Part shown: positions 1 to 64,000 of the stretch, in pieces
How positions within the stretch are numbered: the stretch's first letter is position 1
How the letters are laid out: each line of letters opens with the position of its first letter
Source: Methylophilaceae bacterium
Lineage (GTDB): Bacteria > Pseudomonadota > Gammaproteobacteria > Burkholderiales > Methylophilaceae
Length of the DNA stretch: 64,000 nucleotides
Assembly (NCBI GenBank): GCA_017857755.1
Contig: JAFMCM010000002.1
Coordinates: 1-64,000, forward strand
Reading direction: 5' to 3'
Program-made: the position numbers and the translations under genes
The notes under the pieces: generated by a model
Told to the model about the DNA's origin: nothing
Databases searched by the model: none
Seen by the model: only the letters and a program-made list of their open reading frames with translations

Positions 1-290
1 ATGGCTTCACCTTTTGATTGGGATGAAGTGTTGACATTCAGATTAATCACGTCTGCAGACAAACGTTTAGCTGCGATTTCGAATGTTGTCCGAGTTCGGG
101 TGCTGTTTTCAAAAAAGATATTGCAAACTGTTTTTCCGCGCAACAAAGGTACTTTCTTAACGTCGCGCTCCGCAATTCCGACAAAGGATTCAGCCGTGTC
201 AAGAATTTGTAATAAGACTTTTTTTGGCAAGCCCTCTATGCTTAACAAGTGCTTGAGTTTGCCATCGCTAGTCAGTTGTGGGTTATACAT
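1..290 (-). CDS. pyrB: Aspartate carbamoyltransferase catalytic subunit, 5' part only (cut by window edge)
   Basis: Aspartate carbamoyltransferase joins carbamoyl phosphate to aspartate, the committed step of pyrimidine synthesis in the cytoplasm. About 96 N-terminal residues are visible on the minus strand and the rest lies beyond position 1. The carbamoyl-phosphate-binding signature [13 protein letters not shown] is present at about residues 59-71, preceded by a normal PyrB start (MYNPQL...). The ATG at 288-290 overlaps the end of pyrR by 8 bases, so the two are probably translationally coupled. It is the fourth gene of a minus-strand run yqgE-ruvX-pyrR-pyrB. The open frame on the plus strand over the same bases is a shadow. 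Identity is certain; length and C-terminus cannot be judged. Confidence 0.95.
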
Positions 291-795
291 GGTCAGCATC
301 CTTGTAATGGTCTAAAGCAAGATTGAGTTTGCCTTCTTTTGTGTGTGAAAGCTGAAGGTATTGTGTGGGCGTCAGTGGAATTGTTGCGCCAATGATTTGT
401 GGTTGGATGGGTAATTGTGCGCCACCACGATTAATCAACACAGCTAGTGTGATACTGGCAGGGCGACCAAAGTCAAATAGCTCGTTAATCGCTGCGCGTG
501 TGGTGCGTCCCGTATAAAAAATATCGTCAATCAAAATAATATGTTTATCCTGCACATCAAATGGAATATTGGCTGCTTGTGGTGTTTGTTTTAAACCGCG
601 CTGTGCAAAATCATCTCGATACAGAGCAGCATCCAAAGTGCCATACGGTATCGCGTTTGGCAAACTTGCCAATATGCGCTCCATTATCCAAACCCCCCCA
701 CTATGAATGCCGACAATAGCGGTGTCAGGACGAATCAGGGCGGATGTTTTTGTAGTGATTTCACTCAGTAAGATTTCAGGGTTAGGTAATTCCAT
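283..795 (-). CDS. pyrR: PyrR bifunctional pyrimidine regulator / uracil phosphoribosyltransferase
   Basis: This 170-residue type I phosphoribosyltransferase carries the PRPP-binding motif [13 protein letters not shown] at about residues 86-98, which is the PyrR form, and an N-terminal GIHSGG loop at about 29-34. Length matches the PyrR family (about 170-180). In Gram-positives PyrR binds pyr mRNA and attenuates transcription; in proteobacteria an RNA-binding role is not general, so here the uracil phosphoribosyltransferase activity is the safer assignment. It lies directly upstream of pyrB with an 8-base overlap and 3 bases after ruvX, so it is embedded in an operon with pyrimidine synthesis. 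I see no attenuator hairpin between pyrR and pyrB. Confidence 0.95.
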
Positions 796-798
796 TGC

Positions 799-1290
799 TT
801 ATGTATTCTGTATACTATCAAAGTAAGATTGTAAGATAATCTGTGCCGCCATGGCATCAATCATGGTTTTTTGTTCACGTCCTTTGATTCCCGCATCAGA
901 GAGTTGTTGCGACGCCTCAGCAGAGCTTAAACGCTCATCAACCATCATCACAGGTAAATTGAAGCGACCTTCTAGACGTTGCGCAAATTTTTTACAAAGT
1001 TGCGTCAGTTGATGTTCGCTGCCGTCCATGTGCGTGGGTAAGCCAACAATAAGCAGTTGCGGTTTCCACTCTGAAATGAGTTGTGCGATGGTATTAAAGC
1101 GCACCTCATTTAACTCAGAGTTGATGGTCGATTGCGCATGCGCTGCTTTTAATAAGGTTTCACCAATGGCAACGCCAATCCGTTTTTCACCAAAATCAAA
1201 CGCCATCACTGTCCCTGTTATTTCGGGGTAACGACGCTCAAGGATGGGTAAGTGACTTTGATTGAGCATCTTAAGCATGCCCGACTTCAT
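799..1290 (-). CDS. ruvX: RuvX/YqgF Holliday-junction resolvase-like RNase H-fold protein
   Basis: YqgF-family protein with the RNase H fold, linked in E. coli to 16S rRNA 5'-end maturation and also called a putative Holliday-junction resolvase. The nucleotidyl-transferase core begins with AFDFGEKRIGVAIG at about residues 30-43 (first acidic residue D32); the second acidic site is in VDERLSS and the third in the conserved C-terminal IDAMAA. The 163-residue frame is longer than usual (about 130-150). In-frame ATGs at 1278 and 1269 are alternative starts, and no strong Shine-Dalgarno settles it. The frame overlaps the end of yqgE. The yqgE-ruvX-pyrR-pyrB order is widespread in beta- and gammaproteobacteria. 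Confidence 0.93.
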   Translation of the reverse strand: MKSGMLKMLNQSHLPILERRYPEITGTVMAFDFGEKRIGVAIGETLLKAAHAQSTINSELNEVRFNTIAQLISEWKPQLLIVGLPTHMDGSEHQLTQLCKKFAQRLEGRFNLPVMMVDERLSSAEASQQLSDAGIKGREQKTMIDAMAAQIILQSYFDSIQNT

Positions 1291-1846
1291 CAGAGAGGTT
1301 GCTTAAATCAAGTCCCATCATACGCATGCCGAGCATAAAACGATTGGCTGGGGGCTCATCAAAAATAATTTGATGTACTGCCTGATGTTCTGTTGCCTCC
1401 AGATTTAACCATGCATTAAGTCCCATTTCTTCTTCTAATTGACCAGCTGACCAACCAGCATATCCTAAGGCAATTAACATTTTTTCTGGCGCTAGGTTGT
1501 TCGCCGCTGCGACTAAAATGTCTTTTGAAGTGGTTAAGGCTAAAGCTTCATTGATGACAATGGTTGAATCGTATTCTTTATCTAGCATATGTAGAACAAA
1601 GCCACGCTCTTGTTGGACAGGCCCGCCTTCAAAAATATGATTTTTTAGCAATGGTGAGGGTTGTGGCGACAAATCAATTTGCGCTAACAAATCGGCCACA
1701 CGGTGTATTGAAGGACGATTTAAAACGATACCTATGGCACCATCTTCATTATGGGAGCAGATAAAAGTGATTGTTTGGGAAAAACGCGGGTCACTCATGC
1801 TAGGCATTGCGATGAGAAACTGACCAGTAAGATTTAAATTTTCCAA
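1271..1846 (-). CDS. yqgE: YqgE/AlgH family protein (UPF0301)
   Basis: A 191-residue cytoplasmic UPF0301 (AlgH) protein. The family signature is clear: N-terminal LTGQFLIAMPSMSDPRF at about residues 6-22, then GAIGIVLNRP and later GYAGWSAGQLEEE. The biochemical function is not established; the Pseudomonas homologue AlgH was named for an effect on alginate regulation. It is the first gene of the yqgE-ruvX-pyrR-pyrB run, and its 3' end overlaps the ruvX start. The 80 bases upstream (1847-1926) must carry the promoter, though no clean -35/-10 pair stands out. Confidence 0.92.
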   Translation of the reverse strand: MENLNLTGQFLIAMPSMSDPRFSQTITFICSHNEDGAIGIVLNRPSIHRVADLLAQIDLSPQPSPLLKNHIFEGGPVQQERGFVLHMLDKEYDSTIVINEALALTTSKDILVAAANNLAPEKMLIALGYAGWSAGQLEEEMGLNAWLNLEATEHQAVHQIIFDEPPANRFMLGMRMMGLDLSNLSDEVGHA

Positions 1847-1926
1847 TGTTCGTATGGTATCACAAGTTATAAAAAATAAGCGAATAAAACAAGCCGAATC
1901 ATGCGCTTAGCTTAGCAGCCACGGCA

Positions 1927-3024
1927 TTACTGTGCTTCTAGATAGCCAGTAATTTCCAAACCGAAACCATCCATACTAGGCATTTTACGCGGTGTTGCCA
2001 TGAGCCTCATCTTTTTTACACCCAAATCTAATAGAATTTGTGAGCCAATGCCATAAGTTCTCAGCTCTTGGTTATAGCGGATGGGCGCATTTGCATTTTG
2101 AATTCGACTCACTAAATCGGTTTCGCTTTCGCCATGGTAAAGCAATACCATGACACCGCAGTCAGCATTGGCAATGGTTTGCATGGCTTTTAAAGTGTTC
2201 CAACTGTGCGAAGTGCTTGAGCGATCAAGTAAGTCAAATACCGAGAGTGGTTCATGCACGCGAACCAGTGTTTCATGCTCTGGGCTAGGGTTGCCTTTGA
2301 TGAGAACAAGGTGAGATTCGTTTGCGATTTTATCGCGATAGACAATTAACTGCATTTCACCGTAAGCCGTAATGATGCTACGCTCGACTGCGCGCTCGAT
2401 TAAGGTTTCATGTTCGCTACGGTAATGAATTAAATCAGCAATGGTACCAATCTTGATTTGGTGTTGCGCAGCGATTGCAACTAAATCGGGTAAACGTGCC
2501 ATTTCACCATCGTCTTTGAGAATTTCACAAATGACGCTGGACGGCTCTAAGCCAGCCAAAGCAGCCAAGTCTGAACCCGCCTCTGTATGGCCTGCGCGAA
2601 CGAGCACGCCGCCATTCATGGCTTTAAGAGGAAAGACATGGCCTGGGCTAACGATGCTTTGAGCATTGGCCTCTTTGGCAACTGCTGCTTGTATGGTCTT
2701 GGCACGGTCGGCCGCAGAAATGCCCGTAGTGACACCTTCCGCCGCCTCGATTGAGACAGTGAAGTTAGTGCCTAGCCGTGTCCCATTGTGGTCAACCATA
2801 GGTGGTAAATTTAATCGTTTACATCTTGTTTCATCTAAGGTTAAGCAAATCAATCCACGACCATACTTCGCCATAAAGTTAATATTTGCTGCTGTTGCAA
2901 ATTCTGCAGCGATAACAAAATCACCCTCATTTTCGCGATTTTCATCGTCCACTAAAATGACCATTTTACCGTCTTTAATATCGGCAATGATTTCTGAAAT
3001 GGGGCTAATTTGACTGTTTGGCAT
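1927..3024 (-). CDS. ribB: RibBX: 3,4-dihydroxy-2-butanone-4-phosphate synthase with degenerate GTP cyclohydrolase II-like domain
   Basis: Makes 3,4-dihydroxy-2-butanone 4-phosphate from ribulose 5-phosphate for riboflavin. The N-terminal RibB domain (about residues 1-205) is intact: acidic loop DDENRENEGD at 26-35 and HTEAGSD at 146-152. The C-terminal domain (about 206-365) aligns by length and general pattern with GTP cyclohydrolase II, but where RibA has the zinc cluster (GSxRCDCGxQ) this protein reads SVFDLLDRSSTSHSWNTLKA without the cysteines. This is the RibBX architecture described in proteobacteria, in which cyclohydrolase activity is lost; a separate ribA would be needed elsewhere. 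The start codon directly follows the ribE stop, so the two are co-transcribed. Confidence 0.93.
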   Translation of the reverse strand: MPNSQISPISEIIADIKDGKMVILVDDENRENEGDFVIAAEFATAANINFMAKYGRGLICLTLDETRCKRLNLPPMVDHNGTRLGTNFTVSIEAAEGVTTGISAADRAKTIQAAVAKEANAQSIVSPGHVFPLKAMNGGVLVRAGHTEAGSDLAALAGLEPSSVICEILKDDGEMARLPDLVAIAAQHQIKIGTIADLIHYRSEHETLIERAVERSIITAYGEMQLIVYRDKIANESHLVLIKGNPSPEHETLVRVHEPLSVFDLLDRSSTSHSWNTLKAMQTIANADCGVMVLLYHGESETDLVSRIQNANAPIRYNQELRTYGIGSQILLDLGVKKMRLMATPRKMPSMDGFGLEITGYLEAQ

Positions 3025-3624
3025 TTAACGGCTTTCGGCTTCCCACTGTTGCATACGTTCCACATAGCGGGCAATTTGATCAATTTCTAAATTCACGTGG
3101 CTACCAACTTGCAGCGCGCCCAATGTCGTTTTTTCTAGTGTGTGCGGAATAATATTCATCGTAAACACATCTTTATTTACTGCATTCACTGTTAAGCTAA
3201 CACCGTTTACGCAGATAGAACCCTTGCGTGCAATATATTTTGAGACGGCATGGGGCGCTTGAATAGCCAATAACCAACAATCATTGACTGGCTCAAATTG
3301 CACCACTTCACCAACGCCATCGACATGGCCGCTGACCAAATGACCACCTAAGCGGTCGTCTAATCGCAGGGCTTTTTCTAGATTGACCAATCCTATTTTA
3401 TCTAAGCCAGTGGTGACATTTAAGCTTTCCTTCGAAACATCAGCGGTAAAATGAGCTTTGCTTAACTTTGTTACCGTTAAGCAAACGCCATTAATCGCAA
3501 TGCTATCGCCTTCTTTTACGTCAGTTAGGTCTAGTTGCTTCGCATCAATATTGATTTGAATATCACCTGTTGATATTGCAATAGGTCTAATTTCCCCAAC
3601 GGCTTGTATGATTCCAGTAAACAT
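3025..3624 (-). CDS. ribE: Riboflavin synthase alpha chain
   Basis: Converts two molecules of 6,7-dimethyl-8-ribityllumazine into riboflavin, the last step of the pathway, in the cytoplasm. The 199-residue protein starts with the invariant MFTGIIQAVG and has the two tandem lumazine-binding repeats, each with a G-D-S-x-x-(I/V)-N-G-V-(C/S)-L-T-type motif (SIAINGVCLTV in the first, SICVNGVSLTV in the second) and a GHLVSGHVDG segment at the repeat boundary. Length is normal. It is followed without a gap by ribBX. No ribD or ribH is adjacent, and no FMN-riboswitch-like conserved stem set is visible in 3625-3736, so regulation by RFN is not supported here. Confidence 0.95.
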   Translation of the reverse strand: MFTGIIQAVGEIRPIAISTGDIQINIDAKQLDLTDVKEGDSIAINGVCLTVTKLSKAHFTADVSKESLNVTTGLDKIGLVNLEKALRLDDRLGGHLVSGHVDGVGEVVQFEPVNDCWLLAIQAPHAVSKYIARKGSICVNGVSLTVNAVNKDVFTMNIIPHTLEKTTLGALQVGSHVNLEIDQIARYVERMQQWEAESR

Positions 3625-3736
3625 CCTGCCATTTTAACAGTTGTCATCCCTTTTTATCCATGCATTAGTCAGATCGGTGATTAATTTTTTTAAAAACGCG
3701 TACAAAATTCATCAGATATCCTGTTAAGATTCTGCC

Positions 3737-5020
3737 ATGTCTTTTTTTAGTCAATTGCTTTTAAAGGTGGGTTTACCCTACGAGCTGTTTGTCGGTTTGC
3801 GTTATACCCGCGCCAAGCGTAAAAATCATTTTATTTCGTTTATTTCACTCACCAGCATGGTTGGTATCGCCTTGGGTGTGGCTGCCTTGATTATTGTGCT
3901 TTCTGTGATGAATGGGTTCCAAGCCGAGTTGCGAAACCGTATTCTTGGTGTGGCTTCCCACATTGAAATTACCCAAAATAATCAACAACTCAGTCGCTGG
4001 CCATCATTAGCCAAGCAAGTTGAGGCGCAACCCAACGTGATTGCAACTGCGCCTTATGTTATGGCGCAGGGTCTGTTAAGTTATGGAAAAGCCGTGCAAG
4101 GTGCATTGGTTAGAGGTGTATTGCCATCAAAAGAAGATCAAGTGGCGGATTTAGGTAAAAAAATGCTGGTTGGCCAGTTAGCAGACTTGGTTTCAGGTGG
4201 TTTCAACATTGTTTTAGGCGTTGATTTAGCCTATGCTTTGGGCGTGAACGTTGGCGATAAAGTGGTATTGATGGCGCCCCAAGGTCAGTTTACGCCGACA
4301 GGTGTGATTCCACGCATCAGGCAGTTTACCGTGGTTGGCTTATTTCAAATCGGCATGTATGAATATGATGCTGGCTTAGCGCTTATTCATATTGAAGATG
4401 CGGCTAAGCTTTATAGGATGGGCGATAAGGTTTCTGGCTTACGTTTAAAAATCAACGAGTTATTTGATGCGCCTGCCATGACATCTGCCTTAGACAAGGC
4501 CTTGCTTCCATTGGGAGCGTATCACATTACCGATTGGACGCAACAGCACGCCAATTTCTTTAAAGCAATCCAATTAGAAAAGCGTGTGATGTTTATTATA
4601 TTGACCCTGATTGTTGCAGTTGCCGCGTTTAATATCGTGTCAACGCTGGTGATGGCGGTTACCGATAAACGTGCCGATATTGCTATCCTGCGAACGTTAG
4701 GTGCCAGTCCTAAGAGTATTATGCAAATCTTTATCATTCAAGGCGCGCTTATTGGTATTGTTGGAACTTGCTTTGGTGCGATTTTTGGCATCATCATCGC
4801 CATGAATATTGATACAATTATTCCGTTTATCGAAAGCCTGTTTCACGTTCAATTTTTAGCCAAAGATGTCTATTACATCAGTGAGTTACCTTCAAAAATA
4901 GAGTGGGCTGACACCATTGCCATCATCATTACTTCTGTGATATTAAGTTTACTGGCAACACTTTATCCAAGCTATAAAGCATCCAAAATTAATCCAGCGG
5001 AGGCTTTGCGATATGAATAG
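3737..5020 (+). CDS. lolC: Lipoprotein-releasing ABC transporter permease LolC/LolE
   Basis: Inner-membrane subunit of the LolCDE complex, which extracts mature outer-membrane lipoproteins and hands them to LolA. It has 427 residues: one N-terminal membrane segment (about 33-60, ending VLSVMNGF, a hallmark of the family), a large periplasmic domain (about 65-280), and three C-terminal membrane segments (about 285-310, 330-355 and 390-412) typical of FtsX/MacB-type permeases, closing with [16 protein letters not shown]. Only one LolC/E-type gene is present here and it overlaps lolD by 8 bases. If no second permease exists elsewhere, it would form a homodimer of the LolF kind; that is inference. 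It diverges from ribE across 3625-3736. Confidence 0.93.
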
Positions 5021-5687
5021 TATTATCCGCTGTGAAGGACTCAGAAAAACTTATACTGGGTTAGACGTGGCAGTCCTTAATGGCATTGATTTAAAAGTTA
5101 AAAAAGGTGAGCAAATTGCCATTGTTGGTGCTTCTGGCTCGGGCAAAAGCACCTTGCTACATTTGCTTGGTGGATTAGACACGCCTAGTGCAGGTGAGGT
5201 GTCACTGCTTGGAAATAACTTAAATCAATTGTCAGAAACCAAAAAAGGTCAAATTCGTAATGACTCATTAGGTTTTGTTTATCAATTTCACCATCTTTTG
5301 CCTGAATTTACTGCAGTTGAAAACGTAGCAATGCCATTATTCATTGGGCGTATGCCTCGAGAACAGGCTTTGCAAACTGCACGTGAAATGTTAGAAAAAG
5401 TTGGACTATCCCATCGCTTGGCGCATATGCCAGGTGAACTATCTGGTGGAGAGCGTCAACGCGCCGCATTAGCGCGGGCGCTTGTCACAGGGCCTGCATG
5501 TATCTTAGCTGACGAGCCAACAGGGAACTTAGACAGAGTCACTGCCGCACAAGTGTTTGATTTGTTGATTGAAATTAATGCGGTATTGAACACCAGCTTG
5601 GTGGTAGTGACGCATGATTTATCGCTAGCCAGCAAAATGCATCGGCAATACCAATTAGAAGATGGTCTGCTGAAGACTTTGGACTAA
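5013..5687 (+). CDS. lolD: Lipoprotein-releasing ABC transporter ATPase
   Basis: ATP-binding subunit of the Lol exporter, peripheral on the cytoplasmic face. The 224-residue protein has Walker [10 protein letters not shown] at residues 39-47, the Q-loop within [18 protein letters not shown] at about 88-105 (the LolD form), the ABC signature LSGGERQR at 143-150, Walker B ILADEP at about 164-169 and the switch histidine in VVTHD. The length is that of canonical LolD. Its ATG overlaps the last codons of lolC, so the two are translationally coupled. The downstream flank (5688-6295) is a gene graveyard, and nothing else of the Lol operon follows. Confidence 0.96.
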
Positions 5688-5694
5688 TTTCAAT

Positions 5695-5852
5695 TTAGCT
5701 TGGCCAAGCCTTCATGGCTAATGTGGCTACATGTAACAATTCTTTTTTGCTTGCACCACTTGTTGCTTGTACTGACATCCCTTGATGTAAGGTAGCAAGA
5801 TATCTAGCCAACGCTTGCGGACTCGCTTCGTGCGATAAATCACCATCCACAC
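5695..5852 (-). pseudogene. Remnant: C-terminal end of a TetR/AcrR-family regulator
   Basis: Read on the minus strand, about 50 codons end at a TAA (5695-5697) with no internal stop. They give GDLSHEASPQALARYLATLH, then QGMSVQATSGASKKELLHVA and finally TLAMKAWPS. This is the ordinary C-terminal end of a TetR-family repressor (the segment that usually reads roughly G-D-L-x-x-x-x-D-P-x-A-L-A-R-Y-L...QGMxVQAxxGAS). The DNA-binding N-terminus and most of the ligand domain are absent, so it cannot work. The fragment breaks off at about 5850, exactly where a hydrolase fragment of opposite orientation begins. That suggests a divergent regulator/target pair that lost both 5' halves. Confidence 0.75.
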
Positions 5853-6031
5853 AGCCAGTATTGGTCGTGTCTGGTAGTCATGACACCATGTTGTCTACTG
5901 AAGGTTCAATCACCATGTTTAAGCAACTTAATAATGCGCAGTTGGTGCTTTATCCTGATTCAGATCACGGTTCAATTTTCCAGTACCACAATGCTTTTGT
6001 TAACGCGGCAGATTATTTCTTATGCCATTAA
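5849..6031 (+). pseudogene. Remnant: C-terminal end of an alpha/beta hydrolase
   Basis: A stop-free plus-strand stretch ends at TAA 6029-6031 and reads TQPVLVVSGSHDTMLSTEGS, then ITMFKQLNNAQLVLYPDSDH and GSIFQYHNAFVNAADYFLCH. This is the terminal third of an alpha/beta hydrolase: the loop bearing the catalytic acid (SGSHD) and the catalytic histidine (PDSDHGS) are still recognisable. The nucleophile-elbow half, with GxSxG, is missing and there is no start codon or ribosome-binding site. The 5' break coincides with the 5' break of the TetR fragment on the other strand. TetR-controlled alpha/beta hydrolases are a common accessory pair, so this is probably a relic of an acquired module. Confidence 0.75.
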
Positions 6032-6295
6032 TTGACTGCTGTCCATTTCTGAGAAAAAGGTGGCCAGATAACAATAGATCTTAACTTAAGATGGCTTCCG
6101 CTGATGGTAAGAGGTGGATGCTAGGCACATTCCGAGGCCACTAGTCTTACTGCACCAAAAAAATGTCTTCACATGGCTGTATTGCGCCATTGACCATGCT
6201 GTTTTACTATATACATTGATCCTTTGCGCTGATAGATGTGTGGCTATTTTTCGCATGTTTTTGCATTGAAAACAATATTCAAAAAATAAATAATC
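6032..6295. other. Non-coding stretch before comEC, no recognisable gene
   Basis: These 264 bases hold no frame I can recognise. All six frames are broken by stops, and I cannot match the sequence to an insertion-sequence end or a structured RNA. It continues the decayed segment that starts after lolD. The final AT-rich 50 bases immediately before the comEC ATG probably contain its promoter, but no convincing -35/-10 pair or strong Shine-Dalgarno is visible. Confidence 0.5.
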
Positions 6296-8686
6296 ATGAT
6301 CTCAACCTTAACGCTTGCTGGCTTTTTAGTCGGTGTTAGTTTATTACAACAGCAAGCGAGCTTGCCTGCGTTACCTTGGTTGTTTCTGCCGTTGATATTG
6401 CTTGCTTTTATGCTGTTTTGCTGGGCTAAGTTAAAGCCACTTGTGCAATGGGTGTTTGTTTTTTTGGTGGCTGGCTGGCTGGGGTTTTCTTACGCGGCAT
6501 GGTTGGCGACGTGGCGGTTAAGTGATGCATTACCTAAAGCATGGGAAAAGCAAGATATTGAAGTGATTGGTGTTGTTGCTGATTTACCGCAAGCGAACCC
6601 ACGGGGAATGCGTTTTGCCTTTGATATCGAGCAGGTGCTTACACCTGAAGCAACGGTGCCTAAGCACATTGTCCTCAATTACTATCAATCCAACACTTGG
6701 CAACAATGGTCAAGCAAAGCGAGTCAGCCGCCTGAGATTAAGGCTACAAGCATACATGCAGGACAACGTTGGCAGTTAAGCGTTAGATTAAAGCGTCCAC
6801 ATACTTCATATAATCCAAATGGTTATGATTTTGAAGCTTGGGCACTTACTGAGAAAATTCGTGCGGCGGGGTATATCCGTGCCCAAGCGCCGATGCGAAA
6901 GTTAAATAATTTTGTTTGGCGACCTTCGTATGTGATTGCCTATTGCCGTGAAAAGGTGAGTGACCATATTGCCAACGTACTGATTAATCAAAACTATGCG
7001 GGTGTGATTCGCGCTTTGGTGATTGGTGACCATAGTCAAATTAATGCGCAAGATTGGGATGCCTATTTAAAAACGGGCACTAATCACTTGATGAGTATTT
7101 CTGGCTTACACATCACCATGCTATCTGGTTTAGCCTTTGGTTTAGTCACTTTTGTTTGGCGCCGCATTCCATGGTTAGTACTGTATTTACCCACTAAAAA
7201 AGCTGCGATTATCGGTGGTGCGCTCGCTGGATTGCTCTATGCATGTTTGGCAGGCCTGTCTGTGCCGACGCAACGTACGCTCATCATGTTGCTCACCTTT
7301 GCTGTTGCCTTATTGCTTAATAAGCAGGTAATGATTGCTCGAGCACTTGCGATTGCTTTGTTGCTTGTTGTGTTGTTTGATCCATGGGCGGTGATTGCGC
7401 CTGGTTTCTGGTTGTCTTTTTCTGCGGTGGCCTTTATTGCTTACGCAGTGGCTAATCGATTAAAGGTTGGACATTGGCTTGCTGAAGCGGCGCATACCCA
7501 GTTCGCTGTCACTTTGGGTTTATTACCGTTTCTGATATTGATGTTTGGACAAGCTTCTATCATTTCACCAATTGCAAACGCAGTTGCGATTCCCATGGTC
7601 AGCTTGTTGGTTGTACCGTTTGCCATTTTAGGCGCTTTAGTGCCTTTGGATTTTATTATGCAAGCTGCGCATCAAGTGCTGGCGATTGTGATGTATTTTC
7701 TGAACTGGATGGCAGATTCACCGATGGCGGTTTGGCAACAAGCAGTCCCGCCTTTATGGGCAGTCTTGTTGGCCCTATAGGGTGTGGTTTGGCTATTATT
7801 ACCGCGTGGTTTACCACAGCGATGGCTTGGCCTAATCCTCATTTTACCCATGATGATGACGAAACCATTGGCATTAAGCCAAGGTGAAATGCAGGTGGCG
7901 GTGCTCGATGTAGGGCAGGGTTTAGCTGTCGTAATCAAGACAGCCAAGCATGTGATGCTGTATGACGCAGGTCCAAAATATAATCAGGAAAAAAATGCAG
8001 GCATCAGCATTGTAATGCCTTATTTGTTTAGTCAGGGGATTCAGCAATTAAGCGCTCTGGTGGTCAGTCATGAGGACAGTGACCATAGTGGGGGCGCAGC
8101 TGCTATCCTAGCTAAGATGCCGGTTGCTTGGCTGATGAGTTCGTATGATTTTCCGCAAACCATACAGACTATGCCACAACAATTGAAGTGTTATGCTGGG
8201 CAAAGTTGGGTTTGGGATGCTGTGCGGTTTGATGTGCTTTATCCTAGTAAAGCAAGCAAACAGGATGCTGATGTTAAGGATAATAATAGAAGTTGCGTGA
8301 TTAAAGTAACTAGCCGCTACGGGGCTGTTCTGTTGACGGGCGATATTGAAAAGCGCGCAGAGCAAGTTTTGTTAGCGCGCCAAGCATCTCGATTGAAAAG
8401 TGGTGTATTAATTGCACCTCATCACGGTAGTAAAACATCCTCATCAAAAGCGCTGATTGATGCGGTCGCTGCCAAATATGTTGTTTTCACTGTTGGGTAT
8501 TTGAATCGTTTTAAGCATCCGCAGCCCATCGTGGTGAGCCGATATCTAGAAGTCGGTGCTACCACTTATCGGTCAGATTATGATGGTGCAATTTTAATCG
8601 ACTTTACTGAGCAAAATCCAATGCACGTTAATCGTTGGCGACGATCTCACGCTAAATATTGGCACGACCAATTTTATCAAGACTAA
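6296..8686 (+). pseudogene. comEC: DNA-uptake channel ComEC (DNA internalization-related competence protein), interrupted by an in-frame TAG
   Basis: ComEC forms the inner-membrane channel for single-stranded DNA in natural transformation. The first part (6296-7780, 494 residues) has N-terminal membrane segments, a DUF4131-type periplasmic region and the multi-spanning Competence domain (TNHLMSISGLHITMLSGL at about residues 262-279). A TAG at 7778-7780 stops it. The same frame continues immediately (GVVWLLLPRGLPQRWLG) into the metallo-beta-lactamase-like domain (LDVGQG; SHEDSDHSGG with the HxDxDH metal site) and ends at 8686. Read through, the protein would be about 796 residues, normal for ComEC. 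A GTG at 7784 could restart translation. It is most simply a single nonsense mutation, or a sequencing error. Confidence 0.85.
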
Positions 8687-8762
8687 ACTTGCCGAGTAGT
8701 GCCCTTGTGAGCTAAAGTAACGCTAATTTTGTTTTATATGATTTATTTGAGGAGTCACCATT

Positions 8763-9365
8763 GTGTGGGAAATTATTTTAGCTGCTGGGTGGCCAATTTG
8801 GCCATTAATTTTCGCTTCAATTATTGCGTTAGCCATTATTGTTGAACGTGCCTGGGCGTTGAGAAGTGAAATTGTTGCGCCAAGTAATCTATTGCCAGAA
8901 GTGCAAAAGTGGATGGGTCAAGGCGTTGTCAATCAAGAGAGTTTAGCTAAACTTGAGATTCATTCCTTGTTGGGCAGAATTTTTGCAAGTGCATTAGCCA
9001 ATGAGAAAAATACGAGAGAGGTGATGAAAGAGTCAATTGAGGAAACTGGGCGTGCAGTAGCACATAGCCTGGAAAAATATCTTTCTACCCTTGGTACGAT
9101 TGCAACAGTGGCACCGCTACTTGGTTTACTTGGTACAGTGATTGGTATGGTGGAGTTATTTGGTGCTTTTACTAATTCAGGTCATGATGTTGCCCAATTT
9201 GCTCGAGGCATTTCGGTTGCGCTTTACAATACTGCGGCAGGTATTGTTGTGGCTGTCCCTGCCATGATTGCTTACCGATATTTCCGTTCTAAAGTGGATA
9301 CTCTGTTGCTCGATATGGAACAGCAAGCGATTAAATTAGTTGAAATTCTGCACGGTGAACGTTAA
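8763..9365 (+). CDS. exbB: MotA/TolQ/ExbB proton-channel family protein (ExbB)
   Basis: Inner-membrane subunit of a proton-driven ExbBD motor that would energise TonB- or Tol-like work at the outer membrane. It has 200 residues: one N-terminal membrane segment (about 5-27), a cytoplasmic loop, then two membrane segments (about 110-135 and 150-178) with the conserved LGTIATVAPLLGLLGTVIGM signature. It starts with GTG at 8763, supported by AGGAG about 9 bases upstream; no in-frame ATG fits. It is followed after 30 bases by exbD. No tonB is adjacent, and the pair heads a run into msbA-lpxK-kdsB, a conserved betaproteobacterial neighbourhood. Confidence 0.92.
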   Translation: MWEIILAAGWPIWPLIFASIIALAIIVERAWALRSEIVAPSNLLPEVQKWMGQGVVNQESLAKLEIHSLLGRIFASALANEKNTREVMKESIEETGRAVAHSLEKYLSTLGTIATVAPLLGLLGTVIGMVELFGAFTNSGHDVAQFARGISVALYNTAAGIVVAVPAMIAYRYFRSKVDTLLLDMEQQAIKLVEILHGER

Positions 9366-9395
9366 TCGAGTATTCAAAGTTTAAGGAAAACTAAA

Positions 9396-9815
9396 ATGAA
9401 TTTTCAACGTGGCAGAAATCACGAAGAGTTAGAAATTAACTTTATTCCGTTAATTGATGTGCTATTAGTGATTATTATCTTTTTAATCGTTAATGCAACA
9501 TTCTCGCGCACCAGTGAATTGCAAATTAATTTACCAACTGCAGAAGCAAATGTGTCTGAAGAGAAGCCGTTGATCATTACCGTTGATGTGGATGAAGCTG
9601 GTCATTTTATGGTAGAAGCTAAAGATGCTGGTACAAGTGTAGAAAGCATTGCGAATGCTTTAAAAGCCGCCGTAGATGATGGCAAAGATCCAACTATTGT
9701 GATTAATGCTGATGCGAAATCGACACACCAGTCTGTCGTGAATGTGATGGAGGCAGCACGACTTGCAAACTTCACGCATATTACTTTTGCTACGCAGTCA
9801 GGATCTAGCAATTAA
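9396..9815 (+). CDS. exbD: Biopolymer transport protein ExbD/TolR
   Basis: A 139-residue partner of ExbB. A single membrane segment (about residues 17-36) carries the essential proton-path aspartate D21 in FIPLIDVLLVIIIFL; the remainder (about 45-139) is the periplasmic domain, ending in a region with VINADAKSTHQSVVNVMEAA, characteristic of ExbD/TolR. An AAGGAAA ribosome-binding site precedes the ATG. Together with the upstream exbB it forms a proton-motive-force transducer. Whether it serves iron-siderophore receptors or another envelope task is not decided by context, since its neighbours are lipid A and Kdo genes and no TonB is present. Confidence 0.93.
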   Translation: MNFQRGRNHEELEINFIPLIDVLLVIIIFLIVNATFSRTSELQINLPTAEANVSEEKPLIITVDVDEAGHFMVEAKDAGTSVESIANALKAAVDDGKDPTIVINADAKSTHQSVVNVMEAARLANFTHITFATQSGSSN

Positions 9816-9854
9816 TCACGCTCATTTTCTTAATCTGTTTCTAGTGGGTTAAGC

Positions 9855-11612
9855 ATGTCGAAACGCTTGCGTAAACATAACGCGCTGTCAGAAATACACA
9901 ACGCTAAGGCATTGTTTTTAAGATTATTTTCTTATGCTTTGCGATATAGATACCTGCTTGTTCTGACCATCCTGGCAACGGCAGTATTGTCATTGAGCAA
10001 CACCGCTTTCTTAGCGATGATTAAGAAAGTAACAGACGAAGGATTTATGCGTGACTCATCACAGCATCTGTTTGTCCTTCCTTTGATGTTGTTTGTCTTA
10101 ATGACGGTACGCGGCGTAGCGGGATTTATCTCGATGTACAGCATGCGCTGGATTGCGCGACGTGTGGTTGAAACCCTGAGAAGAGAAGCATTTAGTCGTT
10201 TAATGCGTATGCCAGTCAGCTTTTTCGATGCTCAATCAACTGGCATTATGGTTTCTAAATTAACCTATGATGCAGAAAGACTGTCTAGCGTCGCCACCCG
10301 TACGGCGATGAACGTCTTGAGGGATGTGCTAACTGTATTTGGCTTGATTGTCTATATGTTATATCTTGATTGGCGATTGACTTTAATTTTTGCAATCGTC
10401 GCACCATTAATGGTTTTATATCTCAGAAAAACCACGCCTAAACTCCGTGCAAATGCTAAAAAAGTTCAGCTAGCTGTTGGTGAGATGACAAAAGTTTCTG
10501 AAGAGGCGATTTCTGGACAGCGGATCGTTAAAATTTTTGGTGCGCAAGATTATGAAGATAGCCGTTTTTCTCAAGTTGTGATTGACAATCGCAACTTAGA
10601 GCTCCGCTCTGCACGTATTGCTGGTCTCAATAGTTTTGTCATTGAGGTGTTAGCTGCTTTGGCATTAGCACTCGTTGTTTATTATGCATTAGGACGCTTT
10701 ACTGTTGGGGAATTTGCAGCCTTTATAGGTGCTTTGCTAATGTTGATTTCGCCTATCAAGCACATTACTGCAGCGAATGAAGATTTTCAAATTGGTTTGG
10801 CTGCAGCGCAAAGCGTGTTTAACGTAATTGACGCACCTATTGAAAATGACGATGGTGCACAAGAGATTGGCAAAATTCACGGCAACATCGAATTTAAAAA
10901 TGTCAGCTTACGTTATGACAATGCTAAACGATTGGCTTTAGACAACTTAAGCTTCACGGTCAAAAGCGGTGAGAAAGTGGCTTTGGTTGGTCGGTCGGGT
11001 GGTGGTAAGACTTCATTAATGAATCTGTTGCCACGCTTTTATGAGTTGCAAGAAGGAATGATTCTGCTCGATGGCGTTGATGTTCGTGCTTTATCCTTAA
11101 AGAATTTGCGTTCACAGTTTTCATTAGTGAGCCAAGACATTATTTTATTTAATGACACCGTATTTAATAACATTGCTTATGGCGTGTTGAGAGAGACGAG
11201 TGAAGAAGAAGTCATTAATGCAGCTAAAGCGGCCAACGCTTGGGAGTTTATTCAGCAAATGCCTAAAGGGCTGCAAAATGAAATTGGAGACAGGGGTGTC
11301 CGTCTATCTGGCGGACAACGCCAGCGCATTGCCATTGCTCGTGCAATCTTAAAAAATGCACCAATTTTATTATTAGATGAAGCCACTTCAGCGTTAGATA
11401 CCGAGTCTGAACAACATGTGCAAGCTGCTTTGGACGTGTTGATGCAAAATCGCACAAGTTTGGTCATTGCTCATCGACTTAGTACCATTGAAAATGCGGA
11501 TAGAATCCTAGTGCTAGACAAAGGTAAAATTGTTGAATCTGGTTCACACAAAACATTGCTGAGCATGAATGGCTATTACAGTAAGCTATACCAAAAAGAG
11601 TTTAACGAGTAG
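9855..11612 (+). CDS. msbA: Lipid A exporter, ABC transporter MsbA
   Basis: Half-size ABC exporter of 585 residues that flips lipid A-core from the inner to the outer leaflet of the inner membrane. The membrane domain with six segments spans about residues 30-325. The nucleotide-binding domain (about 345-585) has Walker A GRSGGGKTS at about 379-387, Q-loop FSLVSQD, signature RLSGGQRQR at about 483-491, Walker B ILLLDEATSALD and switch IAHRLST. The size matches MsbA. The downstream gene 9 bases away is lpxK, the classic msbA-lpxK pair, which supports lipid A as the cargo over other exporters of the family. Confidence 0.95.
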   Translation: MSKRLRKHNALSEIHNAKALFLRLFSYALRYRYLLVLTILATAVLSLSNTAFLAMIKKVTDEGFMRDSSQHLFVLPLMLFVLMTVRGVAGFISMYSMRWIARRVVETLRREAFSRLMRMPVSFFDAQSTGIMVSKLTYDAERLSSVATRTAMNVLRDVLTVFGLIVYMLYLDWRLTLIFAIVAPLMVLYLRKTTPKLRANAKKVQLAVGEMTKVSEEAISGQRIVKIFGAQDYEDSRFSQVVIDNRNLELRSARIAGLNSFVIEVLAALALALVVYYALGRFTVGEFAAFIGALLMLISPIKHITAANEDFQIGLAAAQSVFNVIDAPIENDDGAQEIGKIHGNIEFKNVSLRYDNAKRLALDNLSFTVKSGEKVALVGRSGGGKTSLMNLLPRFYELQEGMILLDGVDVRALSLKNLRSQFSLVSQDIILFNDTVFNNIAYGVLRETSEEEVINAAKAANAWEFIQQMPKGLQNEIGDRGVRLSGGQRQRIAIARAILKNAPILLLDEATSALDTESEQHVQAALDVLMQNRTSLVIAHRLSTIENADRILVLDKGKIVESGSHKTLLSMNGYYSKLYQKEFNE

Positions 11613-11621
11613 GCGCAAGCG

Positions 11622-12608
11622 ATGCTTAAACAAATGATTACTGCTTGGGAAAGAAAACCGCTTTTTTTTTACTTGCTACTCATACCGCTTTCTTGGTTGT
11701 TTTTACTGTTGACCGCTTTACGTCGGCTTGCCTATCAATTTGGGGTGTTATACTCAGCTCAACTGCCAGTACCCATTATCATAATCGGTAATATTAATAT
11801 GGGCGGCAGTGGCAAAACGCCAGTCGTAATATGGCTAGTCAAGCAGCTGAAAAAATACGGTTATATACCAGGTGTGATTAGTCGAGGTTACGGGGCGAAC
11901 AATGTGCAACCAGTACCTGTCGGTCAAATGAGTTTAGCGGCTGAAGTCGGTGACGAACCGCTTTTGATTGCGAGGCAAGCTGATTGCCCAGTCTGGGTTG
12001 CGAAGAATAGGGTTAAGGCTGCACGTGCATTGCTGGCAGCGCATCCGACATGTAATGTGATTGTGAGTGATGATGGTTTGCAGCATTATCGATTGCGACG
12101 TGATGTTGAAATTGCGGTAGTTGATTCAGAAAGCTTGCAGGCAAAGTATTGTTTGCCTGCAGGACCTTTGCGTGAGCCTCAGCATCGCTTGCAAACTGTG
12201 GATGCGATTGTTTGTCATACCCAGCAACAGATTGCCAACAGCTTTTCTATGCAGCTTATTGGGCAAACATTTTATAATTTAGCTAATCCTAATGAAGTCG
12301 TCTCTGCTGACTATTTTAAAGGTAAGTTGGTGAAGGCGGTAGCGGGTATTGGTAAACCTGAGCGTTTTTTTAATGGTTTGCGTGAAATGGGTGTTGTTAC
12401 TGAAGGAATTGATTTTCCTGACCATCATGCTTTTACTGCACAGGATTTAGAATCGATTTGCTGTGAAGCGCTCTTGATGACAGAAAAAGACGCGGTTAAA
12501 TGCCAGCCTTTTGCAAAAGCGCATTATTGGGTACTGCCAGTTCAAGCTGAAATAGAGGCAGGCTTATTGCCGCTCTTGCTATCCAAGCTAAAAGCGATAC
12601 AACATTGA
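11622..12608 (+). CDS. lpxK: Tetraacyldisaccharide 4'-kinase
   Basis: Phosphorylates the 4' position of the tetraacyl disaccharide to give lipid IVA, at the cytoplasmic face of the inner membrane. The 328-residue protein has an N-terminal membrane anchor (about 15-37), the LpxK P-loop NINMGGSGKTPVV (from about residue 57), SRGYG at about 90 and the SDDGLQHYRLRRD motif characteristic of the family, followed by AGPLREP. The C-terminal domain has FPDHHAFT and MTEKDAVKC, both conserved. Length is typical. It sits between msbA and ycaR-kdsB in the same direction. Confidence 0.96.
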   Translation: MLKQMITAWERKPLFFYLLLIPLSWLFLLLTALRRLAYQFGVLYSAQLPVPIIIIGNINMGGSGKTPVVIWLVKQLKKYGYIPGVISRGYGANNVQPVPVGQMSLAAEVGDEPLLIARQADCPVWVAKNRVKAARALLAAHPTCNVIVSDDGLQHYRLRRDVEIAVVDSESLQAKYCLPAGPLREPQHRLQTVDAIVCHTQQQIANSFSMQLIGQTFYNLANPNEVVSADYFKGKLVKAVAGIGKPERFFNGLREMGVVTEGIDFPDHHAFTAQDLESICCEALLMTEKDAVKCQPFAKAHYWVLPVQAEIEAGLLPLLLSKLKAIQH

Positions 12609-12632
12609 CAACAATGAAAGAGAAATAACATC

Positions 12633-12818
12633 ATGATTGATGCAAAGTTACTAGCGATATTGGTATGCCCTGTTACTAAGGGGCCCTTAATCTACAAAAA
12701 AGCACAAAACGAATTGATTTCAACATCCGCTCGGTTGGCTTACCCTGTACGTGACGGCATTCCAGTGTTGCTGGAGGAAGAAGCACGAAAACTAAGCTCA
12801 GATGAAAAGGTCGATTAG
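12633..12818 (+). CDS. ycaR: Trm112/YcaR family small protein
   Basis: A 61-residue Trm112-like protein: [19 protein letters not shown] at the start and a [16 protein letters not shown] core, the standard YcaR pattern. One CP motif remains (C12-P13) without the full set of zinc-binding cysteines, as is usual for bacterial YcaR. The role is not firmly known; Trm112 proteins elsewhere stabilise methyltransferases. The fixed position between lpxK and kdsB is conserved across proteobacteria. Its TAG stop shares a base with the GTG start of kdsB (TAGTG), so the two are translationally coupled. Confidence 0.93.
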
Positions 12819-13558
12819 TGTCGTTTAAAGTAGTTATTCCAGCGCGATACGCAAGCTCACGTTTGCCTGGTAAGCCCTTATTAGACATTGCAGGCAAGCC
12901 GATGGTGATTCGTGTTGCCGAGCAAGCTAGTAAAAGTGGTGCGCAAGCGGTGGTGATTGCGACCGATCATGAGCAGATTATTCAGGTGGCTGATGCACAC
13001 CAAGTTGAAGCAGTGATGACGCGTATCGACCATCAATCAGGAACTGACCGAATTGCTGAAGTCGCACAAACATTCAATTGGCAAGATGATGACATTGTGG
13101 TGAATGTGCAAGGTGATGAACCGCTGATTGACCCTGCATTGATTCAAGAAGTCGCGCTTATTCTTACCCATAATCGAGTTGCTGTGATGGCAACCGCTTG
13201 TCATGCGATTAATGATGAAGCCTCAATGCATAATCCAAATGTGGTTAAAGTGGTGATGGATGTACATGGTCATGCGCTGTATTTTAGCCGGTCACCGATT
13301 CCATATCCGCGCGATGAAGCACATCAAAACCATCTAAAAGCCCATCGGCATATCGGGATTTACGCCTATCGCGTTGGTTTCTTAAAACAGTATGCGGACT
13401 TGTCTATCACAGCGTTAGAACAGATAGAAAGTTTAGAGCAGCTCAGAGTATTGCATCATGGCTATAAAATAGCGGTTACGATTACAGCGGCTGCGCCTGC
13501 GACAGGAGTAGATACGCAAACAGATTTAGATTATGTACGCAGTGTTTGGGCTGATTAA
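12818..13558 (+). CDS. kdsB: 3-deoxy-manno-octulosonate cytidylyltransferase (CMP-Kdo synthetase)
   Basis: Activates Kdo with CTP to CMP-Kdo for the lipopolysaccharide inner core, in the cytoplasm. The 246-residue protein has the nucleotide-binding signature IPARYASSRLPGKPL at about residues 7-21, NVQGDEPLI at about 92-100 and YFSRSPIPYPRD at about 150-161, all typical of KdsB. It starts with GTG, overlapping the ycaR stop by one base. It is the last gene of the plus-strand envelope run, and a converging gene (glnB) follows after 177 bases. Confidence 0.96.
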   Translation: MSFKVVIPARYASSRLPGKPLLDIAGKPMVIRVAEQASKSGAQAVVIATDHEQIIQVADAHQVEAVMTRIDHQSGTDRIAEVAQTFNWQDDDIVVNVQGDEPLIDPALIQEVALILTHNRVAVMATACHAINDEASMHNPNVVKVVMDVHGHALYFSRSPIPYPRDEAHQNHLKAHRHIGIYAYRVGFLKQYADLSITALEQIESLEQLRVLHHGYKIAVTITAAAPATGVDTQTDLDYVRSVWAD

Positions 13559-13690
13559 TCGCTTGTAATTTTCTCATTAGTTCATGCTTGATTTAAACAG
13601 GAGCCAATCATGAGGCGCGGACACATCTGGTTGGCATGGACAGATGCTGCAACAAGCTGATGAACATTTTGACGTGACATCAGTGGATGC

Positions 13691-13718
13691 GCAACTTGTA
13701 ATGGAGATTACAAGTTGC
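13691..13718. terminator. Perfect 12-bp hairpin between converging kdsB and glnB
   Basis: GCAACTTGTAAT and ATTACAAGTTGC form a perfect 12-base-pair stem with a GGAG loop. It lies between two convergent genes, which suits a bidirectional transcription end. Neither side has a run of T, so it is not a textbook intrinsic terminator, and another role (RNA stability element, protein-binding dyad) remains possible. Confidence 0.5.
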
Positions 13719-13735
13719 TAGCAGACTGTATAGCG

Positions 13736-14074
<339 letters not shown>

Positions 14075-14108
14075 TTAACTCTCCTGAACACTTCAGTAAA
14101 TTGTACTA

Positions 14109-15716
14109 CTAATTTAGTCTTAATTTGCAAGTAATTGGGTGCCTTCTATCCTTGCCAAAGCCGCGTTGGGTGATTCTGACACCAATCGGTGCTTGCCGTC
14201 GCTTATATTCGTTACGGTCAATTAATTTAGTCACATGCTTAACGTCATCCTCGCGATAGCCAAGGGCAATAATGGCATCAAGGCTTAAATCGTCTTCAAC
14301 GTAAGCTTGTACAATAGCATCTAGAATTTCGTAAGACGGCAAGCTATCCTGGTCTGTTTGGTCGTCACGTAGTTCTGCACTTGGTGCACGATTAATAATG
14401 CGTTCAGGAATGATGGCTGAGATCTGATTGCGATAATTGGCTAAACGATACACCAAGGTTTTAGGGACATCTTTTAATAATGAAAAACCACCTGCCATAT
14501 CGCCATATAAGGTGCTGTAACCAACAGCCGTTTCGGATTTATTCCCAGTTGTGATAACCATACTACCAAATTTATTAGAGAGCGCCATTAATAACATGCC
14601 CCGAATACGAGCTTGTAGATTTTCTTCAGTTGTATCTTCTGCTCTGGCACTAAATTCTTCAGATAATACGTTTTTAAATCCCTCAAATAAGGATTTGATG
14701 GGAATCAAACTATAATCCACATGCACTAACTGCGCCATTTCAATTGCATCATCAACACTCATGCTAGCCGTGTATTGTGATGACATCATCAACACTTTGA
14801 CCCGCTCTGCACCTAAAGCATCGACTGCAATAGCGAGAGTCAGTGCTGAGTCTATGCCGCCTGAAAGGCCCAGCACAACACTAGGGAAACCATTTTTATT
14901 CACATAATCAGCCAAGCCCAGTTTTAGCGCATTGTATACCATGGCTTCTATACTTAAAGCTGGAATAATAGGGGTTGCTACTGGTTGCTTATTGGCAATT
15001 TCTACATAAGCCAGCGATTCAACAAAAGACGGTAGCTGGTGGGTCACAGTGCCTTGTGAATCGAGCACAAAAGAAGCACCATCAAAGACGAGCTCGTCTT
15101 GACCACCAACCAGGTTGGTATAAATTAGGGGTAAGCCAGTTTCTTTAACACGACGAGATAACACTTCATAACGTGTCTCTAGCTTGTCCATATGATAGGG
15201 TGAAGCATTTAGTGAGAGTAAAAAAACTGCACCAGCCTCTTTGGCTTGTTGTGCTGGCGATACCTCCCAACCATCGGCGCAAATCATGACGCCAAATTTG
15301 ATGCCATTTAATTCAAACACGGCGGCTTGATTGCCTGGCTCAAAATAGCGTGCTTCATCAAAAACACTATAATTCGGTAAGACCTGTTTGTGATAAGTGG
15401 CGATTATTTGGCCGTTTTGAAGCACGCTAGCAGCATTAAAAAGCTGTTTGTTTTGGTCGTGATAATCAGGATGACCAACCAATACCGTTAAATCAGGCAA
15501 TGATTTTGCAATACGAAGCAGCGCTTTTTGATTGGCAACAATAAAGTCATGGCGAAATAATAAATCCTCTGGAGGGTAGCCGCAGAGCCCTAATTCTGGC
15601 GTCACCATTAAATCAGCCCCATTGGCTTTAGCTTGCTTTGCCAAAGCAATGATGGCATCAGCATTGCCTGTAATATCTCCAACGGACGCGTTGAACTGTG
15701 CGATAGCGATTTTCAT
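14109..15716 (-). CDS. nadE: Glutamine-dependent NAD+ synthetase
   Basis: Amidates nicotinic acid adenine dinucleotide to NAD+ using glutamine. The 535-residue two-domain form has an N-terminal nitrilase-like glutaminase (about 1-250) with the Glu (VTPELGLCGYPPEDLL), Lys (YHKQVLPNYSVFDE) and Cys (GVMICADGWE) triad, and a C-terminal synthetase (about 265-535) with P-loop LGLSGGIDSALT and TTGNKSETAVGYSTLYGDMA. The start ATG is 3 bases past the ankyrin gene's stop. The position directly upstream of the PII gene suggests joint control by nitrogen/carbon status. Confidence 0.96.
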   Translation of the reverse strand: MKIAIAQFNASVGDITGNADAIIALAKQAKANGADLMVTPELGLCGYPPEDLLFRHDFIVANQKALLRIAKSLPDLTVLVGHPDYHDQNKQLFNAASVLQNGQIIATYHKQVLPNYSVFDEARYFEPGNQAAVFELNGIKFGVMICADGWEVSPAQQAKEAGAVFLLSLNASPYHMDKLETRYEVLSRRVKETGLPLIYTNLVGGQDELVFDGASFVLDSQGTVTHQLPSFVESLAYVEIANKQPVATPIIPALSIEAMVYNALKLGLADYVNKNGFPSVVLGLSGGIDSALTLAIAVDALGAERVKVLMMSSQYTASMSVDDAIEMAQLVHVDYSLIPIKSLFEGFKNVLSEEFSARAEDTTEENLQARIRGMLLMALSNKFGSMVITTGNKSETAVGYSTLYGDMAGGFSLLKDVPKTLVYRLANYRNQISAIIPERIINRAPSAELRDDQTDQDSLPSYEILDAIVQAYVEDDLSLDAIIALGYREDDVKHVTKLIDRNEYKRRQAPIGVRITQRGFGKDRRHPITCKLRLN

Positions 15717-15719
15717 GAG

Positions 15720-16661
15720 TTAGTATTTTCCGCCAGCGCTTTTAATCAATTTTACAATTTCAGGATTTCCTTTTTTAAGTGCGTAAACATAAGGGGTTAA
15801 CCCATATTTATCACGCACTTTTAAATCAACTTGATGCGTAATGAGAAGTTGTACTAGCGCTACAGCGTCTTTATTGATTGCCATCTCTATTAAGGGAGTG
15901 TCTTGATAGTCTTGGTGATTGACGTCGGCACCATTTTTTATTAAGACCTCAGCGGCATCAAGCGCATTCTGATTAATTGCCCATGCCAATGCCGTCCAAC
16001 CAGAGGCATCTTGCCTATGAAGATCAGCACCCTGTTTAATCAGATAGGCAACAACGTCGGCATCCCCCTTTTTTGCAGCATACATGAGTGCCGTTACCTG
16101 AATCGGGTCTTGCGTGTTGATGTCTGCAGCATTTTTTAATAGTGATGCAATCGTGGCAATATCACCAGAGTGAATAGCATACATCAGAACGGTTTTTCCT
16201 TCTTTATTCTTGGTATTTGGATCCACACCATGACTAATCAGCAAATCAACTGCGCCGCTGTTTCCCTCTGCTGCTGCCATACTAAAAGCTGTCCAGCCAG
16301 TTGACTCATGTATTTTTGGGTCTGCACCTTTTGCCAACAATAGCTTCATCACGGCTAGATTATTTTTCTTTGCGGCAAACATTAGCGGCGTCCAGCCATC
16401 ACTATCTTGACCATTTAGATCGGCGCCTTTGCTGATGAGTAGCGATGCAACCTCGGTTTGATCTTTTCGGGCGGCATACATGAGTGCAGAAATACCGTCT
16501 GAATCAACCGTGTTTGGATTGACCCCGCTTTCTAATAAGCCATTCACGATAGTGACGTCACCCTTAGAGGACATTGTCAGCAAATAGGGAATGTCATCCG
16601 CCATACACGGCAGACTGATGAGTGATAGACACATCACGAGAATCAGATGGATTTTTTTCAA
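15720..16661 (-). CDS. Secreted ankyrin-repeat protein
   Basis: About 313 residues: a signal peptide at the N-terminus (KKIHLILVMCLSLISLPCMA) followed by about eight ankyrin repeats (GWTPLMFAAKKNNLAVMKLL, GKTVLMYAIHSGDIATIASL and similar) to the end. I chose the TTG at 16661, 5 bases after the sucD stop, because it puts the signal peptide at the very start; the frame could be extended to a GTG at 16706 inside sucD, which adds a basic leader without sense. It sits between sucD and nadE in a metabolic operon, yet is probably periplasmic. Ankyrin arrays mediate protein binding; the partner is unknown. Confidence 0.85.
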   Translation of the reverse strand: MKKIHLILVMCLSLISLPCMADDIPYLLTMSSKGDVTIVNGLLESGVNPNTVDSDGISALMYAARKDQTEVASLLISKGADLNGQDSDGWTPLMFAAKKNNLAVMKLLLAKGADPKIHESTGWTAFSMAAAEGNSGAVDLLISHGVDPNTKNKEGKTVLMYAIHSGDIATIASLLKNAADINTQDPIQVTALMYAAKKGDADVVAYLIKQGADLHRQDASGWTALAWAINQNALDAAEVLIKNGADVNHQDYQDTPLIEMAINKDAVALVQLLITHQVDLKVRDKYGLTPYVYALKKGNPEIVKLIKSAGGKY

Positions 16662-16665
16662 TCGC

Positions 16666-17547
16666 TTAGCCCTTTTTATGAAGAATGGCTTGCATAACCG
16701 CTTCACCTAAGCCCGCTGGCGATTGCGCTACCACAGCACCAGCGCGCTCAAGCGCTGCCATTTTATCTTCTGCACGACCAGCACCGCCAGAAATAATCGC
16801 GCCAGCGTGACCCATGCGTTTGCCTTTGGGCGCCGTTAAGCCAGCAATATAAGCTGCAACGGGCTTTGTGATATGGTTTTTGATGTAATCCGCAGCCGCC
16901 TCTTCATCACTTCCACCAATCTCGCCCACCATGATAATAGCTTCTGTTGCAGGATCTGCTTCAAATAAGGCTAAGCACTCGATAAAATTAAGGCCTTTAA
17001 CTGGGTCGCCACCAATACCAACGCAAGTCGTTTGCCCCAAACCCAACGCAGTGGTTTGATGGACGGCTTCATAAGTTAAAGTGCCCGAGCGAGAAACAAC
17101 CCCCACTTTGCCTTTTAGATGAATGCTACCTGGCATAATACCGATTTTGCATTCATCTGGTGTGATAATGCCTGGGCAGTTAGGGCCAATTAATTTGGTG
17201 CCATTGGCATCTAATGCCGCTCTAACATTAATCATATCTAAGACGGGAATACCCTCAGTGATGCAAACAACCAGTTCAATGCCAGCATCACTAGCTTCCA
17301 AAATAGAATCCGCTGCAAAAGGAGGGGGCACATAAATCACACTTGCATTTGCTTGGGTTTCACGCACGGCTTCGCGAACGGTATTAAAAACAGGTAAGCC
17401 AAGGTGTTGTTGCCCGCCTTTGCGCGGGGTGATGCCACCAACCATTTGTGTTCCGTAAGCAATCGCTTGCTCTGAGTGAAACGTACCTTGCTTGCCAGTG
17501 AAGCCTTGGCATAAAACTTTGGTGTGCTTGTTGACTAAAATACTCAT
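16666..17547 (-). CDS. sucD: Succinyl-CoA synthetase alpha subunit (ADP-forming)
   Basis: Forms the nucleotide-independent half of succinyl-CoA synthetase: CoA-binding Rossmann domain at the N-terminus ([19 protein letters not shown], about residues 12-30), [12 protein letters not shown] in the middle and the phosphohistidine loop [14 protein letters not shown] near residue 245. The length of 293 residues is standard. Its ATG overlaps the sucC stop (ATGA), indicating coupling. Malate thiokinase (MtkB) is a close relative used in the serine cycle, but no serine-cycle gene is nearby, so SucD is the better call. Confidence 0.94.
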
Positions 17548-18704
17548 GCGACCGCCTTTACTGCTTGTTCAGCGGCATCAGTTAAATGCTCTGCAGAGAT
17601 AATATTTAAACCACTTTCACGTAACATTTGTTTACCTAACTCAACATTGGTACCTTCTAATCGAACAACCACTGGAATCGTCATTTCTACTTCTTTTACA
17701 GCCGTAATGATACCTGTAGCAATGATGTCGCAACGCATGATACCACCAAAAATATTCACTAAAATCGCCTTAACATTTTGGTCGGCTAGAATGATTTTAA
17801 AAGCCTTTGTCACTGTTTCTGCTGTGGCACCCCCGCCAACATCCAAGAAATTGGCAGGCATGCCACCATGTAACTTAATTAAATCCATGGTTGCCATAGC
17901 AAGTCCAGCGCCATTGACCATACAGCCGATATTACCATTCAAAGCGATGTAGTTAAGACCTGAATGATGGGCTTCTGCCTCTTTAACATCATCTTGTGAC
18001 CAATCACGTAAGCCCGCAAGTGTCTTTTGGCGATAGAGCGCATTGTCGTCTATGGTCATTTTGCAGTCGAGTGCTACCAGGTGGCCATCGGTGGTTACCA
18101 CAAGAGGATTAATTTCAAGTAACGCCAAATCATTTTCAGTGAATAGTTTATATAGGCCTTTTGCTAGTTTGGTGAATTCGGCAATTTGGTCGCCGGCTAA
18201 ATTTAAGGCAAATGCGATATTGCGTGCTTGGAAATCCACCAAGCCATTTAAGGGATCACAGACCTCTTGCAGTATCTTATCGGGCTCAGTGGCGGCAATT
18301 TCTTCAATATCCATACCGCCAGCGGATGATGCCACCATGACAACCCGGTTAAGCGCGCGATCAACCAACATGGATAAATACAGTTCACGTTCAATAGGCA
18401 ATGTTTGTTCAACCAACACACGATGCACGGCTTGGCCATCTGGTGCGTTTTGATAAGTGATTAAGTTTTTGCCAAGCAAGCTACCAGCAGTCGCTTGTGC
18501 TTCGGCAGCAGAGGTGACTAATTTAACGCCACCAGCTTTGCCTCGGCCTCCAGCATGTACCTGTGCTTTAACGACCCATGCGTTTCCAGCAATTTGTTTA
18601 GTGGCGGCGGCGGCGGCCTCTTCAGATTCAACTACTTCGCCAATCGGCGTCGTGATGCCATAGCGTTGGAGTAGTTGTTTGGATTGATATTCGTGTAAGT
18701 TCAT
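17544..18704 (-). CDS. sucC: Succinyl-CoA synthetase beta subunit (ADP-forming)
   Basis: ATP-grasp subunit of succinyl-CoA synthetase, 386 residues. It begins with the invariant [12 protein letters not shown], has the nucleotide-binding [15 protein letters not shown] segment at about residues 47-61, LLEINPLVV at about 195-203 and a C-terminal ligase domain with [13 protein letters not shown] and [10 protein letters not shown]. It is the first gene of the sucC-sucD-ankyrin-nadE-glnB run; its promoter must lie between 18705 and the terminator at 18796-18827. No sucAB (2-oxoglutarate dehydrogenase) is present in the window. Confidence 0.95.
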
Positions 18705-18795
18705 GAATGTAAAGTTGATGATTGATTGTTTGGTTTGTACTGGACTCTATTTTCTCGCAAAAGCTTGTTTGAGGCTAGTAAAATGCATGTAAAAC

Positions 18796-18827
18796 AAAAA
18801 AGCCACAGCAGCAGCGGTGGCTTTTTT
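18796..18827 (-). terminator. Intrinsic terminator after the membrane cytochrome gene, upstream of sucC
   Basis: AAAAAAGCCAC and GTGGCTTTTTT pair perfectly over 11 bases around a 10-base loop, with A and T tracts on both sides, so it can work in either direction. On the minus strand it ends transcription from the gene at 18845-19615 and insulates the sucC promoter. Confidence 0.85.
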
Positions 18828-18844
18828 GGGTATGTTGCTGCTGC

Positions 18845-19615
18845 TTATAAATCTTGCTCCCAAGTATTACCATATATTTTGCCAGTTCTAGACATAATAA
18901 ACATTTGGTACATGCTGGTTACCCACATAAAAGTGGATGCTAAGCTGTAACCAATACCACCGATAATGGTTAGATAAGCAAAGCTTGGACTGAGCTTGGT
19001 TAACCACCAAGATAAAATATCGAGAATAAGGAAACCAAAAGGAAAAGCAATTGCAATGATTTTAAGTTTTCTCGGAACTCCAACAGCAAAACTAAAAATA
19101 AAGCTAATAAAGAAAAAGATAAAACTAATGCCAAATAAATGAATATGCGACACCCGGGTTAAGCTTTGGAAGCTGGCGCCATCGCTGGTGGCCGCTACTT
19201 TTTGAACCTCTTCAAAGTGATTGAAGTTAGGAATATTCGGGATTGCGCTATGACAAGCAACGCAATGTTTGACAAATACTGCCTTAAAGTGAGCATCCCA
19301 GTCCTCTTTTGGCGCGCCTTTTCGGACCCATTTGATGATATCTGCTCTGACTTCATCTGGTGCGTTGGCTTTCATTGAGCCGTTGAGTTTGTTTTCTAAT
19401 AGGCTATGAGTGCGGTCACCATAGTAACTATAAACGATGTCATTTTTAGACAAACCCACTTTGCCATCGGCCATACCATGCGTCATCATGATTTGCAAGC
19501 CTGCCATCATGAGTCCAACACCAACAACCAATAAGTAGCCAGCGAAAAGCGTTTTAATCGGTGCTGGCATGTTGGGTAGATTAAGCCATGTCATATTAGA
19601 GGGGGTAAATTGCAT
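18845..19615 (-). CDS. Membrane-bound monohaem c-type cytochrome-like protein, unknown function
   Basis: A 256-residue protein with an N-terminal membrane segment (about 20-44), a periplasm-sized loop of about 110 residues holding one haem c motif C118-V-A-C-H122, then three more membrane segments (about 157-179, 185-205 and 213-240). Histidines next to the second segment (RVSHIHLFG, about 154-162) could add redox ligands. I do not recognise a named family; the layout (single CxxCH in a loop of a four-segment protein) suggests electron transfer at the membrane surface. It is monocistronic, has its own terminator, and diverges from serB across 19616-19766. Confidence 0.75.
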   Translation of the reverse strand: MQFTPSNMTWLNLPNMPAPIKTLFAGYLLVVGVGLMMAGLQIMMTHGMADGKVGLSKNDIVYSYYGDRTHSLLENKLNGSMKANAPDEVRADIIKWVRKGAPKEDWDAHFKAVFVKHCVACHSAIPNIPNFNHFEEVQKVAATSDGASFQSLTRVSHIHLFGISFIFFFISFIFSFAVGVPRKLKIIAIAFPFGFLILDILSWWLTKLSPSFAYLTIIGGIGYSLASTFMWVTSMYQMFIMSRTGKIYGNTWEQDL

Positions 19616-19766
19616 TGATTCATCTCAAGAGTTGTTGTACGAAAATCATAGCATTAAAACGATACATCGACCAAGAAAAGAAGCGCTTATCAAGTGGCTT
19701 CATTCATATCATGGTGAGTTTGCGCTAACTGTTATAATGTGTTTTTGTTCTAGATTTGTGAATTTT

Positions 19767-20606
19767 ATGCGTTTAGTTATTCAAGGTCGGGCGTTGAGTG
19801 TGGCGCATCTGACTCATATTCACCGCTTAATTGGCGGTAACACACAGTTTATGCAAATCGGCGAATACGCTTATTACCTGCCCATTCATTCTCCAGAGAT
19901 TGATGCGGTACAGTCCTTTTGTGCGGCGCAGCAAATTGACTGTGCAATCGTGCCAAATACGCAAGTATTAACCAAGTTTGGCTTGTGTGTGATGGACATG
20001 GATTCGACCTTAATTTCGATTGAGTGTATTGATGAAATTGCCGATATGATGGGCATCAAACCGCAGATTGCCGAGATTACAGAAGCGGCGATGCGTGGGG
20101 AATTGGATTTTGCTGCCAGTCTCACTAAACGGGTTGGCTTGCTCAAAGGCTTGGATGAAAGCGCTTTGCAAACAGTTGTTGATGAGCGCTTAAAATTAAA
20201 TCCAGGTGTGAAAGAGTGGATTGCCGTATGCCAAGCAAACAATATAAAAACAATGGTGGTTTCTGGTGGTTTTACTTTTTTTGCCAACCATGTCAAAGCA
20301 ATGCTTGGGTTAGATTATGCGGTAGCGAACGTGCTTGAGATTGTGGATGGAAAGCTGACTGGTAAAATTGTTGGTGATATTGTCGATGCCCAGCGTAAAG
20401 CGGATGAGTTAGTACAATGGCGCGATGCGCTCGGCTTGAGTGCGACGCAAACCATTGCCATCGGTGATGGGGCCAATGATTTAAAAATGATGAATGTCGC
20501 AGCTGTTGGCATTGCCTATCATGCAAAACCAGTCGTACAAGCACAGGCTATGTACGCCTTGAATCATGTCGGTGTTGATGGCGCCATTTATTTGCTGACA
20601 GCCTAG
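19767..20606 (+). CDS. serB: Phosphoserine phosphatase
   Basis: HAD-superfamily phosphatase, last step of serine synthesis. The catalytic loop DMDSTLIS starts at residue 77 (nucleophile D77, acid D79); VVSGGFTFFA and GDGANDLKMM supply the remaining HAD motifs. The N-terminal 70 residues form the SerB-type regulatory extension. I start it at the ATG 19767, giving 279 residues; the frame is open further upstream but would run into the divergent cytochrome gene. A GTG at 19758 is a close alternative. It converges on the DUF455 gene with only 15 bases between. Confidence 0.93.
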   Translation: MRLVIQGRALSVAHLTHIHRLIGGNTQFMQIGEYAYYLPIHSPEIDAVQSFCAAQQIDCAIVPNTQVLTKFGLCVMDMDSTLISIECIDEIADMMGIKPQIAEITEAAMRGELDFAASLTKRVGLLKGLDESALQTVVDERLKLNPGVKEWIAVCQANNIKTMVVSGGFTFFANHVKAMLGLDYAVANVLEIVDGKLTGKIVGDIVDAQRKADELVQWRDALGLSATQTIAIGDGANDLKMMNVAAVGIAYHAKPVVQAQAMYALNHVGVDGAIYLLTA

Positions 20607-20621
20607 CGCATGGCCTAAGGC

Positions 20622-21449
20622 TTATAACAAACTTAGTTCTTCCTCTGTAAAGCCTGCTTTTCTTCTGGCATTCAGATTGAATGGTGGTTTAAGGGTAGGC
20701 GCTTTATATTGCAGACAAAGTTGATAGAAGGTTTCAATTGGGTTAAGTAATCTTTGTGTGCATAGCCAATTAAACCAAGTATTACCAATGGCGACATGTC
20801 CAATTTCATCACGCAGAATAATATCGAGAATTTCAGCTGCTTTTTGGTCGCCAGCTTGCGCTAGTTTACCTCGCAAAGCTGGCGTTGCATCGAGTCCGCG
20901 TGCTTCCATGGTGCGAGGCACTAAAGCCATACGGGCCAGTACGTCATCTTTTGTCCGCTCGACCATCTCCCATAGCGCATTATGGCCAGGAAAGCTGCCA
21001 TAAGCATAACCAAAGCTCGCTAAATGGCTGTTCAGTAGGGAAAAGTGATCAGCCTCTTCTGCCGCTACACGTAACCAATCAACATAGTACTGTGATGGCA
21101 TATTGGCAAAACGCCAAATCGCATCAAGGGCCAAATTAATCGCATTAAATTCGATATGCGTCAGGGCATGGATGAGCGCAGCGCGCCCCTCATCCGTTCG
21201 CATCGAGCGTTTTTTGACTGCAATCGGCGAGACTAACTCGGGTCGAAGCGGACGGCCAGGAATCGTTTTTCCACCCATGGAGATAGGCTGGATTTCGGCC
21301 TTAGTATCGAGAGTAACTTGCTGATTGGCGAAAGCTTGATGCAGACCGATTACCCCATCTACTTTTTGTTTTGGATTGTCCGAAAGTAGCCAGTTGAGCG
21401 CACTTTGACGCAACTCAATACCGTCTAATAAGCAGTTATTTACATTCAA
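20622..21449 (-). CDS. DUF455 ferritin-like protein
   Basis: A 275-residue DUF455 protein. The conserved carboxylate/histidine pattern of a ferritin-like diiron site is visible: HIEFNAI (about residues 97-103), AAEEADHFSLL (about 128-138) and RDEIGHVAIG (about 213-222). The family's reaction is unproven; relatives include tRNA hydroxylases of the MiaE type and putative iron oxidases. It is the last gene of a tight minus-strand operon, 3 bases after the SMP-30-like gene. No signal peptide is visible, so it should be cytoplasmic, unlike the preceding five gene products. Confidence 0.85.
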   Translation of the reverse strand: MNVNNCLLDGIELRQSALNWLLSDNPKQKVDGVIGLHQAFANQQVTLDTKAEIQPISMGGKTIPGRPLRPELVSPIAVKKRSMRTDEGRAALIHALTHIEFNAINLALDAIWRFANMPSQYYVDWLRVAAEEADHFSLLNSHLASFGYAYGSFPGHNALWEMVERTKDDVLARMALVPRTMEARGLDATPALRGKLAQAGDQKAAEILDIILRDEIGHVAIGNTWFNWLCTQRLLNPIETFYQLCLQYKAPTLKPPFNLNARRKAGFTEEELSLL

Positions 21450-21452
21450 TTT

Positions 21453-22286
21453 TTAATCAATTTCAATGAATTCAAGTGTGCCCGCTTTCATGACAGGGAC
21501 TAAGATATATTTTTCATCGTGACTGAGCGCAATATCTGCTGGACTATTGAAATGGCTTTTAATCGGCCGAGCTTGACCTGCATCAAGGTGGTAGATCGAG
21601 CCGCCTTTCCAATCGCTGACATAAATCTGACCACTTTTTGTTTTAACAATACCGTCGCCACCACCAAAGCCTTCGGCAAGTTTAACCAAATCACCATTGT
21701 CTAGATTGACTCGATATAGCATGCCTGAAGCAAAATCTACCGTTAGTAAATGGTGCTCATCTTCCACGAACAAGCCATTGGGCGCTAACACTTCTGGTTT
21801 GTTACGATCGACTATGGTAGTGATCCTGCCCTGTGGATTGATTTTGTAAATGGCACCACCAGTGGATAAGTCACCACTATCACTGACGTATAAGTTACCT
21901 TGGTTGTCAGCTGCCAAATCATTTAAAAACTGCGGGGTTTGCGGAAAGGCATCAGCTGCCACAAAGATATGCCAATGGCCATTTGGCATTACCATCAAAA
22001 CACGATTTTTATCCGCAACATATACATTGTCTCCAATGATGGCGAGTCCTTTTGGGTCATCCATCCCTTTTGCAAAAATCGTGGTTTCACCGTTGTGAGT
22101 AATCTTTCTTATTTGACCATCGCTATCTTGGTTGAAGCCATTGATTTCAGAAACATAAAGATCGCCATTCTTGGCTTGAATCACTGATTCTGGTGTCAAC
22201 AAGGAGGTAATCCTTTCGGAAAACAAAGTGCTAGCATGAATACATCCAGTGTAAAGCATAGCGAATACAATCATTATTTTTTTCAT
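21453..22286 (-). CDS. Secreted SMP-30/gluconolactonase-like beta-propeller protein
   Basis: 277 residues with a signal peptide (MKKIMIVFAMLYTGCIHA) and a six-bladed propeller of the SMP-30/NHL type: repeated blades such as NGDLYVSEING, PKGLAIIGDNVYVADKNRV, FLNDLAADNQGNLYVSDSG and SGQIYVSDWKGGSIYHL. The glutamate after the first strand (TPESVI), the FLND asparagine and later aspartates fit the SMP-30 metal site. Start: the ATG at 22286, since upstream codons only extend to a TTG and spoil the signal peptide. It could be a lactonase acting on products of the dehydrogenase two genes upstream; that pairing is inference from the operon. Confidence 0.8.
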   Translation of the reverse strand: MKKIMIVFAMLYTGCIHASTLFSERITSLLTPESVIQAKNGDLYVSEINGFNQDSDGQIRKITHNGETTIFAKGMDDPKGLAIIGDNVYVADKNRVLMVMPNGHWHIFVAADAFPQTPQFLNDLAADNQGNLYVSDSGDLSTGGAIYKINPQGRITTIVDRNKPEVLAPNGLFVEDEHHLLTVDFASGMLYRVNLDNGDLVKLAEGFGGGDGIVKTKSGQIYVSDWKGGSIYHLDAGQARPIKSHFNSPADIALSHDEKYILVPVMKAGTLEFIEID

Positions 22287-22305
22287 TTGAGATTCCAAGC
22301 AATCA

Positions 22306-22884
22306 TTAATAGTAAAGGTTATTTAAGGGTAGATTATCCAAAGCATTGCAGATTTCACTTGTCTGAATGGGTGTATTTTTGTCGAGAGCGCTTAAAAATG
22401 CTGGGTCACGGGACAGTGCTTCAATCACTTTAGCCATCGCCTTTTTGTAGCCTTCAGCTATGAAATAGTCTGGGTTGTTGCTCAGCATTCCCAATTGTGT
22501 GGCCTCCTGTCTGATATGGGTGATAGGGGCGCCAGTACTCGTATAAGCCGCAGCAATCCACTCAGTATAGAACACTTGCAACTGCGCATTGTAAAACACA
22601 TGTGGTTCTAAGAGTAAAACGACGCTGGCTGGACTAGTAGCCTGCTTGTCTTGTGAGCATTCGCTAAGGCTAGCAAATTGCGGTTTTAGCATCTCCATCG
22701 CTGTTTTTTCAGCTAATGGCCCTTTCGTATGCCAAACAACCATATAAGGATGCAGTAACCTGACGGGATGCAAATAGTGTGTTTTTGCAATATGGATCGC
22801 CACATGACCTTGTAGTAGATTCGCCTGTGCTGGTGTGGCTGAACTGATTAATAGCCATAATAAACTTAATACTAGTGCTTTCAT
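22306..22884 (-). CDS. Secreted protein of unknown function
   Basis: 192 residues with a clear signal peptide (MKALVLSLLWLLISSATPAQA) and no motif I recognise. It has two cysteines in the mature part (SECSQ, SEICNAL), a hydrophobic beta-rich middle (PASVVLLLEPHVFYNA) and a helical C-terminus. It lies 23 bases after the sorbosone-dehydrogenase-like gene and 19 bases before the SMP-30-like gene, so it is part of the operon and likely shares the periplasm with them. It may be a small accessory or binding protein; no function is assigned. Confidence 0.75.
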   Translation of the reverse strand: MKALVLSLLWLLISSATPAQANLLQGHVAIHIAKTHYLHPVRLLHPYMVVWHTKGPLAEKTAMEMLKPQFASLSECSQDKQATSPASVVLLLEPHVFYNAQLQVFYTEWIAAAYTSTGAPITHIRQEATQLGMLSNNPDYFIAEGYKKAMAKVIEALSRDPAFLSALDKNTPIQTSEICNALDNLPLNNLYY

Positions 22885-22907
22885 GATTGTTCCATTCTGT
22901 AAGATTG

Positions 22908-24107
22908 TTATTTTGTGCTTTTGTAAATAATACGATAAATGTAGCCAGTTTTGTCATCGCTGACATATAAAGCGCCATCTGGCCCTACCACTACATCAAC
23001 AGGGCGACCCCATGCGCGGTTATTGTTCAGCCAGCCAGTTGCAAAATCGCTTATTTGTGTTGGTTTGCCTTGTTTAAACTGAATCCGTACTAGTTTGTAA
23101 CCACTTAATTGTTCTCGATTCCATGAACCATGTAGTGCGACAATGGCATCGGACATCCATTCCTCTGGAAAATGACTATTGGTTAAAAAAGTAATGCCAA
23201 TTGGGGTGGAATGAGAGGGGAGTAACAAGGAAGGCGGTATCGCCTTCTGACAGAAAGTTGCCGGGCCAGGAAAGTTTGGGTCTGTTGTCATCAGTCCACT
23301 AGCATTACCCCAGCAATGCGGCCAGCCATAATTGGCGCCAGCTTTGATGGCGCTGAGCTGTTCAGGCGGCAGTAAATCGTTTATTGGACCACCTTTAAGG
23401 TCGGAGCGCATATCGGCACCATTGTTGGTCGCAAACATAACATGGGTTTCAGGATGCCAAGCAAAGCCCTGTGCATTACGTAAACCTGTTGCCCAAATCG
23501 GAGGGAGAGAGGTGTGGCGGCCAACAACAGCGAGCGCACCTGCGGGTTTACCATCTTTGGCATAGCGTAACAGGGTAGCACGCGTTGGGTCTTCTTCATC
23601 ACACACGTTACAACTTGAGCCTACGTTGAGATACAAATGTGCATCAGGGCCTAATTTAAGCGTTTTTAAAGTGTGGCCACCCGTCGCTAAACGGCTTATA
23701 AAAGGGATGGGCTTTGACCACTGCTTATGTTCTTTAATGAGTTTGACAACACCATCTTGATTGGCGACTAATAAATCACCATCCACAAAGGTTAAGCCAT
23801 TAGGTGCATTAAGGTTTGATGCGATGATAATCGGCAGATCAGCGCTACCATTATGGTCGCTATCGCGTAGCATTAACACTTGGTTACTTTTGGCAGAAGT
23901 GACGAATAAATCGCCATCAGGTGAAAACGCCATCATCCGTGGTGCAACGGTTAATTTGGCGTAGATGCTGACTTCAAATCCAGCTGGTAATTGTAATGCC
24001 AGCTGCGCTGGAGGTTCCGCACTGCTGGCGCAAGCAAATGAAGGCAACAGACTACACATCGCCAAGGTAAAATAACTACTGAACTGATAGATGAAAAAAT
24101 CGAGCAT
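22908..24107 (-). CDS. Secreted PQQ-type glucose/sorbosone dehydrogenase-like propeller protein
   Basis: 399 residues with an N-terminal signal region (about 1-28, ending FACASS) and a soluble quinoprotein-type propeller. Family marks are QLPAGFEVSIYAKL, APRMMAFSPDGDLFVTSAKS, NAPNGLTFVDGDLLVANQ, the cysteine pair in GSSCNVCDEEDPTRA, ATGLRNAQGFAWHPET and AGANYGWPHCWG. These match L-sorbosone/glucose dehydrogenases that use PQQ; cofactor content here is inferred. It follows the flavoprotein gene by 12 bases. Its likely electron acceptor is a c-type cytochrome, which is the first gene of the same operon. Confidence 0.82.
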   Translation of the reverse strand: MLDFFIYQFSSYFTLAMCSLLPSFACASSAEPPAQLALQLPAGFEVSIYAKLTVAPRMMAFSPDGDLFVTSAKSNQVLMLRDSDHNGSADLPIIIASNLNAPNGLTFVDGDLLVANQDGVVKLIKEHKQWSKPIPFISRLATGGHTLKTLKLGPDAHLYLNVGSSCNVCDEEDPTRATLLRYAKDGKPAGALAVVGRHTSLPPIWATGLRNAQGFAWHPETHVMFATNNGADMRSDLKGGPINDLLPPEQLSAIKAGANYGWPHCWGNASGLMTTDPNFPGPATFCQKAIPPSLLLPSHSTPIGITFLTNSHFPEEWMSDAIVALHGSWNREQLSGYKLVRIQFKQGKPTQISDFATGWLNNNRAWGRPVDVVVGPDGALYVSDDKTGYIYRIIYKSTK

Positions 24108-24119
24108 TTTTAATATTGA

Positions 24120-25400
24120 TTAAGTCAGAACGTCAGACCAAATATTCAATGCCCAAGCATTAGCATATTGACCTTCCTGCACTGAAGGATGCTGGGACAA
24201 TCCACCGCCAGGTGCAGAGACCATTATTTTTTTGCGGGCATCATATCGATACACATTAGCAACGTGCATGGCACGTTGGTGATCAACAAAGCTATAACAA
24301 GTATTGGCAAACACAGGTTCTGGGTCTGGTAAACGACCATGCATCAGTTCAACAATGGCGCTGGCGCAGACTCGCGCTTGTGATGTCGCGATATGCGCAG
24401 ATTTAGGTAAACCCGCAGCAACACTATCTCCAATCACATGCACTTTAGGAACGCGGTCAGATTCATAAGTTAAAAAGCTGACATCGCACCATGGATAGTC
24501 TGGTGCTAATAAGTCTGCCATTTGTGCGGCTTTGCCTGCACGCTGTGGTGGAATAACGTTCAACACATCCGCTTGAATGCGCTCAAAATCAGTCGTGACA
24601 GTTTTGGTCTTTAAATCAATTTGATGAATACTGTTGTTGGGGCGGTAATCAACAATGTCGGGGTATTCATCTTTCCATACTTGAGCAAATAAAGCTTTTT
24701 TAGAAACAATATCAGCATTGGCATCTAATACAATAATTTTGCTTTTTGGTTGATATGCCTTGAAATAGCTGGCGACTTGGCAGACCCGTTCATAAGGTCC
24801 AGGCGGGCAACGATAAGGTACTTTAGGAATTGTGATGACAAACACACCACCATCAGCCATTGAGGTTAATTGTTTTCGCAAATGAACCGTTTGCCAACCA
24901 GCTTTCCATGCATGCGGTGCTTGCGCTTGTGCTTCAGCGCTTTGCAAGTTTGGTATCTCGTCATAAATCAAGTCAACACCTGGCGCAATAATCAATCTAT
25001 CGTAGTGAATCTCGCCACGTTGCATTTTAACGGTTTGAGCATCCGTATTGACAGCGATGACTTCATCTTGAATCCAATTAATGTCGTGGTTTTTTTGCAC
25101 CGCATCATAACCAAAAGTGAGGTCATCAATGCTTTTGCTCCCCCCTAAAACCAAATTGCTTAGTGGGCAAGAAACAAACTGTGATTGCTTTTCAATGACA
25201 CTCACAGCAATATTGTGATTGCTCCACATGCGGATGTATTTAGCAGCGGTTGTGCCAGCATAACCGCCACCAATGACGACAACATGGCCTATCGGTGGTT
25301 TTTTTCCACGGGCAAAGGTAGGGGTTGAAAGCAAAAGACCCGCAGCAGCGGCTGAGCGTATAAACGACCTTCTATCAAACGTGACAAATGGCTTAGTCAT
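24120..25400 (-). CDS. fccB: Flavocytochrome c sulfide dehydrogenase flavoprotein subunit (FccB-like)
   Basis: 426-residue FAD protein of the FCSD/sulfide:quinone reductase family, exported by Tat: RRSFIRS at 10-16 precedes a hydrophobic signal ending TFA30. It has the FAD-binding VVIGGGYAGTTAAKY at about 41-55, C78 in FVSCPLSN at the position of the cysteine that covalently holds FAD in Allochromatium FccB, and C198 (PYRCPPGPYE) and C368 (NTCYSF) at the positions of its redox-active disulfide. The motifs therefore support sulfide oxidation to sulfur. Its ATG overlaps the upstream cytochrome stop by 8 bases. Downstream genes are unusual for a plain sulfide dehydrogenase. Confidence 0.87.
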   Translation of the reverse strand: MTKPFVTFDRRSFIRSAAAAGLLLSTPTFARGKKPPIGHVVVIGGGYAGTTAAKYIRMWSNHNIAVSVIEKQSQFVSCPLSNLVLGGSKSIDDLTFGYDAVQKNHDINWIQDEVIAVNTDAQTVKMQRGEIHYDRLIIAPGVDLIYDEIPNLQSAEAQAQAPHAWKAGWQTVHLRKQLTSMADGGVFVITIPKVPYRCPPGPYERVCQVASYFKAYQPKSKIIVLDANADIVSKKALFAQVWKDEYPDIVDYRPNNSIHQIDLKTKTVTTDFERIQADVLNVIPPQRAGKAAQMADLLAPDYPWCDVSFLTYESDRVPKVHVIGDSVAAGLPKSAHIATSQARVCASAIVELMHGRLPDPEPVFANTCYSFVDHQRAMHVANVYRYDARKKIMVSAPGGGLSQHPSVQEGQYANAWALNIWSDVLT

Positions 25401-25797
25401 GATGCACATCCAATGTTTGCGATGGCAAGGGCGGCATAATCAACCTTGCTTGCTGTGAAAAATAGTATGCCAATTGTTGAATTTCTTGCGCGTTTAATCC
25501 TTTGGCATGATGATGCATGACCGTGCTGTTGTTGCGATTTTGGGTAAACGCTTGCATTTGCGTCATAAAATAGGTGGCATTTAAACCTGCAAGCGCAGGG
25601 GTTGCATTGAAGCTATTGCCGTTAGTTCCATGACAAGCTGCGCAAGACGCTGCTAAAGTTCGAATATGCACATCGTCGTTATTGCCAATCGTTTCAGCTG
25701 AATGGACAATATTAGAACCCACAACGCTCAATACGATCAAACTAAGCAATATGTGAATAAAACGAGAGAAACACAAATTTATTTTTATCCTTAACAT
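25393..25797 (-). CDS. fccA: Periplasmic monohaem cytochrome c (FccA-like subunit)
   Basis: 134 residues with an N-terminal signal/anchor (about 12-33) and one class I haem site C52-A-A-C-H56; the probable distal methionine is in NSTVMHHHAKGLNAQEI (about residues 89-105), followed by the C-terminal helix LAYYFSQQA. This is the small cytochrome c553-like fold seen in FccA and SoxX-like carriers; the fccB flavoprotein overlaps its 3' end, so it should be the electron-accepting subunit. Its start codon lies on the edge of a 12-bp inverted repeat (25796-25832), which could control expression. Confidence 0.85.
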   Translation of the reverse strand: MLRIKINLCFSRFIHILLSLIVLSVVGSNIVHSAETIGNNDDVHIRTLAASCAACHGTNGNSFNATPALAGLNATYFMTQMQAFTQNRNNSTVMHHHAKGLNAQEIQQLAYYFSQQARLIMPPLPSQTLDVHHD

Positions 25798-25832
25798 GGT
25801 GTTTTAACCCTAGATTTTGATTAAAACACCAT
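25796..25832. promoter_or_regulatory. 12-bp inverted repeat overlapping the fccA start codon
   Basis: ATGGTGTTTTAA (25796-25807) and TTAAAACACCAT (25821-25832) are exact reverse complements separated by 13 bases. The left arm includes two bases of the fccA start codon, and the loop, on the minus strand, carries AGGG, the only Shine-Dalgarno-like bases near. A third related copy, GTGGTTTTAAA, lies at 25857-25867. It may be a repressor operator or an mRNA hairpin that hides the start codon. Confidence 0.6.
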
Positions 25833-25880
25833 TTTAACCATCAATATGTACATAGTGTGGTTTTAAAGCTGCATGACTAA

Positions 25881-26363
25881 TTAGCAGTATTCGCCTTTAC
25901 AACCGTCATCCTTGACCCCTAAACCTTTTAAGAACTCAATCATATTCGGGTCGTTTTCATCACGGAAAAACTGGATTAAAGACATATCGTTTCTGAGTTT
26001 GACGTTCACGTCTGCACCGCTTTTAGCTAATATTTTTAGTATTTCACTGTCTCTGTTAAACGCCGCTAAATGAAAGGCAGTATGCTCTGCAGTTGGGTGA
26101 ACATAGTTAAGCTCAGCACCTTGTGCAATCAAATACTCAACGATTTTAATTTGATGCGCATTTGTCGCCATTTGCAATGGGCTCCAGCCAAAAATCTTTT
26201 CATTCACAACCTTTGCATCACCTTTTACAAACTTTTGCACTGTCGCTATATTGCCTTCAGTCAGTGCATCTCGCCATTTTGCTTCTTGCTCGTCCGTCAT
26301 TGCAGTTGCGTTAAAAGATAAGCATAAAGCACATGCGATTAAAGCGGTTTTAAAAAATTGCAT
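25881..26363 (-). CDS. Small secreted ankyrin-repeat protein
   Basis: 160 residues: signal peptide (MQFFKTALIACALCLSFNATA) then about three to four ankyrin repeats (FGWSPLQMATNAHQIKIVEY, EHTAFHLAAFNRDSEILKIL, NDMSLIQFFRDENDPNMIEF) and a cysteine-bearing tail (DDGCKGEYC). The ATG at 26363 has GGAG 9 bases upstream; the frame could reach a TTG at 26378 but that would disrupt the signal peptide. It lies 83 bases upstream of the fccA operon on the same strand, with the inverted repeat between, so co-transcription is possible. The partner protein is unknown. Confidence 0.83.
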   Translation of the reverse strand: MQFFKTALIACALCLSFNATAMTDEQEAKWRDALTEGNIATVQKFVKGDAKVVNEKIFGWSPLQMATNAHQIKIVEYLIAQGAELNYVHPTAEHTAFHLAAFNRDSEILKILAKSGADVNVKLRNDMSLIQFFRDENDPNMIEFLKGLGVKDDGCKGEYC

Positions 26364-26442
26364 CTTGTCATTCTCCAAAGTAAATCCTGATTATTAAAAG
26401 TGTTATATCTTACGATTTTAACTGTTCTTCTTGTTAGAAAAA

Positions 26443-29400
26443 CTATCCTACAAAATGCCTTGCATTGCGGAACATCCGCATCCAAGGGCCATCTTCTTGC
26501 CAATCATCAGGATGCCATGAATGCTGAACCGCTCTAAACACGCGTTCAGGATGAGGCATCATAATGCTAAAACGTCCGTCAGTGGTTGTAAAACCAGTAA
26601 GCCCTTGTGGCGAGCCATTTGGATTAAACGGATAAGTCTCTGTTTGCGTTGACTTGTGATCAATGTAGCGTAAGGTCGCCAGTTTATCCACTAACAGGTC
26701 ATTGACCGCAGTTTTGTCAGAAAATTCCGTAAAACCTTCACCATGTGCTACGGCAATAGGCATTCTGCTACCTTTCATCCCATCAAAGAAGATGGATGGG
26801 GAGTCTAATACTTCTACCATGGCAAAGCGCGCTTCAAATTGTTCTGATTTATTTCTGACAAAATGTGGCCAATGCGATGCACCAGGGATGATGCTATGTA
26901 AATTGCTCATCATTTGACAACCATTACAGACACCTAAGGCAAACGCATCATTGCGGTTAAAAAAGGCACTAAACTCATCATGCGCACGATGATTGAATAA
27001 GATGGACTTGGCCCAGCCTTCACCCGCACCCAAAACATCGCCGTAGGAGAAGCCGCCACAAGCCACCAAGCCTGCAAAGTCCTTCAATGAGACGCTGCCA
27101 GACATAATATCGCTCATATGCACATCAATACTACTGAAGCCTGCACGGTCAAAAGCCGCTGCCATTTCAGTTTGGCCGTTGACGCCTTGCTCACGTAGCA
27201 CGGCCATTTTCGGGCGAACGCCAGTATTAATATAAGGGGCTGCAATATCTGCATTGATATCAAAAGAGAGATGGGCATGCATACCGCAATCGCAATCATC
27301 TAAAATGCGGTCATATTCCTGTTGCGCACACGCTGGATTATCACGCAAACTTTGCATGTGGTACGTCGTTTCTGACCACATGCGATGCAAATGAACACGA
27401 CTGTCTTTAAAAGTCACATCCGCTTTTTGGATGATGATTTCATCACGCTTGTTTACCGTTGCAATGCAATAAGCACAATAACCTAGCGCATCATTAAGTT
27501 GCTTTAAAATTGCTTCTACATCAGCCTGACGTACTTGAATAACAGCGCCCAATTCCTCATTGAATAATGCGCTCGCCATATCGCCGTTTAAGGCGCTGAT
27601 ATCCGCTTGCAATCCGCAATGACCTGCAAATGCCATCTCGGTTAAGGTGGTGAATAAGCCACCATCACTCCTGTCATGATAAGCCAGCAATTTGCCATCC
27701 TTATTTAAGGCTTGGATTTGACTAAAGAAGTTTTTTAGTTGTTCAGGATGGTCGACATCTGGCGCCGTATCGCCAATTTGACCATACACTTGAGCTAAAG
27801 CCGAACCGCCCATCCGATTTTGACCATTACCTAAATCAATCAAAATTAACGCACTCTCACCCAAATCAGTTCTTAATTGTGGCGTCAAGGTTTTACGTGC
27901 ATCGGTGGTATTGGCAAAAGCTGTCACCACTAATGAAATCGGCGAAGTGACCGCTTTTTTCTCGCCAGCCTCTTCCCACACGGTCTTCATGCTCATGGAA
28001 TCTTTGCCCACGGGGATACTGATTCCGAGCGCTGGGCATAATGCCATGCCCACCGCTTTTACGGTATTAAATAAAGCAGCGTCCTCACCCTCATGGCCTG
28101 CAGGCGCCATCCAGTTGGCAGAAAGCTTTAAGTTGCTAATGTCACTAATAAAGCCTGCTGCAATATTCGTAATCGCTTCGCCGATGGCCATGCGGCCAGA
28201 AGCCGGCGCGTCGATTAACGCCAATGGCGCACGTTCGCCAATGGCAAATGCCTCACCAGCAAGCGTTTCAAAGCCAGCCGTTGTCACCGCCACATCAGCC
28301 ACTGGCACCTGCCATGGACCCACCATTTGGTCGCGCGCAATCAGCCCAGTCACACTGCGGTCACCAATCGTAATTAGAAAAGTCTTATCTGCCACGCCTG
28401 GTAAACGCAACACGCGTGCGGCCGCTTGTGCCACGTCAATATTGCTAGTATCAAAAGCGGCTAGCTGCTTAGTGATGCTGTGTACATCGCGTGTCATTTT
28501 TGGCGGTTTGCCGAGTAGTACTGATAAATCCATATCCACTGGTTTGTTATCAAAGTGACGGTCTTCCACCGTTAAATGACGGGTTTCAGTTGCAACACCA
28601 ACCACAGCAAACGGACAACGTTCTCGTGCACAAAGCGCTTCAAATAAAGCCAAATCTTTTTGTTCCACTGCCAGCACATAACGCTCTTGCGCTTCATTAC
28701 TCCATAACTCGCGTGGGCTCATGCCAGGCTCTTCATTGTTGACATCGCGTAGTTGGAAAATAGCACCAACTTCAGCATCATTCACCAGCTCAGGAAAAGC
28801 ATTAGAAATGCCACCAGCCCCGACATCATGAATACTCACGATGGGGTTATGCGCCCCCATTTGCCAACAACGATCGATGACCTCTTGTGCTCGACGTTGT
28901 AATTCTGGGTTGCCGCGTTGCACTGAGTCAAAATCAAGATTTTCAGTATTCGCACCCGTATCCATACTTGAAGCTGCACCACCGCCCAAACCGATTAGCA
29001 TAGCTGGGCCGCCAAGTTGGATAAGGGCTGCACCTGCAGGAATCTTGTTCTTAAACGAATGGCGGTCTGAAATATTGCCCACACCACCAGCCAACATAAT
29101 CGGTTTATGATAACCGCGCACTTCGTTGTTGCCTTGGCTATCGGGAACATTTAACTCAAAAGTTCGGAAGTAACCTGCAATATTAGGGCGACCAAACTCA
29201 TTGTTATAAGCTGCGCCACCCAAGGGGGCGTCCATCATAATTTGCAGTGGGTCAGCAATCCGGCTAGGCTTGCCATAAGCTTGTTCCCACGGTTGCGGGA
29301 AGTTAGGCAAATTAAGATTAGAGACAGAAAATCCAGTTAAACCTGCTTTGGGTTTAGAGCCAACACCTGTGGCGCCTTCATCACGAATCTCACCACCAGC

Positions 29401-30357
29401 ACCAGTTGCCGCGCCAGCGAATGGTGAAATAGCCGTTGGATGGTTATGGGTTTCCACCTTCATCAAATAGTGCATATGATCATCGACAAGCTGATATTGA
29501 TGATCGCTATTAGGATAAAAACGTTGCGTCGCTTGACCTGCAACAATCGATGAATTGTCTGAATAAGCGACCACTGTATGCCCTGGATTCAGTCGATGTG
29601 TATTGCGGATCATGCCGAATAATGAAATTTCTTGCTGTACGCCATCAATCACCCAATCAGCATTAAAGATTTTATGGCGACAATGCTCAGAATTAGCTTG
29701 GGCAAACATCATTAACTCAACATCGGTGGGGTTGCGCCCCATTTTGATGTAATTTTCGACCAAGTAATCCACTTCATCAGGCGACAAAGCCAACCCCATT
29801 TCATTATTAGCGGCCTCTAATGCTGTTTTACCACCCTGCAAAAGATCAATCGTGCTCAGCGGCTTAGGGTCGGCGTGATGATAGAGTTTTTCGGCCTCAT
29901 GCAATGACTTGACCACAGTCTCGGTCATGCGGTCATGAATAACCGACATTAAGGCAGATTGCTCAACATCATTCAACGGTGCACCATTGGATGTGGTCAC
30001 GTAATAAGCGATCCCGCGCTCCAAGCGCAACAATGTATTTAAGCCACAATTGCTAGCAATATCGGTTGCACGCGAAGCCCAAGGTGAAATCGTACCAATC
30101 CGCGGGATTGTTAAAAACAAGTCACCAGTCGGCGTCTCTACATGACCGCTGGGCCCGTAGGTCAGAATTTGTGCAAGCGTCTGTTGCTGGCCTGCAGTAA
30201 GTGCGGATGCAGTAAAGGCAAAATGCACAAACTCTGCATAAATATGCGTAATACTTGGCGCGCTCGCTTTTAACGAGACATACAGTTTTTCTAAACGAAA
30301 TGGTGAAAGAGCTGGGCTACCGCGTAGGCTTAACAATTGCGCTTGATTTGATGACAT
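26443..30357 (-). CDS. purL: Phosphoribosylformylglycinamidine synthase
   Basis: Large single-chain FGAM synthase (1304 residues) of the proteobacterial type, fourth step of purine synthesis: FGAR + glutamine + ATP to FGAM. Domains in order: N-terminal PurS-like (about 1-150), linker, two AIR-synthase-type halves (about 215-980; visible motifs include [19 protein letters not shown] and [12 protein letters not shown]), and a C-terminal class I glutaminase (about 1045-1304) with nucleophile Cys in GVCNGCQM and the His/Glu pair in [10 protein letters not shown]. Length is normal (E. coli 1295). It is flanked by feoB upstream and the ankyrin gene downstream, so is probably its own transcript. Confidence 0.97.
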
Positions 30358-30440
30358 GAAAGGCGTTTGGATGTAGTGAATTCAAAACGCTATTTTATCA
30401 GAAAGCTAGATGAATATCAGAAACTCAGCGCAATAATGCG

Positions 30441-32234
30441 CTAAAAACCTAAAGCTCTTGCCCCTTGATAAAACACCAAGCTAATCACCCATGCTAGCGC
30501 CAGTGACCAAACAATGGATAACCACATCAATCGACTGCTTTTGGATTCGCTTTTTAAGGTGGCAATTGTTGACAAACAAGGTGTATAAATCAGACTAAAT
30601 AACATAAAGCTCATGCCCTGCACCCAGTCTAAGTTTTGCGCCATTTGTGCCATCAGCGCATCGCCCTGCAAGCCATAAATCACCGCAAGAGAACCGACAA
30701 CAATTTCTTTGGCCACAAAGCCAAAAATCAGTGCGATAGCCAATTGGGGGTCAATGCCAATCGGATCTAAGATTGGCGCAAACAGCAAACCAATTTGACC
30801 GGCATAGCTTGCCGTGCTCGCGGCGGGAACATTGGCTGGTAAATTGGTTAACAGCCAAACCATCACCACGCCAAACACAATAAATTTAGAAGCGCGAATA
30901 AGAAAATGTTTGACCTCCTGCCAGCCTCTTGCCCAAATCTGACGTGCTGTAGGAAAGCGGTAGGGCGGTAATTCTAAAATAAATGGCTCATTATTTTTAA
31001 ACCTACCCTTAAAAAGCAGCGCAGTAATAAAAATAGTGAATAAGCTCATCATATACAATGAAAACATCACCCATGCCGCTTGACTGGGTTTGAACAGCAC
31101 CGCAATCATAAAAATAAAGACTTGTAATCGTGCCGAACACAATGACAGAGGTATGGTTAACATCGTGAGCAAGCGCATGCCTCTAGAGCGCATCACCCGC
31201 GTGCCCATCAGCGCTGGCACGTTACAACCAAAGCCCATCAATACCATCACAAAACCGCGACCATCCAAGCCTAGTCTCGCCATAAACGCATCCATTAAGA
31301 AAGCCGCACGCGAAAGATAACCGCTGTCCTCAACCATACTCATGACTAGGAAAAACAACACAATAATCGGCACAAACGCAGCGACCGTGCTGACCCCATT
31401 GTAAATGCCATCGAGTAACAAACCATGCAGCCAAACAGGTGCGGTTGACAAAAGCGGTTCAAGTAAGTGCATTCTTGTTTGATCAAACAGCCAAGCCATC
31501 CCCTCTTGCATAGGGGCGCCCGCAGTAAAAATAAACTGGAACAACAAAAAGACCACAATGACAAAAATAGGTAAACCAAACCATGGATGCAATAAAACAT
31601 GATCAATATTGTCCGTGGTTTCATTGTTTAACGTGCTTGGAATCTGCACGCTATTGTTGATAATTGATTGCATTTCCAATTCAATTTGATGATCCACTTC
31701 CAACCGTTTAGCAATCTCCTCAACACTCACTTTTTGCTGCTTCAATCCCGCCACTGCCGCAATTGTTTGCAGCAGTGCAGGGCAGCCATCGCCATATTTA
31801 GCGCTCACCTTTAAGGTTGGCATATTGATTTGTGCAGCCATTGCTTCCGCATCAATCGTAATGCCCGCTCGTTTAGCTTCGTCTTGCATATTTAGAACCA
31901 AGATGGCTGGGATTCCTAAGTTGCGAACTTGTAAGGCAAGGGATAGTTGGCGGTCGATTTGCGTTGAGTTAATCAAAATGCAAATAGCATCAACTGCATG
32001 ATGACTTAAAAAATGACGAACAACTTGCTCATCGTCAGAAAACCCATGTAAATCATAAAGGCCAGGCAAATCCACTAGCTCTGCAATCAGTCCGCCAGCT
32101 AAAATCTTGGCACTCATTAAATCAACAGTCATCCCGGGCCAATTGCCTACCCGTGCAGAAGCGCCAGAAAGGCGGTTGAACAGCGTGGACTTGCCCGTGT
32201 TTGGCATGCCAAGTAAGGCAATTCTTTTCATCAT
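30441..32234 (-). CDS. feoB: Ferrous iron transporter FeoB (short form)
   Basis: GTP-gated Fe2+ importer of the inner membrane. N-terminal G domain: G1 GMPNTGKST at residues 9-17, G2 region GNWPGMTVD, G3 DLPGLYD and G4-like NMQDEAK at about 120. Then come a short helical region and the membrane domain (from about 215) with the Gate motifs SMVEDSGYLSRAAFLMDAFM and GFGCNVPALMGTR, the second containing the conserved cysteine. At 597 residues it is shorter than E. coli FeoB (773) and lacks a long C-terminal extension, which is common in betaproteobacteria. It is 6 bases after feoA; no feoC follows. Confidence 0.95.
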   Translation of the reverse strand: MMKRIALLGMPNTGKSTLFNRLSGASARVGNWPGMTVDLMSAKILAGGLIAELVDLPGLYDLHGFSDDEQVVRHFLSHHAVDAICILINSTQIDRQLSLALQVRNLGIPAILVLNMQDEAKRAGITIDAEAMAAQINMPTLKVSAKYGDGCPALLQTIAAVAGLKQQKVSVEEIAKRLEVDHQIELEMQSIINNSVQIPSTLNNETTDNIDHVLLHPWFGLPIFVIVVFLLFQFIFTAGAPMQEGMAWLFDQTRMHLLEPLLSTAPVWLHGLLLDGIYNGVSTVAAFVPIIVLFFLVMSMVEDSGYLSRAAFLMDAFMARLGLDGRGFVMVLMGFGCNVPALMGTRVMRSRGMRLLTMLTIPLSLCSARLQVFIFMIAVLFKPSQAAWVMFSLYMMSLFTIFITALLFKGRFKNNEPFILELPPYRFPTARQIWARGWQEVKHFLIRASKFIVFGVVMVWLLTNLPANVPAASTASYAGQIGLLFAPILDPIGIDPQLAIALIFGFVAKEIVVGSLAVIYGLQGDALMAQMAQNLDWVQGMSFMLFSLIYTPCLSTIATLKSESKSSRLMWLSIVWSLALAWVISLVFYQGARALGF

Positions 32235-32240
32235 TAGCGG

Positions 32241-32534
32241 CTATTTTTCTTTGATTGATGGGCTTGGTGTTGCATGTTGACTGCAGTCTGACTCAGCGGT
32301 CGACGGGTGGACTTCAATCAGCTTGGCTTCTGATTCTCGCAGAATAATATCGGTTGAACCAATTCTGACGTGTAAGGGGCCATTAAAGCTAGCTTTTCGC
32401 ATCACCTGAATACGCTTACCCACTCTAAAACCTAAAGCAGCTAAACGCTGTTCCAGTGATTGTTCGACGTACCGGGCTTTGATGCCACTGATGGTCGCTA
32501 AATCACCAGACTTTAAGTCGTATAACAAATGCAT
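32241..32534 (-). CDS. feoA: Ferrous iron transport protein FeoA
   Basis: 97-residue cytoplasmic SH3-like protein that supports FeoB. Family marks: GDLATISGI near the N-terminus, LEQRLAALGFRVGKRIQVM in the middle and PLHVRIGSTDIILRESEAKLI before a variable tail. It is somewhat longer than E. coli FeoA (75) because of the unconserved C-terminal tail (VHPSTAESDCSQHATPSPSI). It precedes feoB by 6 bases and lies 20 bases downstream of a Fur-box-like dyad, so repression by Fur-iron is likely. Confidence 0.93.
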   Translation of the reverse strand: MHLLYDLKSGDLATISGIKARYVEQSLEQRLAALGFRVGKRIQVMRKASFNGPLHVRIGSTDIILRESEAKLIEVHPSTAESDCSQHATPSPSIKEK

Positions 32535-32553
32535 AGGCTAACTGACGGTTGAG

Positions 32554-32572
32554 AATAAGAATAGTTCTTATT
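32554..32572. promoter_or_regulatory. Fur-box-like palindrome upstream of feoAB
   Basis: AATAAGAA-TAG-TTCTTATT is a perfect 8-3-8 dyad within GAGAATAAGAATAGTTCTTATTATTA, close to the GATAATGATAATCATTATC consensus of Fur sites and to the GAGAATAATTCTC-type sites common in proteobacteria. It sits 20 bases from the feoA start, where bound Fur would block the promoter. Assignment rests on sequence likeness and on the target genes. Confidence 0.7.
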
Positions 32573-32623
32573 ATTACATAGATATTTCAAATCTGTCACT
32601 ATCTCTAAGCGTAACGCAAGCAT

Positions 32624-32654
32624 AAAAAAAGCTTGCAGATGCAAGCCTTTTTGA
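32624..32654 (-). terminator. Intrinsic terminator after the parvulin gene
   Basis: On the minus strand GCTTGCA and TGCAAGC pair around a 2-base loop, extended by flanking A/T tracts and followed by seven T. It ends transcription of the gene at 32695-33480 before the feoAB promoter region. Confidence 0.75.
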
Positions 32655-32694
32655 GGTCAATCTTTATTTCAAAATCACGCTGTTGCAGCGACAG

Positions 32695-33480
32695 TTATTC
32701 CGAGACCACGATTTTTGCTTTATCTTTTAATTCAAGCATCAACCCTTCAATTTTACGTTGTTGCAGTGTCCGTTTTAAGCTTTCTTTTGCTTTATCATAG
32801 GCAGGAATTTGACTGGCGCGACTATCGTTTAACTTAATAATATGCCAACCAAAAGAAGTTTGTACAGGTGCCGCAACGGTTGCCCCTTTTTTTAGCGCGG
32901 TAACGGCATCGCCAAATGGCTTAACCATACCAGCAGGAGAGAACCAGCCTAAGTCACCGCCGTTTTCTTTTGAACCTGGGTCTAGTGATTTTTCTTTTGC
33001 CAATTGAGCAAAGTCGGCGCCTTTATTGAGCTGTGCTAATAGCGTATTCGCTTCGGCTTCTGTTTTAACCAAAATATGTTGCGCTTTGTATTCTTTATCA
33101 CCAACCTCTTTTTTATATTGCTCATACGCTGCTTTAGTATCCGCATCAGAAATTGGATTTTTATCCATAAAATCTGCTAAAAAAGCATTAACAACCAGTT
33201 TGCGCTCGCCAATCTCAGCGGCTGTTAAGATGTCGGCCTTTTTGTTAAATCCTTTTTTAACGGCTTCTTGATAAGCTAATTCTGAGCCAATCAATTCGTT
33301 GAGCACTGCATTTTTTAAGCCTGCACCTTTTTGGCCTCGCGCTTGCGCATCCTTCATAATGAAGTCTACCCATGATTGCTTAATTGGTTTGCCATTCACT
33401 GTTGCTGCCTCTGCCGCGTAAGCAGTAGAAGTGAGCGACACAGCGATTAAAGCAACCATTCCGATTAATATTTTGTTCAT
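32695..33480 (-). CDS. Periplasmic parvulin-type peptidyl-prolyl cis-trans isomerase
   Basis: 261 residues: signal peptide (about 1-22, ending TAYAA), a SurA/PrsA-like helical N-domain (about 25-125), one parvulin domain (about 130-225) with YKAQHILVKTEAEA, KSLDPGSKENGGDLGWFSP, PVQTSFGWHIIKL as in PpiC/PrsA, and a short helical tail. It should assist folding of secreted or outer-membrane proteins. The single parvulin domain and size (SurA has two and about 430 residues) make a PpiC/PrsA-like chaperone the better call. Monocistronic with a downstream terminator; bolA lies 42 bases upstream on the same strand. Confidence 0.92.
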   Translation of the reverse strand: MNKILIGMVALIAVSLTSTAYAAEAATVNGKPIKQSWVDFIMKDAQARGQKGAGLKNAVLNELIGSELAYQEAVKKGFNKKADILTAAEIGERKLVVNAFLADFMDKNPISDADTKAAYEQYKKEVGDKEYKAQHILVKTEAEANTLLAQLNKGADFAQLAKEKSLDPGSKENGGDLGWFSPAGMVKPFGDAVTALKKGATVAAPVQTSFGWHIIKLNDSRASQIPAYDKAKESLKRTLQQRKIEGLMLELKDKAKIVVSE

Positions 33481-33521
33481 TTTTATTTTCTTCCTTAAAG
33501 ATTGAAATTATCAATTATCGA

Positions 33522-33785
33522 TTATATTAGGTCTGTTGGTGAAAGTGCAATAATACTAATTGCGTGAATCTGTTGTGGAATAAGCCCATCAAGCGCCTGA
33601 TAGATTAAACGATGTCGCATTATCTGTGATTTTTCGGAAAAATGCGAGCTAGCGATTTTAAGCCTAAAATGACCGCCGCCATTGTTCCCTTTGTGTCCAG
33701 CATGTGCCGCGCTTTCGTCTTCAATCTCCAGCGTGGTGGGATTCAAAACAGCCAGTCTTGATGTAATCGTCTCAATTAGATGCAT
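33522..33785 (-). CDS. BolA family protein
   Basis: 87-residue BolA/IbaG-type protein. Motifs: a short N-terminal helix (IETITSRLAVLNPTTLEIED), the HAGHKGNNGGGHFRLKIAS segment with the histidines and H-F-R-L core, and the C-terminal SQIMRHRLIYQALDGLI helix. BolA proteins pair with monothiol glutaredoxins around [2Fe-2S] clusters and also act as stress regulators. It lies in a run yciB-yciI-bolA-parvulin, the usual betaproteobacterial order in which bolA precedes the parvulin gene. Which BolA subtype it is cannot be settled here. Confidence 0.92.
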   Translation of the reverse strand: MHLIETITSRLAVLNPTTLEIEDESAAHAGHKGNNGGGHFRLKIASSHFSEKSQIMRHRLIYQALDGLIPQQIHAISIIALSPTDLI

Positions 33786-33791
33786 GATGGC

Positions 33792-34091
33792 TTAAGGCAG
33801 CGTTTTCCGAAACGGTTTAACAACAACATTCTGATAAACGCCCGCCTTCACAAATGGGTCGGCGTTTGCCCAATCTTTGGCTGCATCAAGATGGTTAAAT
33901 TCAGCCACAATTAAACTACCGCTAAAGCCTGCCGGGCCAGGGTCATTACTATCAATGGCGGGGAAAGGTCCCGCGATTAATAATTGGCCAGCCGCTTGCA
34001 ACGCCGCCAGTCTGGCTAAATGCTCTGGTCTGGCTTGCAATCTTTGTTCAAGGCTGTTTGGTGTATCTTCTGCAATAATGGCATACCACAT
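33792..34091 (-). CDS. yciI: YciI-like protein
   Basis: 99-residue YciI/YCII-domain protein of the ferredoxin-like fold: [20 protein letters not shown] at the start with the conserved R-x-x-H-(L) region ARPEHLARL, then the family's GPFPA and the C-terminal [15 protein letters not shown]. The family's reaction is unclear; H and D residues suggest a hydrolytic or dehydrochlorinase-like active site. It lies between yciB and bolA (gaps of 9 and 6 bases). Confidence 0.9.
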
Positions 34092-34100
34092 ATCAGCTCC

Positions 34101-34640
34101 TTACTCTTGCTCTGGTGCAACGAGATATGCTTTTAGTATGATGGTTTGTGCCATCATAAAAATAAAAATCATCGACGTGACGCCAAACAATTTAAAGTTA
34201 ACCCAAGTGTCCTCACTGTAGTGCTGAAAAACATAGATATTTACAAAGCCTAGTACCACTAAAAAAATCACCCACACCCAGTTTAACTTATCCCAAACAG
34301 ACGCAGGTGGGTTCAGCATCTTGCCCATCATTTTTCGAATTAAATTTTTCTTAAAAAAGGTGTTAGAAATTATTAGCGCGGCTGCAAACAACCAATATAA
34401 CACGGTGGGTTTCCACATAATAAACGTTTTATCATGCAACAATAAAGTGATGCCGCCAAGGACAGAAATAATCATCCCGTTAACCATCAGCATTTTTTCT
34501 ACTTTGCCATGGCGTAGCTTGCTATAAATAATCATCGCGATGGTGGCGCCAATGGCAATCGCGGTTGCAACAAAGATATCATAGAGCTTGAAGCCAATAA
34601 AAAATAAAATCACTGGAAATAAATCAAAAAATACCTTCAT
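34101..34640 (-). CDS. yciB: Inner-membrane-spanning protein YciB (septation protein A family)
   Basis: 179 residues with about five to six membrane segments and the family start MKVFFDLFPVILFFIGFKLYDIFVATA. Other marks are KPTVLYWLFAAAL and NWVWVIFLVVLGFVNIYV, VNFKLFG. YciB (IspZ) affects septation and envelope integrity and partners other division proteins in E. coli and Shigella. It heads the minus-strand yciB-yciI-bolA-parvulin run and diverges from the PHP phosphoesterase gene across 34641-34774. Confidence 0.95.
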   Translation of the reverse strand: MKVFFDLFPVILFFIGFKLYDIFVATAIAIGATIAMIIYSKLRHGKVEKMLMVNGMIISVLGGITLLLHDKTFIMWKPTVLYWLFAAALIISNTFFKKNLIRKMMGKMLNPPASVWDKLNWVWVIFLVVLGFVNIYVFQHYSEDTWVNFKLFGVTSMIFIFMMAQTIILKAYLVAPEQE

Positions 34641-34774
34641 AAACTGTTTTGGCCTTCGCGATTAATTGGACCCTATATTAAGGGGGCTATTGTCAATCAT
34701 TGCAGTATGCATGAATTAACCCTACGCACCCACATACTTTGTTAAAATGATGGTCTTCAGTATTGTGAGTTTTC

Positions 34775-35626
34775 ATGCCAGCTACGATTGATTTACATTG
34801 TCATTCTACCATCTCAGATGGATTATACGCTCCAGAAGCCTTGGTTGCCTATGCGCATGCGCAAGGCGTAAAAGTCATGGCCTTAACTGACCACGACGAT
34901 ATCGGTGGTTTAAGTGTCGCGCGTGCAGCAGCAGAGCGATTAGGCATACGCTTTATTAACGGTGTAGAAATCTCAGTGACTTGGAAAAAACGCACCATCC
35001 ACATCGTTGGTTTAAGAATAGACCCTGAATATACGCCATTAAAAACCGCTTTAGCTGCCGTCAGGCATGGCCGCCTTGCGCGCGCTAAGCGGATGGCTGA
35101 AGCCTTAGATAAAGTGGGAATACCTGATGTGTTTGCAGGTGCGCAGGCGCTCGCGGGCAATAGCATCATTACCCGTAGCCATATTGCGCGCTACTTGGTT
35201 GAAGCGGGGTATGTTAAAGATGTTAAAACAGTGTTTAAAAAATACTTAGTTAAAGGCAAGCCTGGCTTTGTTGACCATGAATGGATGTCATTAGCAGCAG
35301 CAGTCACCTTAATCAAAGACAGCGGCGGAGTGGCTGTGGTGGCGCATCCAGGACGATATGATTTAGGTAGAACCAATATGCCCTTGCTGATGCATCAGTT
35401 TAGAAGCTGTGGTGGTGAAGCGATTGAAGTCGTCACGGGTAGCCACACCCCACCGCAATATACACAATTTGCCAAAATCGCCCATCAATTTAGCTTAAAA
35501 GCATCGCTTGGTTCTGACTTTCATGGGCCAGGCATGTCCTACATCGGAATGGGGCAAATACAAGACCTACCCGCCAACTGCATCCCTGTTTGGCAGGGAT
35601 GGGAAGAAGCAGACTGCTTGAATTAG
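34775..35626 (+). CDS. PHP-domain phosphoesterase (RNase AM / YciV-like)
   Basis: 283-residue PHP metallo-phosphoesterase. DLHCHSTISDG at 6-16 gives the first metal ligands, ALTDHDDIGG at about 36-45 the second set, and HPGRYD, and GSDFHGPGM near the end complete the three-metal site. Members such as E. coli YciV act on 3',5'-nucleoside bisphosphates and as 5'-3' exonuclease on RNA 5' ends (RNase AM). It is followed by the yciO-like gene after 8 bases, as in E. coli (yciV-yciO), which supports the YciV identity. Confidence 0.9.
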   Translation: MPATIDLHCHSTISDGLYAPEALVAYAHAQGVKVMALTDHDDIGGLSVARAAAERLGIRFINGVEISVTWKKRTIHIVGLRIDPEYTPLKTALAAVRHGRLARAKRMAEALDKVGIPDVFAGAQALAGNSIITRSHIARYLVEAGYVKDVKTVFKKYLVKGKPGFVDHEWMSLAAAVTLIKDSGGVAVVAHPGRYDLGRTNMPLLMHQFRSCGGEAIEVVTGSHTPPQYTQFAKIAHQFSLKASLGSDFHGPGMSYIGMGQIQDLPANCIPVWQGWEEADCLN

Positions 35627-35634
35627 CGCAAATC

Positions 35635-36258
35635 ATGGCACAATATTTTGTTATTCACGCGGAAAACCCGCAAGCAAGATTGATTCAACACACGGTAGAA
35701 ATCCTGCGTGCAGGCGGTGTGATTGCCTATCCGACTGATTCCAGTTATGCGCTGGGTTGCATGCTTGGATTTAAAGCGGCGCAAGATCGCATCCGTCAGA
35801 TTCGGCAAGTCAGTGACAAGCAATTGTTTACCTTAATTTGCCGCAATCTCAGTGAATTGGCTAATTATGCTAAAGTGGACAATGCCCAGTTTCGTTTATT
35901 AAAAGCGAACACACCAGGGGCTTATACCTTTATATTAAATGCGACGCGAGAAGTGCCTAAACGGTTACAACATCCTAAGCGCAATGCCGTCGGTATTCGC
36001 GTGCCTAATCATCCAGTCGTGCAAGCGATTTTGGATGCCTTAGGTGAGCCCATGCTGAGCATGACTTTGCAAATTGGCGAGGATGAAGCGCCCATGCACA
36101 TGGCATGGGAAATTCGTGAACGATTAGAGCATCAGCTGGCGTTAGTAATCGATGCAGAGATGACGCCCATTGGTTTGACAACCGTCATTGATTTGACCGC
36201 GGAAACGCCTCAGCTGATTCGTCAAGGGGTGGCGGACGCAGCGCCATTTGGATTATAA
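35635..36258 (+). CDS. YciO/Sua5/TsaC-family protein
   Basis: 207 residues starting MAQYFVIHAENPQARLIQHT at ATG 35635; an open frame begins earlier inside the PHP gene but that start lacks support. The fold and signature (RAGGVIAYPTDSSYALGC, SDKQLFTLICRNLSELANYA, TPGAYTFIL, KRNAVGIRVPNHP) are those of YciO, a paralogue of the threonylcarbamoyl-AMP synthase TsaC. The TsaC function is not assured for this subfamily. The adjacent PHP phosphoesterase upstream mirrors the E. coli yciV-yciO pair. Confidence 0.9.
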   Translation: MAQYFVIHAENPQARLIQHTVEILRAGGVIAYPTDSSYALGCMLGFKAAQDRIRQIRQVSDKQLFTLICRNLSELANYAKVDNAQFRLLKANTPGAYTFILNATREVPKRLQHPKRNAVGIRVPNHPVVQAILDALGEPMLSMTLQIGEDEAPMHMAWEIRERLEHQLALVIDAEMTPIGLTTVIDLTAETPQLIRQGVADAAPFGL

Positions 36259-36277
36259 CGATAGAGATGATTAACGT

Positions 36278-36916
36278 ATGGAATTAACCGTAATACAAAA
36301 AGTGGCAGTGTCTGCACTGCCTATTATCTTCGCCATTACCGTGCATGAAGCAGCACATGGCTATGCAGCCAAATATTTTGGGGATTTAACCGCCGACCGA
36401 CTTGGGCGCATTAGCCTAAACCCGATTAAGCATATAGACCCAATCGGCACGATTTTATTACCCGCATTAACTTTGATGCTTGGTGGCATCTTATTTGGCT
36501 GGGCGAAACCCGTTCCAGTTAATTTTGCGCAGTTACGCCATCCCAAAAAAGACATGTTATGGGTGGCTGCCGCAGGGCCAGCCGCTAATTTTATCATGGC
36601 CATTTTTTGGGCGCTGGCACTGAATTTTTCAGCGCATGCACCTGAGACAGCCGCTTTTTTTCTGCAAGAAATGAGTAAAGTGGGCATCATGATTAACTTG
36701 GTACTGATGGTGCTTAATCTAGTGCCGCTGCCGCCGTTAGATGGTGGCCGCATTGCCGTTAGCCTGCTACCCATGCATCTAGCGGTCAAACTCTCGCAGC
36801 TAGAGCGTTACGGCTTTTTGATTTTAATCGTGTTACTGTTTACTGGCATCCTAGGCAACATCATTTCACCAATCATTCGTTTTTTTGCGCAATTAATTTT
36901 AAGCATCTTTGCTTAA
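36278..36916 (+). CDS. Site-2 protease family membrane peptidase M50
   Basis: 212-residue integral membrane zinc protease. The HExxH-type site is VHEAAHGYAAKYFGD at about residues 15-29 (H-E-A-A-H) and the second metal motif is NLVPLPPLDGGRI at about 147-159 (N/D ligand). About five membrane segments. This short form without PDZ domains is typical of the YwhC-type S2P group and differs from RseP. Substrate unknown. It follows the YciO-like gene by 19 bases and precedes trpS by 51, the same order being usual in betaproteobacteria. Confidence 0.92.
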   Translation: MELTVIQKVAVSALPIIFAITVHEAAHGYAAKYFGDLTADRLGRISLNPIKHIDPIGTILLPALTLMLGGILFGWAKPVPVNFAQLRHPKKDMLWVAAAGPAANFIMAIFWALALNFSAHAPETAAFFLQEMSKVGIMINLVLMVLNLVPLPPLDGGRIAVSLLPMHLAVKLSQLERYGFLILIVLLFTGILGNIISPIIRFFAQLILSIFA

Positions 36917-36967
36917 TCATTCTTTGTATAATGTTATCTTTAAATATATTAAATTTTAGGTTAATTC

Positions 36968-38170
36968 ATGGCGGTTGAACGCGTTTTATCGGGCATGCGC
37001 CCAACAGGTAGCTTACATCTCGGACATTACAACGGCGTGCTAAAAAATTGGCTACGTTTGCAACACGAGCATGAGTGCTTTTTCTTTGTGGCAGACTGGC
37101 ATGCCCTCACCACCCACTACGATACACCAGAAATGATTGAAGAAAGCGTGTGGGAAATGGTCATTGATTGGCTAGCAGCAGGGATAGACCCAGCCAGTGC
37201 TACGGTATTTATACAATCCAAAGTGCCAGAACATGCGGAATTACACACCTTACTCTCAATGATTACCCCACTCAGTTGGTTAGAGCGTGTACCGACCTAT
37301 AAAGACCAACAAGAAAAACTCAGCAGTAAAGACTTATCCACCTACGGCTTCTTAGGTTACCCCCTGTTGCAAAGCGCCGATATTTTAATGTACAAAGCAA
37401 CCCAAGTGCCTGTTGGTGAAGACCAAATACCACATATTGAATTCACGCGTGAGATTGCCCGTCGCTTTAATCACCTATACGGCAAAGAATTAGGTTTTGA
37501 AGAAAAAGCAGAAGCGGCTATTAAAAAGCTAGGCAACAAACGTGGCACCCTCTATAAAGAATTGCGCACGGCCTATCAAGAAAATGGCGATGATGAAGCC
37601 TTAGAATCAGCCCGCGCCTTAATCGAAGAACAGCAAGGCATGAGCATGGGTGATAAAGAGCGCTTGCTAGGCTATCTAGAAGGCGGTGGAAAAATCATCC
37701 TAATCGAGCCCGATTATAAATTGACCCCTGCATCAAAAATGCCAGGGCTAGACGGACAAAAAATGTCTAAGTCTTACAACAACACCATTTCCTTGCGCGA
37801 ATCGCCTGCCGACGTTAGCAAAAAAATCAAGACCATGCCGACCGACCCTGCACGTGTGCGCCGTACAGACCCAGGCGACCCTGCCAACTGTCCTGTATGG
37901 CAATTGCATGAAATCTACTCTGATGATAGCGTCAAAGACTGGGTTCAAATCGGCTGTAAAGCAGGTTCCATCGGCTGTATTGAATGTAAACAGCCAGTGA
38001 TTGACGGCGTGCTAAAAGAGCTAAAACCGATGCAAGAGCGTGCCGCCGCTTATGCCGAAGACCCTAGTTTGGTCAAAAATATCGTTTCAGAAGGGTGTGA
38101 AAAAGCCCGCAAGCTGGCGCGTGAAACCATGCGTGATGTGCGCGATGTAATGGGTTTAGATTATAGTTAA
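36968..38170 (+). CDS. trpS: Tryptophanyl-tRNA synthetase
   Basis: Charges tRNA-Trp. 400 residues, class I: the HIGH-like motif is GSLHLGHYNG at 14-23 and KMSKS is at about 264-268 (GQKMSKSYNNTI). It has a central insertion (MSMGDKERLLGYLEGGGKI region, about 215-245) and a C-terminal segment with CKAGSIGCIECKQP that make it longer than the E. coli enzyme (334), which is the form found in many betaproteobacteria. A TATAAT at 36927-36932 could be its own -10. Downstream is scpA. Confidence 0.95.
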   Translation: MAVERVLSGMRPTGSLHLGHYNGVLKNWLRLQHEHECFFFVADWHALTTHYDTPEMIEESVWEMVIDWLAAGIDPASATVFIQSKVPEHAELHTLLSMITPLSWLERVPTYKDQQEKLSSKDLSTYGFLGYPLLQSADILMYKATQVPVGEDQIPHIEFTREIARRFNHLYGKELGFEEKAEAAIKKLGNKRGTLYKELRTAYQENGDDEALESARALIEEQQGMSMGDKERLLGYLEGGGKIILIEPDYKLTPASKMPGLDGQKMSKSYNNTISLRESPADVSKKIKTMPTDPARVRRTDPGDPANCPVWQLHEIYSDDSVKDWVQIGCKAGSIGCIECKQPVIDGVLKELKPMQERAAAYAEDPSLVKNIVSEGCEKARKLARETMRDVRDVMGLDYS

Positions 38171-38262
38171 ATCATCCGTTTACTTGGGCATATTTAGTAT
38201 ATTCACTTGGTCAAAAGTGCTATATGATGTGGTTAAACGCATTTTAGTTGTTAAGGATTATT

Positions 38263-39054
38263 TTGCTCGCAACCACATCAGACATTAAAATTAACGGAGA
38301 AGCTTTATACGAGCTGCCACAAGATTTATATATTCCGCCTGATGCATTAGAAGTCTATTTAGCGTCTTTTGAAGGTCCCTTAGACTTATTGCTTTACCTC
38401 ATCCGCAAAAACAACCTCGATATTTTAGATATACCCATGGCCGATTTGACCGTGCAATATGTACAATATGTCGAAAAAATGAAAGCGATTAAGCTAGCGC
38501 TTGCCGCAGACTACCTGCTGATGTCGGCCATGCTCATTGAAATCAAATCGCGCATGTTGCTCCCCAAACCAAGCACCATAGAAGACGAAGAAGACCCACG
38601 GGTAGAACTGGTTAGACGCCTGATGGAATATGAAGCCATTAAGTTGGCAGCGCAACAATTAGATGAAATGCCAAAAGTCGGCGAAGCTTTTCAAGTCGCG
38701 CATGCTTATTATCAACATATTGCCGACATTAAACCGCCAGAAGTCAGCATGGATGAATTGGTTTTGGCCTGGCAAAATGTGCTTAAACGTGCAAAATTGA
38801 ACGCCAACCATCGGCTAGGGCGGGCAGAACTATCGGTACGAGAGCATATGAGTCTAGTGCTGCGTCGCTTACAAGCGGATGGCATGTGTGCGTTTTCTGA
38901 ATTATTTGATGTTAAGACTGGTGGCGTGGCAAAGCTGGTGGTGAACTTTTTAGCCATTCTAGAGCTAGCCAAAGAAGGGTTGATTCACATGACCCAGCAA
39001 GCCGCGTTTTCGACCATTTATTTGCAAGTGAGACAAGCAGATGAGAGAACCTGA
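38263..39054 (+). CDS. scpA: Segregation and condensation protein A
   Basis: Kleisin subunit of the Smc-ScpAB condensin. 263 residues: N-terminal Smc-binding helices with LASFEGPLDLLLYLIRKNNL (about 36-55), ADYLLMSAMLIEIKSRMLLP (about 85-104), and a C-terminal winged helix ending FLAILELAKEGLIHMTQ. I start it at TTG 38263 because AAGGA lies 6 bases upstream; the frame also contains an earlier TTG at 38248. The 3' end overlaps scpB by 14 bases. Confidence 0.93.
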   Translation: MLATTSDIKINGEALYELPQDLYIPPDALEVYLASFEGPLDLLLYLIRKNNLDILDIPMADLTVQYVQYVEKMKAIKLALAADYLLMSAMLIEIKSRMLLPKPSTIEDEEDPRVELVRRLMEYEAIKLAAQQLDEMPKVGEAFQVAHAYYQHIADIKPPEVSMDELVLAWQNVLKRAKLNANHRLGRAELSVREHMSLVLRRLQADGMCAFSELFDVKTGGVAKLVVNFLAILELAKEGLIHMTQQAAFSTIYLQVRQADERT

Positions 39055-39592
39055 AAACATCACAGAAATGAAAGCCATTTTAGAGGCTGCTTTATTAACC
39101 GCAGGTCAGCCCTTAAGTTTAGATGAGCTGTTAAAATTATTTGCGGGGCGAATGGAGCGTGCCACGCTCAGAATGCTGCTGGATGAACTCAAGCAAGCAT
39201 GGGAAGATAAAAGCTTAGACCTTGTGCAAGTGGCAACAGGCTATCGCTTTCAAGCCAAACCTGAACTGAGTGCTTTTATCGCCCGACTCAACCCAGACCG
39301 TCAGCCAAAATATTCTCGTGCCGTTATGGAAACCCTAGCCATCATTGCCTATCGCCAGCCCGTCACTCGCGGTGATATCGAGCAAATTCGTGGCGTCAGC
39401 GTCAATCCAAACATCATGCGCCAATTGATTGAGCGCGATTGGATAGACGTGGTTGGACAGCGCGAAGTGGCTGGTAGACCGTCACTGTATGCAACCACCA
39501 AGCATTTTTTGGACGACCTTAATCTGCGCTCACTCGCGGAACTACCCTCTTTTGAAGACTTTATTCAAGACGAAATAGCCGTAGAAGATTAA
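39041..39592 (+). CDS. scpB: Segregation and condensation protein B
   Basis: 183-residue ScpB with two winged helices: EAALLTAGQPLSLDELLKLF (about 13-32) and the RAVMETLAIIAYRQPVTRGD-IEQIRGV helix-turn-helix (about 96-122), then RQLIERDWIDVVGQREVAGRP, the family hallmark. It binds ScpA to bridge Smc heads. The 14-base overlap with scpA implies coupling. The rluB gene follows after 87 bases, the standard scpA-scpB-rluB order. Confidence 0.95.
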   Translation: MREPENITEMKAILEAALLTAGQPLSLDELLKLFAGRMERATLRMLLDELKQAWEDKSLDLVQVATGYRFQAKPELSAFIARLNPDRQPKYSRAVMETLAIIAYRQPVTRGDIEQIRGVSVNPNIMRQLIERDWIDVVGQREVAGRPSLYATTKHFLDDLNLRSLAELPSFEDFIQDEIAVED

Positions 39593-39679
39593 CACTTTCG
39601 CTAGCCCATCGATAATCTTTAGTCGGAATAAGCGGGTTGCGGTAAAATGGCATGCTTAATCGATTACTAAGTTACCTTC

Positions 39680-40702
39680 ATGGCACGTCCTTTTAAAAAA
39701 CCACAAGAATCCACCGCATCGCGTAAACCCGCGATGACGTCCGCCAATGCACAAGAGACTGTGCAACGTTTACACAAGCTGTTAGCCATGGCTGGATTAG
39801 GTTCACGCCGTGATATGGAAAAACTCATCGAAAGCGGACGTGTCACCATCAATGGATTAGTCGCGACCTTAGGCGCTGGCGTCACCTCGTATGACGAAGT
39901 CCGTGTCGATGGAAAACCAGTCAGATTATCGTTTACCCCTGAATTACCGCAAGTCTTGATTTATCACAAACCTGATGATGAAATCGTCAGTGCCGACGAC
40001 CCAGAAGGTCGTGCAAGTGTATTTGACAAGCTACCACGCATCAAAGATGCCAAGTGGATTGCCATTGGTCGTTTAGATATGAACACTTCTGGCTTACTGA
40101 TTTTTACCACCTCTGGCGAACTCGCCAATCGCTTTATGCACCCGCGCTACGAAGTCGAGCGTGAATACGCGGTGCGCGTGTTTGGAGAGCTCAGTGATGA
40201 ACAAATGGACATGTTAAGGCAAGGCATCGTATTAGAAGACGGGCCAGCCGCTTTTGATGTCATTATTCCACAAGGCGGTGAAGGCGCTAACCATTGGTAT
40301 CAAGTGATTCTACGCGAAGGTAGAAACCGCGAAGTGCGCCGCTTATTCGAAGCCTTCCAGATGCCTGTCAGTCGCTTAATGCGCGTTCGATTTGGTCCAG
40401 TCACCTTGCCTTCACGGGTCAAACGTGGAGGCATGCTCAAGTTAGAAGCCAAGCAAGTCATCGGCTTAATGGAATGGGCTGGTTTAGCCATCCCCAAAAC
40501 ACCACCAAAACAGCTGAACCAACGCGAAAAAGACAAAGCAACCACCGTATTTACTCCCAAGGTGCGTAAGCGCAGAGGCGGCGTGTTGGCGCATCCACCA
40601 AAAGAAAGAACCGTGGACGGGCAAACGCCAGCCAAAACAAAGCCAAGCGCGACCAATAGCCCCAAGCGCAAACCCGCTAAAAATCGCCGTATTAGAGGCT
40701 AG
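39680..40702 (+). CDS. rluB: 23S rRNA pseudouridine(2605) synthase
   Basis: 340 residues: a basic N-terminal leader (about 1-28), an S4 RNA-binding domain (about 30-85; RLHKLLAMAGLGSRRDMEKL), the RsuA-type synthase core (about 90-265) with the catalytic aspartate in IGRLDMNTSGLLIFT (about 132-146) and REGRNREVRRLFEA, and a basic, low-complexity tail of about 60 residues (KRRGGVLAH..., NSPKRKPAKNRRIRG). The tail and leader are usual for betaproteobacterial RluB. Converges on prmB with only 3 bases between. Confidence 0.93.
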   Translation: MARPFKKPQESTASRKPAMTSANAQETVQRLHKLLAMAGLGSRRDMEKLIESGRVTINGLVATLGAGVTSYDEVRVDGKPVRLSFTPELPQVLIYHKPDDEIVSADDPEGRASVFDKLPRIKDAKWIAIGRLDMNTSGLLIFTTSGELANRFMHPRYEVEREYAVRVFGELSDEQMDMLRQGIVLEDGPAAFDVIIPQGGEGANHWYQVILREGRNREVRRLFEAFQMPVSRLMRVRFGPVTLPSRVKRGGMLKLEAKQVIGLMEWAGLAIPKTPPKQLNQREKDKATTVFTPKVRKRRGGVLAHPPKERTVDGQTPAKTKPSATNSPKRKPAKNRRIRG

Positions 40703-40705
40703 CGC

Positions 40706-43109
<2,404 letters not shown>

Positions 43110-43221
43110 GAGATAAGTTAAGCACAAAAAACATATTTTAACAGCTTTAAGCGTCTAACACATGCAAAGGCGTCATTGACTCGCATACGCGGCCATCATC
43201 AGGCGCAAACCGCGTCAACCA

Positions 43222-43557
43222 CTATCTAGATTGGGTAGGCGCGGGCGAAAGGGATGTTGACGGTTTAAGTTTGGCGTCTTCTCTTGTCAGTGGTCCAAGC
43301 TTTTGTTTTCGCTCAAGTGCGGCCATGCGTTGTAGCAAATCGGTCAGCAGGCTATGGGCTTGGGCTAGTTCGGTCTGCATGCTGTCGGCTTTTGCTTTGG
43401 CCTCGGCGGCTTCTGCTTCTGCGCGGTTAACTTTGTTGTGCAAGCGCTCGTTTTTAATTTTAGCTTGTTCACGTTCAGCTTTTGCTTGGGCTAATTCGGT
43501 GGCGGTGCTGTGCGGTGGGGTAGGCTGAAGGTTGAATGAGGCGCGATTGCGCCTCAT
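43222..43557 (-). CDS. Small coiled-coil protein, unknown function
   Basis: 111 residues: an unstructured N-terminus (MRRNRASFNLQPTPPHSTAT), a long heptad-rich helix (about 20-88; LAQAKAEREQAKIKNERLHN, KVNRAEAEAAEAKAKADSM) and a Pro/Ser-rich tail. No family recognised. The first eight codons form a perfect 10-bp hairpin (43535-43558) with the ATG inside, right after dapD, which may restrict translation. It lies between dapD and the yffB-dapE-prmB group on the same strand. Confidence 0.6.
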   Translation of the reverse strand: MRRNRASFNLQPTPPHSTATELAQAKAEREQAKIKNERLHNKVNRAEAEAAEAKAKADSMQTELAQAHSLLTDLLQRMAALERKQKLGPLTREDAKLKPSTSLSPAPTQSR

Positions 43558-43558
43558 T
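43535..43558. repeat. 10-bp perfect hairpin enclosing a start codon downstream of dapD
   Basis: AATGAGGCGC (43535-43544) and GCGCCTCATT (43549-43558) pair exactly around a 4-base loop. On the minus strand it begins 21 bases after the dapD stop and contains the ATG of the coiled-coil gene. Lacking a T run, it is less likely to be a plain terminator than an RNA element that dampens expression beyond dapD. Confidence 0.6.
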
Positions 43559-43579
43559 GGTGGGGTTGTCTGTGGTTGA

Positions 43580-44407
43580 TTAAATGCCGCGTAGGAGTTC
43601 GTTGATGCCTACTTTGCCTAGTGTTTTTGCATCGACTTTTTTTACAATGACGGCGCAGTATAGGCTGTAGCTGCCATCTTTGGATGGTAGGTTGCCTGAT
43701 ACAACGACAGAGCCAGCTGGAATGCGGCCGTAAGAGATTTGGCCTGTTTCACGGTCGTAGATTTTGGTTGATTGACCAATGTAAACGCCCATTGAGATGA
43801 CGCTGTTGTCTTCGACCACGACGCCTTCAACTACTTCAGAGCGGGCGCCAATAAAGCAGTTGTCACCGATGATGGTTGGGCCTGCTTGTAATGGCTCTAA
43901 TACACCACCAATGCCTACGCCGCCTGATAAATGGACGTTTTTACCGATTTGGGCGCATGAGCCAACTGTTGCCCAGGTGTCGACCATGGTGCCTTCGTCG
44001 ACGTATGCGCCAATATTGACATAAGAAGGCATTAAGACGGCGTTTTTGCCGATGTAGGCGCCACGACGGGCGACGGCGTTGGGTACGACGCGGAAGCCGC
44101 CATTTTTAAAGTCTTGTTCGGTGTAGTTGGCGAATTTGGTGGGGACTTTATCAAAGTATTTGGCCACACCGTCATCGAGCAGGATGTTGTCTTCGAGACG
44201 GAAGGAGAGTAGGACGGCCATTTTTAACCATTGATGGACTTCCCAGTTTTGGCTGTCGCCTATGCGTGATGCTACGCGTAGTTTGCCTGCGTCTAAGTCG
44301 GCTAAGACGCTTTCTACGGTGGATTTGATTGCGGCTGGTGCGTTGGCTGGGTTGATGTTTGCGCGGTCTTCAAATGCCGCTTCGATGATGCTTTGACGTG
44401 GGTCCAT
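43580..44407 (-). CDS. dapD: 2,3,4,5-tetrahydropyridine-2,6-dicarboxylate N-succinyltransferase
   Basis: Succinylates tetrahydrodipicolinate in the lysine/DAP pathway, upstream of DapE which is encoded 800 bases further on. 275 residues from the ATG 44407 ([15 protein letters not shown]); a longer frame exists upstream but is not supported. The left-handed beta-helix hexapeptide core is visible ([59 protein letters not shown]), and [14 protein letters not shown] is a DapD signature. Length matches E. coli DapD (274). Confidence 0.96.
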
Positions 44408-44501
44408 AATGTTTCCAAGTAAATTTAAACTCAAAAACGGTATTCTAACGCAAACCACGCTAGAGCCAAAAGAACATGTGAAAGTGCGCCGAAGCGGTGT
44501 G

Positions 44502-45332
44502 TCATTGCGGTTGGGCTTGGCGCCGTTTGGCGGCTAAATAAAGCGGGCGCACTTTTGGGCTTAGGGCTTTTAAGTCGGCAATGCGGTTGTCATTGGCGGG
44601 ATGGGTGCTTAAAAACTCGGGCGGCGCGCCGTTGTTGTTGGCGCTCATTTTTTGCCATAGTGTGACGGCTGCGTCTGGGTTGTAACCCGCGCGGGCGGCA
44701 AGTTCTAGGCCAATGCGGTCTGATTCACGTTCTTGCTCTCGGCCATTGGGGAGGGCAAAAAAGAGTTGGCTTCCTAAGTTGGCGCCTTGCATGGTTGCTG
44801 TGCCAGCAATGCCGCCGCCGACGAAGGCGCTTAAGGCGCGTAGGCCGAATTCTTGTAGATAGGCTTGCGACATGCGTTCGCGGCCGTGTTCGCGTAGGGC
44901 GTGGGCAATTTCGTGACCGATGACGGCGGCGAGTTCGTCGTCGGTGGCTTTGATTTTTTCGACTAAGCCAGAGTAGACCATGATTTTGCCTCCTGGCATG
45001 CAGTAGGCGTTGAGTTGGTCATTTTTTTCTACATTGACTTCCCATGCCCATTTGGCGGCGTCGGGTCTAAAGATGTTGACTTGGGCAATCAGGCGTTGCG
45101 AAATGGTGTTGACGCGTTTGTACAGGGCTTTGTCGATGTTGAGTGTGGCGGCTTTTTTGGCTTTGGCTAGCGTTTTTGCATAGGCTTGTGCCGACATTTG
45201 GTCGATTTTGGCGGCAGGCATTAACATGAATTGTGTTCGGCTAACGCCTGAGAGGCTGCTGTTGGTTGTTGTGGCACAGCCGCTGAGTTGTAGCGCTAAG
45301 GCGGTGATTAAGATGGGGATGAGGTTTTTCAT
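44502..45332 (-). CDS. M48-family metalloprotease lipoprotein
   Basis: 276 residues with a lipoprotein signal ([20 protein letters not shown], lipobox LSGC, C19) and an M48 zinc-protease domain: [16 protein letters not shown] (about residues 141-156) holds HExxH and the downstream glutamate ligand is in [20 protein letters not shown]. It resembles the LoiP/YcaL type periplasmic proteases involved in envelope quality control. It ends with [14 protein letters not shown] as in that family. Start: ATG 45332. Follows kup by 84 bases. Confidence 0.9.
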
Positions 45333-45416
45333 TGTGTGCAATCCTTTTTAATATTGCGGTTGGTTGTCCTGTTTATTGCGGCTAACGCATGGGCTTGTTG
45401 ATTGGTTGAACGGCGG

Positions 45417-47303
45417 TCAAAATTTGATTTGAGCGCCTAATTCTACCACTCGGTTGGGCGGTAGTTTGAATTGGTTGGTGATGGTTTCGGCGGAGCGAAA
45501 GAGGACGGTGAAGAGTTTTTTGCGCCATAAGGCCATGCCAACACCGCCGGTGGCAATCAGAATGTCTTTGCCAACAAAGTAGGAGGTTTCCATGGGTTGT
45601 AAGTCGAGGCCGTGGAGTGGGCACATGGCGAGGTCTCTGGGTAAATCTGGGTTGTCCATAAAGCCATAGCTGATGATGGCACGATAGAATCCTTGGGTTA
45701 ATGCTTCTACTTTGAGTCTTTCATTGAGTTGGGTGTGTGGTTTTTCTAAAAAGCGTATGGTGAGAATGACGACTTGTTGGTGTAGTACTTTGTTGTGTTT
45801 GATGTTGTGTAGCATGGCGTGTGGTATGCCGTCGGTGTTAGGGGTCAGAAAAATGGCCGTGCCAGCCACGCGGGTGATGGGTTCTTCAGTGATCGATTCG
45901 ATAAACGGTAGCATGAGGGTGTCTTCGTTTTTGAGGCGTTTGTAGAGTAGGGTGCGGCCTGTTTTCCAGGTAAGCATGAGGGTGAAGATGGTGACGCCAA
46001 TGAGGATGGGAATCCAGCCGCCGTCTGGTATTTTTAATACGTTTGCACCAAAAAAGGTGAGGTCGACTGCGAGAAATAGGGTGACCAGTAGGCCAGTGCG
46101 GAGTTTGGTCCATTTCCAGATTTCATGAAAAACAAGGGCGGCGAGTAGACTGGTGATAATCATATCGCCAGTGACGGCAATGCCGTAGGCCGCCGCTAGA
46201 TTGTCTGAACTGCCAAAGCTGATGACGAGTAGCATGGTGGCCATCATTAAACCCCAGTTGACCCGCGGCATGTAGATTTGACCTTGGGTGCTTTCGGAGG
46301 TGTGTTGGATGTGCATGCGTGGGATAAAGCCCATTTGTAATGCTTGGCGCGAGATGGAAAAAGCGCCAGTGATGACGGCTTGAGAGGCAATCACGGTGGC
46401 GAGGGTGGCTAGTCCAATCAGGGGAAATAGTGCCCATGATGGGGCTAGGTGGTAAAACGGGTTTTGAATGGCGGCTGGGTTGTGCAAGATGATGACGCCT
46501 TGACCAAAGTAGTTGAGTAGCAGGGCAGGCAGGACAAAGCAGAACCAAACAAGACGAATGGGAAAGCGGCCAAAGTGTCCCATGTCGGCATATAGCGCTT
46601 CGGCGCCAGTGACCGCTAACACGACGGCACCGAGTGAACCAAAAGCGAGCCACGGGCTGTGTAGGCAAAAGTGAATGGCGTAGCTTGGGTTGAGCGCTTG
46701 TAATATCGAGGGGTCTTGTGCGATGTTGATGATGCCTAAAGTGCCAAGGGTGGCAAACCATATCAACATGATTGGGCCAAATAAGGCACCCACTAGCGCA
46801 GTGCCTTTGCTTTGGACGGCAAATAATAGAAAGAGGACGATGAGGGTGATGGGGACGATATATTGATGCAAACTTGGGGCGGCGATTTCTAAGCCTTCGA
46901 CCGCGGAAAGTACCGATATGGCGGGCGTAATCATGCCGTCTGCGTAAAACATGCAAGCACCTAAAATGCCGAGTAGCATGATGCTGCGTTTTTTGGGCGA
47001 CTGTTCGCTTGCGTGGCGACTGGCTAAGGCGAGTAAGGCCATGATGCCGCCTTCGCCGTGGTTGTCTGCCCGCATGATAAAGACGATGTATTTAATGGAG
47101 ACGATTAAAATCAGCGCCCAGGTGATGAGCGATAAGATGCCGTATACATGGGTGGCGGTGTGTGTCATGGGATGGTGGCTGGAGGAGAAGACTTCTCGGA
47201 GTGTGTAAAGTGGGCTGGTGCCAATATCACCAAAGACGACGCCTAGTGCCGCTAAAGCTAGCGCTGAGGTCTTAGTATGGGTGGTTTCGTTTTGCATGGT
47301 CAT
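45417..47303 (-). CDS. kup: Low-affinity potassium transporter Kup
   Basis: K+/H+ symporter of the inner membrane. 628 residues: about twelve membrane segments and a C-terminal cytoplasmic domain (about 480-628). Family motifs: LGVVFGDIGTSPLYTLREVF (about 20-39), RADNHGEGGIMALLALA, YADGMITPAISVLSAVEGLE and VTGAEALYADMGHFGRFPIR. Length matches Kup (622-630). The divergently overlapping large minus and plus frames inside are shadows. It is flanked by xseA upstream and an M48 lipoprotein downstream. Confidence 0.96.
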   Translation of the reverse strand: MTMQNETTHTKTSALALAALGVVFGDIGTSPLYTLREVFSSSHHPMTHTATHVYGILSLITWALILIVSIKYIVFIMRADNHGEGGIMALLALASRHASEQSPKKRSIMLLGILGACMFYADGMITPAISVLSAVEGLEIAAPSLHQYIVPITLIVLFLLFAVQSKGTALVGALFGPIMLIWFATLGTLGIINIAQDPSILQALNPSYAIHFCLHSPWLAFGSLGAVVLAVTGAEALYADMGHFGRFPIRLVWFCFVLPALLLNYFGQGVIILHNPAAIQNPFYHLAPSWALFPLIGLATLATVIASQAVITGAFSISRQALQMGFIPRMHIQHTSESTQGQIYMPRVNWGLMMATMLLVISFGSSDNLAAAYGIAVTGDMIITSLLAALVFHEIWKWTKLRTGLLVTLFLAVDLTFFGANVLKIPDGGWIPILIGVTIFTLMLTWKTGRTLLYKRLKNEDTLMLPFIESITEEPITRVAGTAIFLTPNTDGIPHAMLHNIKHNKVLHQQVVILTIRFLEKPHTQLNERLKVEALTQGFYRAIISYGFMDNPDLPRDLAMCPLHGLDLQPMETSYFVGKDILIATGGVGMALWRKKLFTVLFRSAETITNQFKLPPNRVVELGAQIKF

Positions 47304-47327
47304 TTTTGTATGGTTATTGTTGGTTAG

Positions 47328-48545
47328 TTAGGTTTTTTTGATGACATCGACGCTTAGTTCGCCGCTGTGCAGTTGTATATGGAGTTGTTGGCCAAGTTGG
47401 ACTGCATGGCTGGCGGTGATGGTTTGATGCTGATGTGAAACAATGGCGTAACCGCGGGCAAGTACGGCTTTGGGGCTGAGTTGTTCAAGGCTGTTTTTGA
47501 GTTGTTGGTAGCGCTGTTGGTGTTTGTATTGTATTTGTTGGGTGGTGTAATTAAGTTGTTTGTGCAGTTGTTGAATTTGGTTCATCTGCTGCTTGAGTTT
47601 TTGTGCTGGTGAAATGAGACGTTGGGCTAGAAAGTCGAGTTTTTGCGATTGCTGGTGCATGCTTAATTGGATTTGTCTGTTCAGCTTTTGGGATAGGTTG
47701 TTGAGCTTTTGCACTAGTTGGTTGATGTCTTGACAGGCTAACTCGGCTGCTGCGGTTGGCGTTGCAGCGCGGACATCGGCCACAAAATCGCAAATGGTAA
47801 AGTCGGTTTCGTGACCAACACCACTGATGGTGGGGATGGTGCAGTTGGCGATGGCGTACGCTACGATGGCTTCATTAAATGACCAGAGGTCTTCTATACT
47901 GCCGCCACCGCGACAAATAATCAGGGTGTCGACTTCTTGTCGTTTGTGGGCGAGTTGAATTGCTTCGGCGATGCTGGCCGCCGCGCTTTTTCCTTGTACG
48001 GCCGTGGGGTAAATGATGATGGGCGTACCGGGGTTGCGGCGTTTGAGTGTGCTGATGACGTCGCGTAGGGCGGCTGCGTCGGGTGAGGTGACGATGCCGA
48101 TGCTGGCGGCATAGGCTGGTATGGCTTGTTTGCGGCTGGCATCAAATAAGCCTTGTTGTTGTAATTGCCGTTTGAGTTGTTCGAAGGCTTCAAATAAATC
48201 GCCTAATCCCGCTTGACGGATGGTTTCAATGGTGAGTTGGAAGTCGCCGCGGGCTTCGTATAGCGATACGGTTGCGCGTGCTTCGATTTGGTCGCCTTCG
48301 CGCGGGATAAAGTCGACGGCACTGTTGCGACCTTTGAACATGACACAGCGCACTTGTGCGCTGGCGTCTTTGAGTGAAAAATACCAGTGACCGCTGGCGG
48401 CGCGGGTGAGGTTGGATATTTCGCCAGAGACCCAAAATAGGGGGAAGCTGCTTTGCAGGACTTCACGCGCTAGGCGGTTTAATTCACTCACAGAAAGGAT
48501 TTTCTGTGGACTTTTTTGAAGACTGAGGCTGTCATTTTCGTTCAT
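47328..48545 (-). CDS. xseA: Exodeoxyribonuclease VII large subunit
   Basis: Processive single-strand exonuclease subunit. 405 residues with an N-terminal OB-fold (about 14-110: [39 protein letters not shown]), the catalytic core (about 125-270) with [35 protein letters not shown] and [20 protein letters not shown] and a coiled-coil C-terminus (about 275-380) binding XseB. xseB is not adjacent. Diverges from dsbB. Confidence 0.96.
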
Positions 48546-48610
48546 AAGGTTTATTATCTATTACATTTTAATAAATACGAAGTCTGTTTAATCATTATTA
48601 GGAAATTGTT

Positions 48611-49120
48611 ATGTTTAAAAATCGTTGCGCTTGTCTTAAAGGTAAAGTTGGTTATTGGGTTGGGTTTGTGGCTTGTTTTCTGATTGTGGCTTTGGCGCTG
48701 GTGATTCAGACACACTATCAGTTAGAGCCATGCCCGCTTTGTATCTCGCAGCGCATTATTTTTATGAGTTTAGGGGTTTTATTTTTGATTGCAAGCTTTG
48801 TCCCACCTGCGCATTTATTACAAAAGTTGTTGACGCTGTTGCAGGTGTTGACGGCGTTGGGCGGTGCGGGGGTGGCGATTCGACATTGGTATTTGCAGGC
48901 CAATAAAGAAAGTATGATTGCCGATTGTGGCGTGGGCTTTGATTATATGTTTGACAATTTTCCGTTGGAAAAAGCGCTTAAGTTGGTGTTTAGAGGGACG
49001 GGTGATTGTGCTGCGATTGATTGGACTTTTTTAGGGTTAACTTTGCCGCAATTGGGTTTGATGAGTTTTATTGGTTTGGCGGTGTATGCGGTTTATTTGT
49101 TTAAGCGCAATCTTGCTTGA
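48611..49120 (+). CDS. dsbB: Disulfide bond formation protein B
   Basis: Inner-membrane quinone reductase that re-oxidises DsbA. 169 residues, four membrane segments (about 15-34, 47-66, 72-90, 143-163). The two active pairs are C41-P-L-C44 and C106/C133 (DCGVGF, GDCAAIDW), all in place. Start ATG 48611 with a GGAAATTGTT spacing upstream. It precedes cysM by 34 bases and is probably co-transcribed. Confidence 0.95.
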   Translation: MFKNRCACLKGKVGYWVGFVACFLIVALALVIQTHYQLEPCPLCISQRIIFMSLGVLFLIASFVPPAHLLQKLLTLLQVLTALGGAGVAIRHWYLQANKESMIADCGVGFDYMFDNFPLEKALKLVFRGTGDCAAIDWTFLGLTLPQLGLMSFIGLAVYAVYLFKRNLA

Positions 49121-49154
49121 GCGTGTTTGCGGGTTTGAGGCTATAATTTGAGCC

Positions 49155-50045
49155 ATGATAATTAAGACCATAAATGATTTTGTTGGTAATACGCCGCTGG
49201 TGGCTTTGCAACGCTTGCAAGGTGAAACGAGTAATACGATTTTGTTAAAGTTAGAGGGTAATAATCCTGCAGGGTCGGTTAAGGACCGGCCAGCTTATAG
49301 CATGATTACGCGGGCAGAAGCACGGGGCGATATTCAGCCGGGTGATACTTTAATTGAGGCGACTAGTGGTAATACGGGGATTGCTTTGGCGATGGTTGCC
49401 GCTATGCGCGGTTATCATATGATTTTGGTGATGCCAGAAAATCAGACGATTGAGCGTCAGCAAAGCATGAAGGCTTATGGTGCTGAATTGGTGTTAACGC
49501 CAGCCGATGGCAGTATGGAGTTGGCACGGGATGTGGCGATGAAAATGCAGGCAGAGGGTGAGGGGATTGTGTTGGACCAGTTTGCCAATATGGATAACCC
49601 ACAAGCGCATTATGAGGGGACGGGCCCCGAAATTTGGCGGGATACGCAAGGTAAAGTGACCCATTTTGTTGCGAGTATGGGCACGACGGGCACGATTATG
49701 GGGACATCTCGTTTTTTAAAAGAGCAAAATCCAGCGATTCAAATTATTGGTGTGCAACCCGATGAGGGGGCGCGTATTCCGGGGATTCGTAAATGGCCAG
49801 AGGCTTATATGCCGCGTATTTTTGACCAATCGCGTGTCGATGAGTTGATGTATGTGAGTCAACAGCAAGCGGAACAAATGACGCGAAGATTAGCGACTGA
49901 AGAGGGTATTTTTGCTGGCATTTCTAGCGGTGGCGGCTTGCATGCGGCGTTACAGTTGTCTAAACGAGTCGAAAATGCGGTGATTGTGAGTATTGTTTGC
50001 GACCGTGGTGACCGTTATCTGTCTTCGGGCGTTTTTCCAGCCTAG
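49155..50045 (+). CDS. cysM: Cysteine synthase B (O-acetylserine sulfhydrylase, CysM)
   Basis: PLP enzyme making cysteine from O-acetylserine and sulfide or thiosulfate. 296 residues; the PLP lysine is K43 in NNPAGSVKDRPAYSM, and EATSGNTGIALAMVAAMRGY and GGGLHAALQL are the family's substrate loops. The CysM (not CysK) assignment rests on the KDRPA motif (CysK has KDRIG/A) and the truncated C-terminus DRGDRYLSSGVF. Located between dsbB and a PolB-like exonuclease gene. Confidence 0.94.
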   Translation: MIIKTINDFVGNTPLVALQRLQGETSNTILLKLEGNNPAGSVKDRPAYSMITRAEARGDIQPGDTLIEATSGNTGIALAMVAAMRGYHMILVMPENQTIERQQSMKAYGAELVLTPADGSMELARDVAMKMQAEGEGIVLDQFANMDNPQAHYEGTGPEIWRDTQGKVTHFVASMGTTGTIMGTSRFLKEQNPAIQIIGVQPDEGARIPGIRKWPEAYMPRIFDQSRVDELMYVSQQQAEQMTRRLATEEGIFAGISSGGGLHAALQLSKRVENAVIVSIVCDRGDRYLSSGVFPA

Positions 50046-50111
50046 TGCTGGCGCGACGGGTGGTGTTGTCTTGGTCGTTGCGACATTTGTCTTGAATGCG
50101 CTTTTTATTGT

Positions 50112-50906
50112 ATGCTTGCGCTGATGATTCCGACGCTTGTTTTTGATATTGAAACCATTCCAGACGCAGCAGGTTTGCGCGATTTGTTGGCGTTGCCAGC
50201 GGGTCTTTCGGATGCAGATGTGGTGAATGTTGCGCTTCATCAACGTCGCCAACAGACTGGAAGCGATTTCTTGCCTTTGTATCAACATCGGGTTTGTGCG
50301 ATTTCTTGTGCTTTACGTGAGGGCAATCAGTTTAAAGTTTGGACTTTAGGTGATGAAGGCTCGAGCGAAGCAGAAATGATTCAACGCTTTTATGATGGCA
50401 TTGAGAAGTACACGCCGCAAATCATTTCTTGGAACGGTGGTGGTTTTGATTTGCCCGTTTTGCATTATCGCGGTTTGATTCATGGGGTGAATGCTAGCCG
50501 TTATTGGGAGTTGGGGGATGATGATAAGGCGTTTAAGTGGGACAATTATATTAATCGCTATCATATGCGCCATTTAGATTTGATGGAGGTCATGGCCATG
50601 TATAACGCGCGGGCAAATGCGCCTTTGGATGATTTGGCTAAGTTATGCGGCTTTCCGGGCAAGTTAGGTATGGATGGCGGTCAGGTGTGGGAGGCGTTTA
50701 AAGCAGGCAAGCTGAAAGCCATCCGCGATTATTGTGAAACCGATGTTGCTAATACGCATTTGGTGTTTTTACGCTTTCAATTGATGCGGGGTTTGTTAAC
50801 TCAAGCGGCTTATGATGATGAAATTGCTTTGGTGCGTGAGACTTTGGCTGGTTATGCAGGGGCGCATTGGGACGCTTTTATGCGGGCGTGGCGACCAGCT
50901 GTTTGA
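50112..50906 (+). CDS. Predicted PolB-like 3'-5' exonuclease
   Basis: 264-residue DEDD exonuclease of the predicted PolB-like family (3'-5' polynucleotide exonuclease). DIETIPD at 12-18 gives D12 and E14; WNGGGFDLPVLHYRG (about 114-128) and the final RDYCETDVANTHLVFLRF (about 203-220) complete the Exo I-III set with catalytic D and Y. It lacks the polymerase domain. Its substrate is unknown. A terminator (50924-50952) follows directly. Confidence 0.88.
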   Translation: MLALMIPTLVFDIETIPDAAGLRDLLALPAGLSDADVVNVALHQRRQQTGSDFLPLYQHRVCAISCALREGNQFKVWTLGDEGSSEAEMIQRFYDGIEKYTPQIISWNGGGFDLPVLHYRGLIHGVNASRYWELGDDDKAFKWDNYINRYHMRHLDLMEVMAMYNARANAPLDDLAKLCGFPGKLGMDGGQVWEAFKAGKLKAIRDYCETDVANTHLVFLRFQLMRGLLTQAAYDDEIALVRETLAGYAGAHWDAFMRAWRPAV

Positions 50907-50923
50907 GGCGTGTTTGTGTGTTT

Positions 50924-50952
50924 GGCTTTGCTTTGAGTAAAGCCTTTTTTTT
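50924..50952 (+). terminator. Intrinsic terminator after the PolB-like exonuclease gene
   Basis: GGCTTT and AAAGCC form a 6-bp stem around a 9-base loop and are followed by eight T (50945-50952), 18 bases past the stop codon on the plus strand, matching the direction of cysM and the exonuclease gene. Confidence 0.75.
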
Positions 50953-51056
50953 GCTGGCGGCGCTACAAAATGAAGATGATGGGCTTTTGAGCCTGTCGGG
51001 TAATCGGTTAGAATGCCGCCTTGATGGTTTATCCTCGTTTGATTTGAAAGTTTGCT

Positions 51057-52433
51057 ATGGCACGTCGTTCTCGTCGTCAACAATATGATGTTCCTGTGGT
51101 GGTATCCGCGCCTGTGATGGTTGAGTCTCTTGACCAAGAAGGCCGCGGCGTGGCGCATGTGGCGGGTAAGGCGATTTTTATTGATGGCGCTTTGCCAACT
51201 GAAAAGGTGACTTATCAAATCACGCGTAGCAAGGACCAATATGCTTTTGCTAAGGTGGTTGATGTGCTTGAGCCGTCCAATTTACGGGTGACGCCGTCAT
51301 GTCAGTATTTTGGCTATTGTGGTGGTTGTAAATTGCAGCATTTGGATTTTGTTGGGCAGGTTGCAGTCAAGCAGCGATTGCTAGAAAATGCTATTGAGCA
51401 TATTGGCAAAGCCAAGCCAGTGAATTTGTTGCCGCCGCTATTTGGCCCGACGTGGGGTTATCGGCATAAGGCAAGGTTGAGTGTGAAGTATGTGGCCAAA
51501 AAGGCACGTGTTTTAGTTGGTTTTAATGAAAAAGGCACGCGGTTTGTTGCGGATATGCAGCATTGTCAGGTGTTGGTGCCAGCCGTTTCAGCGTTGATTG
51601 CGCCTTTGCAAATATTAATCGCGCAGCTGAGTTTGCGTGACAAAATTCCCCAGTTAGAGGTTGCGGTGGGTGAGCCAGTGGCGCCGCATCAGGGTGACCA
51701 TATTGTGTTGATTTTTCGGGTGATGGCGGCTTTGTTGCCAGCCGATGAGGCTTTGTTAATCGCTTTTGCCGATTTGCATCGCGTCACGATTTGGACGCAA
51801 ACCAAGGGCCCTGAGACGGTTAAACCTTTTTATCCTTTGGATTCGGCTGCATTGCATTATCGCTTGCCTGAGTTTGATTTAACTTATCCGTTTAAACCGA
51901 ATGAGTTTACTCAAGTCAATCCGCAAATTAATCAAGTGATGATTCGCCGTGCCATGCAATTATTGCAGCCGCAGGCGGGTGAGCGGATTGCTGATTTTTT
52001 CTGCGGCATTGGTAATTTTACTTTACCTATTGCAAGGAGCGGTGCGAGCGTTTTTGGTTATGAGGGTTTGGCGCCATTAGTCGACCGTGCGGTCGAAAGC
52101 GCGCGTTTGAATGGCTTGGTTCATCACACCAGTTTTGCTGTGGCTGATTTGTTTAAGATGACGGCGGCGGCGCTGACGGCATTAGGTCGGTTTGACCAGT
52201 GGTTGATTGACCCGCCTCGTGATGGCGCTTTTGATTTAGTGAAGGCGATTGATGAAAATAATGCGCCTAATAAGATTGTTTATGTCTCTTGTAATCCGAG
52301 TACGCTTGCCAGAGATATTGATTTATTGGTGAATGAAAAAGGCTATCAGCTGAGTGCTGCGGGGGTGATTAATATGTTTCCACACACTGCGCATGTGGAG
52401 TCTATTGCTTTATTTACTAGAGTGGTGAGTTAG
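51057..52433 (+). CDS. rlmD: 23S rRNA (uracil(1939)-C(5))-methyltransferase
   Basis: 458-residue RlmD. N-terminal TRAM domain (about 14-72; [20 protein letters not shown]), [4Fe-4S] cysteines C82, C88 and C91 in [15 protein letters not shown] with the fourth in MQHCQVL, then the SAM methyltransferase domain with [17 protein letters not shown] and NEFTQVNPQ, and the catalytic-cysteine motif [14 protein letters not shown] near residue 425. The size and the iron-sulfur site separate RlmD from TrmA. Converges on doxX with 21 bases between. Confidence 0.95.
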
Positions 52434-52454
52434 TTGTGTAGCCAGCGCCTTGCG

Positions 52455-52844
52455 TTAAAAGAAGTTTTGTTTTTCATGCTTTCGGTCAAGGCTGTAGCTG
52501 GTTGTTCTAGCGGTGGCTAATAATAATAAGCCTCCAGCTATTGAGATGTTTTTGAGAAACAAAATCATTTGGATTTGGTTGGCAAAGTCACTGTGAAAGA
52601 ACACCGCGGTGACGATTGAGAAAATAGCTAATACGCTAGCCACCAGTGTGGTTTTGTAACCTAATACCAGCAAAATACCGCCAATGATTTCTAATAAGAT
52701 GCTAGGCCAAAGAAGTGCGCTACTTACCCCCATCGCTGACATGTAGGCACTGGTGCCTGCAAGGTCAAGCATTTTGCTGAGACCAGCAATAATAAAAATC
52801 AGGGCAAGCATGCATCGAGCTAAGGGCTGTATCAGGGCGACCAT
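52455..52844 (-). CDS. DoxX-family membrane protein
   Basis: About 129 residues and four membrane segments (about 2-20, 44-62, 68-86 and 98-116). MVALIQPLARCMLALIFIIA and PSILLEIIGGILLVLGYKTT match the DoxX/YphA family. Function is not known; the family includes thiosulfate:quinone oxidoreductase subunits and a stress-linked membrane-associated oxidoreductase complex. I started it at ATG 52844; a GTG at 52856 is the alternative. Single gene between rlmD and the divergent peptide transport operon. Confidence 0.85.
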   Translation of the reverse strand: MVALIQPLARCMLALIFIIAGLSKMLDLAGTSAYMSAMGVSSALLWPSILLEIIGGILLVLGYKTTLVASVLAIFSIVTAVFFHSDFANQIQMILFLKNISIAGGLLLLATARTTSYSLDRKHEKQNFF

Positions 52845-53022
52845 ATTGTTTTCCACATCATGATTGTTCTTATCATACTATCATATTGATTTAAATTGTG
52901 TTTGATTGCTTGCCGAGGGTTAAGCGCTTAGCGCGCAAGGTGAATGCCCTGTTTGTTATGGCGCATCAGCTTGATTGGGATGGAGCCGTAACAGATGGCA
53001 CAATTTGCAGTAAACTGTCGGC

Positions 53023-54480
53023 ATGCGGTTTATTCGATTAACTTGTGTGTTGTGCTTTTTGCTACTGAGTGCTTGTCAGCGGCCTGTGGCTGATGGGGCT
53101 ATTCATTTTGCCATTGCACAAGCGCCGATTAGTTTAGACCCGCGATATGCTACGGATGCTGCATCGGAGCGGGTGAATCGTCTGATTTATCAACGTTTGG
53201 TTGCGTTTGATGCGCAGTCAAAACCCGTTCCTGGTATGGCGACTTGGCAGCGGTTGAGTCCCATCCATTATCGGTTTACCTTGCAGGCTGGTTTGCCACC
53301 TTTTCATCATGGTAGACCAGTAACAGCGGTGGATGTGGTGGCGACTTATCAAAGTTTGTTGGCGCTTAAAGATTCGCCACATGCCGCTGAATATGACAAT
53401 ATTCAGCGCGTTCGGCTAATCAATCCACTGGTGTTGGATTTTGAGCTGAAAGCAGCTGATTCGGATTTTCCTGCTAGATTAATGATGGGTATTTTGCCTC
53501 AAGATTTAATTGAGCAGCATCATGATTTTGCCCATCAGCCTGTGGGCAGTGGTGGGTTTGCTTTTTATGCGTGGCAGCAGCAATTGACTTTGCAGCGGGT
53601 CAGCGACCAGCAATTAGTGACCTTGGTTGAGGTGAAAGATCCGACGGTTAGGGTGCTGAAGTTGATGCGCGGTGAGGTGGATTTGTTGCAAGGTGATTTA
53701 CCTCCTGAGCTGGTGCAATATTTGCAAAAGCAGGCACATTTGTTGGTTAAAACGACAAAAGGGACAAATTTTTCTTATTTGGGTTTAAATCTGCAAGACC
53801 CGCTCTTAAGTCAGTTGCGCGTGCGGCAGGCGATTATGCATGCGATTGATCGGCAGGCCATTATTAAGCAGGTTATGGTGGATCAAACACGGTTGGCTGA
53901 GGTGATTTTGCCGCCAGAACATTATGCTGGTCATGCAGGGTTAACGCATGCTAGCTATCGACCAGCTTTTTCTAAACAGTTGTTGCAATCCGCTGGTATT
54001 ACGTTGCCTTTAAAGCTGGTTTATAAAACCAGTACCGATGCGCAACGTGTGCGTTTGGCCACCATTTTGCAGGCGCAGATGGCAAAAGCGGGTATCGATT
54101 TAGAGATTCGCAGTTTAGATTGGGGTACTTTTTTTGCAGAAATAAAACAGGGTAATTTTCAGTTGTATGGCTTAACTTGGGTTGGGGTTAGAACGCCTGA
54201 AATTTATCGTCAAGTGTTTGGCTCAGAATGGATGCCGCCGCAGGGCTTTAATCGTGGCCGCTATGTGGATGCTGCATTGGATGCTTTGTTAGGTGCGCAA
54301 GATTGGCTCGCCATCACGAAGCGGATTCATGCGCAGCTGCCTTATATTCCGCTGTGGTATGAGGGGCAGGTGGCCGTGATGCAAAAAAACATGAGCGGTT
54401 ATGCTCCGCATGCGGATGGTAATTGGGATGACTTAGCAATGATTCAAAGGTCGGCTACAATAGCGCATGATGCAGATTAA
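53023..54480 (+). CDS. Peptide ABC transporter substrate-binding lipoprotein (family 5)
   Basis: 485 residues: lipoprotein signal (MRFIRLTCVLCFLLLSACQ, lipobox LSAC, C18) and a family 5 extracellular solute-binding domain (SLDPRYATDAASERVNRLIY, GRPVTAVDVVATYQSLLALK, QLRVRQAIMHAIDRQAIIKQV). It begins a plus-strand operon with a YkuD protein (14-base overlap) and permease genes of the same ABC class. The presumed ligand is a peptide; the neighbours suggest murein peptides. No ATPase gene follows in the window. Confidence 0.9.
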   Translation: MRFIRLTCVLCFLLLSACQRPVADGAIHFAIAQAPISLDPRYATDAASERVNRLIYQRLVAFDAQSKPVPGMATWQRLSPIHYRFTLQAGLPPFHHGRPVTAVDVVATYQSLLALKDSPHAAEYDNIQRVRLINPLVLDFELKAADSDFPARLMMGILPQDLIEQHHDFAHQPVGSGGFAFYAWQQQLTLQRVSDQQLVTLVEVKDPTVRVLKLMRGEVDLLQGDLPPELVQYLQKQAHLLVKTTKGTNFSYLGLNLQDPLLSQLRVRQAIMHAIDRQAIIKQVMVDQTRLAEVILPPEHYAGHAGLTHASYRPAFSKQLLQSAGITLPLKLVYKTSTDAQRVRLATILQAQMAKAGIDLEIRSLDWGTFFAEIKQGNFQLYGLTWVGVRTPEIYRQVFGSEWMPPQGFNRGRYVDAALDALLGAQDWLAITKRIHAQLPYIPLWYEGQVAVMQKNMSGYAPHADGNWDDLAMIQRSATIAHDAD

Positions 54481-54949
54481 TATTTCCATTCCAAGGCAAA
54501 CCTTGGTTGTTCGTGATGCGAGTGATGCGCTGTTGGCGCAGTTTCCTGTTTCTACTGCTACAAATGGGGTTGGTTGCGAAAAAGGGAGTGGTTGTACGCC
54601 GCTAGGTCAGCATATTATTCGGGCTAAAATTGGGGCTGGGGCACCTGTGAATGCGGTGTTTGTTGGACGACGTGAAACGGGTGAGATTTGTACGCCTGCT
54701 TTGATGGCGGCATTTCCTCAGCGTGATTGGATACTGACTCGGATTTTATGGCTTTCAGGTTTAGAGCTTGGCAAAAATCGTTTAGGTAATGTTGATACGA
54801 TGCAGCGGTATATTTATATTCATGGCACGCCTGATTGGACTGATATGGGTGTGATTGGCTCACATGGTTGTGTGCGGATGCGCAATGCCGATTTGGTGAC
54901 TTTATTTGATTTAGTATCCGTGGGCACGATTGTGCAGATTGAGGGCTAG
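54467..54949 (+). CDS. Signal-less YkuD-family protein, likely cytoplasmic L,D-carboxypeptidase (ElsL/LdtK-like)
   Basis: 160 residues comprising essentially one YkuD domain: the histidine motif YIYIHGTP (H119) and the catalytic loop SHGCVRM at 132-138 with nucleophile C135. No signal peptide or membrane segment is visible (MMQINISIPRQTLVVRD), unlike periplasmic L,D-transpeptidases. A signal-less YkuD enzyme, ElsL/LdtK of Acinetobacter, trims muropeptides as a cytoplasmic L,D-carboxypeptidase. Its place inside a peptide importer operon fits that role. The start overlaps the end of the binding-protein gene by 14 bases. The assignment of activity is inference. Confidence 0.8.
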   Translation: MMQINISIPRQTLVVRDASDALLAQFPVSTATNGVGCEKGSGCTPLGQHIIRAKIGAGAPVNAVFVGRRETGEICTPALMAAFPQRDWILTRILWLSGLELGKNRLGNVDTMQRYIYIHGTPDWTDMGVIGSHGCVRMRNADLVTLFDLVSVGTIVQIEG

Positions 54950-54956
54950 TTGTCGT

Positions 54957-55871
54957 ATGGTGCGTCGCTTTTTTCAGCTCTTTACCGTTATTTTTGGTGT
55001 CTTGGTGCTTACTTTTCTGTTGATTCATTTGGTGCCAGGCGATCCTGTGGAGGTTATGCTGGGTGAGTCTGCTAGTTTGGCTGACCGTGCAGCGTTGCGG
55101 GCGCAATTGGGTTTGAATCAGCCTTTACTTAGCCAGTTTGGACATTATGTCAATCAGCTGGCGCATGGGGATTTAGGGCAGTCGATACAGACGAAAATGC
55201 CTATTGTTGATTTATTTAAAACCCGTTATCCAGCGAGTATTCAGTTGGCTTTGTTGGCGATGGTGATTGGTTTGTTGATTGGTGTGCCGCTGGGTATTTA
55301 TGCGGCCTTAAAAGCAGGCCAGTGGCAAGATCTTGTGGTGACTTTGATTAGTGTGCGGCTAGCGGCGATGCCTGTTTTTTGGTTGGGACCTATTTTGATG
55401 TTGGTTTTCGCGGTTTGGTTGGGTTGGTTGCCAGTCAGCGGTATGGGGGAGCCCGCTGCGATTATGCTGCCTGCGCTCACGCTTGGCTTGGGGCTTAGTG
55501 CTATTTTGACCAGAATGACGCGCACCAGTTTATTGGAGGTGCTCAATGAAGACTTTATTCGGACTGCGCGCGCTAAGGGTTTGAGTGAGCGCACGGTGGT
55601 GATGCGCCACGCTTTGCGTGCGGCTTTGTTGCCGATTGTGACTATTGTTGGTTTGCAAATGGGGAGTTTGTTGGCAGGTACTGTGATTACCGAAACAATC
55701 TTTAGTTGGGATGGTGTGGGTCGTTTGCTGGTGGACAGTATCGAAAAGCGTGATTATCCAGTCACACAAGCTTGTGTGTTGGCGGTGGCGTTGAGCTATG
55801 TGCTGATTAACTTTGCAACCGATATGGTGTATCGCTTCGTTGATCCTAGAATGCGGCTAGCGAGGGATTAG
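54957..55871 (+). CDS. Peptide ABC transporter permease, DppB/OppB type
   Basis: 304-residue permease with about six membrane segments. N-terminal VRRFFQLFTVIFGVLVLTFL and LVPGDPVEVMLGESASLADR are typical of DppB/GsiC, as is EAA-loop-like DFIRTARAKGLSERTVVMRHALR (about 200-222). Start taken at ATG 54957, 7 bases past the ldt-like gene; an upstream frame exists but is not needed. It is followed after one base by the partner permease. Transport specificity (dipeptides, murein peptides, or nickel-like) cannot be read from the permease. Confidence 0.9.
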   Translation: MVRRFFQLFTVIFGVLVLTFLLIHLVPGDPVEVMLGESASLADRAALRAQLGLNQPLLSQFGHYVNQLAHGDLGQSIQTKMPIVDLFKTRYPASIQLALLAMVIGLLIGVPLGIYAALKAGQWQDLVVTLISVRLAAMPVFWLGPILMLVFAVWLGWLPVSGMGEPAAIMLPALTLGLGLSAILTRMTRTSLLEVLNEDFIRTARAKGLSERTVVMRHALRAALLPIVTIVGLQMGSLLAGTVITETIFSWDGVGRLLVDSIEKRDYPVTQACVLAVALSYVLINFATDMVYRFVDPRMRLARD

Positions 55872-55872
55872 G

Positions 55873-56673
55873 ATGAAATCCATTGCGCTTTTTATTTTAC
55901 TGCTGTGGTTGCTGGCTGTGATTGCTGGTCGCGTGTTGGGGCTGCATGGTCAAGCAGTGGATTTAAGTCAGGTATTGGCAAGCCCTAGTTTGGTGCATTG
56001 GTTTGGTGCAGATGATTTGGGGCGCGATCTTTTGGCGCGTATCTTACGTGGGGTTGAGGTTTCCTTTGTGGTGTCTGTTGTGGTGACTTTGGTTTCGATG
56101 TCCATTGGTGTCACTGTTGGGTTGTTTGCTGGGTTTTATGGTGGCAAGGTCGACCAAGTCTTGATGCAAGTGACGGACATTTTTTTGGCTTTCCCGGGTA
56201 TTTTATTGGCAATCGCGTTTGCGGCGGTGTTAGGGCCGGGTATTGTTAATTTGATGTTTGCGCTTTGTTTAACTGGCTGGGTTAGTTATGCCAGATTAAC
56301 GCGTGCCCAAACACTCAGCTTGCGGCATCGCCAACATGTGTTGGCTTCAGCGTCGCTGGGGGCGACGCCGCTGAGGTTGATGCGCTACCATATTTTGCCG
56401 CTATTATTGTCCATTTTGATGGTGGAAGCGACTTATAGTCTTGCCAGCATTATGATTGCTGAGGCCAGTTTGTCATTTTTAGGGCTTGGTATTCAAGCAC
56501 CTAACGCTTCTTGGGGGGCGATGTTGCGTGATGCGGTGCGCTATATGTTGGTTGCTCCGCATTATGTGTTGCTGGTAGGGGCGAGTTTGATGAGTTTGAT
56601 CTTGGCGATTAACCTTGGTGGTGACCACCTCCGTGATAAACTAGATATTGTTTCGTCTGTTCACGAAAAATAA
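55873..56673 (+). CDS. Peptide ABC transporter permease, DppC/OppC type
   Basis: 266-residue second permease of the importer, with an N-terminal anchor and five to six segments; marks include FGADDLGRDLLARILRGVEV and the EAA-like loop RQHVLASASLGATPLRLMRYHILP (about 154-177), SFLGLGIQAPNASWGAMLRD near the C-terminus. The operon thus has binding lipoprotein, YkuD enzyme, DppB, DppC. It ends here without the DppD/DppF ATPases. Confidence 0.9.
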   Translation: MKSIALFILLLWLLAVIAGRVLGLHGQAVDLSQVLASPSLVHWFGADDLGRDLLARILRGVEVSFVVSVVVTLVSMSIGVTVGLFAGFYGGKVDQVLMQVTDIFLAFPGILLAIAFAAVLGPGIVNLMFALCLTGWVSYARLTRAQTLSLRHRQHVLASASLGATPLRLMRYHILPLLLSILMVEATYSLASIMIAEASLSFLGLGIQAPNASWGAMLRDAVRYMLVAPHYVLLVGASLMSLILAINLGGDHLRDKLDIVSSVHEK

Positions 56674-56749
56674 GCGGCTTATTTTACGCTGATTAACATA
56701 GCGGCTTTTTTCGCCTTTCAATTTTATCTATTTCAGTACAGGATTCTCT

Positions 56750-57928
56750 TTGACACAAGTAATTAATATCCATTGGCAAGAAAGTAATCAAGCCAAAGCG
56801 GCCATTTGGCAATCGGCTGCTAATAATAAACCACCTAAAAAAATCCAAGTGATTGACGATACGCTTAAAGCGGATGCGGCTTATAAGTTGGTTTGTGAAG
56901 GTACGGCTTTGTTGTGGCGGGGCGATTTTCAAAATGCAAAACATATGGCGCAAGCGATTTCTCGACGTATTGATAATCGAGATTTAAAGCCGAAAGCCAG
57001 AAATAAGCGCAATAAGGCGGAAAAAGCTGGGCTGGAAGTCCAGCCTAAGGATTTATTTCATCTTTATCGTAAGAGCCAGATTGAACGCGCGCGCACTTTA
57101 GGGATGTTGTTGGTTGAGCTAACCGCTGATTATCGCTTGCCATATCATCGCGCGCCTGATATTGCTGCAGCGTGCGAGCATGCTTATGGTAAAAGTGTTA
57201 GCCATCAGTCGTGCTTGGTTTCGCTGCGTGAGATTTTAGGCATTATTGGCGCTTATGAATGGCATAAAAAAGGGGTGGCGATTGCACCATTAGCGGCTAA
57301 TATTACCCCTAGCTATGGGGTGTATTCGCCAGTACGTGGCGAGTATTTGACTTTGGTGAATACCGCGCCGCTCAATCAGGTTGAGGTGGCATTTGATATT
57401 GGGACAGGTACTGGTGTGATTGCGGCTATTTTGGCCAAGCGCGGGGTGAAAAAAATCATTGCAACCGATCTTGCTTCACGCGCATTGGTTTGCGCTAAAC
57501 ATAATATTCAAAAACTAGGGTATGCGAATCAAGTGCAAATCCTTAGTGCTGATTTGTTTCCACCAGTGAGTGCTGGTCTTGCTGATTTAATTGTTTGCAA
57601 CCCACCGTGGTTGCCAGCTAAGGCCAATAGTGCGATTGAGCAAGCGGTTTATGACCCTGATAGCCAAATGCTCAAGGGCTTTTTGGCTGGGGTGAAAAAC
57701 TATCTAGCCATCAATGGTGAAGCTTGGTTAATTTTGTCTGACTTTGCAACGCATTTGGCGCTACGCAGTGCAGATGAGTTGCAGCAATGGATTGTGGATG
57801 CTGGTTTGACTGTGGTTGAAAAATTAGACATCGCACCACAGCATGGCAAGGCGAGTAACCCTGCTGACCCATTGCATCAGGCACGTTCAAAAGAAGTGAC
57901 TTCGCTTTATCGCTTACGTGTGGTGTAG
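56750..57928 (+). CDS. Class I SAM-dependent methyltransferase with long N-terminal region
   Basis: 392 residues. The C-terminal half (about 200-392) is a HemK/RlmG-like Rossmann methyltransferase: VAFDIGTGTGVIAAILAKRG and CNPPWLPAKANSAIEQAVYD with the NPPW catalytic motif seen in amino methyltransferases. The N-terminal 200 residues (WRGDFQNAKHMAQAISRRID; KARNKRNKAEKAGLEVQPKD) are basic and unassigned, with a possible helical nucleic-acid-binding role. It starts with TTG at 56750 (AGGA 6 bases upstream). Target unknown; rRNA or protein glutamine are guesses. Confidence 0.8.
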   Translation: MTQVINIHWQESNQAKAAIWQSAANNKPPKKIQVIDDTLKADAAYKLVCEGTALLWRGDFQNAKHMAQAISRRIDNRDLKPKARNKRNKAEKAGLEVQPKDLFHLYRKSQIERARTLGMLLVELTADYRLPYHRAPDIAAACEHAYGKSVSHQSCLVSLREILGIIGAYEWHKKGVAIAPLAANITPSYGVYSPVRGEYLTLVNTAPLNQVEVAFDIGTGTGVIAAILAKRGVKKIIATDLASRALVCAKHNIQKLGYANQVQILSADLFPPVSAGLADLIVCNPPWLPAKANSAIEQAVYDPDSQMLKGFLAGVKNYLAINGEAWLILSDFATHLALRSADELQQWIVDAGLTVVEKLDIAPQHGKASNPADPLHQARSKEVTSLYRLRVV

Positions 57929-57987
57929 CCTGATGGCTACGGTTGCGCTGTGATAAAATGTTTGCAGTAAAAAGAAGGGGTTGATGG

Positions 57988-58410
57988 ATGGAAAGATATC
58001 GGGTTAAAACAGATGCTTTTACAAGCGGTTTATTAATGTGGATTGAGCGGTTGGGACTGATTTTAGTCACGATTGCGGCGTTTGTTTCACTTTCACATGA
58101 AATCATGCGGATTTGGGCAACAGGTACGGTTAGCTTGGGTGATTTGTTGCAGTTATTTCTGTATCTTGAAGTTTTTTCTATGATTAATAGTTATTTCGGT
58201 TCTGGTAAGATTCCGATGCGTTACCCGATTTATATTGCGATGGTGGCGTTGGCGCGTTATTTGTTGCTGGATTTGAAGGAGTTGACGGATGAGCATATGC
58301 TCTCTATTGCTTTTTCAATTTTGGTTTTGGCTTTTTCGGTATTGGTGATGCGTTTTGGGCATACCAAATTTCCTTACGATGATGTGCCTGATGACAATAA
58401 ACATATCTAA
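57988..58410 (+). CDS. psiE: PsiE-family membrane protein
   Basis: 140 residues, four membrane segments, matching phosphate-starvation-inducible PsiE: ERLGLILVTIAAFVSLSHEI, FLYLEVFSMINSYFGSGKIP MRYPIYIAMV-type sequence, and a hydrophilic C-terminus. Function is not known. No Pho box is recognisable upstream. Follows the methyltransferase by 59 bases with an AGGGG-like ribosome-binding site. Confidence 0.88.
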   Translation: MERYRVKTDAFTSGLLMWIERLGLILVTIAAFVSLSHEIMRIWATGTVSLGDLLQLFLYLEVFSMINSYFGSGKIPMRYPIYIAMVALARYLLLDLKELTDEHMLSIAFSILVLAFSVLVMRFGHTKFPYDDVPDDNKHI

Positions 58411-58491
58411 CCATTATCGGCGTATTGGTTTGCTGTCCGCCTTCGTGCCATTACGGGTTTTAAATAAGGCTTTTTGATTGAAGGAAGCGCC

Positions 58492-59541
58492 ATGTCTTTA
58501 GGTCCAGTCATGCTAGATGTTGTGGGTACAGTGCTCACGGCCGATGATGTTCGTCGTTTACAACATCCTCTAGTCGGTGGGGTGATTTTATTTGCGCGTA
58601 ATTTCGAGAATGGCGAACAATTGACTGCACTGACCGCTAGTATTCACGCTTTGCGACAGCCACCTTTATTAATTGCGGTGGATCATGAAGGGGGGCGTGT
58701 GCAGCGGTTTAGAGCGGGATTTACCCAGATTCCACCGATGCGTGCCTTTGGTAAGATTTGGGATAAAGACCGCAAAAAAGCACAGATGCTGGCTGAAGAC
58801 GCGGGTTGGATTTTAGCGGCCGAATTACGTGCGCACGGGGTTGATTTTAGCTTTACACCTATTTTGGATATGGATTACGGCGATAGTTTGGTGATTGGTG
58901 ATCGGGCTTTTCACCTTGATCCGCGGGCGATTAATGAATTGGCCTTTCATTTAATGCAAGGCCTTAAAAAAGGGGGTATGGCGGCGGTGGGTAAGCATTT
59001 TCCTGGCCATGGCTATGTGACTGCAGATTCACATGTGAGTATTCCTGTGGATGACCGCACGTTTGATCAAATTGCACAAAATGATATGCAGCCTTTTAGA
59101 CAGATGATTGATGAAGGTTTGCCTGCCATTATGCCTGCGCATGTGATTTACGCTCAGGTGGATGACCAGCCTGCTGGCTTCTCTACTAAGTGGTTGCAAA
59201 AAGTCTTGCGCGAACGGTTGGGTTTTAATGGGGTGATTTTTAGTGATGACTTGAGTATGGAGGGCGCGAGTGTTGGTGGGGATGTGACCGCGCGCAGTTT
59301 GAAGGCCTTGCAGGCTGGTTGCGATATGATTTTATTGTGTAATCAGCCTGCATTAGCGGATGAGTTGTTGGCGAACTTAGTGTGGAAGATGTCAGCACAA
59401 AGCATGGTACGATTGGCTCGTATGCATGGTGGGCATCATCCTGAGTCGTTGGCTGTGTTAGAATCGCGGCAAGCGTTTAGGCAGGCAAAGGCTAACGTGG
59501 CCATGGTGGGGCAAGCAGCGGGTGACGATTTGTTCAATTAA
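58492..59541 (+). CDS. nagZ: Beta-N-acetylhexosaminidase NagZ
   Basis: Cytoplasmic family 3 glycoside hydrolase that removes GlcNAc from GlcNAc-anhydroMurNAc-peptides during peptidoglycan recycling. 349 residues from ATG 58492 (GAAGGA upstream). KHFPGHGYVTADSHVSIPVD contains the NagZ-specific H (acid/base loop) and FSDDLSMEGA (about 254-263) has the nucleophile Asp. Lies 1.8 kb after the peptide importer and its YkuD enzyme, with two unrelated genes between, so the region looks like a recycling neighbourhood. Confidence 0.95.
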   Translation: MSLGPVMLDVVGTVLTADDVRRLQHPLVGGVILFARNFENGEQLTALTASIHALRQPPLLIAVDHEGGRVQRFRAGFTQIPPMRAFGKIWDKDRKKAQMLAEDAGWILAAELRAHGVDFSFTPILDMDYGDSLVIGDRAFHLDPRAINELAFHLMQGLKKGGMAAVGKHFPGHGYVTADSHVSIPVDDRTFDQIAQNDMQPFRQMIDEGLPAIMPAHVIYAQVDDQPAGFSTKWLQKVLRERLGFNGVIFSDDLSMEGASVGGDVTARSLKALQAGCDMILLCNQPALADELLANLVWKMSAQSMVRLARMHGGHHPESLAVLESRQAFRQAKANVAMVGQAAGDDLFN

Positions 59542-59643
59542 GGTGTATTTAATCTTACTATTTACCATTTGTTACTTGAAACTTTCACTATTTGTCGCTA
59601 TCTTAGTGGTTACCATTTTAGTTATTTTATAAGGATTTTTGCA

Positions 59644-60336
59644 ATGGCAGATCGTATTGAAGTTTTAGGTCGTGAGACCAGTGTTTCTTCCTCAACCAAT
59701 AAAGTGTTGCGTAACACTTATGCTTTGCTGGGTATGACCATGATTCCTACCGTCATTGGTGCGATGATTGGTGTGAGTTTAGATTTTTCTTGGCTTTTTG
59801 CTACTAGTCCAATCATTGCGTTGATTGGTATTATGGCGACGGTTTATGGGATGAGCTGGTTGGTGGCGAAAAACAGCAATAACGCATCAGGCGTTTGGTT
59901 GCTTTTTGGTTTTACTTTTATGATGGGTTTATTGTTAGGCCCAATCTTGCAAGCTGCCCTAAGCTTTAGTAATGGCGCACAATTGGTTGGTTTGGCAGCA
60001 GGTGGTACAGCGGCTTCTTTCCTTACTTTAGCCGCGATTGCGACTAATACGCAGCGTGATTTTTCTAACATGAGTAAGTTCTTAACGGTTGGTTTTGTGG
60101 TGGTGTTATTGGCGATTGTGGCCAATTTGTTCTTCAAAATTCCAGCCTTATCATTAACGATTTCAGCGGTTGTGGTGTTGTTAATGGCCGGGTTTATCTT
60201 GTATGAAATCAATCAGATTGTGCGTGGTGGTGAGCGTAACTATGTGATGGCAACCTTGAATATTTATATTAGTTTGCACAATTTGTTTACCCATTTATTG
60301 CATTTGTTAATGGCGTTAATGGGACGTGATGATTAA
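59644..60336 (+). CDS. Bax inhibitor-1/YccA family membrane protein
   Basis: 230 residues with seven membrane segments (about 30-52, 55-72, 83-100, 107-126, 134-152, 160-180, 200-222): NTYALLGMTMIPTVIGAMIG, FMMGLLLGPILQ and C-terminal LNIYISLHNLFTHLLHLLMA. E. coli YccA modulates FtsH, and relatives are pH-sensitive calcium channels. Start: ATG 59644 with AAGGA upstream; the in-frame earlier start would add 25 residues. A terminator follows. Confidence 0.9.
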   Translation: MADRIEVLGRETSVSSSTNKVLRNTYALLGMTMIPTVIGAMIGVSLDFSWLFATSPIIALIGIMATVYGMSWLVAKNSNNASGVWLLFGFTFMMGLLLGPILQAALSFSNGAQLVGLAAGGTAASFLTLAAIATNTQRDFSNMSKFLTVGFVVVLLAIVANLFFKIPALSLTISAVVVLLMAGFILYEINQIVRGGERNYVMATLNIYISLHNLFTHLLHLLMALMGRDD

Positions 60337-60369
60337 GCATCGCTTGCTTTAGCATGGCGCTAGATGATT

Positions 60370-60393
60370 AAAAACCCGCTTTGGCGGGTTTTT
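60370..60393 (+). terminator. Intrinsic terminator after the YccA-type gene
   Basis: AAAAACCCGC and GCGGGTTTTT pair perfectly over ten bases around a TTTG loop, followed by GTTTT. It can act for both the plus-strand yccA-like gene and the converging tadA. Confidence 0.85.
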
Positions 60394-60412
60394 GTTTTAG
60401 GGTGTGCAGCTG

Positions 60413-61257
<845 letters not shown>

Positions 61258-62337
61258 ATGGAAGTTGATTTGTTCTCTACGGTTCGTCTTGGTTGTATTG
61301 AGATGAGTAATAGAGTGGTGATGGCGCCGCTGACGCGCAATAGAGTTGCTGAAGGTGGAGTGCCTCAGCAGATGAATGTGACTTATTATGAACAGCGTGC
61401 AAGTGCTGGTTTGATTGTTACTGAGGCTACGCCAATCTCGCCTATGGCGCATGGTTATCCTGGGTTGCCTGGTATTTATACCGATGAACAGGTAGCTGGT
61501 TGGCGCAAAGTGACGGATGCAGTGCATGCGAAAGGCGGTAAGATCGTGATTCAGTTGTGGCATGTTGGTCGCATTTCGCACCCGAGTTTGTTGCCGAATC
61601 AGGTATTACCCGTTGCGCCTTCAGCGATTCGACCTGCTGGCCATGCGGTTACTGTTGAAGGTTTGCAAGAGTATGTGGTGCCGCGAGCTTTAGCAGTGAC
61701 AGAATTGCCAGCGATCGTAAAAGATTATGTGCATGCAGCGCAGTGCGCGATGCGTGCTGGTTTTGATGGCGTGGAGATTCATGCGGCGAATGGCTATTTG
61801 TTGGATCAGTTTTTACGCGATGGCAGTAATGTGCGAACTGATGCATATGGAGGTTCTGTTGAGAATCGCGCGCGCTTATTGCTGGAAGTGACTCAGGCGG
61901 TGGTGGATGCCATCGGTGCTGAAAAAACTGGTGTGCGTCTTTCACCAGTGAATCCTTTTAACGATATGAAAGATAGCCATCCGCAAGCCATATTTAACTT
62001 TGTGGCAACGCAATTGAATGGATTTAATTTGGCTTATCTACATGTGGTTGAAGGGGGTATTCATGGCGGTGGTGAGGCTGCGCCATTTGATTTTGCTGCA
62101 TTTAGAAAGTTATATCACGGTGCTTATATGGCGAATTTAGCCTATGATAAAGCGCGTGGAAATGCGGCGATTGCTAGCGGACATGCTGATTGTGTGGCCT
62201 ATGGCGTTCCTTTTATTGCTAACCCAGATTTGGTTGCTCGTTTAAAAGCGGATGCCCCTTTGAATGAGGCCGATAGCACGACTTTTTATGGCGGTAATGC
62301 GCATGGATATACTGACTATCCATTTTTATCATTTTGA
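61258..62337 (+). CDS. nemA: Old yellow enzyme family alkene reductase
   Basis: 359-residue FMN TIM-barrel oxidoreductase that reduces electrophilic alkenes or nitro compounds with NAD(P)H. Motifs: NRVVMAPLTRNRVAEGGVP (about 19-37), IQLWHVGRISHPS (about 97-109), GVEIHAANGYLLDQFLRDGS (about 173-192; catalytic His/Asn pair) and NRARLLLEV. NemA of E. coli is the closest class; the gene symbol is by similarity. The nitroreductase gene begins 21 bases after its stop, so these flavoenzymes form a unit. A dyad lies upstream. Confidence 0.88.
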   Translation: MEVDLFSTVRLGCIEMSNRVVMAPLTRNRVAEGGVPQQMNVTYYEQRASAGLIVTEATPISPMAHGYPGLPGIYTDEQVAGWRKVTDAVHAKGGKIVIQLWHVGRISHPSLLPNQVLPVAPSAIRPAGHAVTVEGLQEYVVPRALAVTELPAIVKDYVHAAQCAMRAGFDGVEIHAANGYLLDQFLRDGSNVRTDAYGGSVENRARLLLEVTQAVVDAIGAEKTGVRLSPVNPFNDMKDSHPQAIFNFVATQLNGFNLAYLHVVEGGIHGGGEAAPFDFAAFRKLYHGAYMANLAYDKARGNAAIASGHADCVAYGVPFIANPDLVARLKADAPLNEADSTTFYGGNAHGYTDYPFLSF

Positions 62338-62358
62338 TTGTTTGATTGGAGTACATTG

Positions 62359-62958
62359 ATGCAAAAACCAGCTATTACGCAAGCACCTATACATGACATT
62401 ATTGCCCAGCGTTGGAGTCCAAGAGCTTATGATGCGAATAAGGCTGTGAGTCAAGCGCAAATCATCAGTTTATTAGAGGCTGCTCGTTGGGCGCCTTCTT
62501 GTTTTGGCGATGAGCCTTGGCGTTTTATTGTATGGGATAAAAATAAAGATAGCGCCGCTTGGCAGAGGGCGCTTGATTGTATCGTGCCTGGTAATCAAGC
62601 TTGGGCAATGAATGCACCCGTTTTAGTGTTAATTTGCGCTGATCGCTTATTTGGACATAACCAAAAGCCAAACCGTTGGGGTGGCTATGATACTGGTGCT
62701 GCCGCAGTGAGTTTATCGATACAGGCAACTAGTATGGGTTTGGTGACGCACCAAATGGGTGGGTTTGATGGTGAGAAAGCCCGTGCTGCTTTTAATGTTC
62801 CTGATCAGTTTGAAATGATGGCGATGATGGCGGTGGGTTATGTGGCTGATATTGAGGGTTTATCTGACGAGTTGAAAGAACGCGCATTAGCGCCTAGAAA
62901 GCGTAAGCCGCTGGGCGAACTCTTTTATGATAGTGTGTGGAATCAAGCGATCATCTGA
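62359..62958 (+). CDS. Nitroreductase family flavoprotein
   Basis: 199-residue nitroreductase-fold protein. RWSPRAYDANKAVSQAQIIS (about 18-37) contains the FMN-binding Arg/Ser; LLEAARWAPSCFGDEPWRFI (about 38-57) and the end region PRKRKPLGEL are typical for the family. Start ATG 62359 with GGAG 8 bases upstream. It follows the OYE gene and precedes a thioredoxin, suggesting a redox/detoxification unit. Substrate unknown. Confidence 0.85.
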   Translation: MQKPAITQAPIHDIIAQRWSPRAYDANKAVSQAQIISLLEAARWAPSCFGDEPWRFIVWDKNKDSAAWQRALDCIVPGNQAWAMNAPVLVLICADRLFGHNQKPNRWGGYDTGAAAVSLSIQATSMGLVTHQMGGFDGEKARAAFNVPDQFEMMAMMAVGYVADIEGLSDELKERALAPRKRKPLGELFYDSVWNQAII

Positions 62959-62997
62959 TAAAATAACATTTTACTGAATTCATTATAGGAAGACATC

Positions 62998-63369
62998 ATG
63001 GCCGTTGTCGCATTAACAAAAGAAAATTTTAAAGAAACGATTACTAGTAACGACTTTGTGATTGTTGATTTTTGGGCACCTTGGTGTGATCCATGTGTGG
63101 CGTTTACTCCTACGTTTGAGGCAGCTGCAGACAATAATCCTGATATTGTATTTGGGATGGTGGATACAGAAAAAGATCCTGAAATTGCTGAGTATTTTGA
63201 TGTAGAAAAAATTCCTGGTATTTTAGTGATTCGTGAACAAGCGGGTATTCATGCGCAACAGGGTGAGATTGGAGCGCCAGCTTTTGATGAAATTATCAAA
63301 TGGGCGCGTGCGTATGATATGACTACGGTACATCAATACTATGCTGATGAAGCTGCAAAAAAGAAATAA
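62998..63369 (+). CDS. Thioredoxin-family protein with WCDPC active site
   Basis: 123 residues; thioredoxin fold with DFWAPWCDPCVAF at 24-36. The active site is W29-C30-D31-P32-C33 rather than the usual WCGPC, and the cis-proline loop is EKIPGILVI rather than IPTL. It has no signal peptide, so is cytoplasmic, and the C-terminus has a Lys-rich tail (DEAAKKK). The acidic residue between the cysteines would change the redox potential. Part of the OYE-nitroreductase-thioredoxin run, followed by a strong terminator. Confidence 0.88.
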   Translation: MAVVALTKENFKETITSNDFVIVDFWAPWCDPCVAFTPTFEAAADNNPDIVFGMVDTEKDPEIAEYFDVEKIPGILVIREQAGIHAQQGEIGAPAFDEIIKWARAYDMTTVHQYYADEAAKKK

Positions 63370-63381
63370 ATTATCTTACTT

Positions 63382-63414
63382 AATCAAAAAGCCGCGTGAT
63401 GCGGCTTTTTGATT
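63382..63414. terminator. Bidirectional intrinsic terminator between the thioredoxin gene and nlpD
   Basis: AATCAAAAAGCCGC and GCGGCTTTTTGATT form a perfect 14-bp stem with a 5-base loop. The A and T tracts within it serve transcription from both sides, and it lies between the converging thioredoxin and nlpD-like genes. Confidence 0.9.
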
Positions 63415-63462
63415 ATTTGTGATGGGTGGCTGTTGCGCTTTGTCTGGCTTTTATCTTCTGGT

Positions 63463-64000
63463 TTAGGTTTGCGGTAAGAATTGCTCTGGATCGACCGATT
63501 TCCCTTTTTGACGTATTTCAAAGTGTAATTTGGTTTTGTCCGTATCCGTATCGCCCATTTCAGCAATCTTTTGGCCTAACTTTACAAGTTGACCTTCTTT
63601 GACGTTGATTTTGCTGTTGTGGGCATAGACGGATAATAAGGTTTTACTGTGTTTCACTATGACTAGTTTGCCATAGCCGCGTAAATCATCACCAGTATAA
63701 ATTACTTTACCATCGGCCGATGCTTGAATGGACTGGCCTTTTTCACCAGCAATATCAAGCCCTTTATTGCTGGCACCATTGAATTTAGCACTTACTTTTC
63801 CTTGCGTCGGCCATGACCATGAAATGCCTTCAACAACCGATGGTTTGTTGGCGCTTGTTGATTCTGGTGTTAGGGTAGTTGGATCCTGAGGGGTATTGGC
63901 GACTGTGGTTGGTTGCACTTCTGGCCACTCAGCTTCTGCTGGCGTGGCCTCTGGTGCTGGTTTGCGATTCAATGCTTCTAAACTATAGGGTTCTTTAATG
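63463..64000 (-). CDS. nlpD: NlpD-type LytM-domain protein, 3' part (cut by window edge)
   Basis: C-terminal about 179 residues of an M23-family protein; the frame is open through position 64000, so the N-terminus (lipoprotein signal and LysM domain expected) lies outside. The LytM domain (about the last 125 residues) reads VSAKFNGASNKGLDIAG, DDLRGYGKLVIVKHSK, LLSVYAHNSKINVKEG and KLHFEIRQKGKSVDPEQF, very close to E. coli NlpD. The first zinc histidine is N and the first H of the HxH motif is K, so it is a degenerate amidase activator rather than an enzyme. Confidence 0.9.
   Translation of the reverse strand, partial: IKEPYSLEALNRKPAPEATPAEAEWPEVQPTTVANTPQDPTTLTPESTSANKPSVVEGISWSWPTQGKVSAKFNGASNKGLDIAGEKGQSIQASADGKVIYTGDDLRGYGKLVIVKHSKTLLSVYAHNSKINVKEGQLVKLGQKIAEMGDTDTDKTKLHFEIRQKGKSVDPEQFLPQT

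Follow-up and report, generated by a model that had tools for sequence, protein, structure and literature searches.

Does the TAG that lies in frame within comEC of this Methylophilaceae genome mark a broken gene, a gene divided in two, a stop codon that is read through, or a wrong base in a draft sequence? The genome is a draft of 1,598,151 bases in 67 contigs, listed as 99.4% complete, and the window analyzed here is the stretch of 64,000 nucleotides formed by bases 1–64000 of contig 53. In the assembled sequence, comEC is one frame of 796 codons on the plus strand (6296–8686) if the TAG is counted as sense, opening with the ATG at 6296 and closing with the TAA at 8684–8686; the TAG itself occupies 7778–7780 (plus strand), codon 495. 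The first-pass annotation had described this arrangement, with a frame running on to 8686 and a protein of 796 residues were the codon sense, and the assembled sequence bears it out.

Functionally, the 494 codons that precede the TAG (upstream part 6296–7780, plus strand) encode the OB-fold region (DUF4131, PF13567, E 5e-30) and the Competence channel domain (PF03772, E 1.3e-54), and the downstream part (7781–8686, plus strand) encodes the metallo-beta-lactamase nuclease domain (Lactamase_B, PF00753, E 9.2e-16), which begins at about residue 532. The metal-binding motif of the nuclease domain, encoded past the stop at 8069–8086 (plus strand, residues 592–597), is intact and reads SHEDSDH, with H-x-D-x-D-H being the form of the ComEC motif used in the excerpted account of PMC12455585, which also sets out what the domains do. 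All three ComEC domains are present, and what the TAG at codon 495 removes is the one-frame continuity seen in relatives; in having a premature stop relative to its homologues, comEC here resembles a pseudogene.

Coding signal around the stop and codon 495 in relatives

Among the 53 stop codons of the window that have 50 open codons on each side, the comEC TAG came second when ranked by the coding signal flanking it on both sides. The first-ranked stop (3025, minus strand) sits where two separate ORFs meet (3025–3624 and 1927–3024), and the remaining ten of the best 12 lie at the ends of listed ORFs. Since the read-through protein is homologous to congener proteins along its length, these coding scores and that homology together exclude a chance open frame past the TAG.

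Evolutionarily, 28 of the 29 relatives examined cover the stop position, all in one uninterrupted frame; the 29th (L026, genome G013) ends before it, and the comEC of that genome is broken. Among named records found to carry this gene, the closest come from Methylotenera, Methylovorus, Methylobacillus and similar genera. The column that aligns with codon 495 is sense in all 52 aligned relatives and is variable and mostly hydrophobic (L 28, F 8, I 4, V 4, A 4, G 2, M 1, C 1). Two separate conserved proteins meeting at this point, which the first-pass annotation had raised as the contrary arrangement, were looked for among relatives and not found, the nearest of these relatives being congeners whose proteins are 61% (G005) and 65% (G001) identical to the read-through ComEC; at this identity and in so variable a column, the ancestral codon cannot be named from the alignment.

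The stop lies within a predicted transmembrane helix

The stop had been placed between the channel and nuclease domains, and the structure model locates it differently. In that model, for which the stop was treated as a residue and 34 relatives served as input (mean pLDDT 88.1, pTM 0.88), one helix is predicted at residues 487–500 and a short second helix at 508–520, and the nuclease domain has its first strand at 532, so that residue 495 falls inside the first helix, 37 residues before the metallo-beta-lactamase fold begins. Hydropathy agrees, with residue 495 at about the middle of a hydrophobic segment spanning 484–502. The downstream part would accordingly open with the remainder of a helix, and, because the stop falls mid-helix, neither half is a natural domain unit.

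This position bears directly on the possibility of a functional split, in which the upstream part yields a nuclease-free channel and translation of the downstream part starts anew at the GTG at 7784–7786 (plus strand) or at ATG 7850–7856. Both parts are conserved, the metal motif is intact, the GTG stands one codon beyond the stop, and a nuclease-free ComEC exists in nature in the Helicobacter pylori homologue, according to the part of PMC12455585 drawn on here. That homologue lacks the nuclease domain just as the predicted upstream product would; it has a stable architecture, however, whereas here the fragment would end mid-helix and the nuclease sequence still stands downstream. If both products were to work, the cut would be expected to fall in a linker rather than midway along a transmembrane helix, and a split gene was found in no relative. 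Scanning 15 bases, we found no Shine-Dalgarno match before GTG 7784 or ATG 7850–7856, which is weak evidence on restart in that a match is also absent at the comEC ATG at 6296 and at two of the six other gene starts used for comparison. There was likewise no promoter-like site within 7400–8000, and the pilus that would be expected to deliver DNA is missing (see below). We regard a functional split as highly improbable. A conserved two-gene ComEC was rejected, given that no relative has the split, the cut is mid-helix and a start signal is lacking, and the proposal of a separate soluble domain restarting at GTG 7784 found no positive support from either the Shine-Dalgarno scan or the position of the cut. 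Scarcely credible, too, is a working two-part ComEC in which a nuclease-free channel cooperates with a separate, membrane-anchored nuclease, possibly fed by the MSHA-like pilus described below.

Recoding, suppression and read-through

Amber read-through or suppression would yield some full-length ComEC, and the frame beyond the stop shows no visible decay, which speaks for it. Against this, the gene for release factor RF1 (prfA) is present with an uninterrupted frame, and TAG terminates 10 of the 41 window ORFs used for coding training. Recoding of TAG was rejected on these two grounds, in agreement with the first-pass annotation, which had held that TAG is a normal stop elsewhere and that genome-wide recoding is not the explanation. 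CUA is absent from the 22 tRNAs whose anticodons could be read, a weak observation in that the set is incomplete. The RNA fold gave no sign of a read-through element, as the RNA from the stop onward folds no better than its shuffles (z −1.25). The amber read-through proposed earlier is thus left without positive support, and we consider it extremely unlikely that full-length ComEC is made in this way. As a separate observation on the assembly, only 22 tRNAs were recovered from a genome listed as 99.4% complete, and none was seen for Ala, Ile, Asp, Glu or His.

Sequence conservation and likely age of the change

Where a column is conserved in at least 90% of the reference relatives, this ComEC is changed at 11 of 235, compared with 13 of 235 in G005, 11 of 235 in G004 and 8 of 229 in G001. 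Neither half shows an excess of change over G005 at these columns, and in a first comparison at the 90% threshold the protein ranked 32 of 35, which is unremarkable beside its congeners. Because the frame, the TAG aside, is as conserved as that of G005, the change appears to be recent; on these alignments, the lesion is either recent or not a lesion in living cells at all. The lack of excess substitutions also fits a comEC that the cells still use, or an error in the base.

The last of these deserves separate weighing: the TAG could stem from faulty assembly or base calling, or be a minority strain variant in the draft consensus, with the living population carrying an intact comEC. The 67-contig draft state of the genome speaks for it, as does a frame that is intact apart from this base and as conserved as that of G005. 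Against it, no other within-gene stop occurs among the best 12 of the 53 ranked window stops, the frames of dprA, comEA, pilT, prfA and aroB are uninterrupted in the same genome, and loss of pilMNOPQ provides an independent reason to expect comEC to decay. We judge such an error unlikely.

Pilus loss and the probable inactivation of comEC

The first-pass annotation had suggested that intact comEA, pilus and dprA genes be looked for, and this check yielded the strongest clue to a loss of transformation. DprA (an open frame of 368 aa) and ComEA (104 aa) are intact, as is PilT, while the pilMNOPQ operon is gone. PilM to PilP were sought at the syntenic site between mrcA and aroK, and PilQ and PilB elsewhere in the genome as well; the mrcA–aroK gap measures ~0.3 kb with nothing of pilMNOPQ detected in it, and neither PilQ nor PilB was found over the cut-off anywhere in the genome. 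Thus, among the components looked for in DNA uptake, ComEA and DprA are present, and PilQ, PilMNOP and PilB were not found. The names pilM to pilP are our assumption from known operon order, PilQ alone having been matched to its family.

Among congeners, G005 and G001 carry the pilMNOPQ operon between mrcA and aroK-aroB, G004 has no more than the final 38 residues of pilQ left in the mrcA–aroK interval, G002 retains a pilQ piece with three stops at the same site, and no pil gene was seen between mrcA and aroK in G003. These differing scars suggest separate deletions of pilMNOPQ. Congener trees group G004 with G005 on weak support, and because tree supports are weak, it is chiefly from the scars that independent pilus losses are counted. 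The same pairing of losses seen here (comEC and pilQ) recurs in G004 through different lesions, its comEC being frameshifted near residue 660; G005 keeps both genes, with comEC open.

The best secretin match in the genome belongs to an apparent MSHA pilus locus on contig C40 (L181, G000:C40:1-10490), which encodes the secretin, an MshEN-type ATPase and a platform protein. This remaining MSHA-like locus, having its own secretin, could in principle serve DNA uptake. In Acinetobacter baylyi, transformation needs core pilus parts including the secretin, according to the part of PMC5542475 drawn on here.

Of the four options first offered for the TAG, these comparisons best support a nonsense mutation accompanied by loss of transformation, restart and read-through having no positive support as described above. 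We consider it probable that comEC was put out of action by a recent nonsense mutation, in a Methylophilaceae lineage of reduced genome size (1.6 Mb) that was losing, or had already lost, its DNA-uptake pilus. With pilMNOPQ and pilB gone, DNA should no longer reach the periplasm, and because uptake should cease in this way, comEC would be freed from selection, such that the first disabling change could persist. The expected product would be a channel fragment of 494 residues that ends within a transmembrane helix and has no nuclease domain, and the downstream part would probably go untranslated. The order of these events, the loss of transformation and the reality of the base in living cells are all things that we infer. 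Speaking against this account are the still intact DprA, ComEA and PilT, the remaining MSHA-like locus, the lack of excess substitutions at conserved columns and the loose tie between comEC breakage and pilus loss across the family (see below). As a process, this would be ordinary pseudogene formation.

The neighborhood of comEC is disturbed as well. Directly upstream, between comEC and an ABC-transporter ATPase gene (5013–5687, plus strand; family ABC_tran) that we take to be lolD, lies a gap of 608 bp (5688–6295), compared with a median of 9 bp and a maximum of 347 in 28 relatives. It holds a remnant of an alpha/beta hydrolase C-terminus (5855–6031, plus strand; Abhydrolase_4, E 7.8e-7), and the decayed scar that had been described ahead of comEC is in this sense real. 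The scar gave no match at E 0.01 among the other loci compared, and a fragment on its reverse strand that looked TetR-like was set aside, having no Pfam match. The scar may also have separated comEC from the upstream operon. On the other side, the next gene downstream (8763–9365, plus strand) is of exbB type and syntenic in relatives.

comEC across the Methylophilaceae

With the read-through ComEC as query, a match was obtained in 120 of 187 Methylophilaceae genomes. Classified by hand, comEC is open in 90 of the 187, broken in 15, undecided in 15 (contig edges or unclear cases) and not found in 67; stops flagged in eight genomes (G203, G192, G193, G149, G024, G112, G111 and G179) proved to be terminal. 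G001 was counted as open, its comEC being open from about residue 57 and preceded by unrelated sequence (L198/L199). A second comEC piece in that genome, covering residues 9–263, stops at a contig end, and the presence of two pieces could reflect misassembly, contamination or insertion. No comEC match was obtained in G002 (86% complete) or G003 (48% complete). Two further genomes have a comEC that is full apart from one internal stop, TAG in G105 and TGA in G151, at unrelated codons. The former (L206) lies in the channel domain, in a single-contig genome that has PilQ, and the latter (L209) in the nuclease domain.

PilQ was over the cut-off in 103 of the 187 genomes, distributed as 79 with and 11 without among those with open comEC, nine with and six without among the broken, ten with and five without among the undecided, and five with and 62 without where comEC was not found. 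The link between the two genes (Fisher's test, p 0.015 for open versus broken and 5e-22 for open versus broken plus not found) is an association only, given that the genomes share ancestry, that not all of them are complete and that many of those in the not-found class belong to small-genome genera. A rule of "no pilus, no comEC" was rejected, since 11 of 90 genomes with open comEC lack PilQ over the cut-off and 9 of 15 with broken comEC have it. As these cases demonstrate, comEC can persist after PilQ has gone and can also be broken in genomes that still have PilQ. Separately, four reduced genomes encode a short PilQ-like secretin (G002:C22, G079:C15, G090:C34 and G138:C74; frames of 515–526 aa, 313–326 bits versus the usual ~500) and have no comEC match; the secretin possibly belongs to a different pilus.

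A further kind of lesion was seen in three genomes (G006, G022 and G143), in which comEC is cut at the same codon (…HLMSI/SGLH…, codons 263–271) by inserts of ~16, 29 and 2.7 kb (loci L222, L223-L224 and L220, respectively) that have similar left ends. In G006, a large serine recombinase with Resolvase, Recombinase and zinc-ribbon domains adjoins the junction, and the cargo includes a ScaI-type restriction endonuclease, a DNA methylase and a reverse transcriptase. On this evidence, codons 263–271 appear to serve mobile elements as a site-specific attachment point. Further comEC pieces end near codons 260–283, at or near contig ends, in G091, G207, G209 and G001. The comEC studied here is uninterrupted at the insertion site.

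We posit that, if the TAG is real, this lineage has been caught in the act of losing transformation, with the uptake pilus of the outer membrane deleted, the channel of the inner membrane freshly broken, and DprA and ComEA persisting. Breakage of comEC has recurred in the Methylophilaceae through point mutation, frameshift, deletion and mobile-element insertion, and the family is for this reason a convenient group in which to follow the order of transformation-gene loss during genome reduction.

Comparison with known systems

In the literature searched (Methylotenera with comEC; Methylophilaceae with streamlining and competence), we found no report of comEC loss in Methylophilaceae. The former search led to PMC13059738, the excerpt of which concerns the comEC of a patescibacterial epibiont. 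Within the same family, planktonic Methylophilaceae have lost type IV pili along with genome reduction (PMC6794327), an account that, in its excerpted part, leaves competence and comEC unmentioned; the genome studied here differs in being only partly reduced and in keeping comEC as a broken gene. Repeated inactivation of a transformation gene among relatives has a likeness in the comM pseudogenes of Acinetobacter baumannii, as excerpted from PMC11472951, although that is another gene, disrupted mostly by mobile-element insertion, and its disruption lowers transformation rather than abolishing it. Insertion into comEC itself is represented by a Variovorax prophage listed in the excerpt of PMC9658991, and mobile-element disruption of comEC is called rare in the portion of PMC12955456 used here. 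That source also supplies a parallel, Piscirickettsia salmonis, in which comEC is broken, by lesions that include premature stops and frameshifts, comEA and dprA are intact, and transformation is presumed lost. There, though, the organism is a pathogen in which every genome has its comEC interrupted by mobile elements, whereas here a free-living methylotroph carries one stop codon in comEC and has lost the pilus operon by deletion as well.
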